From an uncultured Spartobacteria bacterium (GTDB taxonomy: Bacteria; Verrucomicrobiota; Verrucomicrobiia; Chthoniobacterales; Chthoniobacteraceae), in the NCBI GenBank assembly GCA_903929475.1, contig CAIYUV010000203.1, forward strand, positions 1-45,976: DNA of 45,976 nucleotides, in the 5' to 3' direction. A program made the translations under genes and the position numbers. This document shows, piece by piece, positions 1 to 45,976 of the stretch; within the stretch, counting starts at the first letter, position 1; every line of letters starts with the position of its first letter. Under the pieces are notes generated by a model, which was given only the letters and a program-made list of their open reading frames with translations, did no database searches and was not told the origin of the DNA.

Positions 1-1070
1 CTAACGGCCCGCTCATCGCAAATTCATCACCAGCAAGAACGGGAATATCTCGGGGTAAAAACCATGTCGTCCGTGTCGGCTTCGTCGCGCTCACCGACTG
101 CGCGCCACTCGTCATGGCGCAGGAACTCGGCCTTTTTGAAAAGCACGGACTCGATGTGCAACTGACCCGCGAGTCCGGCTGGGCGACGATCCGTGGAAAG
201 ATTCTTTATGGTGAACTTGATGCAGCACACGCGCCAGGGGGCATGGTCTTCGCAACCACACTGGGCCTTGGTTGCGCACCGACGCAGTGCCTCACGGCGC
301 TTGTGCTGAATCTGCACGGCAACGCCATCGTGCTCTCGCAGCGCCTGCATCGCGCTGGTGTGCGTGACGGGCATACGCTGCGCGAGCACATCCGCCGCAA
401 GCGCGAGCGAATCACGCTCGGCGTGGTCTATCACTGGTCTTCGCACAATGTGATCCTGCGCGAATGGCTCCGCTCGCACGGGATCGATCCGGAGCGCGAC
501 GTGGAAATCGTCATTGTCCCTCCATCGCAAGTCTTCGCAAATCTCCGTGCCGGCCACCTGGATGGATACTGCGTCGGCGAGCCGTGGGCCTCGATGGCCG
601 TGATGAATCGCAGCGGCTGGGTCGTCGCCCGCAGCGCGGAACTCGCACCGTTGCATCCTGAAAAAGTGCTCATGGTCCACGCCGCATACGCCGCTCGCGC
701 ACACGACGAGCATCTCGCGCTTGTGGCCGCATTGTTCGAATCCTGCGATTACTGCGATTTGCCGGAAAACCGCGCACATCTCGTCGAAGTCCTCTCTCGT
801 CCCGGCTGCGTGAACGTTCCCGCAGAAGCGCTCCAAATGTCCATGAGCGCTCACTACGACTACGGCTACGGGCGCGTGGAACAATGTCCCGGCTTCAATC
901 TTTTTGCGCGTGAAAACGCAAACGAGCCTACGACCGAAAAAGCCCGATGGGTGCTCGACGGTCTGGTTCGCGCAGGTCTCGCCGGGCCGTCACCCGCCGA
1001 CCTCGCTGGGCGCTGCTTCCGCGCCGACCTGCACGCCGCCGCGCGCACACACATTCCAACTCTTGTTTGA
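1..1070 (+). CDS. nasS: NrtA/NasS-like nitrate-binding protein, 5' truncated by window edge
   Basis: A periplasmic-binding-fold protein of the NrtA/CmpA/NasS nitrate-bicarbonate family. The frame is open to the first base, so the true start lies upstream; the first in-frame ATG (114) is internal, because the family's opening strand (VGFVALTDCAPLV) is encoded before it at about 75-113. The motif YCVGEPW near 568-588 is the conserved ligand-site loop also present in the next gene. No signal peptide is visible in the part seen. An NrtA-like protein directly before a Tat-exported NrtA suggests the cytoplasmic nitrate sensor NasS, which in proteobacteria holds the ANTAR antiterminator NasT; nasT is not in the window. 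The gap to nrtA is 20 bp. The family call is firm; sensor versus second binding protein is inference. Confidence 0.75.
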   Translation, partial: NGPLIANSSPARTGISRGKNHVVRVGFVALTDCAPLVMAQELGLFEKHGLDVQLTRESGWATIRGKILYGELDAAHAPGGMVFATTLGLGCAPTQCLTALVLNLHGNAIVLSQRLHRAGVRDGHTLREHIRRKRERITLGVVYHWSSHNVILREWLRSHGIDPERDVEIVIVPPSQVFANLRAGHLDGYCVGEPWASMAVMNRSGWVVARSAELAPLHPEKVLMVHAAYAARAHDEHLALVAALFESCDYCDLPENRAHLVEVLSRPGCVNVPAEALQMSMSAHYDYGYGRVEQCPGFNLFARENANEPTTEKARWVLDGLVRAGLAGPSPADLAGRCFRADLHAAARTHIPTLV

Positions 1071-1090
1071 ACACTCAACCAACGCACACC

Positions 1091-2362
1091 ATGAACAAAT
1101 CACACACCACACGCAGAACCTTCCTCCGTCGCACCGCCATCGCCACCTTGTTTGCGGGATTGCCGAAAGGCTGGCTCGGCTCGACCTACGCCAGCGACGC
1201 GCCTGAGACTACTGACATCAAGCTCGGCATGATCGCGCTGACCGACTGTTCGAGCATCGTCATCGCCCACGAAAAGGGTCTTTTCAAAAAATACGGTATC
1301 AACTCGACGGTCAGCAAAGGAGCAAGCTGGGCGGCGATTCGCGATTCGCTCGGCAACGGCGATATTCAGGCCACGCACATGCTGCTCGGTATGCCCATCG
1401 CCAGCACGATGGGGCTCGGCGGCGCGCCCAAAAAACCAATGGTCGTGCCGTGGATCATGAATCGCAACGGACAGGCGATCACTTTGAAAAAGGAACTTGC
1501 CGGTAAAGTGGCAGATGACCCGAAGGCGCTGAAGCCGCTCGTGGATGCAGCGAAGGCCGGCGGCACGCCGATGACATTTGCAATGACGTTTCCGCCCGGC
1601 ACTCACGCGATGTGGTTGCGCTACTGGCTCGCCGCGGGCGGCATCCACCCGGGTGACGCCGCAGGCGCTGGCGCAGACATTTCACTCATCACGATCCCGC
1701 CGCCGCAGATGGTGGCAAACATGAAGGTCGGCAAGATGGACGGCTATTGCGTGGGCGAGCCGTGGAATGCGCGCGCCATCGCGGAGGAGATCGGTTTTAC
1801 CGCGATCACCACGCAGGGCATCTGGAAGGATCACCCGGAAAAAGTTTGCGCGTTCACGGAGGAGTTCGCCGGCAAAAACCCGAAGACAGTAAAGGCCGTG
1901 CTCAAGGCGCTGCACGAGGCGAGCGTGTGGCTCGACAAAATGGAAAACCGCGAGGAGCAGGCGAAAATCGTGAGCGCGGCGACCTACATCAACTGCCCGC
2001 CGGAAACGATCCTCGGTCGCTTGCAGGGCAAATACATCATGGGCGACGGGCGCAAATTTAAAGACCCGAACTACATGATGTTTAGCGACAGGAACTGCAA
2101 CTACCCGCAGGCAAAATTTGCGAAGTGGTGGCTCACGCAGCTCCGCCGATGGGGCTTCACCGCAGGCGCGCCGGAATACGAGGCGGTGGCAAAGCAGGTC
2201 ATGCGCGGCGACATTTACGAAGAGGCGATGAAGGAACTCGGCATCAAGGGCCGCATCGCTGACGAGACGCCGGAGACATTTTTCGACGGCGGTAAATTTG
2301 ACCCCAAGGGCGACATGGAAGCCTACGCCGCGAGCTTTGCAGTCAAGAGTCTCAAATCCTAA
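1091..2362 (+). CDS. nrtA: Nitrate ABC transporter substrate-binding protein NrtA (Tat-exported)
   Basis: Periplasmic nitrate/nitrite-binding component of the NrtABCD importer, 423 aa. The ATG at 1091 gives a typical Tat leader: RRTFLRR at residues 8-14, then a short hydrophobic stretch and a cut near Ala-Ser-Asp around residue 36. Longer in-frame starts upstream would bury this signal and run into the previous gene. The mature part opens with IKLGMIALTDC, the family signature, and carries YCVGEPW at about 219-225. Homology to the preceding NasS-like gene is evident in both motifs. nrtB follows after 3 bp, so translation is probably coupled. Some CmpA proteins bind bicarbonate instead; the surrounding nitrate and nitrite reductases favour nitrate. 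Confidence 0.9.
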   Translation: MNKSHTTRRTFLRRTAIATLFAGLPKGWLGSTYASDAPETTDIKLGMIALTDCSSIVIAHEKGLFKKYGINSTVSKGASWAAIRDSLGNGDIQATHMLLGMPIASTMGLGGAPKKPMVVPWIMNRNGQAITLKKELAGKVADDPKALKPLVDAAKAGGTPMTFAMTFPPGTHAMWLRYWLAAGGIHPGDAAGAGADISLITIPPPQMVANMKVGKMDGYCVGEPWNARAIAEEIGFTAITTQGIWKDHPEKVCAFTEEFAGKNPKTVKAVLKALHEASVWLDKMENREEQAKIVSAATYINCPPETILGRLQGKYIMGDGRKFKDPNYMMFSDRNCNYPQAKFAKWWLTQLRRWGFTAGAPEYEAVAKQVMRGDIYEEAMKELGIKGRIADETPETFFDGGKFDPKGDMEAYAASFAVKSLKS

Positions 2363-2365
2363 AAC

Positions 2366-3250
2366 ATGGATTTCATCAAACGCTACAAACTCGACAGTCT
2401 GCTGCTTCCGCTCATCGGCCTTGGTGGATTCCTGCTGCTCTGGCTCATCATCGCGGGACGCATCGAGACACGAAAGACCGTGGACGAATTTGGCGACCCG
2501 GTGACGAAGAGTGTGAAGACAGGCATCTCGCCCGATTTGCCGACGCCCTCCGAAGCATGGAAGGCAAGCAAGCCGTATATCACCGAGCCATTTGCCAAAC
2601 GCGGCGAACTGGATCAGGGCATCCTCGCTTTCACGAAGCTCTCGCTGAGCCTCGTGATGCAGGGATACTTCATCGCGCTCATCATCGGCACGCCACTCGG
2701 ATTCTGCCTCGGGCTGTCGAAGACATTCACGAAGGCGATGGATCCCATCACCCAGGTGCTGCGCCCCGTGTCGCCGCTCGCGTGGTTTCCGCTCGGTCTC
2801 GTGTTGTTCAGCTCCGTGAAATTGATGGATGGCGGTGGAAAGACCGTTTTTGGAGCAAGCGATGCGGCGGCGCTATTTACCATCGCAGTCTGTTCGATGT
2901 GGCCCGCCGTGATGAACACCGCCGTGGGTGTTCGCGCTGTGCCGCAGGATTACTTGAACGTCGCGAAAGTGCTCAAGCTGTCGCGTGCCAAGACGCTCTT
3001 CAAAGTGCTCCTGCCGGCGACGCTGCCCTATATGTTCACCGGCTTCCGCCTTTCGCTCGGCATCGCATGGCTCGTCATCGTTGCAGTGGAAATGCTCACC
3101 GGCCGCCCCGGAGTCGGCGGCTTTCTTTGGCAGGAATACAACGCGGGCAGCTACTCGCGAATCATCCTCTGCATCCTCACCATCGGCATCGTCGGCCTCT
3201 TGCTCGACCGCCTGATGTCGCTCGTGGAATCCCGATTCAAAACCGCTTAA
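2366..3250 (+). CDS. nrtB: Nitrate ABC transporter permease NrtB
   Basis: Inner-membrane permease of the NrtABCD importer, 294 aa. There is an N-terminal membrane anchor (about residues 9-29), a polar periplasmic stretch (30-85), then the BPD_transp_1 core with about five further helices. The EAA loop that docks the ATPases is visible around residues 193-215 (YLNVAKVLKLSR through the LPATLPY motif). The ATG at 2366 lies 3 bp after nrtA. The ATPase genes would normally follow at once but are separated by a 640-bp insertion containing an opposite-strand gene. The stop at 3248-3250 is followed within 8 bp by the first repeat of that insertion. Confidence 0.9.
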   Translation: MDFIKRYKLDSLLLPLIGLGGFLLLWLIIAGRIETRKTVDEFGDPVTKSVKTGISPDLPTPSEAWKASKPYITEPFAKRGELDQGILAFTKLSLSLVMQGYFIALIIGTPLGFCLGLSKTFTKAMDPITQVLRPVSPLAWFPLGLVLFSSVKLMDGGGKTVFGASDAAALFTIAVCSMWPAVMNTAVGVRAVPQDYLNVAKVLKLSRAKTLFKVLLPATLPYMFTGFRLSLGIAWLVIVAVEMLTGRPGVGGFLWQEYNAGSYSRIILCILTIGIVGLLLDRLMSLVESRFKTA

Positions 3251-3257
3251 TTTATGA

Positions 3258-3286
3258 CCTCACGCAAAGACGCAAAGACGCAAAGG
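3258..3286 (+). repeat. Decamer-type repeat, left arm (CCTCACGCAAAGACGC...)
   Basis: Built from 10-bp steps of the word ACGCAAAG. It is nearly the exact reverse complement of the copies at 3363-3392 and 3852-3881 (two adjacent differences, AA against GG), and matches the copy at 24776-24804 in the same orientation. With 3363-3391 it forms a long stem around 76 bp whose centre holds an imperfect palindrome, ATGCACGCAATTGC and GAGTGTGCAT. It begins 8 bp after the nrtB stop. Confidence 0.85.
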
Positions 3287-3362
3287 ATTCCGTTGCGGAG
3301 CCATTCCGTGAAATCGGACGTTTATGCACGCAATTGCGAGTGTGCATCGAAAAACGAAAGCC

Positions 3363-3392
3363 TCTTTGCGTCTCCGCGTCTTTGCGTGAGGC
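3363..3392 (-). repeat. Decamer-type repeat, middle copy
   Basis: Thirty bases identical to 3852-3881 in direct orientation (TCTTTGCGTCTCCGCGTC and on), and inverted relative to 3258-3286. Together with the 3852 copy it flanks the GxxExxY gene as perfect direct repeats 489 bp apart. Confidence 0.9.
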
Positions 3393-3421
3393 AAAATTCA
3401 CGGTCACAGTCCCTGCACGGC

Positions 3422-3805
3422 TCACTCTTCAAGACCGTTCACCACACGCTTGATGCCATTTTTGAGGAGCACTTCGCCGAAATTGATGAGCAACCCGAGT
3501 CGGCAATCTTTCAAGCGAAGATAAGTCAGCAATTGCTTGCCAGCGACCGCAGGCAGAACCTCGACCGACTTCAATTCCACGATGAACTTCCCCTCGATGA
3601 TGAGGTCCGCGCGAAAGCCCTCATCGAACGTGATGTCATCATACTGAATCGGCACGGGAACCTGTCTCTCTACCTGCAAGCCGCGCTTCCGCAATTCATG
3701 GGCAAGCGCGACTTCATAGACGGTTTCGAGAAGCCCCGGCCCTGTCTTGGTGTGAACGCGGAGGGCAGCATCAACGACGGTAGTAGCGATTTCATTTTCA
3801 GTCAT
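3422..3805 (-). CDS. GxxExxY protein (PD-(D/E)XK-like, PDDEXK_3 family), inserted in nrt operon
   Basis: A 127-aa protein of the GxxExxY family. The family name motif is seen as GPGLLETVY at about residues 22-30, and the nuclease-like core as FRADLIIEGKFIVELKSVE (about 63-81), where D65, E78 and K80 fit a PD-(D/E)XK-type active site. No function is established for the family. It lies on the opposite strand between nrtB and nrtC, which in all other nrt operons known to me are adjacent, and is bracketed by 30-bp perfect direct repeats, with a third inverted copy to the left. This arrangement suggests a one-gene cassette that was inserted as a unit. There is no transposase. Confidence 0.85.
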   Translation of the reverse strand: MTENEIATTVVDAALRVHTKTGPGLLETVYEVALAHELRKRGLQVERQVPVPIQYDDITFDEGFRADLIIEGKFIVELKSVEVLPAVAGKQLLTYLRLKDCRLGLLINFGEVLLKNGIKRVVNGLEE

Positions 3806-3851
3806 ACGCCGCCGCTTCTGCCCCAGTCACGAACGACGTGCGAATCGAAAT

Positions 3852-3881
3852 TCTTTGCGTCTCCGCGTCTTTGCGTGAGGC
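3852..3881 (-). repeat. Decamer-type repeat, right copy, ending 10 bp before nrtC
   Basis: Identical over 30 bp to 3363-3392. It ends 10 bp before the nrtC ATG, so it forms the immediate upstream region of nrtC and has replaced whatever leader or coupling once joined nrtB to nrtC. No clear Shine-Dalgarno other than GTGAGG is left. Confidence 0.9.
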
Positions 3882-3891
3882 CCACACCATC

Positions 3892-4815
3892 ATGTCTCTC
3901 TTAGAAATCGAACGCGCATTCAAAGGATACGGCCCGAAGTGGAACCGCACGGAGGTTCTGTCGGACATCAACATCGAGGTGGAGCAGGGCGAGTTCGTCG
4001 CGATTGTCGGATTTTCCGGCGCGGGAAAGACGACGCTCATCAATCTGCTCAGCGGACTCATCGCGCCAGACAAGGGTGCGGCGCGATTCGAGGGCAAGCC
4101 GATCACGGGGCCGGGACCAGAGCGCGGGATCGTGTTTCAAAACTACAGCCTGCTGCCGTGGCTCACGGTGCATGAAAACATCGCCCTCGCCGTGGATCAG
4201 ATCTTCCCGCAGTGGACGCCCGCGCAGCGCAAGCAGCAGGTGGAAAAATACATCGCCCTCGTGAATCTCACACCAGCAGCGGGTAAGCTGCCGCGCGAAC
4301 TTTCCGGCGGGATGCGCCAGCGCGTGGCCGTGGCTCGCGCGCTCGCGACGGGGCCGCGCGTGCTGCTGCTCGACGAACCGCTCAGCGCGCTCGATGCGCT
4401 CACGCGCGCAAACCTCCAGGACGAGGTCACGCGCATCAAGCGCGAGGACGACACGACGATCGTGCTCATCACGAATGATCCCGACGAGGCGCTCCTCCTC
4501 GCGGATCGAGTCATCCCGCTCACTGCGGGACCGAACGCCACGCTCGGCATGTCCATTCCGATCACGATCCCGCGCCCGCGCGATCGCAAGACGATCGCGG
4601 ATCATCCGGACTTCAAACGCATCCGCCTCGAACTCGTCGAGTATCTGCTCAAGAGCGCGCACAACAGGAAGACCACGCTCGACAAGAAACTCGTGCTGCC
4701 GGACATCGAGCCGGAGGACATCTCCGTGTCGCGTCCGCCATTCGGATGGTCGGGACGGCGCGGGCCGATCCGTCGCAGTGAGATCAAAACTGCGGAAGTG
4801 GAGGTAGAGAAATGA
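3892..4815 (+). CDS. nrtC: Nitrate ABC transporter ATPase NrtC, with Asn in the H-loop
   Basis: Cytoplasmic ATPase of the nitrate importer, 307 aa. Walker A is GFSGAGKTT from residue 40, Q-loop FQNYSLLPW, signature LSGGMRQR, Walker B LLLDEP with D161/E162. The H-loop reads ITNDPDEA, so the switch histidine is Asn195, unlike NrtD. It lacks the C-terminal NrtA-like domain of cyanobacterial NrtC; instead there is a basic tail of about 60 residues. The start at 3892 is chosen because the more upstream frame runs through the repeat. It overlaps nrtD by 4 bp (ATGA). NrtC and NrtD probably form a heterodimer under NrtB. Confidence 0.9.
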   Translation: MSLLEIERAFKGYGPKWNRTEVLSDINIEVEQGEFVAIVGFSGAGKTTLINLLSGLIAPDKGAARFEGKPITGPGPERGIVFQNYSLLPWLTVHENIALAVDQIFPQWTPAQRKQQVEKYIALVNLTPAAGKLPRELSGGMRQRVAVARALATGPRVLLLDEPLSALDALTRANLQDEVTRIKREDDTTIVLITNDPDEALLLADRVIPLTAGPNATLGMSIPITIPRPRDRKTIADHPDFKRIRLELVEYLLKSAHNRKTTLDKKLVLPDIEPEDISVSRPPFGWSGRRGPIRRSEIKTAEVEVEK

Positions 4816-5645
4816 GCGCCTACTGCGAACTTTCACAGCTCGGCAAGACGTATTCCTCGCCGAAAGGACCGGCGATCATCGTGAAGGACTTCAACCTCAA
4901 GATTCAGAAGGGCGAATTCGTCTGCCTCATCGGCCACTCCGGCTGCGGCAAGAGCACCGTGCTCTCGATGGTCGCGGGCCTCAGCAGTGTCACCGATGGC
5001 GGCATCATTCTCGCAGGAAAGGAACTCACCGGACCCGGACCGGATCGCGGCATGGTTTTTCAATCACCGTCGCTGCTCCCGTGGATGTCGGCGTTTGAGA
5101 ATGTGATGCTCGGCATCAACCAGGTCTTCTACACCGCAAGCAAGGACGAGCGGCGGCAGATCGCCGAGTATTACCTCACCGTCGTCGGCCTCGGCGAAGC
5201 GATGCACAAGCGGCCTGCGGAACTTTCACAGGGCATGCGCCAGCGCGTCGGCATTGCGCGCGCCTTTGCGCTGAAACCGCGGATGCTGCTGCTCGACGAG
5301 CCGTTCGGCATGCTCGACGCGCTCACGCGTTACGAACTGCAGCAGGTGCTCCTTTCGCTGTGGCGCAAGGAGCGCATCACCGCGCTCATGGTCACGCACG
5401 ACGTGGACGAGTCGCTGTTTCTCTCGGATCGCGTCGTGTGCATGACGGACGGCCCCGAGGCGACCATCGGCGACATCGTGCCGGTGAATTTTCCGCGTCC
5501 GCGCGAGCGCAAGGCAATCATGGAGCACGCGGACTACGCGCCACTGCGCTCGCGGCTCATCAATTTCCTCGAAGTCGGCGCGCACGAGCGCATCCCTTAT
5601 GCAGCACCCGTAGCTCAGCAGTTGTCCACCGTCGCAGCCTTCTGA
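4812..5645 (+). CDS. nrtD: Nitrate ABC transporter ATPase NrtD
   Basis: Second ATPase of the importer, 277 aa. Walker A GHSGCGKST, Q-loop FQSPSLLPW, signature LSQGMRQR (second Gly of the usual LSGG replaced by Gln), Walker B LLLDEP and a canonical H-loop MVTHDVDES with His196. So the ATP sites in an NrtC-NrtD dimer would be unequal. It starts inside the nrtC stop codon (ATGA). A 210-bp spacer with inverted repeats separates it from the porin gene. Confidence 0.92.
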   Translation: MSAYCELSQLGKTYSSPKGPAIIVKDFNLKIQKGEFVCLIGHSGCGKSTVLSMVAGLSSVTDGGIILAGKELTGPGPDRGMVFQSPSLLPWMSAFENVMLGINQVFYTASKDERRQIAEYYLTVVGLGEAMHKRPAELSQGMRQRVGIARAFALKPRMLLLDEPFGMLDALTRYELQQVLLSLWRKERITALMVTHDVDESLFLSDRVVCMTDGPEATIGDIVPVNFPRPRERKAIMEHADYAPLRSRLINFLEVGAHERIPYAAPVAQQLSTVAAF

Positions 5646-5737
5646 ACCCAATTTCATCCAAACAACAAACCGCCATATTTTGACAACGAAAACGACTACA
5701 CACATCGCCACACTGCCGATACGAGGACATCAACCAA

Positions 5738-5801
5738 GGTGCGGTTCTTGGCAATTTTCGCTAAGCCCTGAAAATACGGAGCGACTACTTTTCACCGCAC
5801 C
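5738..5801 (+). promoter_or_regulatory. Possible structured leader before the porin gene
   Basis: An 8-bp perfect inverted repeat, GGTGCGGT (5738-5745) and ACCGCACC (5794-5801), encloses a smaller hairpin CUUGGC/GCUAAG (5747-5765, one G-U pair). It lies in the 210-bp gap between nrtD and the porin. It could be a leader RNA fold or an operator; no known class is recognised. Confidence 0.3.
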
Positions 5802-5855
5802 GACAAGGGCGTGTAAAAAACCTTTTCACCCGGAACAACAACACAACCATAACCA

Positions 5856-7301
5856 ATGAAACCAAACCTGACACCACACATCACCTCACTGTTTGCCGCC
5901 GCCCTCTTCGCCGGCAACGCTATCGCAGGAACTGCAACAGCTCCTGCTCCACAAAAATCTGATCCACTGCCGCTGCTCTCGTTTTGCGACGGCAAGATTG
6001 TCTTCGACGTGCAGGAACGCCTGCGCTGGGAAATCCGCGAAAATAACTTCGACTTCAATGACGGCGCTCGCGCCCTCACCGATGACAATTGGTTTGAGCA
6101 GCGCTTCCGCATCGGCATCACACTCAAGCCGACGGACTGGCTGAAAATCTACGCGCAGGCGCAGGACAGCCGTGAATGGCTCAGCGACCGCGCCGACATC
6201 CCCGGATTGATCGGTGCCGAGGGTGACGATACTTTCGACCTGCGTCAGGCCTACATCGAAATCGGCAATACGAAGGAAATTCCGTGGGGCATAAAAATCG
6301 GCAGGCAGGTGCTCTCGTTTGGCGATGAGCGGCTCGTCGGTGCTTCCGAGTGGAACAACATCGCGCGCACTTTCGACGCAGTGAAGCTCAGTTACAAAGC
6401 CGCAGACTGGAGCATTGATGCCTTCGGTTCCAGCGTGGTTGTGCCAGAGAACGGCAGCTACAACCAAAGCGATCTTTTTAATGGCAACGAAACCAAGCGC
6501 GAACAGGTCTTCAGCGGCCTGTATTTTTCCACCACGGCCATCCCGGTGCAGACCACGGACCTATACGCATTCCATCTGCATGAGAATTTCCCGACCACGA
6601 CCACGAACTTCCTCACCCTCGGCGTGCGCGTGAAATCCAAGCCCGGCGTATTTGCATCTGCGCAGGCCAGTGGACTCAGCAAGGACGGCAAGGCCACGGT
6701 TGCACCAGTAGCTACGAAGCCGGTGGGCTTTGATTACGATGCCGAGTTCGCATTCCAGACCGGCGAGGTAAAAGACAAGGATCTTACCGCATTCGCAGTT
6801 CATGCGGGTGTCGGCTACACGTTCGACACGGCGTTGATGCCGCGCCTCGGCATCGAATATAATTACGGATCCGGTGATAAGGATCCGACTGACAGTGACA
6901 CCGAGACATTCCAAAATCTCTTTCCGACGAACCACAAATTCTACGGCCAGATGGATGTTTTTTCGTGGCAGAACATGCACGACCTCGGTGTGAACTTCAA
7001 ATGTGAGCCGACTAAAAAGCTGGGCCTGAAAGCCGAGTATCACGCCTTCTGGCTCGCGAGCACAGACGACTCATGGTATCGGGCAAACGGAGTCGCCACC
7101 GTCCGACCGCTCACGCCTGCCGCCCGTGCAGCAAGCAACTATGCGGGTTCCGAGGTGGACGTTACCGCCACCTACGCAGCGACGAAATGGCTGACCTTTG
7201 AAGCTGGCTACAGCCACTTCTGGGCTGGCGATTATCTCGCCGACACAGGCCCGAGCGACGACGCGGACTTCGGCTACTTGCAAGCCACGATCACGTTCTA
7301 A
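5856..7301 (+). CDS. Outer-membrane porin of the alginate-export (AlgE-like) family
   Basis: A 481-aa predicted outer-membrane beta barrel. The ATG at 5856 gives a signal peptide (hydrophobic 9-20, cut after GNAIA near residue 24). The mature protein shows the alginate-export domain pattern: repeated amphipathic strands such as FDVQERLRWEIRENN, the stretch IKIGRQVLSFGDERLVG (near 147-163), and a C-terminal strand ending in Phe (LQATITF), the usual insertion signal. Its position inside the nitrate operon suggests a channel for nitrate or nitrite across the outer membrane rather than alginate export. That role is inferred from context only. A hairpin with a short T-run follows at 7371. Confidence 0.8.
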   Translation: MKPNLTPHITSLFAAALFAGNAIAGTATAPAPQKSDPLPLLSFCDGKIVFDVQERLRWEIRENNFDFNDGARALTDDNWFEQRFRIGITLKPTDWLKIYAQAQDSREWLSDRADIPGLIGAEGDDTFDLRQAYIEIGNTKEIPWGIKIGRQVLSFGDERLVGASEWNNIARTFDAVKLSYKAADWSIDAFGSSVVVPENGSYNQSDLFNGNETKREQVFSGLYFSTTAIPVQTTDLYAFHLHENFPTTTTNFLTLGVRVKSKPGVFASAQASGLSKDGKATVAPVATKPVGFDYDAEFAFQTGEVKDKDLTAFAVHAGVGYTFDTALMPRLGIEYNYGSGDKDPTDSDTETFQNLFPTNHKFYGQMDVFSWQNMHDLGVNFKCEPTKKLGLKAEYHAFWLASTDDSWYRANGVATVRPLTPAARAASNYAGSEVDVTATYAATKWLTFEAGYSHFWAGDYLADTGPSDDADFGYLQATITF

Positions 7302-7370
7302 AGCAACAATTCGCCGACGGCGGCGGATGCGTGCGGGAAGCTTCTTGTCTTGGGGCAGATCAGCGCATCC

Positions 7371-7393
7371 CCGCCGTTCAGGCGGCGTATTTT
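7371..7393 (+). terminator. Possible intrinsic terminator after the porin gene
   Basis: CCGCC (7371-7375), loop GTTCA, GGCGG (7381-7385), then CGTATTTT. The stem is short and the T-run impure, so this is tentative. It would separate the porin transcript from the transporter transcript. Confidence 0.4.
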
Positions 7394-7423
7394 GCACACA
7401 CAAGCTGCGCAGGCTGTGCAAAA
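7390..7423. repeat. Inverted repeat with central palindrome
   Basis: TTTTGCACA (7390-7398) is the exact reverse complement of TGTGCAAAA (7415-7423), with the palindrome CTGCGCAG between the arms. There is no T-run after the stem on either strand, so an operator or a repeat remnant is as likely as a terminator. Confidence 0.55.
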
Positions 7424-7480
7424 CTAGACACACTTTCTGAGTGCGGCGCTGCGAGGTTTGTTAAAATATTTGAGTGGGCG

Positions 7481-7496
7481 TGGGTGTGATTCGGCA
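7481..7496 (+). promoter_or_regulatory. Sigma-54-like promoter candidate upstream of the NNP transporter
   Basis: TGGGTGTGATTCGGCA has GG and GC spaced by exactly 10 bases (GG 7482-7483, GC 7494-7495), as in -24/-12 promoters. The rest of the consensus is poorly kept. It lies about 195 bp before the start codon and just upstream of a series of hairpins. Nitrogen genes are often sigma-54 dependent, but chance matches to GG-N10-GC are common. Confidence 0.25.
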
Positions 7497-7523
7497 GGTT
7501 TGTATGGTGAAAGATCACATCGC

Positions 7524-7662
7524 AGCCCTTTGTCAGCGGGCTTCTGGTGGAAGAATGAATCGCTTTCATTGTTTCCATGAATATTTCGAGACTCGTTCAT
7601 TATGCCGTAGGAGCCAAGCTGGCATCGTAGCAGCTAAGGGGGCCGCGTGCCTTTCGGGGTGC
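7524..7662 (+). promoter_or_regulatory. Structured 5' leader: five consecutive hairpins before the nitrate transporter
   Basis: Successive potential RNA hairpins: AGCCC/GGGCT (7524-7528, 7538-7542); AATGAA/TTCATT (7554-7559, 7565-7570); ATGAA/TTCAT enclosing CGA-GAC-TCG (7577-7600); ATGCC/GGCAT (7602-7606, 7621-7625); GUGCCU/GGGUGC closed by a UUCG loop (7647-7662, with G-U pairs). AATGAA of the second can also pair with TTCATT of the third, so two alternative folds exist. The 7302-7690 gap holds no gene. A nitrate-responsive leader or attenuator is plausible; it matches no riboswitch class I recognise. Confidence 0.4.
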
Positions 7663-7690
7663 ATCACAAAAACCAAAAACACACACGCTC

Positions 7691-8902
7691 TTGAACCTCA
7701 CCACACTCAAAAAAGCCGGCCACTTCCCGACGCTCGTCACGGCGTTCCTCTACTTCGACTACAGCTTCATGGTCTGGACGCTCCTCGGCGTCCTCGCGAA
7801 CCAGATCGCCGCGCCGGAGTCGCTGAATCTCAGCGCGCAGCAGCGGTTCTTCATGGTCTCGGTGCCGATTCTTTTTGGCGGCGTGTTCCGTCTCGCTCTC
7901 GGACTGCTCGTGGACCGCATCGGTGCGAAGCGCACAGGGATCATCGCGCAGCTCATCGTGATGACCGGTCTCGGCGTGGCGTGGCACTTCGGGCTGAAAA
8001 ATTACGAAGCCACGCTCGCGATGGGCGCGGTGCTCGGCGTCGCGGGCGCGAGCTTCGCGGTCGCGATGCCGCAGGCCGGGCGCTGGTATCCGCCAAACAT
8101 GCAGGGCCTCGTGATGGGCCTTGCGGGCGCGGGCAACATCGGCGTCGTGATTGATTCGCTCCTCGCGCCACGTCTCGCCGCAGCCTACGGCTGGCAGTCC
8201 GTGTTCGGCTTCGCGCTCATCCCCGCGTTCTTCGTGCTCGCGATTTACATCATTTTTTCCAAGGAGCCGCCGAATCCGGCGACGCCGAAAAAACTGGGCG
8301 ACTACTTCCGCATGTTCCGTGACAAGGATGTCCACTGGTTTTGCTTTTTTTACACCGTCACGTTCGGCGGCTTCGTCGGACTCGCATATTCGCTCGGCAT
8401 GTATTTCAAGGATCGCTTTCACCTCTCGCCCTCGCAGGCCGGCGACCTCGTCGCGCTCTGCACGGCCATCGGCGCACTCGGTCGGCCGATTGGCGGCGCG
8501 ATTTCGGATCGCATCGGCGGCATCCGCTCGCTGCATGTCTATTACACCGTCGCATGCGTCGCGCTCGTGCTTGGCGGACTAGTGGAAAATCTTTACCTCA
8601 ATGTCGCCGCGTTTTTTGTTGCGTGCGGTGCATTCGGCATGGGCAACGGCTCCGTCTTTCAACTGCTCCCCCAGCGCTTCGGCAAGGAACTCGGGCTGAT
8701 GACCGGCCTCGTCGGCTGCGGCGGCGGCCTCGGCGGATTCCTGCTCGCAAACATGATGGGCCAGAGCAAGCAGCACTTCGGTAGCTACCTTACCGGCCTG
8801 CTCATCTTCGCAAGCCTCTGCATCTTTGCGCTTGTCGGACTGAACTTCGTAAAAACCCGCTGGCGCACGACGTGGGGCGCAGTTGCGGCGGCACGGATTT
8901 GA
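7691..8902 (+). CDS. nasA: NNP-family (NarK/NasA) nitrate transporter, MFS
   Basis: An inner-membrane nitrate permease of the nitrate-nitrite-porter branch of the major facilitator superfamily, 403 aa with about 12 helices. The family's two glycine-rich nitrate signatures appear as GLAGAGNIGVVIDSLLAPR (about 136-154) and GAFGMGNGSVFQLLPQRF (about 315-332). The likely start is the TTG at 7691, since no ATG or GTG lies near the family N-terminus; a Shine-Dalgarno is not obvious. It follows a 390-bp non-coding leader with hairpins. It is a second nitrate uptake system beside NrtABCD. The next gene starts within about 15 bp. Confidence 0.9.
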   Translation: MNLTTLKKAGHFPTLVTAFLYFDYSFMVWTLLGVLANQIAAPESLNLSAQQRFFMVSVPILFGGVFRLALGLLVDRIGAKRTGIIAQLIVMTGLGVAWHFGLKNYEATLAMGAVLGVAGASFAVAMPQAGRWYPPNMQGLVMGLAGAGNIGVVIDSLLAPRLAAAYGWQSVFGFALIPAFFVLAIYIIFSKEPPNPATPKKLGDYFRMFRDKDVHWFCFFYTVTFGGFVGLAYSLGMYFKDRFHLSPSQAGDLVALCTAIGALGRPIGGAISDRIGGIRSLHVYYTVACVALVLGGLVENLYLNVAAFFVACGAFGMGNGSVFQLLPQRFGKELGLMTGLVGCGGGLGGFLLANMMGQSKQHFGSYLTGLLIFASLCIFALVGLNFVKTRWRTTWGAVAAARI

Positions 8903-8915
8903 TTCCAGAAAATTT

Positions 8916-10565
8916 TTGAAAGTGAACCTCACCAGTTTCGGTCTCGCAAAACGTGATGGCGCGGAATCCGACGACTCCTTCGCAGTGAAGGCGTGGGACG
9001 AGACCGTGATCGCCGTGCTTGCCGACGGTGCGGGCGCGGCACGCGATGCGCGTGAGGCGTCCACGCGGATCGTGAAGTCGCTAATGAGCAACTACGCCGT
9101 GCGCCCTGCGAGCTGGAGTCCGCAGAAGGCACTCAGTGAATTTACAAAGATTATCAACCACACACTGCACCACGAGTCGCTCGTGCGGCACTCCGCGCCG
9201 GAGATGATTTCCACGCTCTCGGTCGCAGTCATCGAGGGCAACCGCCTCTTCGGCCTGAACGTCGGAGACTCGCGCGTCTATCTCTCTCGCGGCGGCCAAC
9301 TCTCGCAACTTTCACACGACCATGTCATCAACGACAGCACCTTCTCCCACGTGCTCCAGCGCGCCATCGGCCTCGCGCCTGAGGTCGAGCCGCATTGCTT
9401 CGAGACGGAACTGCGCGACGGCGACATCGCGTTTCTTTGCTCCGACGGCGTCTCCAACGTGCTGAGCCACGATATTCTCTCGAAGCAACTCGAACATCAC
9501 ACCGCTGCGCGCGCCATTGTGCAGCACGCACGCGAACTCGCCACCGAGGAGACGCTCGACGATGCGAGCGCGATCGTGATTGATATTGCCAGAACTGGTA
9601 GGCTGCGCGCCGTGAGCCAGAACCCGCTCCCGATTCCCGATACACTACGCAAGGGCGATGTCATAGACGGCTACGAACTCGTCCGTTCGTTCCAGCACAG
9701 CGACCGCGTCTGGCTCGCGATGAAAGACGAGCAGCGCTGGACGCTCAAATTTGCCCCGCTCGAAGCGCGCGATGACGAAGAGATTCTCGCTCGTTTCATC
9801 AAGGAGGAATGGAACGCCCAGCGCGCCGCCGAGGCAGCGCCGGAGCCTTTTGTCGCCTCATTCACGCCGGAGCGGGCCACCGCCCGCTACTACGTCCAGG
9901 AATTCGTCGAGGCCCCCAGCCTGAAGAGCGTGCTAAAAGCGCGCGCACTCGGCGCCGATGAGGCAGTCGCGCTCGGCAGGATGCTCTGCACGGCCAGCCA
10001 GCGCCTGCTCGGCCTCGACCTCGTGCATGGCGATGTGAAGCCCGAGAATGTGCTCGTCGTCTCGGACTACGACCGGTTGCGCTTCAAGTTGATTGACCTA
10101 GGCAGCGCTGCGGAAGTTTTCAGCGTCACCTCGCGCGCAGGCACGGCCAGCTACCTCGCGCCGGAGCGTTTTCACGGCGAGCCGCTCTCCGAACGAACCG
10201 AGATTTTCGCCATCGGCGTCACCCTCTACGAAGCGCTTACTCGCGCGTTTCCCTTCGGCGAAATCGAACGTTTCCAGACGCCCGTCTTCCATGCGCCGAA
10301 GCCGCCGAGCGTGCGCAATGCGAACATTCCGCCGTGGCTCGACCACGTCATCCTACGCGCGATCAGCATCGAGCCCGCGCGGCGCTACCGCCACTTCAGC
10401 GAGCTGGCCTTTGATCTCGATCACTCGGATCGCGTCGAGCCCTTCTTTCAAAAGGACGCGTCCCTCCTCGAGCGCGACCCGCTCAAGTTTTACCGCACAG
10501 GCTTCTGGCTGCTTCTCGCCGCGTGCATCGCGCTCATTTTCAAACTCGTGACCTCGCACCGATGA
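8916..10565 (+). CDS. PP2C phosphatase-Ser/Thr kinase fusion with C-terminal membrane anchor
   Basis: A two-domain signalling protein of about 549 aa. Residues 1-235 are PPM/PP2C-like: LADGAGAARD, VGDSRVYL, FLCSDGVSNVLS and DDASAIVID carry the metal-binding aspartates. Residues 250-515 are a Hanks-type kinase: catalytic loop HGDVKPEN (H371-D373) instead of HRD, metal loop DLG (D394) instead of DFG, then APER. A single helix near 525-545 anchors the C-terminus. Homologous fusions lie beside nasA and nirB in Pseudomonas nitrate assimilation clusters, so a role in nitrate or ammonium control is likely but untested. The start is uncertain: TTG 8916 and GTG 8922 are both possible; TTG 8883 would overlap the transporter gene. 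The end overlaps the next ATG by 4 bp. Confidence 0.85.
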   Translation: MKVNLTSFGLAKRDGAESDDSFAVKAWDETVIAVLADGAGAARDAREASTRIVKSLMSNYAVRPASWSPQKALSEFTKIINHTLHHESLVRHSAPEMISTLSVAVIEGNRLFGLNVGDSRVYLSRGGQLSQLSHDHVINDSTFSHVLQRAIGLAPEVEPHCFETELRDGDIAFLCSDGVSNVLSHDILSKQLEHHTAARAIVQHARELATEETLDDASAIVIDIARTGRLRAVSQNPLPIPDTLRKGDVIDGYELVRSFQHSDRVWLAMKDEQRWTLKFAPLEARDDEEILARFIKEEWNAQRAAEAAPEPFVASFTPERATARYYVQEFVEAPSLKSVLKARALGADEAVALGRMLCTASQRLLGLDLVHGDVKPENVLVVSDYDRLRFKLIDLGSAAEVFSVTSRAGTASYLAPERFHGEPLSERTEIFAIGVTLYEALTRAFPFGEIERFQTPVFHAPKPPSVRNANIPPWLDHVILRAISIEPARRYRHFSELAFDLDHSDRVEPFFQKDASLLERDPLKFYRTGFWLLLAACIALIFKLVTSHR

Positions 10566-12334
10566 ACCGCATCCCATTCATTCCCGAGACCGCACCTTTC
10601 ACCGCCGAGCAACGCGCATGGCTCAATGGTTTTCTCGCTGGTGTTTTTTCCGACGCCAATAGCAGTCCCTCGCTCGAAGGCGCACTCGCCGCCACGCAAA
10701 ACGCACAAGCGAAACAGCCGCTCCTCTTGCTCTATGGCAGCCAGACCGGCACTGCTGAGGGACTCGCGAAGAAGACCGCCAAAGTCGCAGAGAGTCGCGG
10801 CTTCGCGCCGAAAATCGTGAGCATGGAGAAATACGAGAGCGTCGAGTGGACGAAGGAAAGCAACGTGCTCGTCATCACCAGCACCTATGGCGACGGCGAG
10901 CCGCCCGATCCCGCGCAGGCATTCTGGAACTGGCTGAAAATGGAAACTGCACCTCGTCTGGAACATCTCCGCTACAGCGTGCTCGCGCTTGGCGACACGA
11001 ATTACGCGGAGTTTTGCGCATTCGGAAAAAACTGCGACGAGCGCCTCGCTTCGCTGGGCGCAAAGCGCGTCCATGAGCGGAAGGACTGCGACGTGGACTA
11101 CGAGACGCCCGTCGCGGAATGGACAAACGGTGTCTTCGCCGCGCTCGGAGAGAATGTGGCACAGCCCGTCCCGGCTGTGACGAGTGCCGCCACAGGCGAG
11201 ATGCCCCTGTCAATCTCCGGCACCTACGACCGCAAAAACCCATTTCCCGCACCGCTGCTGAAAAACGTGCAACTCAGCCGCGCTGGCAGCGCCAAGGACG
11301 TGCGTCATTTCGAGCTGGGCCTCGCTGGCAGCGGCCTCAGCTACGAAGTCGGCGACGCGCTCGGCGTCTTCCCAAGCAACTGCCCCGCACTTGTGAGCGA
11401 ATTACTCACCGTGCTCGGCAGCGATGGCGAAGAGGCCGTGAAAGCAGGTGAAAAAGAAATACCGCTCCGCCTCGCGCTCACGCAGCACTTCGACATCACC
11501 AAGCCCTCCAACGAACTGCTCACCACCGCTGCACAACGCTACCCGGAACTCGCCGCTCTGCTTGCGCCAGAGCGCAAGACTGATCTGAAACAATGGCTCT
11601 ATGGACGCGAAATCATTGACCTGCTCGCTGCCATTACTAAACCGCTCACATCTTCCGAGCTTGTGCCTCTGCTGAAAAAACTCGCGCCTCGACTTTACAG
11701 CATCTCGTCATCGCTCAAGGCGCACGTGGACGAAGTGAATCTCACCGTAAACGCCGTGCGCTACGAATCCCACGGGCGCGTGCGTGGCGGTGTGGCCTCC
11801 ACTTTTCTCGCCGACCGCGTTGGCGACACAGGCCGCGCGCCTGTATTTATCCAGCCATCGCACGGTTTCAAACCACCGGCGGACAACGACACGCCGATGA
11901 TTATGGTCGGTCCCGGCACCGGCATTGCGCCGTTCCGGGCATTCCTCGAAGAGCGGCTGGCCATTGGCGCGAAGGGACGCAACTGGCTCTTCTTCGGCGA
12001 CCAGAAACGCGCGACGGATTTTCTCTACGAGGATCAACTTACCGGCTGGCAAAAGGACGGACACCTCACACGTCTCGATCTGGCATTCAGTCGTGATCAG
12101 GCGGAAAAACTCTACGTGCAGACACGAATGCTCGAAGCTGCGAGCGAACTGTGGTCGTGGCTGGAGGACGGCGCGCATTTCTACGTCTGCGGCGACGCCT
12201 CGCGCATGGCGAAGGATGTGGACGCCGCGCTGCACACCGTCATCGAAAGGGCCGGAGGCAAATCCGCCGACGATGCGAAGGCTTACGTGGCGAAACTAAA
12301 GTCCGACAAACGGTATCAACGTGACGTCTACTAA
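10562..12334 (+). CDS. CysJ-like NADPH diflavin reductase (electron donor to NirA)
   Basis: A 590-aa diflavin oxidoreductase. Order of parts: flavodoxin-like FMN domain (about 55-195, LLYGSQTGTAEGLAKK and STYGDGEPPD), connecting and FAD domain (about 210-430, with LYSISSS for FAD), and NAD(P)H domain (about 440-590, GPGTGIAPFRAFLEE and YVCGD) ending in the family's RYQRDVY tail. This is the layout of sulfite reductase flavoprotein alpha (CysJ). It starts in the ATGA overlap with the kinase gene and the siroheme reductase begins at the next base after its stop, so the pair looks like a CysJ-CysI arrangement used here for nitrite. True sulfite reduction cannot be excluded from sequence. Confidence 0.88.
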   Translation: MNRIPFIPETAPFTAEQRAWLNGFLAGVFSDANSSPSLEGALAATQNAQAKQPLLLLYGSQTGTAEGLAKKTAKVAESRGFAPKIVSMEKYESVEWTKESNVLVITSTYGDGEPPDPAQAFWNWLKMETAPRLEHLRYSVLALGDTNYAEFCAFGKNCDERLASLGAKRVHERKDCDVDYETPVAEWTNGVFAALGENVAQPVPAVTSAATGEMPLSISGTYDRKNPFPAPLLKNVQLSRAGSAKDVRHFELGLAGSGLSYEVGDALGVFPSNCPALVSELLTVLGSDGEEAVKAGEKEIPLRLALTQHFDITKPSNELLTTAAQRYPELAALLAPERKTDLKQWLYGREIIDLLAAITKPLTSSELVPLLKKLAPRLYSISSSLKAHVDEVNLTVNAVRYESHGRVRGGVASTFLADRVGDTGRAPVFIQPSHGFKPPADNDTPMIMVGPGTGIAPFRAFLEERLAIGAKGRNWLFFGDQKRATDFLYEDQLTGWQKDGHLTRLDLAFSRDQAEKLYVQTRMLEAASELWSWLEDGAHFYVCGDASRMAKDVDAALHTVIERAGGKSADDAKAYVAKLKSDKRYQRDVY

Positions 12335-14032
12335 ATGAGCAGCATAGCCTCACAACTCGCAGGACAGAATTTCAGCGCAGAGCAGAAAGAATATCTTACA
12401 GGACTATTCGCGGGCGCCGCTGTGCGTGGCGAGCGTTTCGCCGATGTAGAAAAGTCCCCCGCGACTGAGGATTTGATATTCGAGGAGCGCGTGAAGCGTG
12501 AACTGCATCCGCTCGACGCGTATCAGCAGCTCATCGAAAACGCGGTCACGAACAAGGCACCGGACAAGGAGGAAATCTTCCGTTTCAAATGGAACGGCCT
12601 CTTTTTCCTCACGCCGGTGAAGGACGCTTTCATGGCGCGGCTGCGGATTCCAGGTGGCGTGCTGCGGACTTTCCAACTCCGCGAACTTGCGCACATCGCG
12701 AAGGAACTCACGACCGGCTACGTGCAGATCACCACGCGCGCGAATTTGCAGATGCGGCTCATCGCGCCGAAGGACACGCCGGAATTTCTGCGCCGCGTGC
12801 AGAGTGTCGGCCTGCACACGCGCGGCTCGGGCGCGGACAACATCCGCAACCTCACGGCGAACCCGACCTCGGGCATTGATCCCGTCGAACTGATTGATGT
12901 GATGCCGTTCGTCCACGACATTGCGCAGGTCATCATCAATGACCGCGCGTTTTACGACATGCCGCGGAAATTCAACATCGCCTACGATGGCGGCGGGCTC
13001 ATCGGCTCGGTCGAGGACACGAACGACATCGGCGTGAAGGCGGTGAAGGTCGGCGACGAGGTGTTCTTCCGAATCGCACTCGGCGGCGCGACGGGGCACA
13101 AGGCGTTCGCACGCGATATCGGCGTGATCGTGCCGCCCGCGCAGATCAACAAGGTCGTCGCCGCGCTTGTGCGCGTCTTCATCGCGAATGGCAACCGCAG
13201 CGACCGCAAGAAGGCGCGGCTGAAGCATCTCCTCGAAAAATGGACGTTCGATCAATACATCGGCGAAACAGAAAAGCTGCTCGGCTTTACGCTCACGCGC
13301 GCTCCATTCGACGCGGCGCAGATGCTCTACCCGAGCCAGACGCTCCCGCACACGCACGTCGGCGACTACCCGCAGAAGCAGCGCGGGCTGAACTACGTCG
13401 GCGTCACGATTCCCGTCGGACAGATCACGCCGAAGCAAATGATCCGCCTCGCGGAAATCGCCGACCTTTACGGCTCCGGCGAAGTGCGGCTCACCGTGTG
13501 GCAAAACCTGATCATCCCGAACGTCCCCGACGCATTTGTGCCCACAGTGAAGCGCGCGCTCGACAAGGCGGGCCTCGGCTGGCGGCAGTCGAACATCACG
13601 AGCGGAATCATCGCCTGCACGGGGAACAGCTACTGCAAATTTGCACAGTCCTGCACGAAGGAGCACGCGCTCGCGCTCGGCAAGTATCTCGAACGCAAAC
13701 TGGAGCTGGATCAGCCCGTGAACATCCACCTCACCGGCTGCCCAAATTCCTGCGCGCAGCACTACATGGGCGACATCGGACTGCTCGGCACGAAGGTGAA
13801 AGTCGGCGGTGAAAGCATGGACGGCTACCACGTCTTCGTCGGCGGAGGCTTCGGGAAAAACCAGGCGGTCGGCAGGCAGGTTTTCAACGGCGTGGCGGCG
13901 GGCGACCTGCCGGTCACGATTGAAAAAATGCTGTGCGCGTATCTGCGGCATCGCGAGAAGCACGAGAGCTTCCAATCGTTCACCACGCGGCAGGATGTCA
14001 AAAAACTGCAGGAGATTTTTAGCAATGAGTAG
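12335..14032 (+). CDS. nirA: Siroheme ferredoxin-type nitrite reductase NirA
   Basis: Cytoplasmic reductase taking nitrite to ammonium, 565 aa, with the two half-domain repeats of the NIR/SIR family. The siroheme-4Fe4S ligands are Cys434-x5-Cys440 (NSYCKFAQSC) and Cys469-x3-Cys473 (GCPNSC). The motif TGYVQITTRANLQMR near residues 126-140 and HLTGCPNSCAQH are typical of NirA. Members of this family split into nitrite and sulfite enzymes; the nitrate operon argues for nitrite. The start directly abuts the reductase gene (no gap). A 190-bp gap with a long perfect inverted repeat follows. Confidence 0.88.
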   Translation: MSSIASQLAGQNFSAEQKEYLTGLFAGAAVRGERFADVEKSPATEDLIFEERVKRELHPLDAYQQLIENAVTNKAPDKEEIFRFKWNGLFFLTPVKDAFMARLRIPGGVLRTFQLRELAHIAKELTTGYVQITTRANLQMRLIAPKDTPEFLRRVQSVGLHTRGSGADNIRNLTANPTSGIDPVELIDVMPFVHDIAQVIINDRAFYDMPRKFNIAYDGGGLIGSVEDTNDIGVKAVKVGDEVFFRIALGGATGHKAFARDIGVIVPPAQINKVVAALVRVFIANGNRSDRKKARLKHLLEKWTFDQYIGETEKLLGFTLTRAPFDAAQMLYPSQTLPHTHVGDYPQKQRGLNYVGVTIPVGQITPKQMIRLAEIADLYGSGEVRLTVWQNLIIPNVPDAFVPTVKRALDKAGLGWRQSNITSGIIACTGNSYCKFAQSCTKEHALALGKYLERKLELDQPVNIHLTGCPNSCAQHYMGDIGLLGTKVKVGGESMDGYHVFVGGGFGKNQAVGRQVFNGVAAGDLPVTIEKMLCAYLRHREKHESFQSFTTRQDVKKLQEIFSNE

Positions 14033-14054
14033 GCACGTGGACGGCGCGGCATCT

Positions 14055-14192
14055 TTTGGAGTGCGCCAGCCCTCTGGCGCTTTAGCAGGAGCGGAGCGAC
14101 GCGGCGTGGCGGATAGCAATCCGCCTACCCACGCTTCGCCCACCGCGGCTTCGCCTCTTCCGCAAAGCGCCAGAGGGCTGGCGCACTCCAAA
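14055..14192. repeat. Palindromic element: 29-bp perfect inverted repeat with nested hairpin
   Basis: The left arm 14055-14083 (TTTGGAGTGCGCCAGCCCTC and on) is the exact reverse complement of 14164-14192. Between them is a second perfect hairpin, GGCGGAT-AGCA-ATCCGCC (14108-14125). There is no transposase, and the element fills the whole gap between nirA and the next gene. Its form is that of a REP/MITE-like mobile repeat. As RNA, the 29-bp stem would be very stable and could change transcription or mRNA decay in the operon. Confidence 0.9.
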
Positions 14193-14208
14193 GCCTCGCG
14201 GGTCTCAT

Positions 14209-14213
14209 GGAGG
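14209..14213 (+). promoter_or_regulatory. Strong Shine-Dalgarno deciding the start of the next gene
   Basis: GGAGG lies 8 bp before ATG 14222. This favours 14222 over the in-frame ATG at 14207, which would itself contain the site. Clear Shine-Dalgarno sites are rare in this window. Confidence 0.65.
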
Positions 14214-14221
14214 TGCCCGCA

Positions 14222-15346
14222 ATGAGGAACGCCAACCGGACTGCGCTCATCGCAGGCATCACGCTCACGCTCGCGACTTTCGCGGCCATCGCGATCGGCT
14301 CGACGTGGATGCGCCATTTCGATCCCGCGCTCACGGGCTACGCGCTCGGCACGCTCATCGCGGCGTTTGCCGTCGGCTATCGCTTTGCGGTGTGGGCACA
14401 ACGACCGCCGTCGCGGATGTATTTCAAGCGTGGGTTTGAGCTGTTCTTCCGGCGCACAGGCACTGTGGCTGCGACGCCCTCGCCGCGTGCGGAGTCCGGC
14501 GACGAGGCGTCGCCGAAACGGACTGCGACGGGGGCGTCACAGCCACTCTTCCCGCACGGCGCGGGCACGCTCGGCTTCGCGCTGGCGAAAAATTTCATCG
14601 CGCAGGATTTCATCCGCCGTCGCGGAGGCTTCCGCTGGGTCATGCACCTGTGCCTCTCAGGCGGATGCACGCTCGCGTTTGCGATCACGTTTCCGCTCGT
14701 GTTCGGGTGGATTCACTTCGAGCCGCTCGGCGGCGATGCGGAGACGTATCGCGTCGTCGCTCTCGGCATGAATGTGGACAGCTTCAGCATCCACGGCGTG
14801 AAGGCGTTTCTGATATTCAATCTGCTGAACATCTCCGCCGTGCTCGTGCTCATCGGACTCGCAATGGCGGCGTGGCGGCGCTTCACCGATCCGGGCGAAC
14901 GCGCGACGCAGACCTTTGCCGAGGACATCCTGCCGCTGATCCTCATCTTCGCCGTCGCCGTGACCGGGCTTGCGCTCGCGGTGAGCTACAAATTCCTCGC
15001 CGGGCGCGGGCACGGACTGTGGGCGATCGTCCACATGGTCAGCGTCGTCTCGCTGCTGCTCTACATTCCGTTTGGAAAACTTTTCCACATGTTCCAGCGG
15101 ACGTGTTCGCTGTGCGTGAGCCGCTATAAGAAGGTCGGCGCTGCCGGTGAGCGCGCGCATTGCCGGCGCTGCGGTGAGGATTTCGCGAGCGCGATGCACG
15201 TCGCCGATCTGAAGACCGTGCTCGACGAACTCGGCTTCGATTACCGCTTCACGGGCGCGCAGGGAGAAGTGCATTATCAGGACATTTGCCCGGCGTGCAG
15301 GCGCGGGCTTCTTGCGCTGAACCAGGGAAGGAGTGTAGGCCGATGA
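14222..15346 (+). CDS. NarI-like membrane b-cytochrome protein with Cys-rich C-terminal domain
   Basis: A 374-aa inner-membrane protein. Helices are visible at about residues 10-30, 40-58, 135-160, 190-215, 240-262 and 275-295. Histidines in or near helices (MHLCLSGGC, SIHGVKAF, GHGLWAIVHMVSVV) could bind two b haems as in NarI/HdrE-type proteins. After the last helix comes a soluble tail of about 75 residues with three CxxC pairs (CSLC, CRRC, CPAC), probably a zinc or rubredoxin-like site. Its place before the nitrate reductase suggests it passes electrons from quinol to the reductase system, but this is inference. An Ala/Pro-rich linker fills 75-110. It could also be a structural anchor without haem. 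Confidence 0.6.
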   Translation: MRNANRTALIAGITLTLATFAAIAIGSTWMRHFDPALTGYALGTLIAAFAVGYRFAVWAQRPPSRMYFKRGFELFFRRTGTVAATPSPRAESGDEASPKRTATGASQPLFPHGAGTLGFALAKNFIAQDFIRRRGGFRWVMHLCLSGGCTLAFAITFPLVFGWIHFEPLGGDAETYRVVALGMNVDSFSIHGVKAFLIFNLLNISAVLVLIGLAMAAWRRFTDPGERATQTFAEDILPLILIFAVAVTGLALAVSYKFLAGRGHGLWAIVHMVSVVSLLLYIPFGKLFHMFQRTCSLCVSRYKKVGAAGERAHCRRCGEDFASAMHVADLKTVLDELGFDYRFTGAQGEVHYQDICPACRRGLLALNQGRSVGR

Positions 15347-15352
15347 GCACTC

Positions 15353-15784
15353 ATGCGACTCTGGACAATTCACCCGCAGCATCTCGACGCGAAGGGGCTC
15401 GTGGCGCTCTGGCGCGAGGCGCTGCTCGCGCAGGCTGTCGTGCTCGGACGCACACGCGGCTACCGGCATCACCCGCAGCTCGCGCGCTTCCTCGCGACGC
15501 CGGAACCGGCGGCGGCACTCGCGAGCTATCTCGCGGAAGTGCATCGCGAGGCGGAGCAGCGCGGGTATTCTTTCAATGCGTCGAAGATCGGCGAGGCGCG
15601 CTTCGAGGGGGAAATCGCGGAGACGAAAGGGCAGTTGCTCTACGAGTGGGAACATCTCCGGCGAAAGCTGAAGGTTCGCGATCCGGATCGGCTGAAAAGC
15701 TTCCGCAGCATCGAAATTCCGCTGCATCATCCGCTCTTCCGCCTCGTCGCTGGAGAGGTGCGCGAGTGGGAAAAGAGGGAGTGA
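15353..15784 (+). CDS. Pyrimidine-dimer DNA glycosylase / endonuclease V family protein
   Basis: A 143-aa protein of the Pyr_excise family, which excises UV-induced pyrimidine dimers or related lesions. The family opening, [20 protein letters not shown], and [11 protein letters not shown] are intact, so the N-terminus at ATG 15353 is convincing. It starts 6 bp after the cytochrome gene and ends 49 bp before nitrate reductase, on the same strand, so it is most likely co-transcribed. A DNA repair enzyme has no obvious task in nitrate assimilation. A Shine-Dalgarno-like AAGGAG at 15329 is better spaced for an out-of-frame ATG at 15343, a point I regard as chance. Confidence 0.85.
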
Positions 15785-15833
15785 AACTTTCCGCGGCGAT
15801 GGCCTGCGGCTCACACGACAGGATTTAATTCCA

Positions 15834-18089
15834 ATGGCCAAGCTGACCTTACCCGAAGAAAAATACATCGAGCTCTACGGCCCGACGACGAACCGGGCGA
15901 TGCCGCCCGACTGGACCGACGTGAGCGAGCCGGACAAGCTCGTGAAGACGCATTGCTGCTTCTGCGGCGTGCAGTGCGGCATCCAGCTCAAGGTCAAACA
16001 CAACAAGGTCGTCGGCTTCGAGCCGTGGGACGAATTTCCCGTGAACCAGGGCAAGCTCTGCCCGAAGGGCGTGCTGCGTTACATGCAGAACGATCATGCC
16101 GACCGGCTGATGAGCCCGCTCATGCGGAGCGAAGACGGGTTTCGCGCGGTGGGCTGGTATGAGGCGATCAACAAGACGGCGGACTCGCTGCGCGCCATCC
16201 AGGAAAAGCACGGCAAGGATTCTGTTGCGTTCCTCGGCGGCGCTTCGATGACAAACGAGAAGGCTTATCTCAACGGTAAGTTCGCGCGCATCGCGCTGCA
16301 AACTGCGAACATTGATTACAACGGACGCCTCTGCATGGTCAGCGCGGGCGCGGCGAACCGCATGGCGTTCGGCGTGGATCGCGCGGCGAATCCGTGGAGC
16401 GACATCCCGCTTGCAAAGGTGATCATCCTCACGGGCACGAACCTCGCCGAGTGCTTCCCAATCCTCACCGACTACGTCTGGCGGGCGCGCGACAACGGCG
16501 CAAAAATCATCGTGATCGATCCGCGCATCACGCCTATCGCGCGCACGGCGGACCTTTTTCTCCCGGTGCGTCCGGGCCGCGACAGCGCACTGGCGAATGG
16601 CATCCTTCACGTGATGATCGAGCGCGGGTGGACGGATGAGAAATTCATCGCGGAGCACACGCAGGACTTTGACAAAGTGCGCGAACTCGTGAAGCGCTAC
16701 ACGCCGGAGGTGACGGAGAAAATCACAGGCGTCCCGGCGAAGAGCATCATCGCCGCAGCCGAGATGTGGGGCCCCGCGGAGACTTCGATGCTGTTGCACG
16801 CGCGAGGAATCGAGCATCACACCAAGGGGGTCGAGAACGTGCTCACTTACATAAATCTCGTCCTCGCCACCGGCCGCATCGGAAAGCCCGGCTGCGGCTA
16901 CGGCACGATCACCGGGCAGGGAAATGGACAGGGCGGACGCGAGCACGGCCAGCGCTGCAACCAGCTCCCCGGCGGGCGTGACATCAACAAGCCGGAGCAC
17001 CGCGAGTTCATCGCGGACTTTTGGAAAATCCCCGAGCCCGCACTGCCGAAGCAGGGGCTCACCGCGTGCGAGATCATTGATGCGATCGAGCGCGGCGAGA
17101 TCAAGGGCCTGCTCTCGATCAGCTTCAATCCGCTTGTCTCGATTCCCGACTCCGAGCGCACGCGCAAGGCGCTCGAAAAGCTGGAGTTCTTCGCCTGCAT
17201 CGATTTTTTCATGAGTGAAACCGCGCGCTACGCCGACGTCGTGCTCGCCGGCTCGCTCCAGGAGGAGGACGAGGGCACGGTGACGAAGGGCGAAGGCCGC
17301 TGCGTGCGCCTGCGCAATTCGGTGTCACCGCCCGGTGACGCGCGGGTGGACTGGTGGATCATCTGCGAACTCGCCAAGCGGCTCGGCAAGGAAAAGTGGT
17401 TCAATTACAAAAATGTTGGCGAGATTTTCACCGAGCTTACCGCGGCGTCGAAGGGCGGACCGATTGATTACAGCGGGATGACTTACGAGAGGATCGAGAA
17501 TAACATGGGCATCTTCTGGCCGTGTCCCGCGCCTGATCATCCCGGCACGCCGCGGCTTTTCGAGGGCGGGAAGTTTCATCATCCGGACGGCAGGGCGAAG
17601 TTCCACGCTTACGAATATCGGCCACCGGCTGAGGACGTGGACGCGGAGTATCCGCTCTTTTTCACGACCGGTCGCGTCGTCTCGCAGTATCTCAGCGGCA
17701 CGCAGACGAGGCGCATTCCCGCCCTCGTGAAGCAATACCCCGAGCCGCTGTGCGAGCTGCATCCGCTGCTTGCCGACAAGCTTGGCATCAAGAACCGCGA
17801 CATCGTGAAGGTGCTCACGCGCCGCGGTGAGATCATCCTTCCCGCGCTGGTGGTGACGACGATCCGGCCCGACACGGTTTTCATCCCGTATCATTGGCCG
17901 GGCAAGAAGGCTGCCAATCTCGTGACGAACCGCGCAATCGATCCGATCTCGAAGATTCCTGAGTTCAAGGTCTGTGCCTGCCGCGTGGAGAAGGTCTCCG
18001 ACGCTCAGCCGGAAAAACAAAGTGCTCAGTCCTCAGTGCTCAGTGCTCAGTCGGCTGAGGGTGATCGAAACAAAAGATCTGAGCACTGA
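15834..18089 (+). CDS. nasC: Assimilatory nitrate reductase, molybdopterin subunit (NasC type)
   Basis: A 751-aa cytoplasmic molybdoenzyme that reduces nitrate to nitrite. N-terminal 4Fe-4S ligands are C41-x2-C44-x3-C48 and C76. The molybdenum ligand is Cys167 in GRLCM, as in NasC/NarB/NapA; formate dehydrogenases have a different sequence there. [13 protein letters not shown] near residue 363 is close to the Bacillus NasC subgroup. The molydopterin dinucleotide-binding domain ends near residue 720 ([10 protein letters not shown]). The last 30 residues, Ser/Gln rich, are coded by a heptamer repeat (18021-18104) that also supplies the stop codon, so the native C-terminus has probably been replaced. 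There is no Tat leader. Confidence 0.9.
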
Positions 18090-18104
18090 GCACTGTGAAC
18101 TGAG
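18021..18104. repeat. Heptamer inverted array overlapping the 3' end of nasC
   Basis: The left arm repeats AGTGCTC at 7-bp steps (18021-18051). The right arm (18079-18104) repeats GAGCACT, giving a perfect inverted match of about 16 bp around a 27-bp loop. It codes the last residues of nasC including its TGA at 18087-18089 and ends 10 bp before the next gene. Confidence 0.85.
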
Positions 18105-18113
18105 CGCTTCTCC

Positions 18114-18833
18114 ATGACCGCCACTTTGAACGGCAACGAATTCTTCCTCGATCCCTCGCGCTGCATCGGTTGCCAGGCTTGCGTTGCGGCGTGTGCGGAA
18201 TGCGGGACGCATCGCGGGCAGTCCATGATCCACCTCGAATACGTTGACCGGCCCACCGGCGTGCAGACCGCGCCGGTCGTGTGCATGCACTGCGAGGATC
18301 CCACTTGCGCGCGCGTCTGCCCGGCGGATGCGATCAAGCAGGACGACCACGGCATCGTCCACAGCGCCGCGAAGCCGCGCTGCATCGCGTGTTCGAACTG
18401 CGTGATCGCGTGCCCGTTCGGCGTGCCGAAGATGAAGGTCGAGATGGATCTGATGATGAAGTGCGACATGTGCTACGACCGCACGAGCGTCGGCAAGAAG
18501 CCGATGTGCGCGACCGTCTGCCCGAGCGGCGCGCTCTATTACGGCACCCGCGAGTCGGTCGCGCAGGCGCGGCGGGAGAAGCCGGTGAATGAATTTCAAT
18601 TCGGCCGGCAAACCGTGCGGACGAAGGTGAACATGATGACCACGCCTGAGCTGAAGGCGCTGCCGTTCGAGGTGCTCGACTTTCTTCCATGGGAGGGAAA
18701 GGACTTTGATCCGTTTGAGCTTTCCCGCGTCGGTGCGCCGGATGCGGCGAGTGGCGCGGTGTGGGATGAACTGCCCGGAATTTTCAACAAGCCCGCAACG
18801 CCCTGCGGCAGCCACTGCAAATGCCATGAGTAA
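18114..18833 (+). CDS. DmsB/NrfC-like 4Fe-4S ferredoxin protein
   Basis: A 239-aa iron-sulfur electron carrier with cysteine groups for four 4Fe-4S clusters: [11 protein letters not shown] (about 17-27), [14 protein letters not shown] (about 57-70), [12 protein letters not shown] (about 89-100) and CDMCYD through CATVCP (about 113-137). This is the pattern of electron-transfer subunits of molybdoenzymes. No Tat signal is seen, so it is cytoplasmic like NasC. A Cys/His-rich end (CGSHCKC) might bind another metal. Being between nasC and the Rieske gene, it most likely passes electrons to NasC. It overlaps the cupin gene by 8 bp. Confidence 0.85.
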
Positions 18834-19176
18834 GCGAACACTGGATCCCGAATCGCTCGTCCGTTTTTCGGACGAGAAGGCGACCGTCACCGAGATTGCG
18901 ATTACCGAACATTCGAGCATCGCCGTGTGGGGTGTGCGTCCGGGGCAGGAAGTCCCCGCGCACATTCACCCGGACGGGCAGGACACGTGGGTAATGCTGC
19001 GTGGCTCGCTGAGCTACTATCTCGGCAATGGCGAGCGGGCGACGATCCGCGCGGGGCAGGTGGATGTCGCGGAACATCACCAAGTCCACGGTGCGATCAA
19101 TGATGGCGGCGAGGATGCCGTGTTTCTCTCGATTTACTCGGCCCCGAAGCTGGGCTGGCAAAAAGCGACGCCGTAA
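18826..19176 (+). CDS. Small cupin-domain protein
   Basis: A single-domain cupin of 116 aa. The metal-site motif of the first cupin box is seen in [22 protein letters not shown] (H-x-H ... E replaced by Asp/Gln positions), with a possible second-box histidine in [10 protein letters not shown]. Substrate is unknown; such proteins may be small-molecule sensors or enzymes. The gene starts inside the ferredoxin gene (8-bp overlap) and is followed after 14 bp by the Rieske gene, so it belongs to the nitrate operon, though no nitrate role is established. Confidence 0.75.
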
Positions 19177-19190
19177 TTTTTTCCACGACC

Positions 19191-19670
19191 ATGTCCGACC
19201 AACCTCATTGGAAATCCAATTACCCCGTCCGCCAGTCGGACGAGCACGACGTGACGCGGCGCCAGTTTTGCAAAGTCGCGTGTGGCTCCGCTCTTGCCGT
19301 CGGCGCGGGCTTTCTCGCGAAGGACAAACTTTTTCCCATGCCCACAGCGACTGAACCGAAACTCGTCGCGCGCGTCGCGGACGTGCCGGTCGGCGGCTAC
19401 AAGCTCTTCGCGTATCCGACCGAGCATCATCCCGCGATCCTTGTGCGGCTCGGGGAAAAAGAATTTGCGGCCTACAGCCAGAGCTGCACCCACCTCATGT
19501 GCCCGGTGAATTATCAGCACGAGAAGCGGCAATTTTACTGCCCGTGCCACGAGGGATTTTTCAGCGCGCAGGATGGCCGTGTGCTCACCGGCCCGCCGCC
19601 GCGCGCGCTGCCGCGCTATCCGGTCGAGTTACGCAATGGGGAGATTTGGATCGTTCCAAAATCCGCTTAA
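19191..19670 (+). CDS. Tat-exported Rieske 2Fe-2S protein
   Basis: A 159-aa Rieske protein. The leader has a Tat-type twin arginine, TRRQFCKVACG (about 22-32), followed by a hydrophobic stretch that may remain as an anchor. The 2Fe-2S ligands are in CTHLMCP (about 99-105) and CPCHEGFF (about 118-125). It resembles the Rieske subunits of quinol-oxidising complexes more than dioxygenase ferredoxins. It is the last gene of the nitrate locus; 46 bp later a gene on the other strand ends. It may take electrons from quinol outside the membrane, or may serve the NarI-like protein; which one is inference. Confidence 0.85.
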   Translation: MSDQPHWKSNYPVRQSDEHDVTRRQFCKVACGSALAVGAGFLAKDKLFPMPTATEPKLVARVADVPVGGYKLFAYPTEHHPAILVRLGEKEFAAYSQSCTHLMCPVNYQHEKRQFYCPCHEGFFSAQDGRVLTGPPPRALPRYPVELRNGEIWIVPKSA

Positions 19671-19716
19671 TACTCACTGGAGTAACACGCGCCGGAAGCC
19701 CTCTTCGCTGCATCGC

Positions 19717-20550
19717 TTATTTGCGGATGTGCTTGGCGGCTGCTTCGGCGTTTGCGCCTTCGTGGACGATGGACATGAGTGCGCGCGTCATCCCGGCGGG
19801 GTCGGTGTGCTGGATGATGTTGCGGCCATAGACGATGCCCGCCGCGCCTTGTTGCATGAGCTTTTCGGTGCGTGTGAGAATCTCGGCGTCGCTCGCTTTT
19901 CCCCCGCCGCGCACGAGGACGGGGATGCACCCGGCGGTTTCGATGACTTTGTGATAGTCGTCCACATTATCAGTCGGGTCGGCCTTGATGATGTCCGCGC
20001 CCAATTCACACGCCTGCCGGACGAGCGGGATGATTTTTTGCGGGTCGCCGTCCACCATGTAGCCGCCGGCTTTGGTGTTTGGCTGAAAGACGAGCGGCTC
20101 GATCATTAGCGGCACGCAGTGACGTTCGCACTGCGGCTTGAGTTTGATGATGTTTTCGATGCACTGGTCGGTGACTTCGGGTTCGCCGGGTATTCGGAAT
20201 AAATTTACGACGACGCACGCTGCGTCGAGGCGCACGGCTTGTTCGACGGCGTTGTCTATCATGCGCGAAAAAAGTGTGCGCGGAAGGTTCGCGCCATAGA
20301 CGTTGGCGACGTCGGTGCGGAGGACGAGCGCGGGCTTTGGTCGGACGGGGAGCGATTGCAGATAGTGCGCCTGACCGATTGTGAGTTGGATGGCGTCGGG
20401 CGCGGCGGCGACGAGCGTTTTCACGGCCTCGGCGAGATTTTCGATGCCCTGCAAAAAAGTGGGCTCATTGAAGAAGCCATGATCCACGGCGACATCGAAG
20501 CAGCGGTTCGTCTGCGGATTGAAGAGGCGTTTGAAGCGGTAGTCTTTCAT
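19717..20550 (-). CDS. Class I aldolase of the DhnA/FbaB/LsrF family
   Basis: A 277-aa TIM-barrel Schiff-base aldolase. The active-site lysine is likely in ADIIKADPTDN (near residue 182); other family motifs are AVDHG near residue 21, VLVRGGGK for phosphate binding and GIVYGRNIIQ near the C-terminus. Relatives act as fructose-1,6-bisphosphate aldolase (FbaB) or as the LsrF thiolase; sequence alone does not decide. The ATG at 20550 is preferred over an alternative 13 codons upstream because the family starts with this stretch. It converges with the nitrate operon. Confidence 0.8.
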   Translation of the reverse strand: MKDYRFKRLFNPQTNRCFDVAVDHGFFNEPTFLQGIENLAEAVKTLVAAAPDAIQLTIGQAHYLQSLPVRPKPALVLRTDVANVYGANLPRTLFSRMIDNAVEQAVRLDAACVVVNLFRIPGEPEVTDQCIENIIKLKPQCERHCVPLMIEPLVFQPNTKAGGYMVDGDPQKIIPLVRQACELGADIIKADPTDNVDDYHKVIETAGCIPVLVRGGGKASDAEILTRTEKLMQQGAAGIVYGRNIIQHTDPAGMTRALMSIVHEGANAEAAAKHIRK

Positions 20551-20607
20551 GCGGCGCGCAGGGTGGGGAAAATTACACGCGCACGGCAAGAGGATAGCGA
20601 CAGGTGT

Positions 20608-21084
20608 TTAGCGCATCAGCCATGCGACAAGACCGGCTGCAGCCGCGAGCAGGAGCCACCATACACAGTGCGAGGAGGATTTATTCGCCGAACGGGTGGG
20701 TTCCTTTGCGCGGGGAGTTTCCGATTTTGGCGGCTTTGCCGGTTCTGCGAACGGAGTTTTTTCGCGTGGTGCGGGCGCTGGTTTCTCCGGCCGGGCTTTC
20801 TGTTTTTGCGCGGGAGCCTGTGTTGCGGCTTGCGCGCTTGCCGGTTCGGGCGTGCCGTTGTCGGTGCTGCGCTTGAGTTTTTCAAATTCAATCTTCCGAT
20901 CCAGATACGCCTTTTGCCGTTTGGCGAACTCGGCCACTTGTTTTTTGTCCGCCGACGCGCCCTGCGCTGAAAGTTGCACACGGAGTTTTTCGATGGCAGC
21001 GGCCTCGCACTTCAAGTCGGCCTCGGTTTCTGCGAGTTCTTTGCTTTTGGATGCTTTTGGAGCGGGTGCTGTTCCGGCGTTCAT
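20608..21084 (-). CDS. Hypothetical tail-anchored coiled-coil protein
   Basis: A 158-aa protein with no recognised family. Residues 12-75 form a charged helix, likely a coiled coil (ELAETEADLKCEAAAIEKL and on); 76-135 is a Pro/Ala/Lys linker; 139-156 (VWWLLLAAAAGLVAWLM) is a C-terminal membrane segment. So it should sit in the inner membrane with its N-terminus in the cytoplasm. It is divergent from the zinc-ribbon coiled-coil gene, sharing a 207-bp upstream region, and lies 57 bp upstream of the aldolase start on the same strand. Confidence 0.65.
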   Translation of the reverse strand: MNAGTAPAPKASKSKELAETEADLKCEAAAIEKLRVQLSAQGASADKKQVAEFAKRQKAYLDRKIEFEKLKRSTDNGTPEPASAQAATQAPAQKQKARPEKPAPAPREKTPFAEPAKPPKSETPRAKEPTRSANKSSSHCVWWLLLAAAAGLVAWLMR

Positions 21085-21291
21085 GGAAAGTGTGTGAGGC
21101 GCAACTGACGCCGCCTTTCAGCAAACCTTGCGCCTGCTCCACACGAATTTGCAGGTGGCCTGACACGCTGATTTCCACCGCTCACGGGGTGCAGCAGTCT
21201 GATGTGAGGTAAATTTTTCCGTTGGCGGCATTGGAAACGCTTTCTAACTTCTGCTAACAGACTAGGCTTTGCGCCTTTGCTAACCCATCCG

Positions 21292-22947
21292 ATGCCAGAC
21301 ATCAAATTCCGCTGTCCCGAGTGCTCACAGAAGATCGTCGTTGATTCTTCTGCCGCCGGTGTGCGCGTGGATTGCCCGATGTGCCGGAGCACGCTCGTCA
21401 TCCCGGCGACGGAGTGGAACCCGGTGGAAGTCGCCGTGCGCAGGGAACTGGCGGTGCTGGCTGGAAGCGCGGACGGGCTTTATGCAGAGCTGGAAAAACG
21501 GAAGACGGAACTCGATGCAGCCGTTGCCGAGTCGCAGAAGCTTCGTGAAGCGGCTGAAAAGGCGCAGAGCGAAGTCGAGCGTGCGCAGGCCGAGCGCGAA
21601 ACTTTTCGTTCTGAAAACGAAAAGGCCGCGGATGAATTGAAGAAGCTGCGCGCCGATCTTTCCACGCTGGCCGCCGAGCGCGACGGGCTGCGCAATGCGC
21701 GCGAGCAGGAGCCTGCAAAGGATGAACAGGCGGGGAAGCAAATCGAGGAACTGAACGCAAGTGTCGCCGCGCTCCAGCGGGAGCGGGATGAATTTTCCAT
21801 CAAGCTCAACGCCATGGCCAGTCTGCGCGAGCAACTCGCCGCTCTCACCTCCGAACGCGGCAAGATGACGCTCGCGATTTCCGAGGCGTGCCATGACGCG
21901 GATTCCCTTCGCGCGGAGGTGACCTCGCTCCAGACGCGCCACAAGCAGGCGGATGCACATTCCGAGGAATGGAAGCGGCAACTCGCAGAGGTGCAGCGCG
22001 AACGCGACGAGCTTCTAAAGAAAGTGCGCGGCGTCGAGGCACTGCCCGCCGAACTGGACGCGGCACGGGCGGAGGCGCAGCAGTTGCGCACGCAAATCAA
22101 CGAACTCACCCGCGTCTTCGAGGCTGCGCGCCGCGAGCGCGATCAAGCAGCGCAGCTTGCCTCGGAGCGGGAGCAGTCCCTCGAAAAAATGGGGCACGCC
22201 ATCGAGGCGGCAAAGTCGGAAATCTCCCGTTCGCACGAGGAAAAAATGACGCTTGTCGCCGAGCGGGAACGCCTCAAGTCGAGCGCCGATGAATTTCACG
22301 AAGAATCCCGCGAGCTTCAGCAGCGCGTGGACGGATTGCTCGACGAACTCCACGCCCGCGAACGCGAAGTGGCCACCGCAAAGCAGGCCAGCGAAGCTGC
22401 AACCACACAGTCCGCCGCCTTCGAAAAAGAGATTCGCGAGATTCGCAAACACCGCGATACACTCGCGACGAGCGTCGTCGAGAGAGAGCGTGAAATTTCC
22501 GTCCTCTCCGAGCAAGTGACCGAGGCGCTCCGCATCAGCCAGGAGGCGCAGGCTCGCATTGATGCCGCCGAGCGTGCCGTGCAGACAGCGCAGGAAAAAG
22601 CGAAGCTCAGCGAAGAGGAACGCACACGCCTTGGGGACAAGCTGACGAAAGCCGCCGCAGAACTCGGCGCGTTGCAGGAACAAGCCCGCCAGATCCGCAT
22701 CGAAAAAGAACAGAGCCGCTCGCGCGTCAACGATCTCGAAGCGCAGGTCGAGCAGAGCTTCGATCAACTCGGCGCCATTGAAGCCGAGCGCGACACCCTC
22801 AGGAGCGAACTCGATGCCGTGAAGACCGGCCTCGAACGCGCCAAGCAGCACGTCAGCGTCCTGCAGGCTCGGCGCGACGTCATGCGCGAGGAAATCAACC
22901 GCCTCCGCGCCAAGCTCGGCATGCCACAGGACGGCCCCGGCGTCTAA
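21292..22947 (+). CDS. Zinc-ribbon protein with very long coiled coil
   Basis: A 551-aa protein. Residues 1-38 form a small zinc ribbon with two CxxC pairs (CPEC and CPMC, about 8-11 and 28-31), a fold often seen at the start of Myxococcales, Planctomycetes and Verrucomicrobia proteins. From about residue 45 to the end it is almost all charged heptad helix (many Glu, Arg, Gln; hardly any Pro or Gly), a rod that could reach some 70 nm. There is no signal or membrane segment. SMC-like ATPase motifs are absent. A scaffold or cytoskeletal role is conceivable. The ATG 21292 is chosen because the ribbon begins there. Confidence 0.7.
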   Translation: MPDIKFRCPECSQKIVVDSSAAGVRVDCPMCRSTLVIPATEWNPVEVAVRRELAVLAGSADGLYAELEKRKTELDAAVAESQKLREAAEKAQSEVERAQAERETFRSENEKAADELKKLRADLSTLAAERDGLRNAREQEPAKDEQAGKQIEELNASVAALQRERDEFSIKLNAMASLREQLAALTSERGKMTLAISEACHDADSLRAEVTSLQTRHKQADAHSEEWKRQLAEVQRERDELLKKVRGVEALPAELDAARAEAQQLRTQINELTRVFEAARRERDQAAQLASEREQSLEKMGHAIEAAKSEISRSHEEKMTLVAERERLKSSADEFHEESRELQQRVDGLLDELHAREREVATAKQASEAATTQSAAFEKEIREIRKHRDTLATSVVEREREISVLSEQVTEALRISQEAQARIDAAERAVQTAQEKAKLSEEERTRLGDKLTKAAAELGALQEQARQIRIEKEQSRSRVNDLEAQVEQSFDQLGAIEAERDTLRSELDAVKTGLERAKQHVSVLQARRDVMREEINRLRAKLGMPQDGPGV

Positions 22948-23034
22948 ACCATCGCCCAAAAGATCGCGCAGGCGAAAACGCGAAAAGGAACTGACAAACG
23001 CGCCCGCCGTCGTCATTCGTCTTGTCTCACCGCC

Positions 23035-23745
23035 ATGCTTTACACGCTTCGCATTCTACTCGTCATCGTTTTCGCCGCCATCACGCTGCACGCGGAGGAC
23101 GCAAAAGAACCCGTGCAGCCCGGCGAAACCATCATCGTCAGTGGTGGCGTCTCGCTTTGGGTGTGGGAGAAATGGAAAGCCTCACCGCACGACAACTGGT
23201 GGGCCAACTTCGTCCGCGCCGCGCGCATCCGCATCGAGCAAATCAAAACCGCGCGCCCCGACCAGCAAATCACCTGGCTCGTCTATCGCCCCGCGTATCT
23301 CACGCGCAGCCGGCAGGACAACCGCGACTACACCGCGCTCGTCGCAAGCGTGCGCGACACCTTTCACATCAAGCTCATGTGGTTCGACAGCGCCAGCCAG
23401 CTCGTCAACTACCTCAACTACGGCCAGCCGCGCGACCGCGTAAAAATCAACGGCTTCGAGTATTTCGGCCACAGCAACAAAGCCTGCTTCATGTTCGACT
23501 ACTCCAACGTCATTGATAGCGGCAGCAAATGTTGGCTCCACGAAAGCGAACTCGGAAAAATCAACCGCAGCCTCTTCACCAGCGACGCCCTCGTGCGCAG
23601 TTGGGGCTGCTACACCGGCGAAAGCATGAGCCAGAAATGGCGCGCCGCAACCGGCGTCCCCATGTGGGGCTTCGTCGGCAAATCACAGTATCTCACCGAA
23701 GAACTCCCCGTCCCCGCCACCGCCATGGGCCACTGGACACGCTGA
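23035..23745 (+). CDS. Secreted hypothetical protein with possible caspase-like His/Cys dyad
   Basis: A 236-aa protein with an N-terminal signal peptide (hydrophobic 5-17, cut after LHAED near 20). I do not recognise a named family. The central part alternates beta and helix, and holds NGFEYFGHSNKACF (about 139-152) followed by VRSWGCYTGESMSQ (about 187-200). A His after a hydrophobic strand and a Cys after the next one is the layout of clan CD peptidases such as caspases, gingipains and DUF4347 domains. This is a pattern guess without alignment. It is 86 bp after the coiled-coil gene and 39 bp before bioB. Confidence 0.55.
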   Translation: MLYTLRILLVIVFAAITLHAEDAKEPVQPGETIIVSGGVSLWVWEKWKASPHDNWWANFVRAARIRIEQIKTARPDQQITWLVYRPAYLTRSRQDNRDYTALVASVRDTFHIKLMWFDSASQLVNYLNYGQPRDRVKINGFEYFGHSNKACFMFDYSNVIDSGSKCWLHESELGKINRSLFTSDALVRSWGCYTGESMSQKWRAATGVPMWGFVGKSQYLTEELPVPATAMGHWTR

Positions 23746-23784
23746 CGCCCGACATTTTCCAAACATACCATCCACTCCGCCGCC

Positions 23785-24756
23785 ATGACGCTCCACGAGC
23801 TGCAAACCATCTACTCCACACCGTTCTTCGACCTCCTCTCGCGCGCACGCGCCGCCTACTTGGCGCATTGGAAAGAGAACGAAGTCCAGCTTTGCACCCT
23901 CCTCTCCATCAAAACCGGCGGCTGCTCCGAAGACTGCGGCTACTGCGCGCAATCGGCCCGCTACAACACCGGCGTCCAGCGCGAAACGCTCATGACACCC
24001 GACGCCGTGGAAGAAGTCGCCATTCGTGCGAAAGAAAATGGCTCCACCCGGTTCTGCATGGGCGCTGCGTGGAAAGGCGTGCGCGAAGGCGATCCCCGTT
24101 TTGAAAGCGTGCTCGAAAGCATCCGCCGCGTCTCCAAACTCGGCATGGAAGTCTGCGTCACCCTCGGCCAGCTCGGCGCAGGCGAGGCGCGCCAGCTCAA
24201 AGCCGCAGGCGTCACCGCCTACAACCACAACATTGATACCTCCCCCGAACACTACCCCAACATCGTCACCACCCACACCTTTCAAGATCGGCTCGACACC
24301 ATCGGCCACGTGCAAGACGCCGGCATGAGCGTCTGCTGCGGCGGCATCATCGGCCTCGGCGAAACCGAAGACGACCGCCTCAAAATGCTCGAAGTCCTCA
24401 CCAACTTCAGCCCCGCGCCCGAGAGCGTCCCCATCAACTGCCTCATGCCCATGCCCGGCACGCCCCTCGAGGAACAAGCGCCCGTGGACATCTTCCAGCT
24501 TGTCCGCCTCATCGCCACCACACGCATCGCGCTGCCGCGCGCAAAAGTCCGCCTCAGCGCCGGGCGCACCCGCCTCACCCGCGAAGCCCAGGCCCTCTGC
24601 TTCTTCGCCGGCGCCAACAGCATCTTCTACGGCGACAAACTCCTCACCGCCGCCAACCCCGAAAAAGACAGCGACCTCGCATTACTCGAAGAACTGGACC
24701 TCAAACCCCAGCGCCCCTTCGCCGAAAACTGCGACCGCATGGCGTGTCTCACGTAG
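23785..24756 (+). CDS. bioB: Biotin synthase
   Basis: A 323-aa radical-SAM enzyme that inserts sulfur into dethiobiotin. The SAM cluster ligands are C47, C51 and C54 in GGCSEDCGYC, and YNHNIDTS (near residue 150) and LSAGR near residue 250 are BioB hallmarks. The auxiliary 2Fe-2S ligands would be C91 (TRFCMGAAW), C122 and C182. Length matches the family. No other biotin genes are nearby, so it stands alone. Downstream is a repeat island with no further + strand gene for 1.4 kb. Confidence 0.95.
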   Translation: MTLHELQTIYSTPFFDLLSRARAAYLAHWKENEVQLCTLLSIKTGGCSEDCGYCAQSARYNTGVQRETLMTPDAVEEVAIRAKENGSTRFCMGAAWKGVREGDPRFESVLESIRRVSKLGMEVCVTLGQLGAGEARQLKAAGVTAYNHNIDTSPEHYPNIVTTHTFQDRLDTIGHVQDAGMSVCCGGIIGLGETEDDRLKMLEVLTNFSPAPESVPINCLMPMPGTPLEEQAPVDIFQLVRLIATTRIALPRAKVRLSAGRTRLTREAQALCFFAGANSIFYGDKLLTAANPEKDSDLALLEELDLKPQRPFAENCDRMACLT

Positions 24757-24775
24757 CGGCACTTCGCACATTTTT

Positions 24776-24804
24776 CCTCACGCAAAGGCGCAAAGACGCA
24801 AAGA
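24776..24804 (+). repeat. Decamer-type repeat, fourth copy
   Basis: CCTCACGCAAAGGCGCAAAG and nine more bases, same family and orientation as 3258-3286 with one change. It opens the repeat island 19 bp after bioB. No GxxExxY gene is attached here. Confidence 0.85.
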
Positions 24805-24817
24805 ACGGGGAGCATTT

Positions 24818-24845
24818 GGTGACTGGTGAATGGTGACTGGTGAAT
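24818..24845 (+). repeat. Heptamer array, (GGTGACT GGTGAAT) x2
   Basis: Four perfect heptamers alternating GGTGACT and GGTGAAT. The same two words occur inverted at 26139-26194 and in this orientation at 27000-27027. The stretch 24846-24970 after it shows no gene, only a segment (about 24920-24955) whose complement reads MTTVKDMKRMK, which I take to be another dispersed repeat. Confidence 0.85.
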
Positions 24846-24970
24846 CGTCGGCATCCCTTGCTGGAAAAGGTGAAACGCTTGCCTCCGATGTGGCGTCGCT
24901 GTCGGAGAAATGGGCGGCGCTTCCGCCTTCATCCTCTTCATGTCCTTCACGGTGGTCATCGTTTGCGCGA

Positions 24971-25220
24971 TAAAGGGAGCCGCGAATGAGTCCCGGAGAG
25001 AGTGCCCGAGATAAAAAGGAGCCGCGAATGAGTCCCGGAGGGACTGCCTGACATAAAAGGGAGCCGCGAATGAGTCCCGGAGAGATTGCCCGATATAAAA
25101 AGGGAGCCGCGAATGAGTCCCGGAGGGACTGCCTGACATAAAAGGGAGCCGCGAATGAGTCTCGGAGAGATTGCCCGATATAAAAAGGAACCGCGAATGA
25201 GTCCCGGAGGGACTGCCAGC
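24971..25220 (+). repeat. Six-unit 42/43-bp tandem repeat with alternating unit types
   Basis: GCCGCGAATGAG (or ACCGCGAATGAG) recurs at 24979, 25021, 25063, 25106, 25148 and 25190. Units alternate between GGAGAGA(T)TGCCCGATA and GGAGGGACTGCCTGACA endings, giving a higher-order period of 84-85 bp. There are no variable spacers, so this is not a CRISPR array. Confidence 0.9.
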
Positions 25221-25226
25221 CATTAG

Positions 25227-25280
25227 CCGGTGGTGATAACCACCGGATCATGCCCACAAACGATAAAGCCCCGGAGGGGC
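25227..25280. repeat. Two short perfect hairpins
   Basis: CCGGTGGT-GATA-ACCACCGG (25227-25246) and GCCCC-GGA-GGGGC (25268-25280). They link the 42-bp tandem array to the 21-bp-period array. Both look like dispersed palindromic repeats; neither has a T-run. Confidence 0.75.
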
Positions 25281-25306
25281 GGCAGCAGAGTGGGGGAGCG
25301 ACCTTC

Positions 25307-25690
25307 AAAATGGGAAATACTTGTCTCAAAATGGGAGATTATTGCTTCAAAATGGGAAATGCTTGTCTCAAAATGGGAGATTCTTGCTTCAAAAAAGGAG
25401 GCGCTTGCCTTAATAGGGGAGATGCTTACATGGAAATGGGAGACGATTGTTGGTTAAAGTGAGAGGTTTGTGGCTGGTTGAACGTTTCTTGTGTGTAATG
25501 TAGAGTTTCTTGTGCGAAATGCAGTGTGTATTGAACAAAATGCAAAATAACTTAAACAAAATGCAGTGCGTATTGAACAAAATGCAGAGTAGCTTTTGAG
25601 AAATGCAATAGTTTTTTTTGTGAAATGCAGATGTTCTTGTGCGTGATGCAACATGCATTAAATAAAAGCAAGAATGCATTTTGATATAGA
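25307..25690 (+). repeat. 21-bp-period array, left arm (core word AAAATG)
   Basis: About 18 units of 21 bp. The first seven (25307-25453) start AAAATGGGA and alternate in a 42-bp dimer; after about 25516 the core becomes AAATGCA. On the + strand they read as heptads: FKMGNTC LKMGDYC in the first part, LNKMQNN LNKMQCV LNKMQSS later. Stops and a one-base slip break the frame, so no full-length protein is coded now. No other gene is seen here. Confidence 0.8.
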
Positions 25691-25695
25691 GACTC

Positions 25696-26094
25696 TGCAT
25701 TTTAAACAATACATTCTGCATTTAATCATAGAAAGATTACATTTTGTGCAATACAGTTTGCATTTCGCGTAAGATAGTTTGCATTTTGTTCAAGACAGTT
25801 TGCATTTTGTGCAAGATAGTTTGCATTTCGCGCTAGATTGTCTGCATTTTGTGCTGGACTTTCTGCATTTGGCATTGGTATTTCAGTTTTAGCTTTATGA
25901 TTCTTACTTTCTGCCTTAGTGGTTTTCCATTTGGCTGCAAAGTTTTGCCTTTTCGCGTTTCGCCTCTCAAACTTCGGCTCTCAGATTTTCTTTTTCGGCT
26001 CTCGCATCTTCCGCTTTGGCGTAGTGATGCTCCGAGCGGCCATAAAATCTCCCGCTTTTTTCGCAAGGGTTTCACTTTCTCTGGCGGGGCCTTT
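25696..26094 (-). repeat. 21-bp-period array, right arm, inverted (core word TGCATTTT)
   Basis: About 19 units of 21 bp, starting TGCATTTT at 25696, 25780, 25801 and so on, fading into TTTGGC/TTCGG words by 26090. It is the reverse complement in kind of the left arm. On the - strand the clear units read LHKMQTV LNKMQTI LREMQTV, a textbook coiled-coil heptad with Leu and Met at a and d. Stops interrupt it. Part of an ORF over 25849-26232 is only a by-product of this periodicity. Confidence 0.75.
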
Positions 26095-26138
26095 ATGGAC
26101 GGGCATGGACGAGGATGGACTTGGGCTTCGCGGAGGAC

Positions 26139-26208
26139 ATTCACCAGTCACCATTCACCAGTCACCATTCACCATTCACTATTCACCAGTTACCAACCAC
26201 CCTTCACC
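26139..26208 (-). repeat. Heptamer array, inverted copy, ending at a start codon
   Basis: Ten 7-bp steps: ATTCACC and AGTCACC alternate, then AACCACC, CTTCACC. It is the complement of GGTGAAT/GGTGACT at 24818 and 27000. It ends 8 bp before ATG 26217 and so fills the place of a ribosome-binding site. Confidence 0.9.
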
Positions 26209-26216
26209 CACACACC

Positions 26217-26948
26217 ATGTCCACTTCGCTAAGATCCTTTGCCAATCGCCTCCAAAAGGGGCGTGTTTTGTTCATTGCGGTTTCCGGTTTTTCGCCGGGG
26301 TTTGCTCCGGCGGATGGGAGTCTGGCACCGGGGCCGTTCGGGGCGTCGCTGGATGCGATGTCGTCTTTGCTGGATGAGATTGGGTCGCTGGAGACGGAGA
26401 TTTCGTCGTCCCGGACGGAGCGGTCGGCGATGGCGAAGGCGGTGCGCAGTTTGACGACGCGGGTGTTGGGTTACGTGAAGGCGAACGCGGCGTGGAAGCT
26501 GGAGTTTCCGAGGATGAAGGAGCTGGGCGACCGGGTGCGCAATGTGCGCGCGTCGTCCCGGCGGGCGAAGATGGCGGCGGCGGCGGGGGGCGCGTCGCCG
26601 GTGCGGGAGCGGGCGGGGCGCGGTGCGGGGAATGGGAGTTTTGCGGAGATGGCGTCGAGTTTCAAATCGCTGGTGGCGCTGGTGAATGGGCTGGCGGGTT
26701 TTTCACCGCCGGATGTGGCGATCTCGGCGGCGTCGCTCACGGCGCTCGCGGGGCAGTTTGATGCGCTGAATGGGCAGGTGGGCACGGCGGAGTCGGCGCT
26801 GGATGCGGCGAAGCAGGCGCGCAAGGCGGCGTTTTACGAGGAGGGGACGGGTCTTGCGGCGAAGTTTGCGGCGATTAAGCAATCGGTGAAGGGCCAGTAT
26901 GGGCAAAATTCGACGGAGTATGCGCAGGTGTCGGGGATGCGGTGGTAG
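26217..26948 (+). CDS. Small helical protein in a heptamer-bracketed cassette
   Basis: A 243-aa protein of no family I can name. Residues 13-31 are weakly hydrophobic (LQKGRVLFIAVSGFSPGFAPA) and could be a signal. The rest is helix-rich with heptad-like stretches (45-75, 165-215) and an Ala/Gly/Arg linker (112-135). The C-terminus, VKGQYGQNSTEYAQVSGMRW, looks like a conserved end motif. Third positions are very GC-rich with GGG and GCG runs, unlike the neighbours. It lies between opposed heptamer arrays (26139-26208 and 27000-27027), which suggests movement as a unit. The upstream frame stays open into the array, so the start is a choice. Confidence 0.6.
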   Translation: MSTSLRSFANRLQKGRVLFIAVSGFSPGFAPADGSLAPGPFGASLDAMSSLLDEIGSLETEISSSRTERSAMAKAVRSLTTRVLGYVKANAAWKLEFPRMKELGDRVRNVRASSRRAKMAAAAGGASPVRERAGRGAGNGSFAEMASSFKSLVALVNGLAGFSPPDVAISAASLTALAGQFDALNGQVGTAESALDAAKQARKAAFYEEGTGLAAKFAAIKQSVKGQYGQNSTEYAQVSGMRW

Positions 26949-26999
26949 TGGGGGCGCAAGCGGCGGGGCGATTTTGTGAAGTTGCAGTGTTTGCGGGGC

Positions 27000-27027
27000 G
27001 GTGACTGGCGACTGGTGATTGGTGACT
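27000..27027 (+). repeat. Heptamer array downstream of the helical protein gene
   Basis: GGTGACT GGCGACT GGTGATT GGTGACT. It is inverted relative to 26139-26208, so the gene between has heptamer terminal inverted repeats of a kind. Confidence 0.85.
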
Positions 27028-27064
27028 GGTTTTCGCCGGGCACGTCGCTGCACGTGCGGGGCTT

Positions 27065-28858
27065 TTAGCGGGGGGTGACGGGCTGGATTTCGTAACGCGC
27101 GGCAAAGGGGTAGCCGAGGGGTTTGCCTTCGGCGTCAAAGAGTCGCGCTTTGAAGTTTGTGGTGCTGGCGATGCGGATGGGGGCGTCGCACGCGGCGGAT
27201 GCGGGCGTGGGGTCTTTGCCGTCGAGTGTGTAGCGGGCGGTTCCTTTTGCGCCGGGCGCGAGGGCGACGGTCAGGGTGACTTCGCTGCTGAATTTTTGCT
27301 CGCCGGCGATGCGCGTGCCTTCGCTGTGGACGGTGATTTGATGGACGAGTGCGTCCAACACGCGGTCGGTGGATTCCATGCTGCGTGAAAATTCTTCGTA
27401 GCTGCGGGTCGCGTTTTGATTCCAGACGCGCTCGCTCATCGTTGCGAGGCGGTGGCGCAAATTTGGAAGCTCGACGTTTTCTTTTTGCTCCCACGCGCAC
27501 ATCTGCGCGCCGAAAAGCGGTGCCTCGGGAGGGAGGATGACGCCTTTGTCCTCGGCTTTTGCGCCGAAGGGTTTGAACTGCCGCGACTGCCACGCGAAAA
27601 TTTCCTCCGTGGAGCGTCCGCCGTTGACCACATACATCGGCGTCCATGATGCGTTGATGACTTTGTAGCCGTCCTTCACCAATTTGTCCGGTTGGTAGAA
27701 GCGAATTTCGTAGGCCATGACGATTACGTCCTTCGGGATTTGGATCGGCGAGCCCGCCTCGCGACCGAAGCCTTCCCAGACGAGCATCTGCTTGCCGTTT
27801 TTCTTCACGATCTCGTCCATGTCGGCGACAAACTTTCTGTAGAGCTGGTGCTGGTTGGGCAGGTTGTATTTTGCGAACGACGCTTTGAAGTCCTCGTTTT
27901 GATTGGCGAAGGCGAGATCCGCCTCGTCGCCGCCGATGTGGAAATACGGGCTGCTTTTAAACACCTCGCACATTTCCGCGACGATGGTTTCCAGCGCCTG
28001 CATGACCTCGGCCTTTGCAAAGTTGATCGAGGCGTGGTGCTCGTAGGGCTTTGTGCCTTTGATCATAAACAAGTCGCGCATCGCGCGGTTCATCGCGGCG
28101 GAGTGGCCGGGCACGTCCAGCTCGGGGATGATGGTCACGCCGCGCGCATCGGCGAATGCGACGAGGTCCTTGAGTTCCTCGATGGTGTAGGTTTTCCCGC
28201 CGTGCTGATTTTGTGTCGCGAGCTTCGGATACACCTTCGATGGGAACATGATGGACTGATCGTCGGTGAGATGCAGATGCAGGTAGCGGATTTTGTAGAG
28301 CCGGCAGAGCTGCACCATTTGCCGGAGGTTCGAGAGCGAGTGATACTGGCGCGCCACGTCCACAAACAGCCCGCGATATTCCGTCTGCGGCGCGTCCTCG
28401 ACGGACATCACCGGTAAAAAAACTTTGCCGCTGCGGATTTGAAGTGACTGGAGCAGTGTCGTCGTGCCGAGTGCGACGGCAGCGTAGTTGCCGCCCTCGA
28501 TTTTCGCGCGATCGGACACGATGAAGTTGTGCGCTTCGCCTTTCAACGAAGGCTCGAGCGAAAGAAAGATGTCGCCCGCGCCAGGAGTGCCGACTTTCAC
28601 CGCGAGTTGCAGCCCCGAGACGAGTGAAATTTCCCCCGCGAGCACGTCGGCGAGTGGACGCAGCTCCTCAGTGCGCGCCACGATTTTACTTTGCGCTCCA
28701 ATTCCAATGCTCGCTGCGCCGACTTGGATTTTCTGCGGCCACGGAACGAGCGACGGGGCCACATTTCCCGGCTGCGTCGCTGTCGCGATGAGCGGAATGC
28801 CCGCAAAGAGAACAGCGAGGACTCGCGAGATGAGCGAAGTGTTTTGGGATACGTTCAT
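27065..28858 (-). CDS. Beta-N-acetylhexosaminidase, GH20
   Basis: A 597-aa secreted glycosidase that removes terminal N-acetylglucosamine or N-acetylgalactosamine. A signal peptide ends near TATATQPG (residue 28). Residues 30-145 are the GH20b accessory domain; the barrel follows, with FHIGGDEAD (near 306-314) giving the Asp-Glu pair of substrate-assisted catalysis, and RGLFVDVARQYHS near 163. The last 80 residues resemble the chitobiase C-terminal fold (ARYTLDGKDPTP). It is the last gene of the - strand glycan cluster, 9 bp after the second fucosidase gene. Confidence 0.92.
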   Translation of the reverse strand: MNVSQNTSLISRVLAVLFAGIPLIATATQPGNVAPSLVPWPQKIQVGAASIGIGAQSKIVARTEELRPLADVLAGEISLVSGLQLAVKVGTPGAGDIFLSLEPSLKGEAHNFIVSDRAKIEGGNYAAVALGTTTLLQSLQIRSGKVFLPVMSVEDAPQTEYRGLFVDVARQYHSLSNLRQMVQLCRLYKIRYLHLHLTDDQSIMFPSKVYPKLATQNQHGGKTYTIEELKDLVAFADARGVTIIPELDVPGHSAAMNRAMRDLFMIKGTKPYEHHASINFAKAEVMQALETIVAEMCEVFKSSPYFHIGGDEADLAFANQNEDFKASFAKYNLPNQHQLYRKFVADMDEIVKKNGKQMLVWEGFGREAGSPIQIPKDVIVMAYEIRFYQPDKLVKDGYKVINASWTPMYVVNGGRSTEEIFAWQSRQFKPFGAKAEDKGVILPPEAPLFGAQMCAWEQKENVELPNLRHRLATMSERVWNQNATRSYEEFSRSMESTDRVLDALVHQITVHSEGTRIAGEQKFSSEVTLTVALAPGAKGTARYTLDGKDPTPASAACDAPIRIASTTNFKARLFDAEGKPLGYPFAARYEIQPVTPR

Positions 28859-28867
28859 GGTGTTTTG

Positions 28868-30253
28868 TCAGTGGGTTTTGTCGGCGCTCGCGGCATCGGT
28901 GGTCGAGAAGACTGCGAGCTTGCGGATGATGGGTTCGGCTGCGGACTTCACGCAGCGCCAGCGGATTTTTGTCATCACGGTCGGCGAGAACTTCTCGATG
29001 CGTTTGTGGCCGATGGAGTAGCCGCGTGCGAGCGGCTTCCACTCTCCGCCGACGAGACCTTCGAGCCAATAGTCGCGCACGCGCTCGCCCTGGAGAATGT
29101 CTTCCATGAGGATCGCGTGATCGAGGCTGGTGGGTTGTTTCAAATCCAGCTCGACGGTGTTCCCTTTCCCGGATGTTTCGTCCACGCACTTGCCGAAACG
29201 CCTTCGTATTTCGTCGCCGAATTCCTTGTAGCGTTTCATGTCCACCTCGGGAATCAGGCCGTCTTGATCGGGGTTCGCGTTGACGAGCAAATTGCAGTTC
29301 CGCCCGACGCTGCGGTAATATTTGTCCATCAATTGCTCGACGCTGAAGAGTCTCTTTTCGGTGTTCGGCTGCCAGAGCCAGACGCCGTCGCGAAGGGGCA
29401 CGTCACATTCGCCGGGGAGCCATTTGCGTTCGTTGGGGTCGCCCGCTTTGTGGTAATCGCGCGTCTCGGGCGCAGTGGCCCAGCACGGGTAAGGCGCGAC
29501 GCCGCGCTCGTTGCCAATCCAGCGAATGGTCGCTGCGGGGCCTTGGAAGACAATCGCGCGCGGTTGCAGCTTGTGGAGGATCGGCAGCATGTCGGGGCCG
29601 CCCTTCGATGGGTCGAGCACGCCGCCGTCGAACCACACTTCAAATAACTCGCCGTAATTCCCCCAAAGTTCGTTCAACATGCCCTCGCAGATTTTCGCGT
29701 AGCGCGCCTGCTCCTCGGGCGTGCCGCCTTTTCCGCGATGAACGAGGCCGGGATTGTCCACTTCCAAAAAACCGTTGCAGCCCATGTGCGCGTAGATGCC
29801 GGGCTTGATGCCATACTTGCGGCAAGAGTTCACGAAATCGCGCACGATGTCGCCCTTGCCGTCCTTGTAGGGCGATTGCTTCATGCCGTAGGGATAAAGG
29901 TCGCTCTGCCAGTTCATGAAACCTGTCCCGTGCTTGGCGACGAACACGGCGTATTTCGCGCCCATCGCCTTCGCCGCTTCCATCCACTGGTCGGTGTCGA
30001 GTTTCTTGGGATTGAAAATTTCCGGCCCCGGGCGCTGGTCATAGTTCCGGTGATCCCAGCCGGGTTTGAAAACCGGGATGTCGTAGTGGATGAAAAGCCC
30101 CAGTTCCAAATCCTGCCACTCCGCCTGCTCGGGCGTGGGCCGTCCCAATTTCTCCTCCGGCGATTCGGCAAACACGCTGGCGATGAAGAGGGACAGCACT
30201 GCCATCGCTGCAAGACTGATGCTGTTTAGGCGTGGCGTGGGACAGCGTGTCAT
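28868..30253 (-). CDS. Alpha-L-fucosidase, GH29 (second copy)
   Basis: A secreted GH29 enzyme of 461 aa that hydrolyses alpha-L-fucosides. The nucleophile is the Asp in EVWFDGG. Signal peptide about 1-29 (from ATG 30253). An alternative GTG at 30271 overlaps the stop of the gene before it (GTGA) and adds six residues; either start is possible. The C-terminal 120 residues (from about 345) match those of the neighbouring fucosidase closely (SGKG-VELDLK, GERVR, IGHKRI, RKLAVF), so the two arose by tandem duplication. It lacks the extra end domain of its partner. Confidence 0.9.
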   Translation of the reverse strand: MTRCPTPRLNSISLAAMAVLSLFIASVFAESPEEKLGRPTPEQAEWQDLELGLFIHYDIPVFKPGWDHRNYDQRPGPEIFNPKKLDTDQWMEAAKAMGAKYAVFVAKHGTGFMNWQSDLYPYGMKQSPYKDGKGDIVRDFVNSCRKYGIKPGIYAHMGCNGFLEVDNPGLVHRGKGGTPEEQARYAKICEGMLNELWGNYGELFEVWFDGGVLDPSKGGPDMLPILHKLQPRAIVFQGPAATIRWIGNERGVAPYPCWATAPETRDYHKAGDPNERKWLPGECDVPLRDGVWLWQPNTEKRLFSVEQLMDKYYRSVGRNCNLLVNANPDQDGLIPEVDMKRYKEFGDEIRRRFGKCVDETSGKGNTVELDLKQPTSLDHAILMEDILQGERVRDYWLEGLVGGEWKPLARGYSIGHKRIEKFSPTVMTKIRWRCVKSAAEPIIRKLAVFSTTDAASADKTH

Positions 30254-30267
30254 GGTTGTTGCGAAGT

Positions 30268-31932
30268 TCACAGTGGTCGCCTGACAACGGTCACTGTGCC
30301 TTGCGAATTCTTGTCGCCGTCTGCCGCGCGCACGACTGCGCGAACGCCGAATGATTTTCCGAGCGCGGTGATCGTCACATAGTAGCGCTCGACGTCGCCA
30401 CGCGACGCACGCTGCACGAAACCCGGCACGAGCGTGCCTTCATACACAAGGTTGAGCGACTGAATCTCCAGCGGCTTGCTCCCCGCCGCAGCGTGGAAAT
30501 CAATCTGATAGGGGCACGCGTCCTCGCACTGTTGCGTGAGGTCAATGTCCACGGTCTTCCATTCGCTCCCCACATCGCTTGGCGACCACTGCCAGACTTT
30601 CACCGACACTTCGTCCTTCTGCGAAACCTCCGCTGATTTTTCACCCACTGCTGTCGACGCAAAAACCGCGAGTTTACGGATGAGCGGCTCGGCTGACGAC
30701 TTCACGACGCGCAGCCGGACTTTGCTCACTTCCACCGGTGCGAAGCGGTCTATTCTTTTGTGGCCGATTGCGGTGCCCTTGCAGAGATCTTTCCACGCAT
30801 CGCCCGCGAAGCCTTCAAGCACATACTCGCGCACGCGTTCGCCTTCGAGAATCTGCTCCATCGTGATGACGTGTTCGATGCGCGTGAGATGTTTCAAATC
30901 GAGTTCGACCATGTCGCCCTTGCCGGAGGTCTCGGCCAGACTTTTGCCGAAGCGCCTGCGCACCTCCGCGCCGAATTCGCACATGCGCTGCACGTCGTCG
31001 TCGGGAATCAGACCCGCGGGATCGGGGCCGATGTTCAGGAGAAGTTGCGCGCCGCGTCCGACGGATTGGTAGTAAATCGTGATGAGTTCATCGAGAGTCT
31101 TCAGCCTGTTCTTCGGGTCGGGCGACCAGAACCACGCACCGACTCGCGTGCGTGTGTCACATTCATTCGGCAGCCACACATCGCCGTCGGGGCGACCGTC
31201 AGCCGCGGTGGAGATGCCCGTTTTCGCCCTCGCCAGCGGCACTGCATTCCACGCCGGATAGGGAGCCACGCCGCGCTCGGTTCCGACCCAGCGGATCGTG
31301 GCGTGTGTCGTTTGGAAAACCATGGCCTTCGGGCAGTGCTGTTTCAGGATGTCGCCGACATCCGCGACGGTGCTGCCATCAAACCACACTTCGCAGATTT
31401 CACCGTAGCGCGTCAGCAGTTCGGTGAGCTGCACGCGATAGACCTTGTTGTAAACTTCCTGCTCCGCCGGGGTCTTGCAGACGCCGTGGACGGCGGCGTG
31501 ATAAACTCCATCGCCGGGGCTGAGGTAGATTCCGAATTTCATCCCGCGCTTGCGGCACGAGTCGGAGATTTCTTTCACCACATCGCCTTTGCCATCGCGC
31601 CACGGTGTGTGCTTCACGCTGTAGGGGCTTGTGTCGGTCTGCCACCAGCAGAAGCCGTCCTCGTGCTTGGCGACGAACATGAAATACTTCGCGCCCATCG
31701 CCTCCGCCGTGCTCACCCATTGGTCAGTGTTGAGCTTCGCGGGGTTCACTTCTTCCAGCTTCGTTGCATGTGCAAAATGCACGAACATCCCGATTTCGTG
31801 ATCCTGCCACGCCGCCTGTTCAGGCGTTGGGCGGGCGTCGCCAGCGAGTGCCACGCCGCGCAGGACGATGGAAAGCAGAGCGGATACAGCCAGAGCCCGC
31901 AGTATTGTTTTTGAGCGCGGCGAAAATTTCAT
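30268..31932 (-). CDS. Alpha-L-fucosidase, GH29 (first copy, with extra C-terminal domain)
   Basis: A 554-aa secreted GH29 enzyme. Signal peptide about 1-30 (cut near ALAGD). Family motifs: MGAKYFMFVAKHEDGF, the WW pair after it, EVWFDGS with the nucleophile Asp (near 208), and LLLNIGP. Like its paralogue it carries a galactose-binding-like module (about 355-450), and in addition about 95 residues of a further beta domain up to the end. The stop overlaps the possible GTG start of the second copy. It begins 15 bp after the CotH-like gene. Confidence 0.92.
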   Translation of the reverse strand: MKFSPRSKTILRALAVSALLSIVLRGVALAGDARPTPEQAAWQDHEIGMFVHFAHATKLEEVNPAKLNTDQWVSTAEAMGAKYFMFVAKHEDGFCWWQTDTSPYSVKHTPWRDGKGDVVKEISDSCRKRGMKFGIYLSPGDGVYHAAVHGVCKTPAEQEVYNKVYRVQLTELLTRYGEICEVWFDGSTVADVGDILKQHCPKAMVFQTTHATIRWVGTERGVAPYPAWNAVPLARAKTGISTAADGRPDGDVWLPNECDTRTRVGAWFWSPDPKNRLKTLDELITIYYQSVGRGAQLLLNIGPDPAGLIPDDDVQRMCEFGAEVRRRFGKSLAETSGKGDMVELDLKHLTRIEHVITMEQILEGERVREYVLEGFAGDAWKDLCKGTAIGHKRIDRFAPVEVSKVRLRVVKSSAEPLIRKLAVFASTAVGEKSAEVSQKDEVSVKVWQWSPSDVGSEWKTVDIDLTQQCEDACPYQIDFHAAAGSKPLEIQSLNLVYEGTLVPGFVQRASRGDVERYYVTITALGKSFGVRAVVRAADGDKNSQGTVTVVRRPL

Positions 31933-31946
31933 CGACCCGGTTGCTT

Positions 31947-33611
31947 TTATTCGCCGCGCGTCATGCCGAAGCCATCCAGCGCGAGCCAGACTTCGCCTTT
32001 CTTCGCGCGCAACTCGAACACCAACTCGACCTCGCCGCCTTTGGTTTCAAATTCGTAGCCCATGGATTGTCCGCCGGCTTCGCCCGGATGAAAGCCGCCA
32101 TCGCCCTCCAGCACGTTCGAGCGTTTGGGCGCACCGGTGACCCACAAGCCACCGCCGCGACCATGCTCGTCCTCGTTTGATTCAACGCCGAGCACACCTA
32201 CGATGCTTCCCATGCGATAACGGCCCGCTTCGAGTTGAATTTTCTGCTTCCACGCCGGCACACCCGTGCCTGTGGAAACGAGGTGCAGGCAGGTGCGTCC
32301 ATCGAGTTTCACGATGTCACCCTTTCCGCCGGTGCTGATGTCGAGCACCCACGCGTTTCTGGGGACATTGACCCCGGATTTTTCCATGAAAAACGGTTTG
32401 AATGGATCCTGAAGCTGCCGGCCGACGTTTGCAATCCGGCGCGGGATTCGGAGCATCGCCTGCTTTACCGTCCTCTCGTAGTAGTGCGTTGCGCGCGCCG
32501 GATCTTTTTCCGCGATGGCGTCGCGCAGTCGCGTGCCCGCAAACTCCACTCGCGCGCCCCAGTCCTCCTTTTTAATCGCCTCGTAGGCGCTCTTCGCCGC
32601 CGCCCAATACATCGGCGGGCCCTGCGGGCAACTCATCAGCGCGGCGCCCACCATCGGCCCGCGTGGCAGTTTAAAATTCGGAATCATCGAGAAATTTTCA
32701 TCGCCGAAGCAATTGTCCATCCCGTGCATGAAAAAGGAGAACTTGCCCGTGTCAGCATCGCGGTAGAGGCGATAATTGTTGTGATTGAAATAATTGTAGC
32801 CGTCCCAGTGGCAGACGACGCTTTCGAGGGCGGTGAACTTCATGTATTTTTCCACGTCCAAAATTTTGTTCAACCGCTCCCAGCGTTTCGCCGGGTCGGG
32901 GTCTTTGTTCTGACACGCAGCAATGAGTTCCTTGAGTGCCGCGTTGTCCTTCGGGTCGCCCTGATCCTTTTTCATGCTCTCGTTGATTTCCTTGTAGGAA
33001 CCACCGTCATAGAGATCGCCTTTGGTGTTCTTGTAAAAGGCGGACAGGAAATCCTTCGTGAATGCCTCTTTTGCGAGGTAAATGCCGACGTTGCGCCCAT
33101 TCAGTTCGAGAAAGACATGGGTGCAGCGCGATGCAGGAACGCCGGCCTTCCGCGCAACTTCGCCGGAAATGAGTTCGCTAAAAAACGTGATGTCCTGCAC
33201 CTCGTTGTTGAGGTGAAGCTTCTTCATCCCATGAAAGCGTGTGCCCCCCTCGGGCTTTTCAAAGTTCAGCGTCAGCGACGGTCTGCCGCCGAGGTGCTGG
33301 AACGTCCCCGTCGAGCCTTTCAATTTTACCATCACCTTCTGGCCAGGAGATTCTCCCGACGCGGTGACTTCGCTGATCGTGCCCTCGGCATAATTGCGTT
33401 CGTCCCTGCCCAACTTCGCCTTCTGTTCGGGGGTGAAGGCAATCTTCAAACGCAATATCTGCCCCGCAAAAAAATCAGCGGCGTCCTTTTGATTTTTGGC
33501 GACCTCGGCGGGGTTTGCCTTCTTCGCCGGCTTCGTTTCCGCAGCCGAAAGTGGTGAGATTTGCGTGCAGGCGAAAGCGAGGCTCACCGCGATGAGATGG
33601 AGTTGTTTCAT
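31947..33611 (-). CDS. Secreted CotH-kinase family protein
   Basis: A 554-aa protein with a signal peptide (1-23, cut at SAAET). The CotH kinase-like domain spans about 50-400: MVKLKGSTGTFQHLGGRPSL, GMKKLHLNN, SELISGEVARKAGVPA, LELNGRNVGIYLAKE, and HGMDNCFGDENF, where the Asp residues would bind metal-ATP. CotH proteins phosphorylate spore-coat protein in Bacillus, but exported members in Gram-negatives have no known substrate. The C-terminal 130 residues look like a beta-sandwich. It sits in a glycan-degradation operon, so it may bind or modify a surface glycan or protein. Confidence 0.82.
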   Translation of the reverse strand: MKQLHLIAVSLAFACTQISPLSAAETKPAKKANPAEVAKNQKDAADFFAGQILRLKIAFTPEQKAKLGRDERNYAEGTISEVTASGESPGQKVMVKLKGSTGTFQHLGGRPSLTLNFEKPEGGTRFHGMKKLHLNNEVQDITFFSELISGEVARKAGVPASRCTHVFLELNGRNVGIYLAKEAFTKDFLSAFYKNTKGDLYDGGSYKEINESMKKDQGDPKDNAALKELIAACQNKDPDPAKRWERLNKILDVEKYMKFTALESVVCHWDGYNYFNHNNYRLYRDADTGKFSFFMHGMDNCFGDENFSMIPNFKLPRGPMVGAALMSCPQGPPMYWAAAKSAYEAIKKEDWGARVEFAGTRLRDAIAEKDPARATHYYERTVKQAMLRIPRRIANVGRQLQDPFKPFFMEKSGVNVPRNAWVLDISTGGKGDIVKLDGRTCLHLVSTGTGVPAWKQKIQLEAGRYRMGSIVGVLGVESNEDEHGRGGGLWVTGAPKRSNVLEGDGGFHPGEAGGQSMGYEFETKGGEVELVFELRAKKGEVWLALDGFGMTRGE

Positions 33612-33669
33612 TGTCTGGTAGTGAACTTCTTTGGAACTGGCTGATTTGCGGTGTGCGTAATTCAGACAG

Positions 33670-34629
33670 CTATTTTTTCAGCAGGAATTTGTGCAGGTGG
33701 CCGAATTGGCTCCACTCGGTGATGATCAAATTTCCATCCTTATCAATCGAGCCGCCGTGCGGGGAATTGGTGATGCCATCCGCCCATTGATCCTGTTTGA
33801 GGCCGTAGTTGGCGCGTTGCTTTTCGTTGGGGTTGTCGCCGACCTGGACGATGATTGCGCCGGTTTTGTCGAGCAATGTTGCGCGACCTTGCAACTCGGG
33901 GATGAGTGCTTGTTCGCCACGGATGTGGACGGCGGCGGGCATCCGCAGATCCTTTTGGATCACTCTCACGAAGTTGCCGTCGAGGTCCCAATACTCGACG
34001 CGGTTGTTGTTGCGATTGCAGACGAAGAGGAGCGGTTTTTCTCCGCGCGTGTCGAATGCGATCCCGTGGCAGGTGTTGAATTTTCCCTCCTCCTTGCCCG
34101 GCCCTCCAAATGCTTTCACGAATTTGCGCTCCTTGTCGAATTTGTAGATGTAATTCGAGCCGTAGCCGTCGGCGATGTAGATGGAGCCGTCGGTGCCCAC
34201 GGTGACGGCGCAGGGATTGAAGCCATTTGCGTTTTTGCAGGTGTTGGCGTCCGCAGGATATTTGATGGACCACTCGATGGTGCCGTCGAGCTTGAGCTTG
34301 ATGGCTTCATGCGCGGAGGGACGCGCGGCGTAGATGACTTCCGCGCCGTCCTCCTCGCGCATTTCGAGCGCGTGGATGCTGGACGGGCCGAACGAACGCT
34401 GGAATTTCCCCTCGGGCGAAAAGACGAGGATGCCGCGCGGCGTGTCTGTGGTGACGTAGATGTTGCCCGCTTTATCAATGACGAGGCCGCCGTGGCTGGG
34501 GCCTTGGATTTGATCGCCGGGCGTCTTGTCGAAAAATGTGGGGATGCTTTCGTATTTCAACTCAGCCGCGAAAGTGCTGGCGGTGAAAAGTGCGAGGATT
34601 CCGAGCAGGGATGTTGTGATGAGTTTCAT
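33670..34629 (-). CDS. Secreted NHL-type beta-propeller protein
   Basis: A 319-aa exported protein; ATG 34629 gives the signal MKLITTSLLGILALFTAS with cut near TFAAE. It has repeated blades of the form GLVIDKAGNIYVTTD, VTVGTDGSIYIADGYG, IAFDTRGEKPLLFVCNRNNNRV and GSIDKDGNLIITEW. This is the NHL/SMP-30-like six-blade propeller used for ligand binding or as peptidylglycine-lyase-type enzyme; the catalytic set cannot be judged here. Same strand and near neighbours suggest co-expression with the glycosidases. Confidence 0.78.
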   Translation of the reverse strand: MKLITTSLLGILALFTASTFAAELKYESIPTFFDKTPGDQIQGPSHGGLVIDKAGNIYVTTDTPRGILVFSPEGKFQRSFGPSSIHALEMREEDGAEVIYAARPSAHEAIKLKLDGTIEWSIKYPADANTCKNANGFNPCAVTVGTDGSIYIADGYGSNYIYKFDKERKFVKAFGGPGKEEGKFNTCHGIAFDTRGEKPLLFVCNRNNNRVEYWDLDGNFVRVIQKDLRMPAAVHIRGEQALIPELQGRATLLDKTGAIIVQVGDNPNEKQRANYGLKQDQWADGITNSPHGGSIDKDGNLIITEWSQFGHLHKFLLKK

Positions 34630-34718
34630 GCGTTGGGGCTTTTGTATGTTGGTTGGTTTTTTCAATCGCGGAAATCGCCGCGCCGAATGTTTGTCAGATC
34701 AAAATGACGGGGAGGTGG

Positions 34719-36851
34719 TTATTTTTTGATATACTCCAGCAGCGCAAAGAGCCTTCCCTCGCCGGGCTCCAGCACGACTTCGACGGGCTGTCCGTTGGTC
34801 GGTGTGGATGTCATGGGTGCGCCGGTTTCCTGCGAAATTTCCACGGTCGTGATGAGCTTCGGGGCAAGTGTGAGTTTCGCGGTGACCTTCTGCTGGAAGG
34901 AACGGTTTACCACCATGACGAACTGTCTTTTCAAAGCATCCTCGAAGCAGCCGAGCAAAAGCGGGCCACCTTCTGCGGATTTGATGGGAGCGGTGTCGCT
35001 GAGTCCAACCAGGCCGGGTTTGAGTTGCTCTACTGCATAGACTCCGGTGGAGGTAAGTTTCACGAGAACTTTGCCGAGATTGGCGATGCGATGGTTAATC
35101 TTTTTGGCGTATTCCCACTTTGCATCGCGCTTGCCGTCAATGGTCATCAGCGCAGGCGCATTCGCCCACGCGAGTTCCTTCACATCCCAATATGTAAAAT
35201 ACTGGATGCCGCGTGAACCGTAGGCGAGCGAGGTGAAAACCTGCCAGCGCAAGTCCACTTCACTGCATTCGCGATAGCCCATGTGTTTCAGTGAAACGAT
35301 GATTTGGTTGAAAGGGATTTTCGCCTTCCCGCACAGGTCGCGCATCATTTGCAGATTCTTCCAGTAGGTGTTTTCGTCGCCGCCCTCGAACATCTGGCGG
35401 TAGTGATCCCAGCTCACGAGACCGGGCTTCACGGTATCAATGTAGTCCTGCACCATCGCTTGATACTCTCCCTCGCGGTTGGCAAATGCGTAGAGCGGGA
35501 GCATATTGTAATAGGGCAGATGCTTTGGATCTTTTTTGAGCAGATACTGCGTGACGACTCCTAGGCGCGCGTGCTGCGCAATGCCCATTTCATCGCCGAG
35601 GACGTAGCCCATGAACGCGGGATGCGAGGCATATTTTGCGATCAGGCCGTCGAGCGTTCGTTCGATCTGTGGAATGTCCGATGGCGTTGGTTTCGGCCAG
35701 CCTTCACCCTTCGGGATGTTGCCGTCCCAAACAAATCCCTTCAGCCCAGCCTGCTGGCACATATCGAGGTATTTTTTAATGTGCTCGTCGGCCTCCTTGC
35801 TGCCCGGCTGCCACAGATGATCAATCGCCGGATAGGCGACATTGAATCCGCAATCCGCGATTTCCTTGTAGCGTTCCAGCGTGGTCTCCGACTTCGGCGG
35901 GCCGCACCAGTAGCTGATGATAAATTCAGGGCTGTATGCCGCCGGGCGGATTTGCTCCACATGAGTGAAAGCCGCTGCACCGGCAGCAGCAGGACTTCCC
36001 GCCGCACCGCCTCCGCTTCCGCTGCGATTGCCGAAAAGCTCAAGCTGTCCGACTGCGAATCCCGGCGGGTGATTGAAATCGGCATACGTCATCGAGTTCG
36101 GATTCACACACGCATAGACGACGATGCGGAACCACGTGTAGGACTTCATCGGCTTTTTGAAGTCCGCCTTCGCGATTTTTTTCCCGGCGAGCTTCTTGTT
36201 GATCTTCTGAGCATCCGCAGTGGAAACAGTCATCCCCATGTTTCGCGAATCGAAGCAGGTGAAAAGCTGCGTCGCCGCTCGCGCTTCCGGCAAGTTGGAG
36301 GTGGCGCGATCTTTTCCATCGTTCCGGTAGATGTCCGTCCAATCATTGTCGTTCCCGGTATTCGATCCTTGGATCGCCCATTTGACCGGATCGCGCTCCG
36401 GCGAATCCGGCGAAGTCGTGAGCGTGAAATGCGTCAGCAGGTAGGAATCCTTGAACTGCACCGCGAGGGAATACGGCGCGGTGTCCGTCGGCCCGCCCTG
36501 TCCGCCGTCCTTGTAGCCGAGATACCATTTCCGCTGCTCGGGGTGGTTCAGGAAAATCGCGACCGGCGGCTGACCCTGCCAGCTATGGTAGGCATGACTT
36601 TGATGCGGCGGCGCAACGGGCGTCGCCTTCATCTTCAGCCAATTCGATTTTTGGGGCTTCATCGCTTCCTCGCCACCACCTCCGTCCCACGAGCCGCTGT
36701 CCACAATATCATCCTCCGGGTCGGTGATGTCGCCGCCGAGCAGGCTCGCGTTTCCAGTGCCCAACGACTCCACGCCGTAGATCATACGAGGCAATGTGAG
36801 CAAGATCGTGAGGGCTAATGGGAGCAGCTTTCGTAAATAGGAGGTCTTCAT
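34719..36851 (-). CDS. Secreted glycoside-hydrolase-like protein with discoidin-like domain
   Basis: A 710-aa exported protein. The ATG 36851 gives a signal peptide (about 1-26, MIYG then VES); the frame extends 32 codons upstream but without a plausible signal. Residues 70-285 resemble an F5/8 type C (discoidin) carbohydrate-binding domain; a Gly/Ala linker follows. Residues 310-600 look like a TIM-barrel clan GH-A/GH42-like domain: IISYWCGPP, LGDEMGIAQ and GIQYFTYWD. The Glu of GDEMG is the candidate acid/base. A C-terminal beta domain ends the chain. No exact GH family is assigned. It is the first gene of the cluster. Confidence 0.7.
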   Translation of the reverse strand: MKTSYLRKLLPLALTILLTLPRMIYGVESLGTGNASLLGGDITDPEDDIVDSGSWDGGGGEEAMKPQKSNWLKMKATPVAPPHQSHAYHSWQGQPPVAIFLNHPEQRKWYLGYKDGGQGGPTDTAPYSLAVQFKDSYLLTHFTLTTSPDSPERDPVKWAIQGSNTGNDNDWTDIYRNDGKDRATSNLPEARAATQLFTCFDSRNMGMTVSTADAQKINKKLAGKKIAKADFKKPMKSYTWFRIVVYACVNPNSMTYADFNHPPGFAVGQLELFGNRSGSGGGAAGSPAAAGAAAFTHVEQIRPAAYSPEFIISYWCGPPKSETTLERYKEIADCGFNVAYPAIDHLWQPGSKEADEHIKKYLDMCQQAGLKGFVWDGNIPKGEGWPKPTPSDIPQIERTLDGLIAKYASHPAFMGYVLGDEMGIAQHARLGVVTQYLLKKDPKHLPYYNMLPLYAFANREGEYQAMVQDYIDTVKPGLVSWDHYRQMFEGGDENTYWKNLQMMRDLCGKAKIPFNQIIVSLKHMGYRECSEVDLRWQVFTSLAYGSRGIQYFTYWDVKELAWANAPALMTIDGKRDAKWEYAKKINHRIANLGKVLVKLTSTGVYAVEQLKPGLVGLSDTAPIKSAEGGPLLLGCFEDALKRQFVMVVNRSFQQKVTAKLTLAPKLITTVEISQETGAPMTSTPTNGQPVEVVLEPGEGRLFALLEYIKK

Positions 36852-36956
36852 GGAATCGAAATGACTTAATCGAAGCGACGACACCAGCTTAGAAAAAAAC
36901 GCATACGGCCCGCACTCAAGCAGCCACATGGCGCGTAGCACCAGCAACTATGGTAG

Positions 36957-36985
36957 CCGTGGGTGAAGCATAGCGAAACCCACGG
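36957..36985. repeat. Small inverted repeat CCGTGGGT/ACCCACGG
   Basis: Perfect 8-bp arms at 36957-36964 and 36978-36985 with a 13-bp loop. It lies in the 188-bp gap between two - strand genes, 106 bp upstream of the glycan cluster. There is no T-run, so it is more likely a dispersed palindrome than a terminator. Confidence 0.6.
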
Positions 36986-37039
36986 AACTATTCACAAACG
37001 GCAAGCGCCGCGTAGTCGGCGCGACCATGCACGCGCGCG

Positions 37040-37597
37040 TTATGTTTTCCTTAAAAACTTGCGGCGCAGGATTTGGCTGACCGCTTTCCATCGGCGGGCA
37101 AGAAATCCTCTACGCGGAAGGCGGGAGCGAATCGCGTTCTTCCAGCGCACAGCCAGAGCCCATGCGGGCATGGCTTTGATTGCGGCGTAGAGGCGATTTT
37201 TCAGCCGGATGATCCACTCATAGAGTCGGCGGAACCATCGCACCTTGAGCAAAGTCGGACGGCACACGGAGAAGATGTGTGCGACAATGGCCGTGCCGAT
37301 GAGTTTCGCGGTGATGATGATCAGCAGCCCGCCGCCCGCGTGTCCGTGCGTGATGAGATAAAGCGCCGCGATTTTCACAGGCAGCAACATCACGCCCGGC
37401 ACGAGGAACACTGCCAATGCACCATAGCTCGGCAGCGATGCGAGCCGCGCATCCATCCAGCGAAAAGCCCTCGTGCGTGCGATGCGCGCCGTCGCGGCGG
37501 TGAGGCGATTCCACAGCCATTCCTCGAAGAACATGATCATCGCCGCGATGACGACCATCGGCGCGAGCAGGATTTTTTTGAGGATACGACGGATCAT
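37040..37597 (-). CDS. Hypothetical inner-membrane protein
   Basis: A 185-aa membrane protein from ATG 37597 (an in-frame start at 37681 would add 28 residues). Helices at about 8-24 and 62-105 (FLVPGVMLLPVKIAALYLI and GGGLLIIITAKLIGTAIVAHIFSV); MFFEEWLWN at 22-30 marks the loop after the first. The C-terminal 60 residues are very basic (many Arg and Lys) and probably cytoplasmic. Similar proteins of unknown function occur in proteobacteria. It is divergent from the flavin reductase gene. Confidence 0.65.
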   Translation of the reverse strand: MIRRILKKILLAPMVVIAAMIMFFEEWLWNRLTAATARIARTRAFRWMDARLASLPSYGALAVFLVPGVMLLPVKIAALYLITHGHAGGGLLIIITAKLIGTAIVAHIFSVCRPTLLKVRWFRRLYEWIIRLKNRLYAAIKAMPAWALAVRWKNAIRSRLPRRGFLARRWKAVSQILRRKFLRKT

Positions 37598-37754
37598 CGG
37601 CAATGGCCCGGCTGTGATTTCATGCACCATCTCTCGCTGCATTTTGAAAAATGTCACGTCATTCACATTTCGCTCATCCATACTTTGATCGGATGCGCGA
37701 TTCCCGATGACAAATCAGCGCACGCCCCCTACTTCCTCACGCGGCACAAAATCT

Positions 37755-38834
37755 ATGCAACATTCATCGCTCTTCAGCCCGCTCACCATCGGCTCTCTCA
37801 CTTTACCAAACCGCATTCTCCTGGCTCCGCTCACGCGTTGCCGCGCGGAGGCGGAGCATGTTCCCGGTGATTTGATGGCGACCTACTATGCGCAGCGTGC
37901 AAGCGCGGGACTCATCATCGCGGAGGCCACGATGGCGATGGAGGGAAACTCCGCGTTCTGGATGGAGCCGGGCATTTACTCGCAGGCGCAGGTGGACGGC
38001 TGGCGCAAGACGACGGACGCAGTCCACGCAAAAGGCGGACGCATCTTTCTCCAAATCTGGCACGGAGGGCGGGCCTGTCATCCTTTGCTCAACAACGGCG
38101 CGCAGCCCGTGGCGCCGAGTGCGATTCCGATTGTCGGCGACGAAGTCCACACGCCGGAAGGGAAGAAGCCCTATGTCACTCCGCGCGAACTTCGCGACGA
38201 CGAAATCCCCGGCATCATCGCCGGTTTCAAAAAGGCGGCGGTGAATGCAAAAGCAGCGGGCTTTGATGGCGTGGAAGTCCACGGCGCGAACGGTTATTTG
38301 CTCGATGAATTTCTACGCGACGGAGCAAACAAGCGCACCGGTCCCTACGGTGGCCCGGTGGAAAATCGCGCGCGTCTCATGCTGGAAGTCGTCGCCGCAG
38401 TGAGCGAAGTCTTTGGCAGCGACCGCGTGGGTCTGCGCATCTCGACGCTCAACAGCTACAACAGTATGGTGGATAGCGATCCCGTCGGTCTCAGCACATG
38501 GCTCGCGAAAAAACTTAACGAATTCCACATCGCCTACCTCCACGTGATGCGGGGTGATTTTTTCCAGCAGCAAAACGGCGACGTGCTCACGCCCATCCGC
38601 GAGAATTTCAAAGGCGTGGTCATTTCCAACATGGGCTACACCGCCGAGGAAGCCGCAGCAGCCGTCGCCGCTGGCAAAGTGGACGCCGTGGCATTTGGCA
38701 CGAGCTTCCTCGCAAATCCCGATCTACCTGCGCGCATCGCCGCCGGCGCACCTCTCAATGCAGTCAATCCCGCGACATTTTATTCGCCGGGACCCGCAGG
38801 CTACACGGACTACCCCGCATTGGCTGCAAGCTAG
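37755..38834 (+). CDS. NADH:flavin oxidoreductase of the old yellow enzyme family
   Basis: A 359-aa FMN enzyme that reduces activated C=C bonds or nitro groups, close to NemA/PETN reductase. Motifs: LPNRILLAPLTRCRA at 16-30, LQIWHGGRA near 98, VEVHGANGYLLDEFLRD near 180 with the substrate-binding His-x2-Asn, and NMGYTAEEA near 295. The start at 37755 fits the family; the frame goes on 16 codons further up. It is a single gene 156 bp from the divergent membrane-protein gene. The physiological substrate is unknown. Confidence 0.9.
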   Translation: MQHSSLFSPLTIGSLTLPNRILLAPLTRCRAEAEHVPGDLMATYYAQRASAGLIIAEATMAMEGNSAFWMEPGIYSQAQVDGWRKTTDAVHAKGGRIFLQIWHGGRACHPLLNNGAQPVAPSAIPIVGDEVHTPEGKKPYVTPRELRDDEIPGIIAGFKKAAVNAKAAGFDGVEVHGANGYLLDEFLRDGANKRTGPYGGPVENRARLMLEVVAAVSEVFGSDRVGLRISTLNSYNSMVDSDPVGLSTWLAKKLNEFHIAYLHVMRGDFFQQQNGDVLTPIRENFKGVVISNMGYTAEEAAAAVAAGKVDAVAFGTSFLANPDLPARIAAGAPLNAVNPATFYSPGPAGYTDYPALAAS

Positions 38835-38948
38835 AGTCTCCGCGAGTCCTCCGGGAAACAAAAGAACTGCTCTATTTTTCATCTGCTTGTGAAACAAATC
38901 ACAATCGGCTTGCGCTGACTCGAAGTGGCTCGCATCGTGACGGCCTGT

Positions 38949-40196
38949 ATGGCTGCCAGCACTGTCGAGTTTGAAATGCCCGATGCTCTCACCAAGACCC
39001 AGCAAGGTCTGGAGGGCACAGGGGACGCACTTGGGGAAAAGCTCATCATCAACATGGGCCCTTCGCATCCCGCGACACACGGGGTGCTCCGTCTCGTGCT
39101 CGAGATGGACGGCGAAGTCATCACCAAGGCCACGCCCGACGTCGGCTACCTCCATCGCGGCGATGAAAAAATCGCGGAGAACATGACCTACAACCAGTTC
39201 GTGCCCTACACGGATCGGCTCGATTATCTGGCCCCCGTCGCCAACAACGTCGCCTACGCGATGGCAGTGGAAAAACTCCTCGGCTGGGAACTCCCGCCAC
39301 GCGGTCAGGCCATGCGCGTGCTCGGTTGCGAACTCGCACGCGTCTCCGCGCACCTGCTCGGCATCGGTTGCTTCGCGATGGATACCGGCGCGATGACCGT
39401 TTTCCTCTACACGTTCCAGCAGCGCGAAATCATCTACAACTTGATGGAGCAAATGACCGGCGCGCGCTTCACCACGAGCTGGACGCGCATCGGCGGAATG
39501 GTGCGCGATTTACCCGACGGCTTCCTCGCTGCCGTGCGTAAATTTTGTGACGAATGTCTCCCCGTCGTGGACGAAACCGACAAGCTCCTCACGCGAAACC
39601 GCATCTTCGTGGATCGCACGAAAGACATCGGCACCATCTCGAAAGAAGACGCCATCGCCTACGGACTCAGCGGCCCGAATCTCCGTGGCAGCGGAGTGGA
39701 TCACGACATCCGTAAAAAGCAGCCCTACCTCGGCTACGAGCAGTATGACTTCGACGTGCCGCTCGGCAGCGTCGGCGACAGCTATGACCGCTACCTCGTC
39801 CGCATGGAGGAGATCAAACAAAGCATCCGCATCATCCGCCAGGTCTGCGACACTCTCCCTAGCGGCCCGTGGTTTGTGGACGATCCGAAAAACTACCCGC
39901 CGCCAAAAACCACGGTGCTCACGAAAATGGAGGAACTCATCCACCATTTCATCCTTCACACCGAAGGCGTGAAAGCCCCCGCAGGCGAAGTCTATTTCGG
40001 CGCGGAAAATCCAAAGGGCGAACTCGGCTTCTACATTTACAGCAAAGGCGGCGGCACACCCTACCGTCTGAAAATCCGCAGCCCCTCGTTCATCAATCTC
40101 AGCATCTTGCCAAAAATCCTGCCCGGTCACATGATGAGCGACGTAGTCAGCATCCTAGGCTCCCTCGATTTCGTGATGGGTGAGTGTGATCGGTAG
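38949..40196 (+). CDS. nuoD: NADH-quinone oxidoreductase subunit D, with exchanged 3' end
   Basis: The 49-kDa quinone-site subunit of complex I, about 415 aa. INMGPSHPATHGVLR (near 34-48), VGYLHRGDEK, YTDRLDY and PGHMMSDVV are family hallmarks; it ends GECDR as expected. The start is uncertain: ATG 38949 is taken, ATG 38976 is equally possible. No other nuo gene is in the window. The last 50 bp (40147-40196) recur at 43224-43273 with six changes, all third-position and synonymous, so the tail now used appears to have been supplied by an inserted segment. Its codons (CTA, GGT, TGT) are less GC-rich than those of the displaced copy. Confidence 0.93.
   Translation: MAASTVEFEMPDALTKTQQGLEGTGDALGEKLIINMGPSHPATHGVLRLVLEMDGEVITKATPDVGYLHRGDEKIAENMTYNQFVPYTDRLDYLAPVANNVAYAMAVEKLLGWELPPRGQAMRVLGCELARVSAHLLGIGCFAMDTGAMTVFLYTFQQREIIYNLMEQMTGARFTTSWTRIGGMVRDLPDGFLAAVRKFCDECLPVVDETDKLLTRNRIFVDRTKDIGTISKEDAIAYGLSGPNLRGSGVDHDIRKKQPYLGYEQYDFDVPLGSVGDSYDRYLVRMEEIKQSIRIIRQVCDTLPSGPWFVDDPKNYPPPKTTVLTKMEELIHHFILHTEGVKAPAGEVYFGAENPKGELGFYIYSKGGGTPYRLKIRSPSFINLSILPKILPGHMMSDVVSILGSLDFVMGECDR
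40147..40196 (+). repeat. nuoD 3'-end repeat, proximal copy (attL-like)
   Basis: Codes SILGSLDFVMGECDR and the TAG stop. It matches 43224-43273 at 44 of 50 bases; the differing bases are all third codon positions. The longest identical run is 11 bp (GGCTCCCTCGA). Confidence 0.9.
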
Positions 40197-40305
40197 GTTT
40201 CGAGGTAGTTCTAGAGAAAATTCTAAAGTCTGAATTTGCGGTTAGCAGCCTTGGAACTCTACGTTTCTCCTTGCTCGTCCATAGTTGCACGGACACTCAT
40301 GCGCC

Positions 40306-43200
40306 ATGACGAGCAGGCATCGTTTGAATTCGATTTTCGGATTGCTCATCTATATCACGATGTGTTGCAGCCCAACCTTCGCGAAGGAGAAAAAGGAGGA
40401 TGAGAAACTCTTGGAAAAATTCTTTGAATTGGGACTGCCCGATGTAAAGGGCGCGAAGTGGGTGAAGGTTTTTGTTTCCGGGAGTCAGGATTACGACGCG
40501 ATCACGAATAGTTTCAAATTTCAGCTTTCGGGTAACGCATGGTTGCTTTCTGAACGGAACGGCGTGGTGGAATTGCTGGCAGGCAGCGGGAGACTCATTC
40601 GAGGCAGAAAGTGGAGGGAAGGAATGACCGAGCCTTACGATGAAAGAGCAATGCTCAGTGTTTCTGTCAGCCCGGCGAATCTTAAGGAGGATATCAAACT
40701 TTTGCCCGCAGCCGTGAAGGACTTGGATGAAGCCGACACTACACCGGAATCAAGGGTGAATAGCGCAGGTGTTTTGCTTCTCTTTCTCGCGGAACTCCAG
40801 CGGCATGGACACGCGGAAATTGTAAAAGAGATTCTGCCCCAAGCGCTCGCGCTGGCACCATCAAAAGAGACGGCTTTGGATGCTGCTGTATCGCTCGTTG
40901 CAGATGGTCAACTTGCAGCCATTGTCCGTGATTGGATTCAAAACGGGGACGTTGCCGCCACTACGAAAGCTCTGGATGCTCTCGTGGCGAGATTTCACCA
41001 TGGCTGGCAAAATCAAGCAGCTGCGCGTTTGTTTACTACTCGGATGCGGAAACAAGAGGCGGCAACCCGTGCAGGTGAGCGTGACGCAAAAGAAGCAGCG
41101 AAATTTTTGATGAACATCAACATGAAGCAGTTTGAGAGGCTGCCTTTTAACAGCAATTGGCTGATTACTGACGTAAAACAGCACGAACACTATGAAAGGG
41201 GGCGCGGAGCGTTTTGCGGATCCCCTGCTTTTGTAAGGGTGGGAGGAAAGGCGGTTTTTGACGATCCGACCACTGCCTTCCTTGCAAAAAAGCGTGAACT
41301 GGTTTCCGCCTTGGAAAAACTGATTGATGATCGGCGATTCCTGCGAGTTGAAAGTTGGAGGGATGACCACTGGGGATCAGGTCGCTTTTCCCACAATGAA
41401 TCGGAACGGGGAGTGGGCTACGATGGTCTCCAGCGACCTTGGGAGTTGGGTGAACTCGCATGGCGCATGATCAGGCCAATTTTAACTGATAACGTTGAGT
41501 CGGAAATTGAGGGCAATCCGCAGGAACGCATGAAGCTGGTGTCTGCTTTCCTGAAAACCATTTTAGCGAAGAACGACGAAGAACTCGCTTGGTTTTACCT
41601 CCACGCAGCTGCCGACGCTGGGAATCTGTCTTATCAAAGCCTCGATTATCTCATCAATAAGGGCAGTCAGGAGACACTTTCAAAACTGAGGGAGTTGTTT
41701 CTCGATTCCAAAGTCTGGAGTGAGTATAATTCTTTCGATGAGATGCTGGTGAGGGTTGAGGAATATTTGAAACGTGCTCCGCAAGACGCTGCTTTCGCGA
41801 AAAACTTGCGTGCTGCGGTGAAAGCCGGGACCGACGCATATCGCGAAAGATATCAGGATGCTACCAAACCGGAGACAGAAGATGATAAGCGACAACAAGC
41901 GCACACGCGTGCGGCTCAAATGAAGTTGATAGACCTTGCAATCAACCACCCCGGAGATCTGCCGAGGAAATTCACTGAGATTGCAGCGATGAACGAAGAC
42001 GAGGAATCAACTGCACTGTTTGCCATAGTTACAGGACTTGGAAGATGGTCATCGGTGGAAGTGGAGGCTGCGATTCTCAAGACTGTTGCCACAATGGGAA
42101 CACCTACCTGCAAACAGTGCATGATGCAGTTCATGCGCAACGTTTATGAGCCGCAGACCGATGGCATGTTTAACTTTGACAGCGCGCTCCCTATTCCAAG
42201 CGATGCGGCGACACGTGCAGCGATACTCACATTGTTACAAGACGAAACACCCATTCTAGACACATGGGCAGGCAATCGGAAAACCACGATTGGCGATTTT
42301 ACCGCTGAGGTTTTATTTTCCATTTCCATTGGAGGAAAGAAGCGAACGACCTGGGGAATGCGCAGTCATACTGTGAGCTATCTCAACAAAAAATGGCTGC
42401 GCGCAAATGCGATGGCAATCGCAAGTGGAAAACCTTCGATTCCACTGCCCTACACGGAGAAATTTTCCTCGCGTCAAACGACCATGCTCATTCGTGGACT
42501 CTCTGCACTTGCAGCAATACAAGTTCCAGCTGCGCTTGCGGAGAAATCACCGGACGAACAAACCGCAATCATCACGCGCCTTGATGCAGTTAAAACATGG
42601 CCTGTGTCGCTTTCGACGGCGCATTTTACCATTGGAAAAGTATCCGGAGACGGGGCTGCCGATCTTGACGCTGAAAATTGGAAAGGCCGGCGACTTGATG
42701 AAAAACTCATCAACGAAATCATAGCAGCGATTCAAAAAGCAGCCGTTGCTGGAAAGTATTTAACCGTTACCGCGTCAATCGCGGGGGCACTCGCCGGCTG
42801 CGAAATCGTAGTAGTGAAAACGCCAAAAATGATGACACAGCAACAACTCGTAGAAACGAAACTTCCCGGCCTCGTGGGCAAAGCCTCGCCTCTTGCGGTG
42901 TGTTCGATTTGCGTTGGAACCGGTATGTTTTCAGATGACGTAGATTTTTCGGCTAGATTCGGTTTTCCAATTTGGAAGGACGACACGCAGACACTGGCCT
43001 GGCAAAACGAACACGGCCAACCACGCCCAGAACCAGAGGATCCAGAACGATTCACGGAACCATGGCGTAAGAAAGTTTCTGCAAACCCGCTCCCATTCCA
43101 GACGAAGCTGAAGGAATACTTTTCGATGAAATCTGGGTATGAGCAACGGGGTGCGTTCAAACTTACGATATGCTCTACAGCAGTCCGTCTTGATAAGTAG
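40306..43200 (+). CDS. Large secreted orphan protein inside the nuoD-targeted insertion
   Basis: A 964-aa protein with no family I recognise. ATG 40306 gives a signal peptide (about 8-26, cut after SPTFA). The body is largely helical with several repeat-like helical pairs (for example 100-245 and 420-560) that could be HEAT/TPR-like; the last 250 residues are richer in beta strands, with a cysteine pair CSICVG near 866. There are no membrane spans after the signal. The base composition is visibly less GC-rich than nuoD and the nitrate genes (many AAA, GAA, ATT, CAA codons), fitting foreign origin. It is the only gene between the two nuoD tail copies. Confidence 0.75.
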   Translation: MTSRHRLNSIFGLLIYITMCCSPTFAKEKKEDEKLLEKFFELGLPDVKGAKWVKVFVSGSQDYDAITNSFKFQLSGNAWLLSERNGVVELLAGSGRLIRGRKWREGMTEPYDERAMLSVSVSPANLKEDIKLLPAAVKDLDEADTTPESRVNSAGVLLLFLAELQRHGHAEIVKEILPQALALAPSKETALDAAVSLVADGQLAAIVRDWIQNGDVAATTKALDALVARFHHGWQNQAAARLFTTRMRKQEAATRAGERDAKEAAKFLMNINMKQFERLPFNSNWLITDVKQHEHYERGRGAFCGSPAFVRVGGKAVFDDPTTAFLAKKRELVSALEKLIDDRRFLRVESWRDDHWGSGRFSHNESERGVGYDGLQRPWELGELAWRMIRPILTDNVESEIEGNPQERMKLVSAFLKTILAKNDEELAWFYLHAAADAGNLSYQSLDYLINKGSQETLSKLRELFLDSKVWSEYNSFDEMLVRVEEYLKRAPQDAAFAKNLRAAVKAGTDAYRERYQDATKPETEDDKRQQAHTRAAQMKLIDLAINHPGDLPRKFTEIAAMNEDEESTALFAIVTGLGRWSSVEVEAAILKTVATMGTPTCKQCMMQFMRNVYEPQTDGMFNFDSALPIPSDAATRAAILTLLQDETPILDTWAGNRKTTIGDFTAEVLFSISIGGKKRTTWGMRSHTVSYLNKKWLRANAMAIASGKPSIPLPYTEKFSSRQTTMLIRGLSALAAIQVPAALAEKSPDEQTAIITRLDAVKTWPVSLSTAHFTIGKVSGDGAADLDAENWKGRRLDEKLINEIIAAIQKAAVAGKYLTVTASIAGALAGCEIVVVKTPKMMTQQQLVETKLPGLVGKASPLAVCSICVGTGMFSDDVDFSARFGFPIWKDDTQTLAWQNEHGQPRPEPEDPERFTEPWRKKVSANPLPFQTKLKEYFSMKSGYEQRGAFKLTICSTAVRLDK

Positions 43201-43223
43201 TTACCGTGTATTTGAGGAATGTT

Positions 43224-43273
43224 TCAGCATCCTCGGCTCCCTCGACTTCGTCATGGGCGAGTGCGATCGATAG
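43224..43273 (+). pseudogene. Displaced 3' end of nuoD (attR-like)
   Basis: Fifty bases coding the same last 15 residues and stop as nuoD, but with no gene body in front: the bases just upstream do not match nuoD. Its codons (CTC, GAC, GTC, GGC, TGC) follow the GC-rich host style. I read it as the original nuoD end, pushed 3077 bp downstream. Confidence 0.85.
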
Positions 43274-43336
43274 GCGGCTCCAACGTGGACAGATTTTAGA
43301 TTGGTCTCCACGTTGTGCGTGCGTAGGCTCGCGCTC

Positions 43337-43879
43337 ATGAAAGCCCTGCTCACTTGTCTCGCCCTTTTCGTTTCTTCTTTTACCCTCGGTGCTGCCCCTG
43401 CGCCACTGGCCTATAACATCAGCCAGTTCAAGCTCGGTGCCTACATCACCGGGCCGCAGCTCACGCTGGATAATGCGAAGGGCAAGGCGGTGCTCATTGA
43501 TGTTTGGGGTGTTCACTGCGGGCCGTGTTTGCGTAGCCTGCCGGAGATAGAAAACATCTCAAAGCGTCTCAAAGACAAGATGGTGGTTTTCGGCGCACAC
43601 GCGCAGGGCGGGCCGGTGGAGGCAGTGAAAGCGGTGGTTGCGCAAAACAAACTCACCTACACGGTCGTGGATAACCTTCAGAGCCCGATTCCGTCGAACA
43701 CCATTCCGCACGTTTACGTGTTCGATGCGGCGGGCGGATTGATTTTTTCAGGCAACCCGTTTGATCCGAATTTCGGTCGCGCATTGCAGGCTGCCACGAA
43801 GGGCGTGGCCAAGGCTCCTGCTCAGAGGGAGAGCGCGCTCGATGCTTTCAAGAAGGCAAACAGTGCGAAGGTTCAATAG
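43337..43879 (+). CDS. TlpA/ResA-like thioredoxin-fold protein
   Basis: A 180-aa exported thiol-disulfide protein. ATG 43337 gives a signal peptide (MKALLTCLALFVSSFTLGAA). The thioredoxin active site is CGPC in VWGVHCGPCLRSLPEIE (near 56-60) and the cis-Pro loop is SNTIPHVYVFD. Typical for periplasmic thioredoxins used in cytochrome c maturation or repair of secreted proteins. It lies just after the displaced nuoD end, so before the insertion it was probably close behind nuoD. It converges with trpA. Confidence 0.85.
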   Translation: MKALLTCLALFVSSFTLGAAPAPLAYNISQFKLGAYITGPQLTLDNAKGKAVLIDVWGVHCGPCLRSLPEIENISKRLKDKMVVFGAHAQGGPVEAVKAVVAQNKLTYTVVDNLQSPIPSNTIPHVYVFDAAGGLIFSGNPFDPNFGRALQAATKGVAKAPAQRESALDAFKKANSAKVQ

Positions 43880-43892
43880 GCTGTCTTCAGCC
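43879..43892. terminator. Weak hairpin between convergent genes
   Basis: GGCTG-TCTT-CAGCC starts at the tlpA-like stop, followed by GCTGGTTTTGG. It could serve the + strand gene; the T-run is only four bases. Confidence 0.3.
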
Positions 43893-43915
43893 GCTGGTTT
43901 TGGCTTCGATTCATT

Positions 43916-44722
43916 TTATGATTCCCGCAGCGCGGCGGTGAGCGGGGCGACGAAGGCGGTGACTTTTTCCACGAGCTTCGGGTCGCTGCCGTATTCGGCG
44001 ATGCGTTTGACGATGGCGGAGCCGACGACCACAGCATCGGCGCATTTCGCGATGGTGCGGACTTGCTCGGGCGTGCCGACTCCGAAACCGACGGCGACGG
44101 GGAGCGACGTGTATTTTTTGATCACGGCGACTTGCGCGGCCATGTCGCTCGCGACGTCGCTGCGCTCGCCGGTGACGCCCGTGCGGCTGACGTAGTAGAT
44201 GAAACCTCCGGCGTCGCGCGTGAGCAGGGCGATGCGCGGCTCGGGTGTGGTTGGCGCGATGAGGCGGATGCGTTTCAGACCGCCGTGCATTTGGAGTTCG
44301 GGGTTCGCGGAATCTTCATCCGGCGGGAGGTCGAGAAAAAGCACGCCGTCCGCACCCGCTGCCTCGGCATCGGCGAGGAACGTATCGAAGCCGTAGCGAT
44401 AGACGGGGTTCATGTAGGTGTAGAGCACGATGGGGATTTGCGTGCGCGTGCGAATTTCGCGGATGCACTGGAGGACGCCGCGCAAGCAGGCTCCGGCGGC
44501 GAGTGCGCGCGTGCTGGCCATTTGATTCACCACGCCATCGGCGAGCGGATCGGAAAACGGAACGCCGATTTCCACGAGGTCCACGCCCGCATTGGCGAAG
44601 GAGCAGACGAGTTCGCGCGTGGCGTCGAGCGAAGGATCGCCGCCGCAGATGTAAGCGATGAAGCCGGCGCGCTTCTCGGCGCGGAGGCGTGCGAATGTTT
44701 GGTCAATGCGGTTGCTGGACAT
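43916..44722 (-). CDS. trpA: Tryptophan synthase alpha chain
   Basis: A 268-aa enzyme that splits indole-3-glycerol phosphate into indole and glyceraldehyde 3-phosphate. The catalytic Glu and Asp are in VEIGVPFSDPLADG (near 49-62), with GGDPS near 29, YYVSRTGVTGER near 173 and VGFGVGTPEQV near 210 (phosphate site). Start: ATG 44722 matches the family; a longer frame to 44794 adds an unlikely 24 residues. trpB is not in the window. The gene is divergent from the QueD-like gene with a 99-bp gap. Confidence 0.95.
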   Translation of the reverse strand: MSSNRIDQTFARLRAEKRAGFIAYICGGDPSLDATRELVCSFANAGVDLVEIGVPFSDPLADGVVNQMASTRALAAGACLRGVLQCIREIRTRTQIPIVLYTYMNPVYRYGFDTFLADAEAAGADGVLFLDLPPDEDSANPELQMHGGLKRIRLIAPTTPEPRIALLTRDAGGFIYYVSRTGVTGERSDVASDMAAQVAVIKKYTSLPVAVGFGVGTPEQVRTIAKCADAVVVGSAIVKRIAEYGSDPKLVEKVTAFVAPLTAALRES

Positions 44723-44821
44723 GGCGCAGAGCAAAAACGGAAATGCGGGTTTTGGAAAAGGTTTTCGACAGATTTGGATTTTCTCCGTGCCCAACGGCCC
44801 GTCCGTCGCTCAAATGCGCGG

Positions 44822-45184
44822 ATGCGATTCCGACTTACCAAGGATTTTCAATTTGAGGCCGCGCAAACTTTGCCTTCCGCGCCCGAGGGCCACAAGTGCC
44901 GCCGGATGCACGGGCACAGCTTCAAGCTGGAGATCAGCGTCGAGGGCGAGGCCGATGCGAAGACCGGCTGGTTCTACGATCACGCGGATATTTCCCGCGC
45001 GATGAAGCCGCTGCTCGACGTGCTCGACCATTCCTACCTCAACGAAATCCCCGGCCTCGAAAATCCGACCATCGAAAATATGTGCGTCTGGTTCTGGGCG
45101 AAACTTTCCCCGCAACTGCCCGGCCTTGCCGAGATCGTCGTGCACGAAACTCCCACCGCGCGTTGCAGCTTTCGCGGCCCGTAA
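44822..45184 (+). CDS. queD: QueD/PTPS-family enzyme (6-carboxy-tetrahydropterin synthase-like)
   Basis: A 120-aa member of the 6-pyruvoyl-tetrahydropterin synthase family, likely making 6-carboxy-5,6,7,8-tetrahydropterin for queuosine. The catalytic Cys26 and zinc ligands His30 and His32 are in KCRRMHGHSF. The first zinc His of the family (F-AAH) is replaced here by Gln15 (FEAAQTLP). DHSYLNE and PTIENMCVW carry further active-site positions, and HETPTARC the catalytic Glu. No other queuosine genes are near. Confidence 0.85.
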   Translation: MRFRLTKDFQFEAAQTLPSAPEGHKCRRMHGHSFKLEISVEGEADAKTGWFYDHADISRAMKPLLDVLDHSYLNEIPGLENPTIENMCVWFWAKLSPQLPGLAEIVVHETPTARCSFRGP

Positions 45185-45229
45185 CGAAACGCTTGGCAAC
45201 CGCGCTTCCCGCGCTAATTTCCGCGCCTC

Positions 45230-45430
45230 ATGAAAATCCTTTCGCTGATCGCCGCCGTCTTTGCACTGAGCTTCAATGCCTGCGAGCAACATACCGTTGC
45301 GGAGTTGCCCGAGCATTATCAACACAAGGTCGGCAATCACGCCGAGTCTGCGCATCAAGAGGGAACGCACGAAGCCGCAGCGCACAGCGAAGCCAAGCCC
45401 GCCGAGGGCGAGCATCCGGCAAAGCACTAA
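45230..45430 (+). CDS. Small His-rich lipoprotein-like protein
   Basis: A 66-aa exported peptide. MKILSLIAAVFALSFNAC is a signal with a possible, imperfect lipobox ending at Cys18. The remaining 48 residues contain nine His and many Glu/Ala (HQEGTHEAAAHSE), suggesting metal binding. No family recognised. It is 45 bp after the QueD-like gene and converges with the cytochrome gene. Confidence 0.6.
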   Translation: MKILSLIAAVFALSFNACEQHTVAELPEHYQHKVGNHAESAHQEGTHEAAAHSEAKPAEGEHPAKH

Positions 45431-45447
45431 GCTCAGTCTCCGATTCT

Positions 45448-45894
45448 TTAGCGCGAGCGCTGACCCGGCCCGCGCGGCGTGAGGACCACGGGCGCGCCTT
45501 CCGGCAGCGGAGCACCGGCGGCAATCCATGCGCGCAGCACCGCCACTTCCGAGGGAGAAATCGCGTGACCCGTCGGCGGCATCGCGCCGGGTTGCTCATC
45601 GGCGAGCATGACCACTTGGATAAAGCGGCTCTGCTCGGGATGACCGGGCACGATCCAGTTCGACTTGCCGACGAGTTTGCGAAGCGAGTTCGTGTCCGTG
45701 AAAGCGGGCATGTTTGTGAGACGATTCTTGCCGTGGCAATGCACACAATTCGTCTCCAGCACCGGCTGCACGCTCGCGAACGACCCCGTCTTTTCCCTCT
45801 GCCCAAATCCCGCGCAACCACCCCCGAACACGAGAGCCATAGCCGACACGCAAGCGATGACGAAGGAGCGAGTTTGGAAAATGGTGTTCTTCAT
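45448..45894 (-). CDS. Haem-binding (cytochrome c-like) lipoprotein
   Basis: A 148-aa protein with a lipoprotein signal (ALVFGGGC, lipid Cys about 27; start ATG 45894). A single c-type haem site CVHCHG lies near 50-55, and MPPTGHAISPSEVAVLRAWIAAGAP near 105-129 is typical of the planctomycete/verrucomicrobial cytochrome c domain (PSC-type), with the Met as possible sixth ligand. It would be a periplasmic one-haem electron carrier. The remaining 82 bp to the window end hold nothing I can call. Confidence 0.8.
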   Translation of the reverse strand: MKNTIFQTRSFVIACVSAMALVFGGGCAGFGQREKTGSFASVQPVLETNCVHCHGKNRLTNMPAFTDTNSLRKLVGKSNWIVPGHPEQSRFIQVVMLADEQPGAMPPTGHAISPSEVAVLRAWIAAGAPLPEGAPVVLTPRGPGQRSR

Positions 45895-45976
45895 TGCGCA
45901 AAGGATGGCGACTGCCCGCAAGGCGGCAATTCAAATAGCTTTCGTGCTTCACTCATAACGCGCCTACTTTTTTGAA

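Follow-up and report, generated by a model that had tools for sequence, protein, structure and literature searches.

A 21-bp-period intergenic array is inherited together with the adjoining gene for a basic protein in Bacteroidota and a Verrucomicrobiota-like genus

Gene and array are inherited together, and the array period is fixed at 21 bp, in a protein family with a member on the 45,976-nucleotide stretch of DNA from an uncultured Spartobacteria bacterium analysed here (GenBank assembly GCA_903929475.1, contig CAIYUV010000203.1, positions 1-45,976; hereafter the window). In the window the array lies at 25302 to approximately 26080, with no strand assigned, and the gene follows on the forward strand at 26217-26948. 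From sequence comparison we favour, with modest confidence, a reading in which array and protein form a two-part module, the array being its DNA component and the encoded protein, a putative DNA-binding coat, the other component. We further consider it probable that such pairs form a new class of two-part chromosomal system, consisting of a protein and a helically phased tandem array, which would exist in at least two versions (one with 21-bp units, the other with DUF6261 and palindromic 40-42-bp units) across Bacteroidota and one genus that gene content alone places near Verrucomicrobiota, each protein copy being matched to its own fast-changing array.

The window array occupies the intergenic interval between bioB (forward strand, ending at 24756) and the gene at 26217, and comprises approximately 37 units at 21-bp steps, as counted in an earlier note on this DNA, with one 1-bp slip near 25617. 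Autocorrelation over 25300-26060 peaked at lags of 21 (0.584), 42 (0.566), 63 (0.503) and 84 (0.453); the mean for lags of 1-90 was 0.285, which the lag-21 value exceeded by approximately 18 binomial standard deviations; the peak was present in every sub-block (25300-25460, 25460-25690, 25690-25880 and, more weakly, 25880-26110) and so persists past the first 150 bp. The two opposed arms described previously carry the core AAAATG(GG/CA) on the left and TGCATTTT on the right, and their inversion, which had been placed near 25690, is real: the strand switches near 25660-25700, and aligning the array with its reverse complement gives 67% identity over 331 bp (E = 7e-18). The 42-bp dimer pattern reported for the first units was also confirmed. 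Inner units follow the consensus TTGnACnAAATGCAGAnTnTC (left arm on the forward strand, right arm on the reverse), outer units are more diverged, for example GCTTCAAAATGGGAGATGCTT on the left, the variable stretches within units are approximately 5 nt long, and only a faint 7-bp signal was seen inside the unit. Searches gave no Rfam match and no tRNA, and a phage DNA similarity search returned a single weak match.

The array is non-coding. The earlier note had proposed that its units encode coiled-coil heptads, either in a decayed, self-inverted gene or in a minisatellite whose period happens to generate coiled coils, and had itself remarked on the stops that break the frames; each of the six frames does contain 6-12 stops over 25302-26100. 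Third codon positions were the most conserved, both in the window array (10.1 vs 7.6 and 8.7) and in a second array of the same genome (8.9 vs 6.7 and 6.7), whereas a selected KMQ frame would vary most at exactly these positions. The main component of conservation along the unit had a period of 10.5 bp in both arrays, where components of 3 or 7 bp were nearly absent, and accounted for approximately 38-47% of the variance (a reading of normalised power, in which a single harmonic can reach 0.5 at most), suggesting that the period of 21 reflects two helical turns rather than a run of seven codons. The heptad reading is thus coincidental; of the minisatellite proposal, the minisatellite-like array stands and the coding of coiled coils does not.

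The gene downstream encodes a protein of 243 amino acids when its start is set at the conserved MPxS/MSTS start of the family. The protein has a pI of 10.2, is all-helical by prediction and consists of two homologous halves (hhalign 98.4%, E = 6e-15); family members are approximately 240 amino acids long, mostly with a pI of 9-10. Searches with the family gave no match over the cut-off in Pfam or NCBIfam and nothing above noise in PHROGs or PADLOC, and no recognised DNA-binding domain was seen in the window protein. A sequence search of the PDB returned coiled-coil and designed-bundle matches only, and no relatives of A1 or L219 were found in viral contigs. Folding of the single sequence gave a pLDDT of 55, while a two-row fold of a homologue from the contig L115 (pLDDT 77) comprised two sets of helices and a low-confidence linker; Foldseek found no match under E 0.1 for the protein model, and the similarity to the four-helix proteins bAvd / 23S-IVS (2rld, Z 10.3 over 103 residues; 8ub8_C, Z 9.3 over 112 residues) is at the level of helical-bundle background. 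Of ten genus genomes searched, six have homologues, the window's own among them, and homologues also occur in Bacteroidota; a draw of 388 genomes from the phylum of the window yielded a match in the window's own genome only. Candidate homologues on contig C140 were discarded, as they look like translated heptamer repeats rather than genes.

Within the genus, each of the four homologues for which sufficient sequence precedes the gene (the window, L208, L209 and L211) has an array approximately 115-225 bp upstream; the 21-bp arrays of L208, L209 and L211, at 170-225 bp, are each of their own, different sequence. Only 2.4% of the ORFs in the window's own genome have an array within 300 bp, and the association in the genus had a P of 3e-7. 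The remaining four genus homologues are all close to a contig end (0-317 bp away) on the array side, as expected if an array had broken the assembly there. The pairing could also be reached from the array: an independent search for AAATGCA cores, three in a row and spaced by 21 bp, led to L115, a contig of Dysgonamonadaceae, on which the array adjoins a homologue that was found afterwards with a profile built from the genus proteins (E = 5.5e-27). The protein family occurs in 10 of 35 genomes picked by their arrays, one of which has 12 copies, although the contrast with 1 of 388 spans different phyla and is suggestive only. Of the 32 homologues in the array-picked Bacteroidota genomes, 26 lie no more than 300 bp from an array. 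The background, taken from a random sample of ORFs in seven of these genomes, was 34 of 288 (11.8%), which gives P = 3e-19; the highest background of any single genome (28.6%) gives 1e-9.

In the cleanest of the tests, the association also appeared in genomes drawn irrespective of arrays, namely 197 genomes of one family, 16 of which have the gene (the array-picked centre genome, G533, was left out of the new loci). Here 19 of 24 full-length genes have an array within 400 bp, with a period of 21 or 42 in all cases; the corresponding P values, 5e-14 at the 11.8% background (within 300 bp) and 4e-7 at 28.6%, use backgrounds borrowed from other Bacteroidota genomes. Approximately one fifth of the family's genes lack an array within 400 bp, as judged by fixed detection thresholds; the arrays of L223, L244 and L378 are farther off, and beside L234, L239, L380, L402, L411, L412, L414 and L419 none was detected at all.

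The period itself is strict. When periods of 36-46 were compared, the best was 42 in each of 41 family arrays and 41 or 43 in none, and mean identity was 0.76 at an offset of 21, as opposed to 0.27 at 20 and 22. Similarity between arrays rises with protein identity (Mantel test, 0/2000), and the side of the gene on which the array lies tracks the protein tree, with 15 changes vs 22.9 after shuffling (0/200). In that tree the window genus joins a Bacteroidota group with upstream arrays, from the family of G533 (99/93). Near-copies favour clustering in both the Mantel and the array-side tests, so these tests support joint inheritance and not necessarily co-evolution.

A second protein-array pair was found through one member of the array-paired family that weakly resembles DUF6261 (PF19775; 16.5 bits, below the Pfam cut-off of 27). 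Bacteroidota DUF6261 genes (L248-L276) adjoin arrays with a period of 40-42 bp at 18 of 29 loci (at least 0.58 identity over 189 bp); ten of these arrays have a period of 41 bp, five of 42 and three of 40. As in the window, a protein gene stands by an intergenic array whose period is specific to the family; unlike those of the window pair, the DUF6261 arrays have no 21-bp signal, and their units are palindromic (mean stem 5.9 vs 3.9 in shuffles). A period of 41 bp cannot be held by a reading frame, which favours a nucleic-acid cause. Homology between the two protein families was not detected (hhalign 5.5%), nor was DUF6261 found in the window's own genome (G000) or in the genomes G001 and G007.

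Arrays also occur away from the gene, and the earlier note's expectation of similar arrays elsewhere was correct. The second array of the window's own genome (G000:C122:39780-40660), which that note had missed, is inverted with the same layout and has TTGnACnAAATGCAGAnTnTC as its inner consensus; the window and C122 array consensuses agree at 15-16 of 21 positions. The pattern AATGCAN15AATGCA, at zero mismatches, occurs 22 times in the genome, 21 of them inside these two arrays. No family gene was found within the approximately 20 kb searched on each side of the C122 array. This array is adjoined by another, 42-bp array (GCGTTCCCACACAGGCCAG...; L014:4929-5078). Among 44 tandem arrays in 0.9 Mb from eight genomes, 36 have a period of 20-22 or 40-43. 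In array-rich genomes most arrays of 21/42 bp lack an adjoining family gene (approximately 20 arrays vs two genes), and in a sample of genome G524 most arrays lie beside neither gene family. G524 also has 21-bp arrays away from the gene that share one consensus (GCAAAATAACATCG...), scattered at L287:16378-16697, L290:12226-12691 and L292:13112-13473, which differ from its gene-adjacent arrays. Strong arrays are few in those genomes of the genus that gave no homologue: 102 kb of G003 contained one and 120 kb of G008 contained none. Gene-free arrays may be sites used in trans, partners of protein families yet to be recognised, or remnants.

We propose that the basic, two-lobed helical protein binds double-stranded array DNA on one face, with one lobe per 10.5-bp turn and hence one molecule per 21 bp; given two lobes, two turns and a 21-bp unit, one molecule per unit is the simplest model. 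Neighbouring molecules would touch, producing a nucleoprotein filament or cluster as long as the array, and such contacts could account for the frequent 42-bp dimer pattern. Each array would drift and be re-homogenised by tandem duplication, and its protein would follow. A coat on double-stranded DNA needs no single direction of transcription and would tolerate the strand switch, and the gene-free C122 array, of like consensus, could serve as a second site in trans. Candidate roles for the coat include chromosome organisation, local silencing or self-regulation, and the upkeep of a selfish element; our preferred guess is a structural or silencing site of the chromosome. By analogy, the window pair may work in the manner of plasmid iteron and centromere arrays such as ParR-parC, in which helically phased direct repeats lie by the gene for their binding protein; unlike in those systems, no ParR, Rep or ParM-like partner was seen, and the arrays are chromosomal, multi-copy and in part gene-free. 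Against the coat model, the protein lacks a recognised DNA-binding domain, approximately one fifth of the genes have no array close by, arrays can exist without a neighbouring family gene, and 21 is also 3 x 7, heptamer repeats being common in the genus. The heptamer STRR repeats of cyanobacteria have a period that is a multiple of 7, as does the window array, which is also flanked by heptamers; it differs from them in its 21-bp unit, with little internal 7-bp signal, and in having a protein partner.

No description of such a protein-array pair was found in open papers on 21-bp or intergenic tandem repeats of these phyla, in keeping with the earlier note, which knew of no such family; the nearest described systems are TIGR-Tas and the BrickBuilt minisatellites. 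TIGR arrays consist of 8-12-nt repeats alternating with 9-nt spacers, contain box C/D motifs and are accompanied by Tas proteins with a Nop domain (PMC12045711). As in our family, a protein gene there has a tandem array upstream or downstream, with repeats that vary between loci (PMC12045711). It is this layout of one gene and an adjacent, locus-specific array, along with the basic protein and the array lying directly downstream of the gene in many Bacteroidota loci, that recommends an RNA module, in which transcription of the array yields 21-nt repeat RNA for the protein to bind, whether as a scaffold, as a decoy or as the precursor of guides, much as with TIGR or CRISPR arrays. We consider this unlikely, because both arrays of the window's genome switch strand, terminator-like hairpins were seen by eye between gene and array at three Bacteroidota loci (L224, L226 and L236), and the 21-bp units contain no palindromes beyond chance, consensus stems being no longer than in shuffles. 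Moreover, many of the arrays have near-identical units, which leaves no guiding spacers; compared with the 9-nt (up to 12-nt) TIGR spacers, the variable stretches in the window are short. Pfam scans of eight family members revealed no Nop domain. The units also abut without the spacers of a CRISPR array, and no cas genes were recognised on reading the ORF translations.

The surroundings of the window pair bear on whether gene and array move together as a mobile or selfish element, the array being the cis site for its spread or retention. The 21-bp array is adjoined by an array of 42/43-bp period (24972-25217, 5.8 copies, AAAAGGAGCCGCGAATGAGTCCCGGAGAGACTGCCCGACATA; AAAAGGAGCCGCGAATGAGTCCCGGAG...), and a heptamer/14-mer repeat, CATTCACCAGTCAC, lies between it and the gene (26138-26208; neither is assigned a strand). 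TGGTGAn repeats complementary to the latter, at 24817-24845 and approximately 26995-27030, stand in opposite orientations around array and gene. These flanking repeats had gone unnoticed previously, as had the gene start, approximately 115 bp downstream of the array. The segment 24979-27074 (no strand assigned), by comparison of shared flanks, has no counterpart in the close relative G005, and the distribution is patchy (one of 388 genomes of the phylum) yet includes relatives in another phylum, with up to 12 copies per genome and paralogues at different places. Nevertheless we regard mobility as an improbable account of the pair, since no transposase, recombinase or clean target-site duplication was seen and the G005 site is not cleanly empty: in place of the segment it has approximately 700 bp of a differing GH20 C-terminus. 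The heptamers at the segment's ends also occur at other intergenic places of the genus, which makes a function for them doubtful. The GH20 hexosaminidase gene of the window (27065-28858) ends approximately 700 bp earlier than that of G005, the array-gene segment occupying the place of its C-terminus. In G007, a near-identical relative, the sequence at the corresponding place downstream of bioB (L196:1-247) contains the transposon-end-like GGGTCAGGACATGGGTAACACC and then reaches the contig end.

We think it quite improbable that these are ordinary minisatellites, produced by genome-wide slippage, beside a gene that merely sits in array-prone intergenic regions. The frequency of the 21/42-bp period away from the gene, described above, fits that account. 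Opposed to it are an association far stronger than the background, whether this is taken from the same genomes or from related ones, and the tracking of the protein tree by array side and sequence; in addition, DUF6261 arrays in genomes of like kind lack the 21-bp signal, indicating that the period follows the protein family, a link that slippage leaves unexplained. The BrickBuilt minisatellites of Porphyromonas gingivalis have a 23-nt unit and one sequence family per species and lie inside a MITE with inverted ends, and no partner protein family is reported in the text consulted (PMC4596501). They resemble our family's arrays in being intergenic, spacer-less tandem arrays of approximately two helical turns per unit, with many dispersed copies in Bacteroidota, and differ in that the family arrays are exactly 21 bp (42 being 2 x 21), locus-specific in sequence and adjoined by a dedicated protein gene (PMC4596501). 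BrickBuilt has a leader and a tail with terminal inverted repeats; the complementary heptamers that flank the window segment are of a kind common in the genus. Lastly, the earlier coding proposals, a decayed gene for a coiled coil or a source of new coiled-coil proteins, are scarcely credible and largely refuted as the cause of the period, for although one frame of the units reads L-x-K-M-Q-x-x, the codon and stop evidence above speaks against them, the arrays by homologous genes have unrelated sequences with no conserved KMQ heptad, and a decayed self-inverted gene would leave the second, gene-free inverted array of shared consensus unexplained.

Bacterial intergenic minisatellites are usually ascribed to slippage, and the pairing described here makes part of them a testable protein-DNA system. 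It also gives two unnamed protein families, the partners of the 21-bp and of the 40-42-bp arrays, functions to be sought. If protein and array truly co-evolve, the family would also serve as a natural experiment on the way such a protein keeps pace with a DNA site that changes rapidly.

Follow-up and report, generated by a model that had tools for sequence, protein, structure and literature searches.

Gene content of the nuoD locus

The window, a stretch of 45,976 nucleotides, corresponds to a single 46-kb contig; the genome to which it belongs, G000, amounts to 4.5 Mb in 295 contigs. An intact nuoD gene is followed on the same strand by a gene encoding an orphan protein, by a second copy of the nuoD tail, and by a TlpA/redoxin-like gene; the resident trpA gene lies in the opposite orientation (Table 1). 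The list of open reading frames places the start of nuoD at a GTG codon at position 38925, and most relatives begin to align at the ATG codon retained in Table 1. The named relatives of nuoD, among the matches listed, belong to the Chthoniobacteraceae or Spartobacteria of the phylum Verrucomicrobiota. A search of Rfam returned no match.

Table 1. Annotated features of the window and repeated gene ends accepted in the genus.
Feature	Position in window	Strand	Repeat length	Evidence, cargo or remarks
nuoD, NADH-quinone oxidoreductase 49-kDa subunit, intact	38949..40196	+		Pfam Complex1_49kDa 1.1e-117; 85-95% identical to seven genus orthologues
nuoD tail, proximal copy, in use	40147..40197	+		45/51 identical to 43224-43274
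Inserted segment, 3,026 bp	40198..43223	.		G+C 0.499 versus 0.596 in flanks; protein not found in nine other genus genomes
Orphan gene, 964 aa from first ATG (971 aa from TTG 40285)	40306..43200	+		Signal-peptide-like start by eye
nuoD tail, distal displaced copy	43224..43274	+		Repeat match to proximal copy; synonymous codon differences
TlpA/redoxin-like gene	43337..43879	+		First ATG 43337, ORF list TTG 43301; Redoxin 5.2e-07
trpA, tryptophan synthase alpha chain, resident flank	43916..44794	-		Trp_syntA 2e-80
AXE1 esterase tail			45 bp	Cargo: double thioredoxin-like gene, now ending in the displaced tail
RidA tail			124 bp	Cargo: small ORF and PIN-domain gene on the opposite strand
560-aa ORF tail, G007, no Pfam match			45 bp	Cargo: gene with GspD-N0-like domain, also ending in the displaced tail
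HAD-type phosphatase 5' end, G000 (genome of the window)			55 bp	Leader and first three codons; 9/55 bases coding
Lipoprotein-like gene (by eye), 5' part, G008			59 bp	Cargo: DUF433 and DUF5615
Type ISP restriction gene head, G003			264 bp, 90.9%	5' end

The stretch comprising the TlpA-like gene and trpA is common to G007 (89% over 2.5 kb), the closest relative as judged from the TlpA-like gene, which lies there at a contig end. In that genome (locus L088, G007:C59, region 15670-15812), the TlpA-like gene is devoid of its first ~37 codons, and the contig stops 142 bp upstream from the gene, in unrelated and possibly insertion-sequence DNA. No match to nuoD was obtained anywhere in the G007 assembly. 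An empty site, in which nuoD would be directly joined to the TlpA-like gene, was not observed, and a donor harboring nuoD followed by the orphan gene was not found among the relatives and the class samples.

A diverged copy of the nuoD end bounds an orphan gene

The last 51 bases at the end of nuoD recur at a spacing of 3,077 bp, and the repeats read as coding gene ends. The preliminary description of this locus had reported 44 matches over 50 of these bases, all coding differences being synonymous, and both counts were reproduced. Among the 16 codons compared between the two tails, six have changed, all six synonymously, a result with a probability of 1.2e-4 under neutrality. Both tails encode the same peptide, SILGSLDFVMGECDR, and the stop codon is also identical. 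After 300 rounds of dinucleotide shuffling of the downstream 5,780 bases, the best ungapped 50-mer matched at 28 positions, indicating that the observed value of 44 is far above chance. The longest exact run common to the two tails is 11 bases. As described previously, the distal copy has no gene in front of it, its frame being open for 47 codons only.

The element had also been assigned a size of 3,077 bp. This value is correct for the spacing of the repeats, but the bases strictly between the two copies number 3,026. This segment contains a single gene encoding the orphan protein (up to 971 residues), for which one paralogue (34%) was detected in the same genome (C176:50880-53639). The orphan protein had no match in Pfam, PADLOC, PHROGs, or PDB and a single NCBIfam match far below cut-off. 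The claim that the insert encodes no integrase or transposase domain was therefore borne out in Pfam, PADLOC, and PHROGs, with only this sub-cut-off NCBIfam match, and no homing-type or other nuclease domain was detected in it. The protein was unmatched in all nine other genomes of the genus, one of which is only 76% complete. Two of the 56 other genomes in the relatives sample encode a weak relative, as do 10 of the 383 other genomes in the class sample, one genome being common to both. The low G+C content and the lack of a match in the nine genus genomes agree with the earlier proposal of an insertion beside nuoD, the inserted DNA being foreign-looking.

Duplicated nuoD ends in other genomes

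The preliminary description had called for a search for duplicated nuoD ends elsewhere, and this search revealed a second case, with a different insert, in a second species of the genus, represented by the genome designated G003. Of 40 family genomes, 34 contained a match to a pattern derived from the conserved C-terminus of NuoD, and two copies were present in G000 and G003 only, i.e. in two of the eight pattern-matching genomes of the genus. In the phylum sample, which does not include G003, the pattern was found in 102 of 387 genomes and only G000 contained two copies. A second tail was detected in 2 of the 39 nuoD ends examined together with their downstream DNA (only ~100 bases for some of them), corresponding to the window and G003. 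In a named collection, the best 80 of 580 nuoD loci included 71 with at least 1 kb of downstream DNA, and the one second tail among them was on the G003 contig.

In G003, the nuoD repeat spans 119 bp (114 identical) and surrounds 744 bp in which a small ORF is accompanied by an HNH-nuclease gene (Pfam 6e-11). The length of the repeat at nuoD differs between the only two cases (51 bp in G000 versus 119 bp in G003), and inspection by eye revealed no sequence common to the two junctions. According to ORF lists and Pfam matches, rather than pairwise alignments, the first gene after nuoD appears to be different among the eight genus members in which nuoD was found.

The HNH gene behind nuoD in G003 forms part of a cassette that several genomes of the group contain. 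Examination of 12 further HNH loci identified a long flanking gene-end repeat at locus L162 only; at L167 and L168, the HNH gene is within ~500 bp of the end of the stretch examined. A partner ORF of 74-85 codons precedes the HNH gene at some loci (L161, L167, and L169 among L160-L169); one genome of the genus contains the cassette in several copies, and seven HNH matches were obtained in G006. The cassette may possibly have a role in defence or act as a toxin-antitoxin-like system, its best PADLOC matches being PtuB models.

The same footprint at other gene ends

A repeat scan was performed for low-copy direct repeats of 38-300 bp, 78-99.5% identical and 400-6,000 bp apart. The genus set comprised 104 loci (1.80 Mb) and was not random since it included loci chosen for nuoD, HNH, and TlpA. 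Of the 33 pairs detected, 15 were dropped by a paralogue filter and 8 of the 18 remaining pairs were accepted by eye. The ten others were located at L264 (two pairs, leader or signal-peptide-like), L277, L322, L346, L278 (two pairs, repeats), L292 and L296 (repeats within one protein), and L301 (similar small genes). At L264 (1075-1158, 2314-2397, and 7261-7301), the leader and signal-peptide-like DNA of neighboring genes is alike and the proteins differ.

The control set consisted of 90 loci (about 1.25 Mb) from other Verrucomicrobiota, following removal of 18 of 108 loci as redundant. The scan detected 12 pairs, of which 5 were dropped by the filter. Among the seven pairs left, three were at L162, which was set apart, and the pairs at L205, L210 (two), and L231 were intergenic or simple repeats not involving gene ends.

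Scanning for duplicated C-termini gave 8 hits in 64 loci of the genus. Three were kept (both nuoD loci and the esterase), L287 was retained at a later stage, as a 5' end located on the opposite strand, and L265, L277, L278, and L284 were not kept. In other loci, none of 7 hits in 109 loci was kept, L162 being set apart as an array. Further C-terminal scans yielded 4 hits, including RidA, which was kept and which spans two stretches analysed joined, and 12 hits, including the G007 ORF, which was also kept.

Together, eight gene ends were accepted in the genus, comprising five 3' tails as well as three 5' ends, with repeats of 45-264 bp; six of the eight lie beyond nuoD (Table 1). In these cases, the insert is bounded by an intact gene and a truncated homologous end, the host gene preceding the cargo for tails and following it for 5' ends. 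The host gene was seen whole in seven of the eight cases, on the side predicted by a crossover with a truncated end; the lipoprotein-like gene of G008 exceeds the stretch that was fetched. The composition of the inserts varies, four of the eight being as G+C-rich as their flanks or richer. Scanning of the other cargos detected PIN and DUF5615 domains and no homing-type nuclease domain; the PIN and DUF433/DUF5615 pairs are presumably toxin-antitoxin-like.

Comparison of the six events not involving nuoD in the 1.80 Mb of the genus with none in about 1.24 Mb of the control gave p = 0.09. The values were p = 0.02 for eight events versus none and p = 0.25 for six versus one, if L162 was counted in the control. 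As this difference is weak, the sample biased, and acceptance made by eye, we refrain from considering this genus exceptional.

Two other loci displayed partial or repeated gene ends. In G014, a member of a sister genus (L162, C74:12000-21000), an HNH module and a PIN-domain pair are interspersed with three ~130-bp copies of an ECF-sigma-like head (at 3588, 4591, and 5505; 92-96% alike), as if the cargos formed an array. The array is followed by a complete ECF sigma gene (6090-6644, Pfam 1.4e-53), which is a different copy (67% similar). In G004 (L363, G004:C10, 17522-17593), a solitary 72-bp RidA tail, which has lost its stop codon, is located behind an M28 peptidase gene, on a contig other than that of the closest RidA-like gene of G004, an assembly of 750 contigs with 7% contamination.

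Origin of the two copies

Seven coding pairs were scored, the phosphatase being excluded; synonymous changes account for 26 of their 34 changed codons, or for 22 of 26 if the restriction gene is omitted. The excess of synonymous changes in the seven pairs is highly significant in comparison to neutral evolution (p = 2.7e-9). It remains detectable against a model combining one constrained and one free copy, for which we estimated a synonymous share of 0.6 (p = 0.03, or 0.007 without the restriction gene). The divergence of the window tails (44/50 identical) is inside the range of 40-49/50 observed in comparisons between nuoD tails from eight members of the genus. Mostly synonymous changes combined with species-like divergence suggest that the two copies evolved as working ends in two genomes. 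The tail copies are thus most likely, as judged from their sequences, orthologous ends of two genomes that were later brought together.

Duplication within a single lineage, by slippage or by tandem duplication then deletion, would require neither transfer nor a foreign donor, and the two G003 repeats are 95-96% alike. We nevertheless consider this origin unlikely in view of the excess of synonymous changes over the constrained-plus-free model, of the species-level difference between the window tails, and of the foreign composition of the orphan gene.

The third-position G+C content of the window tails (0.71 and 0.88) falls within the range observed along nuoD (0.59-0.94). Two bases of the proximal copy in the window and one base of the distal copy are absent from the tails of the other seven genus members. 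At some sites, the distal copy of G003 departs from the two nearest species, G002 and G004, and at others it matches one of the two or both. Since the diagnostic bases point both ways, base patterns name neither copy as foreign and do not bear out the earlier proposal that the proximal tail arrived together with the insert. Mosaic tails are the outcome expected of a crossover within the tail, to which these patterns are suggestive pointers, and an exchange of tails is plausible.

Alternative explanations: site-specific elements, homing, and assembly

The preliminary description had proposed that nuoD is a coding-sequence attachment site of the type known for icd. The 3' end of nuoD would then be attB-like, and a reduced or trans-mobilised element, akin to a CIME, would lie between attL and attR and supply the tail in use. 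The direct-repeat architecture, the restoration of the gene, and the second, unrelated insert at nuoD in G003 (two of eight genus loci being hit) are in keeping with this proposal. However, the same footprint is found at six further gene ends, of which three are 5' ends, and the breakpoint is not fixed, as indicated by the two repeat lengths at nuoD. Phage_integrase (PF00589) had 11 matches in G000, none of them on the contig of the window; in each of the eight genomes of the genus for which a nuoD contig was available, that contig had no match, three of these contigs being only 4-7 kb long. The nuoD tail was not detected in viral contigs, phages, or plasmids, among which such elements may be unsampled. 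The icd-like model was therefore not upheld, and site-specific integration is doubtful as an explanation of these loci. A dedicated nuoD site was rejected as the sole explanation, given the occurrence of the footprint at other genes and at 5' ends. In the open-licence literature (titles and beginnings of abstracts, among the matches listed), we found no description of nuoD as an insertion site and none of gene-end duplications around cargo in Verrucomicrobiota.

In a homing-type element, a nuclease would cut near the gene end and the element would bring a replacement end, as proposed for mobile ORFs of fungal mitochondria, which share this anatomy (PMC3630166). The HNH nuclease behind nuoD in G003 would fit such a mechanism. 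It is, however, improbable for the loci analysed here because neither the window insert, which has no nuclease domain, nor the other cargos scanned, which have no homing-type one, would provide the required enzyme, and a long gene-end repeat accompanied the 12 further HNH genes at L162 only.

An assembly artefact is very improbable: the genome is probably metagenome-assembled, as are most named relatives among the matches listed, it is split into many contigs, and some contig ends share 137-145 identical bases, but the longest exact run between the window tails is short for a k-mer misassembly, the repeat is inside a 46-kb contig, and like footprints occur in other genomes, G003 and G008 originating from different projects. 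The stretches of 137-145 bases common to different contigs (98.6-100%), mostly at their ends (L262/L264/L279, L271/L280/L316, L288/L291/L292, and L351/L088), probably correspond to assembler overlap or to repeats at contig breaks.

Proposed mechanism

We favor, with moderate confidence, the addition of foreign fragments, each consisting of a homologous gene end and a neighbor gene, by recombination anchored in that end, independently from any special mobile element. A DNA fragment from a related species would carry the last tens of bases of its nuoD gene and the adjoining orphan gene. The likeliest route would be joining of this fragment into a circle followed by one RecA-mediated crossover inside the nuoD tail. 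The product would consist of an intact, possibly hybrid, nuoD gene followed by the cargo and by a truncated nuoD tail. In a close variant, homology-facilitated illegitimate recombination, the fragment would be homologous at one end and end-joined at the other. Neither route would need a dedicated recombinase. A single crossover or illegitimate recombination would account for the variable length of the repeats, the involvement of both tails and heads, the short cargos, and the absence of a recombinase. The architecture, the orthologue-type differences, and the recurrence of the footprint at further genes, in their 5' and 3' ends alike, are observations, from which we infer the circle, the crossover, the participation of RecA, and the donor.

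Several observations count against this recombination reading. Repeats of 45-60 bp at ~88% identity are a poor substrate for RecA, and neither an empty site nor a donor was found. The Ku end-joining protein had no match in nine of the ten genus genomes, including G000, G003, G007, and G008, implying that formation of a circle or end-joining would need another ligase. Ku was found in one genome of the genus (G002:C177:1649-2191). Finally, nuoD was hit in two of eight genus members, which is above our expectation from the overall rate and would fit a preferred site.

In E. coli experiments (PMC3240628), partly degraded linear DNA was re-ligated into a circle and integrated by a single crossover. 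The products were duplications of the lacZ end of 109-950 bp in 14 sequenced clones, and such events were ~10 times more common than homology-facilitated illegitimate recombination (PMC3240628).

The recombination reading can be extended, very tentatively, to a gene-cassette economy of the Chthoniobacteraceae operating without an integrase of its own, in which cargo circles harboring pieces of host-gene ends would enter relatives that have the corresponding gene. At the same low level of confidence, the cargos of this economy would be toxin-antitoxin-like pairs, HNH modules, and secreted proteins, and the gene ends would act as interchangeable sites, giving rise to arrays such as that of the ECF-sigma heads of G014.

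A truncated gene end, differing mostly by synonymous changes and located beside the intact gene, would provide a readable footprint of additive transfer between wild species in the absence of mobile-element genes. Should its true frequency be near that of our biased sample, in which 1.8 Mb of the genus contained 6 to 8 events, the spread of single genes and of toxin-antitoxin-like pairs could be followed into genomes that may look empty to island finders. The contribution of single-crossover relative to end-joined integration in nature could then also be tested.

Comparison with known systems

Phage 21 and e14, which encode an integrase and rely on a single fixed site, duplicate the coding 3' end of icd with synonymous changes. 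The duplicated coding 3' end and its synonymous changes are common to the loci described here, in which, in contrast, no integrase was found and the breakpoint varies.

The closest likeness is to the single crossover of a re-circularised fragment and to homology-facilitated illegitimate recombination, as presented in the E. coli report (PMC3240628). The single-crossover product is a partial duplication of a gene end around a foreign segment, and no dedicated recombinase is involved. The present cases differ in that they concern wild genomes, apparently diverged species, and repeats of 45-264 bp; the illegitimate product usually shows a deletion.

Sequential displacement of type VI secretion effector-immunity modules and Rhs tips (PMC5361080) also relies on a one-sided homology anchor, displaces the old end downstream, and can generate arrays. 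The authors of that study suggest that something similar to homology-facilitated illegitimate recombination is at work (PMC5361080). The gene itself diversifies in that system, whereas here the host protein is unchanged and the gene is a mere anchor.

The mobile ORFs of fungal mitochondria display a complete gene with its tail, an ORF, and a second, diverged tail, and transfer was proposed as their origin (PMC3630166); the atp6 tails share 63.5% identity at the DNA level and 91% at the protein level. These mobile ORFs encode a homing-type nuclease, unlike the insert of the window, and 5' ends are also hit in the present case.

Finally, the small variable segments described in bacteria are small insertions devoid of mobile-element genes that were ascribed to illegitimate recombination (PMC2884548). 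Most of their flanking repeats are shorter than 30 bp, whereas those reported here are diverged and extend over 45-264 bp.
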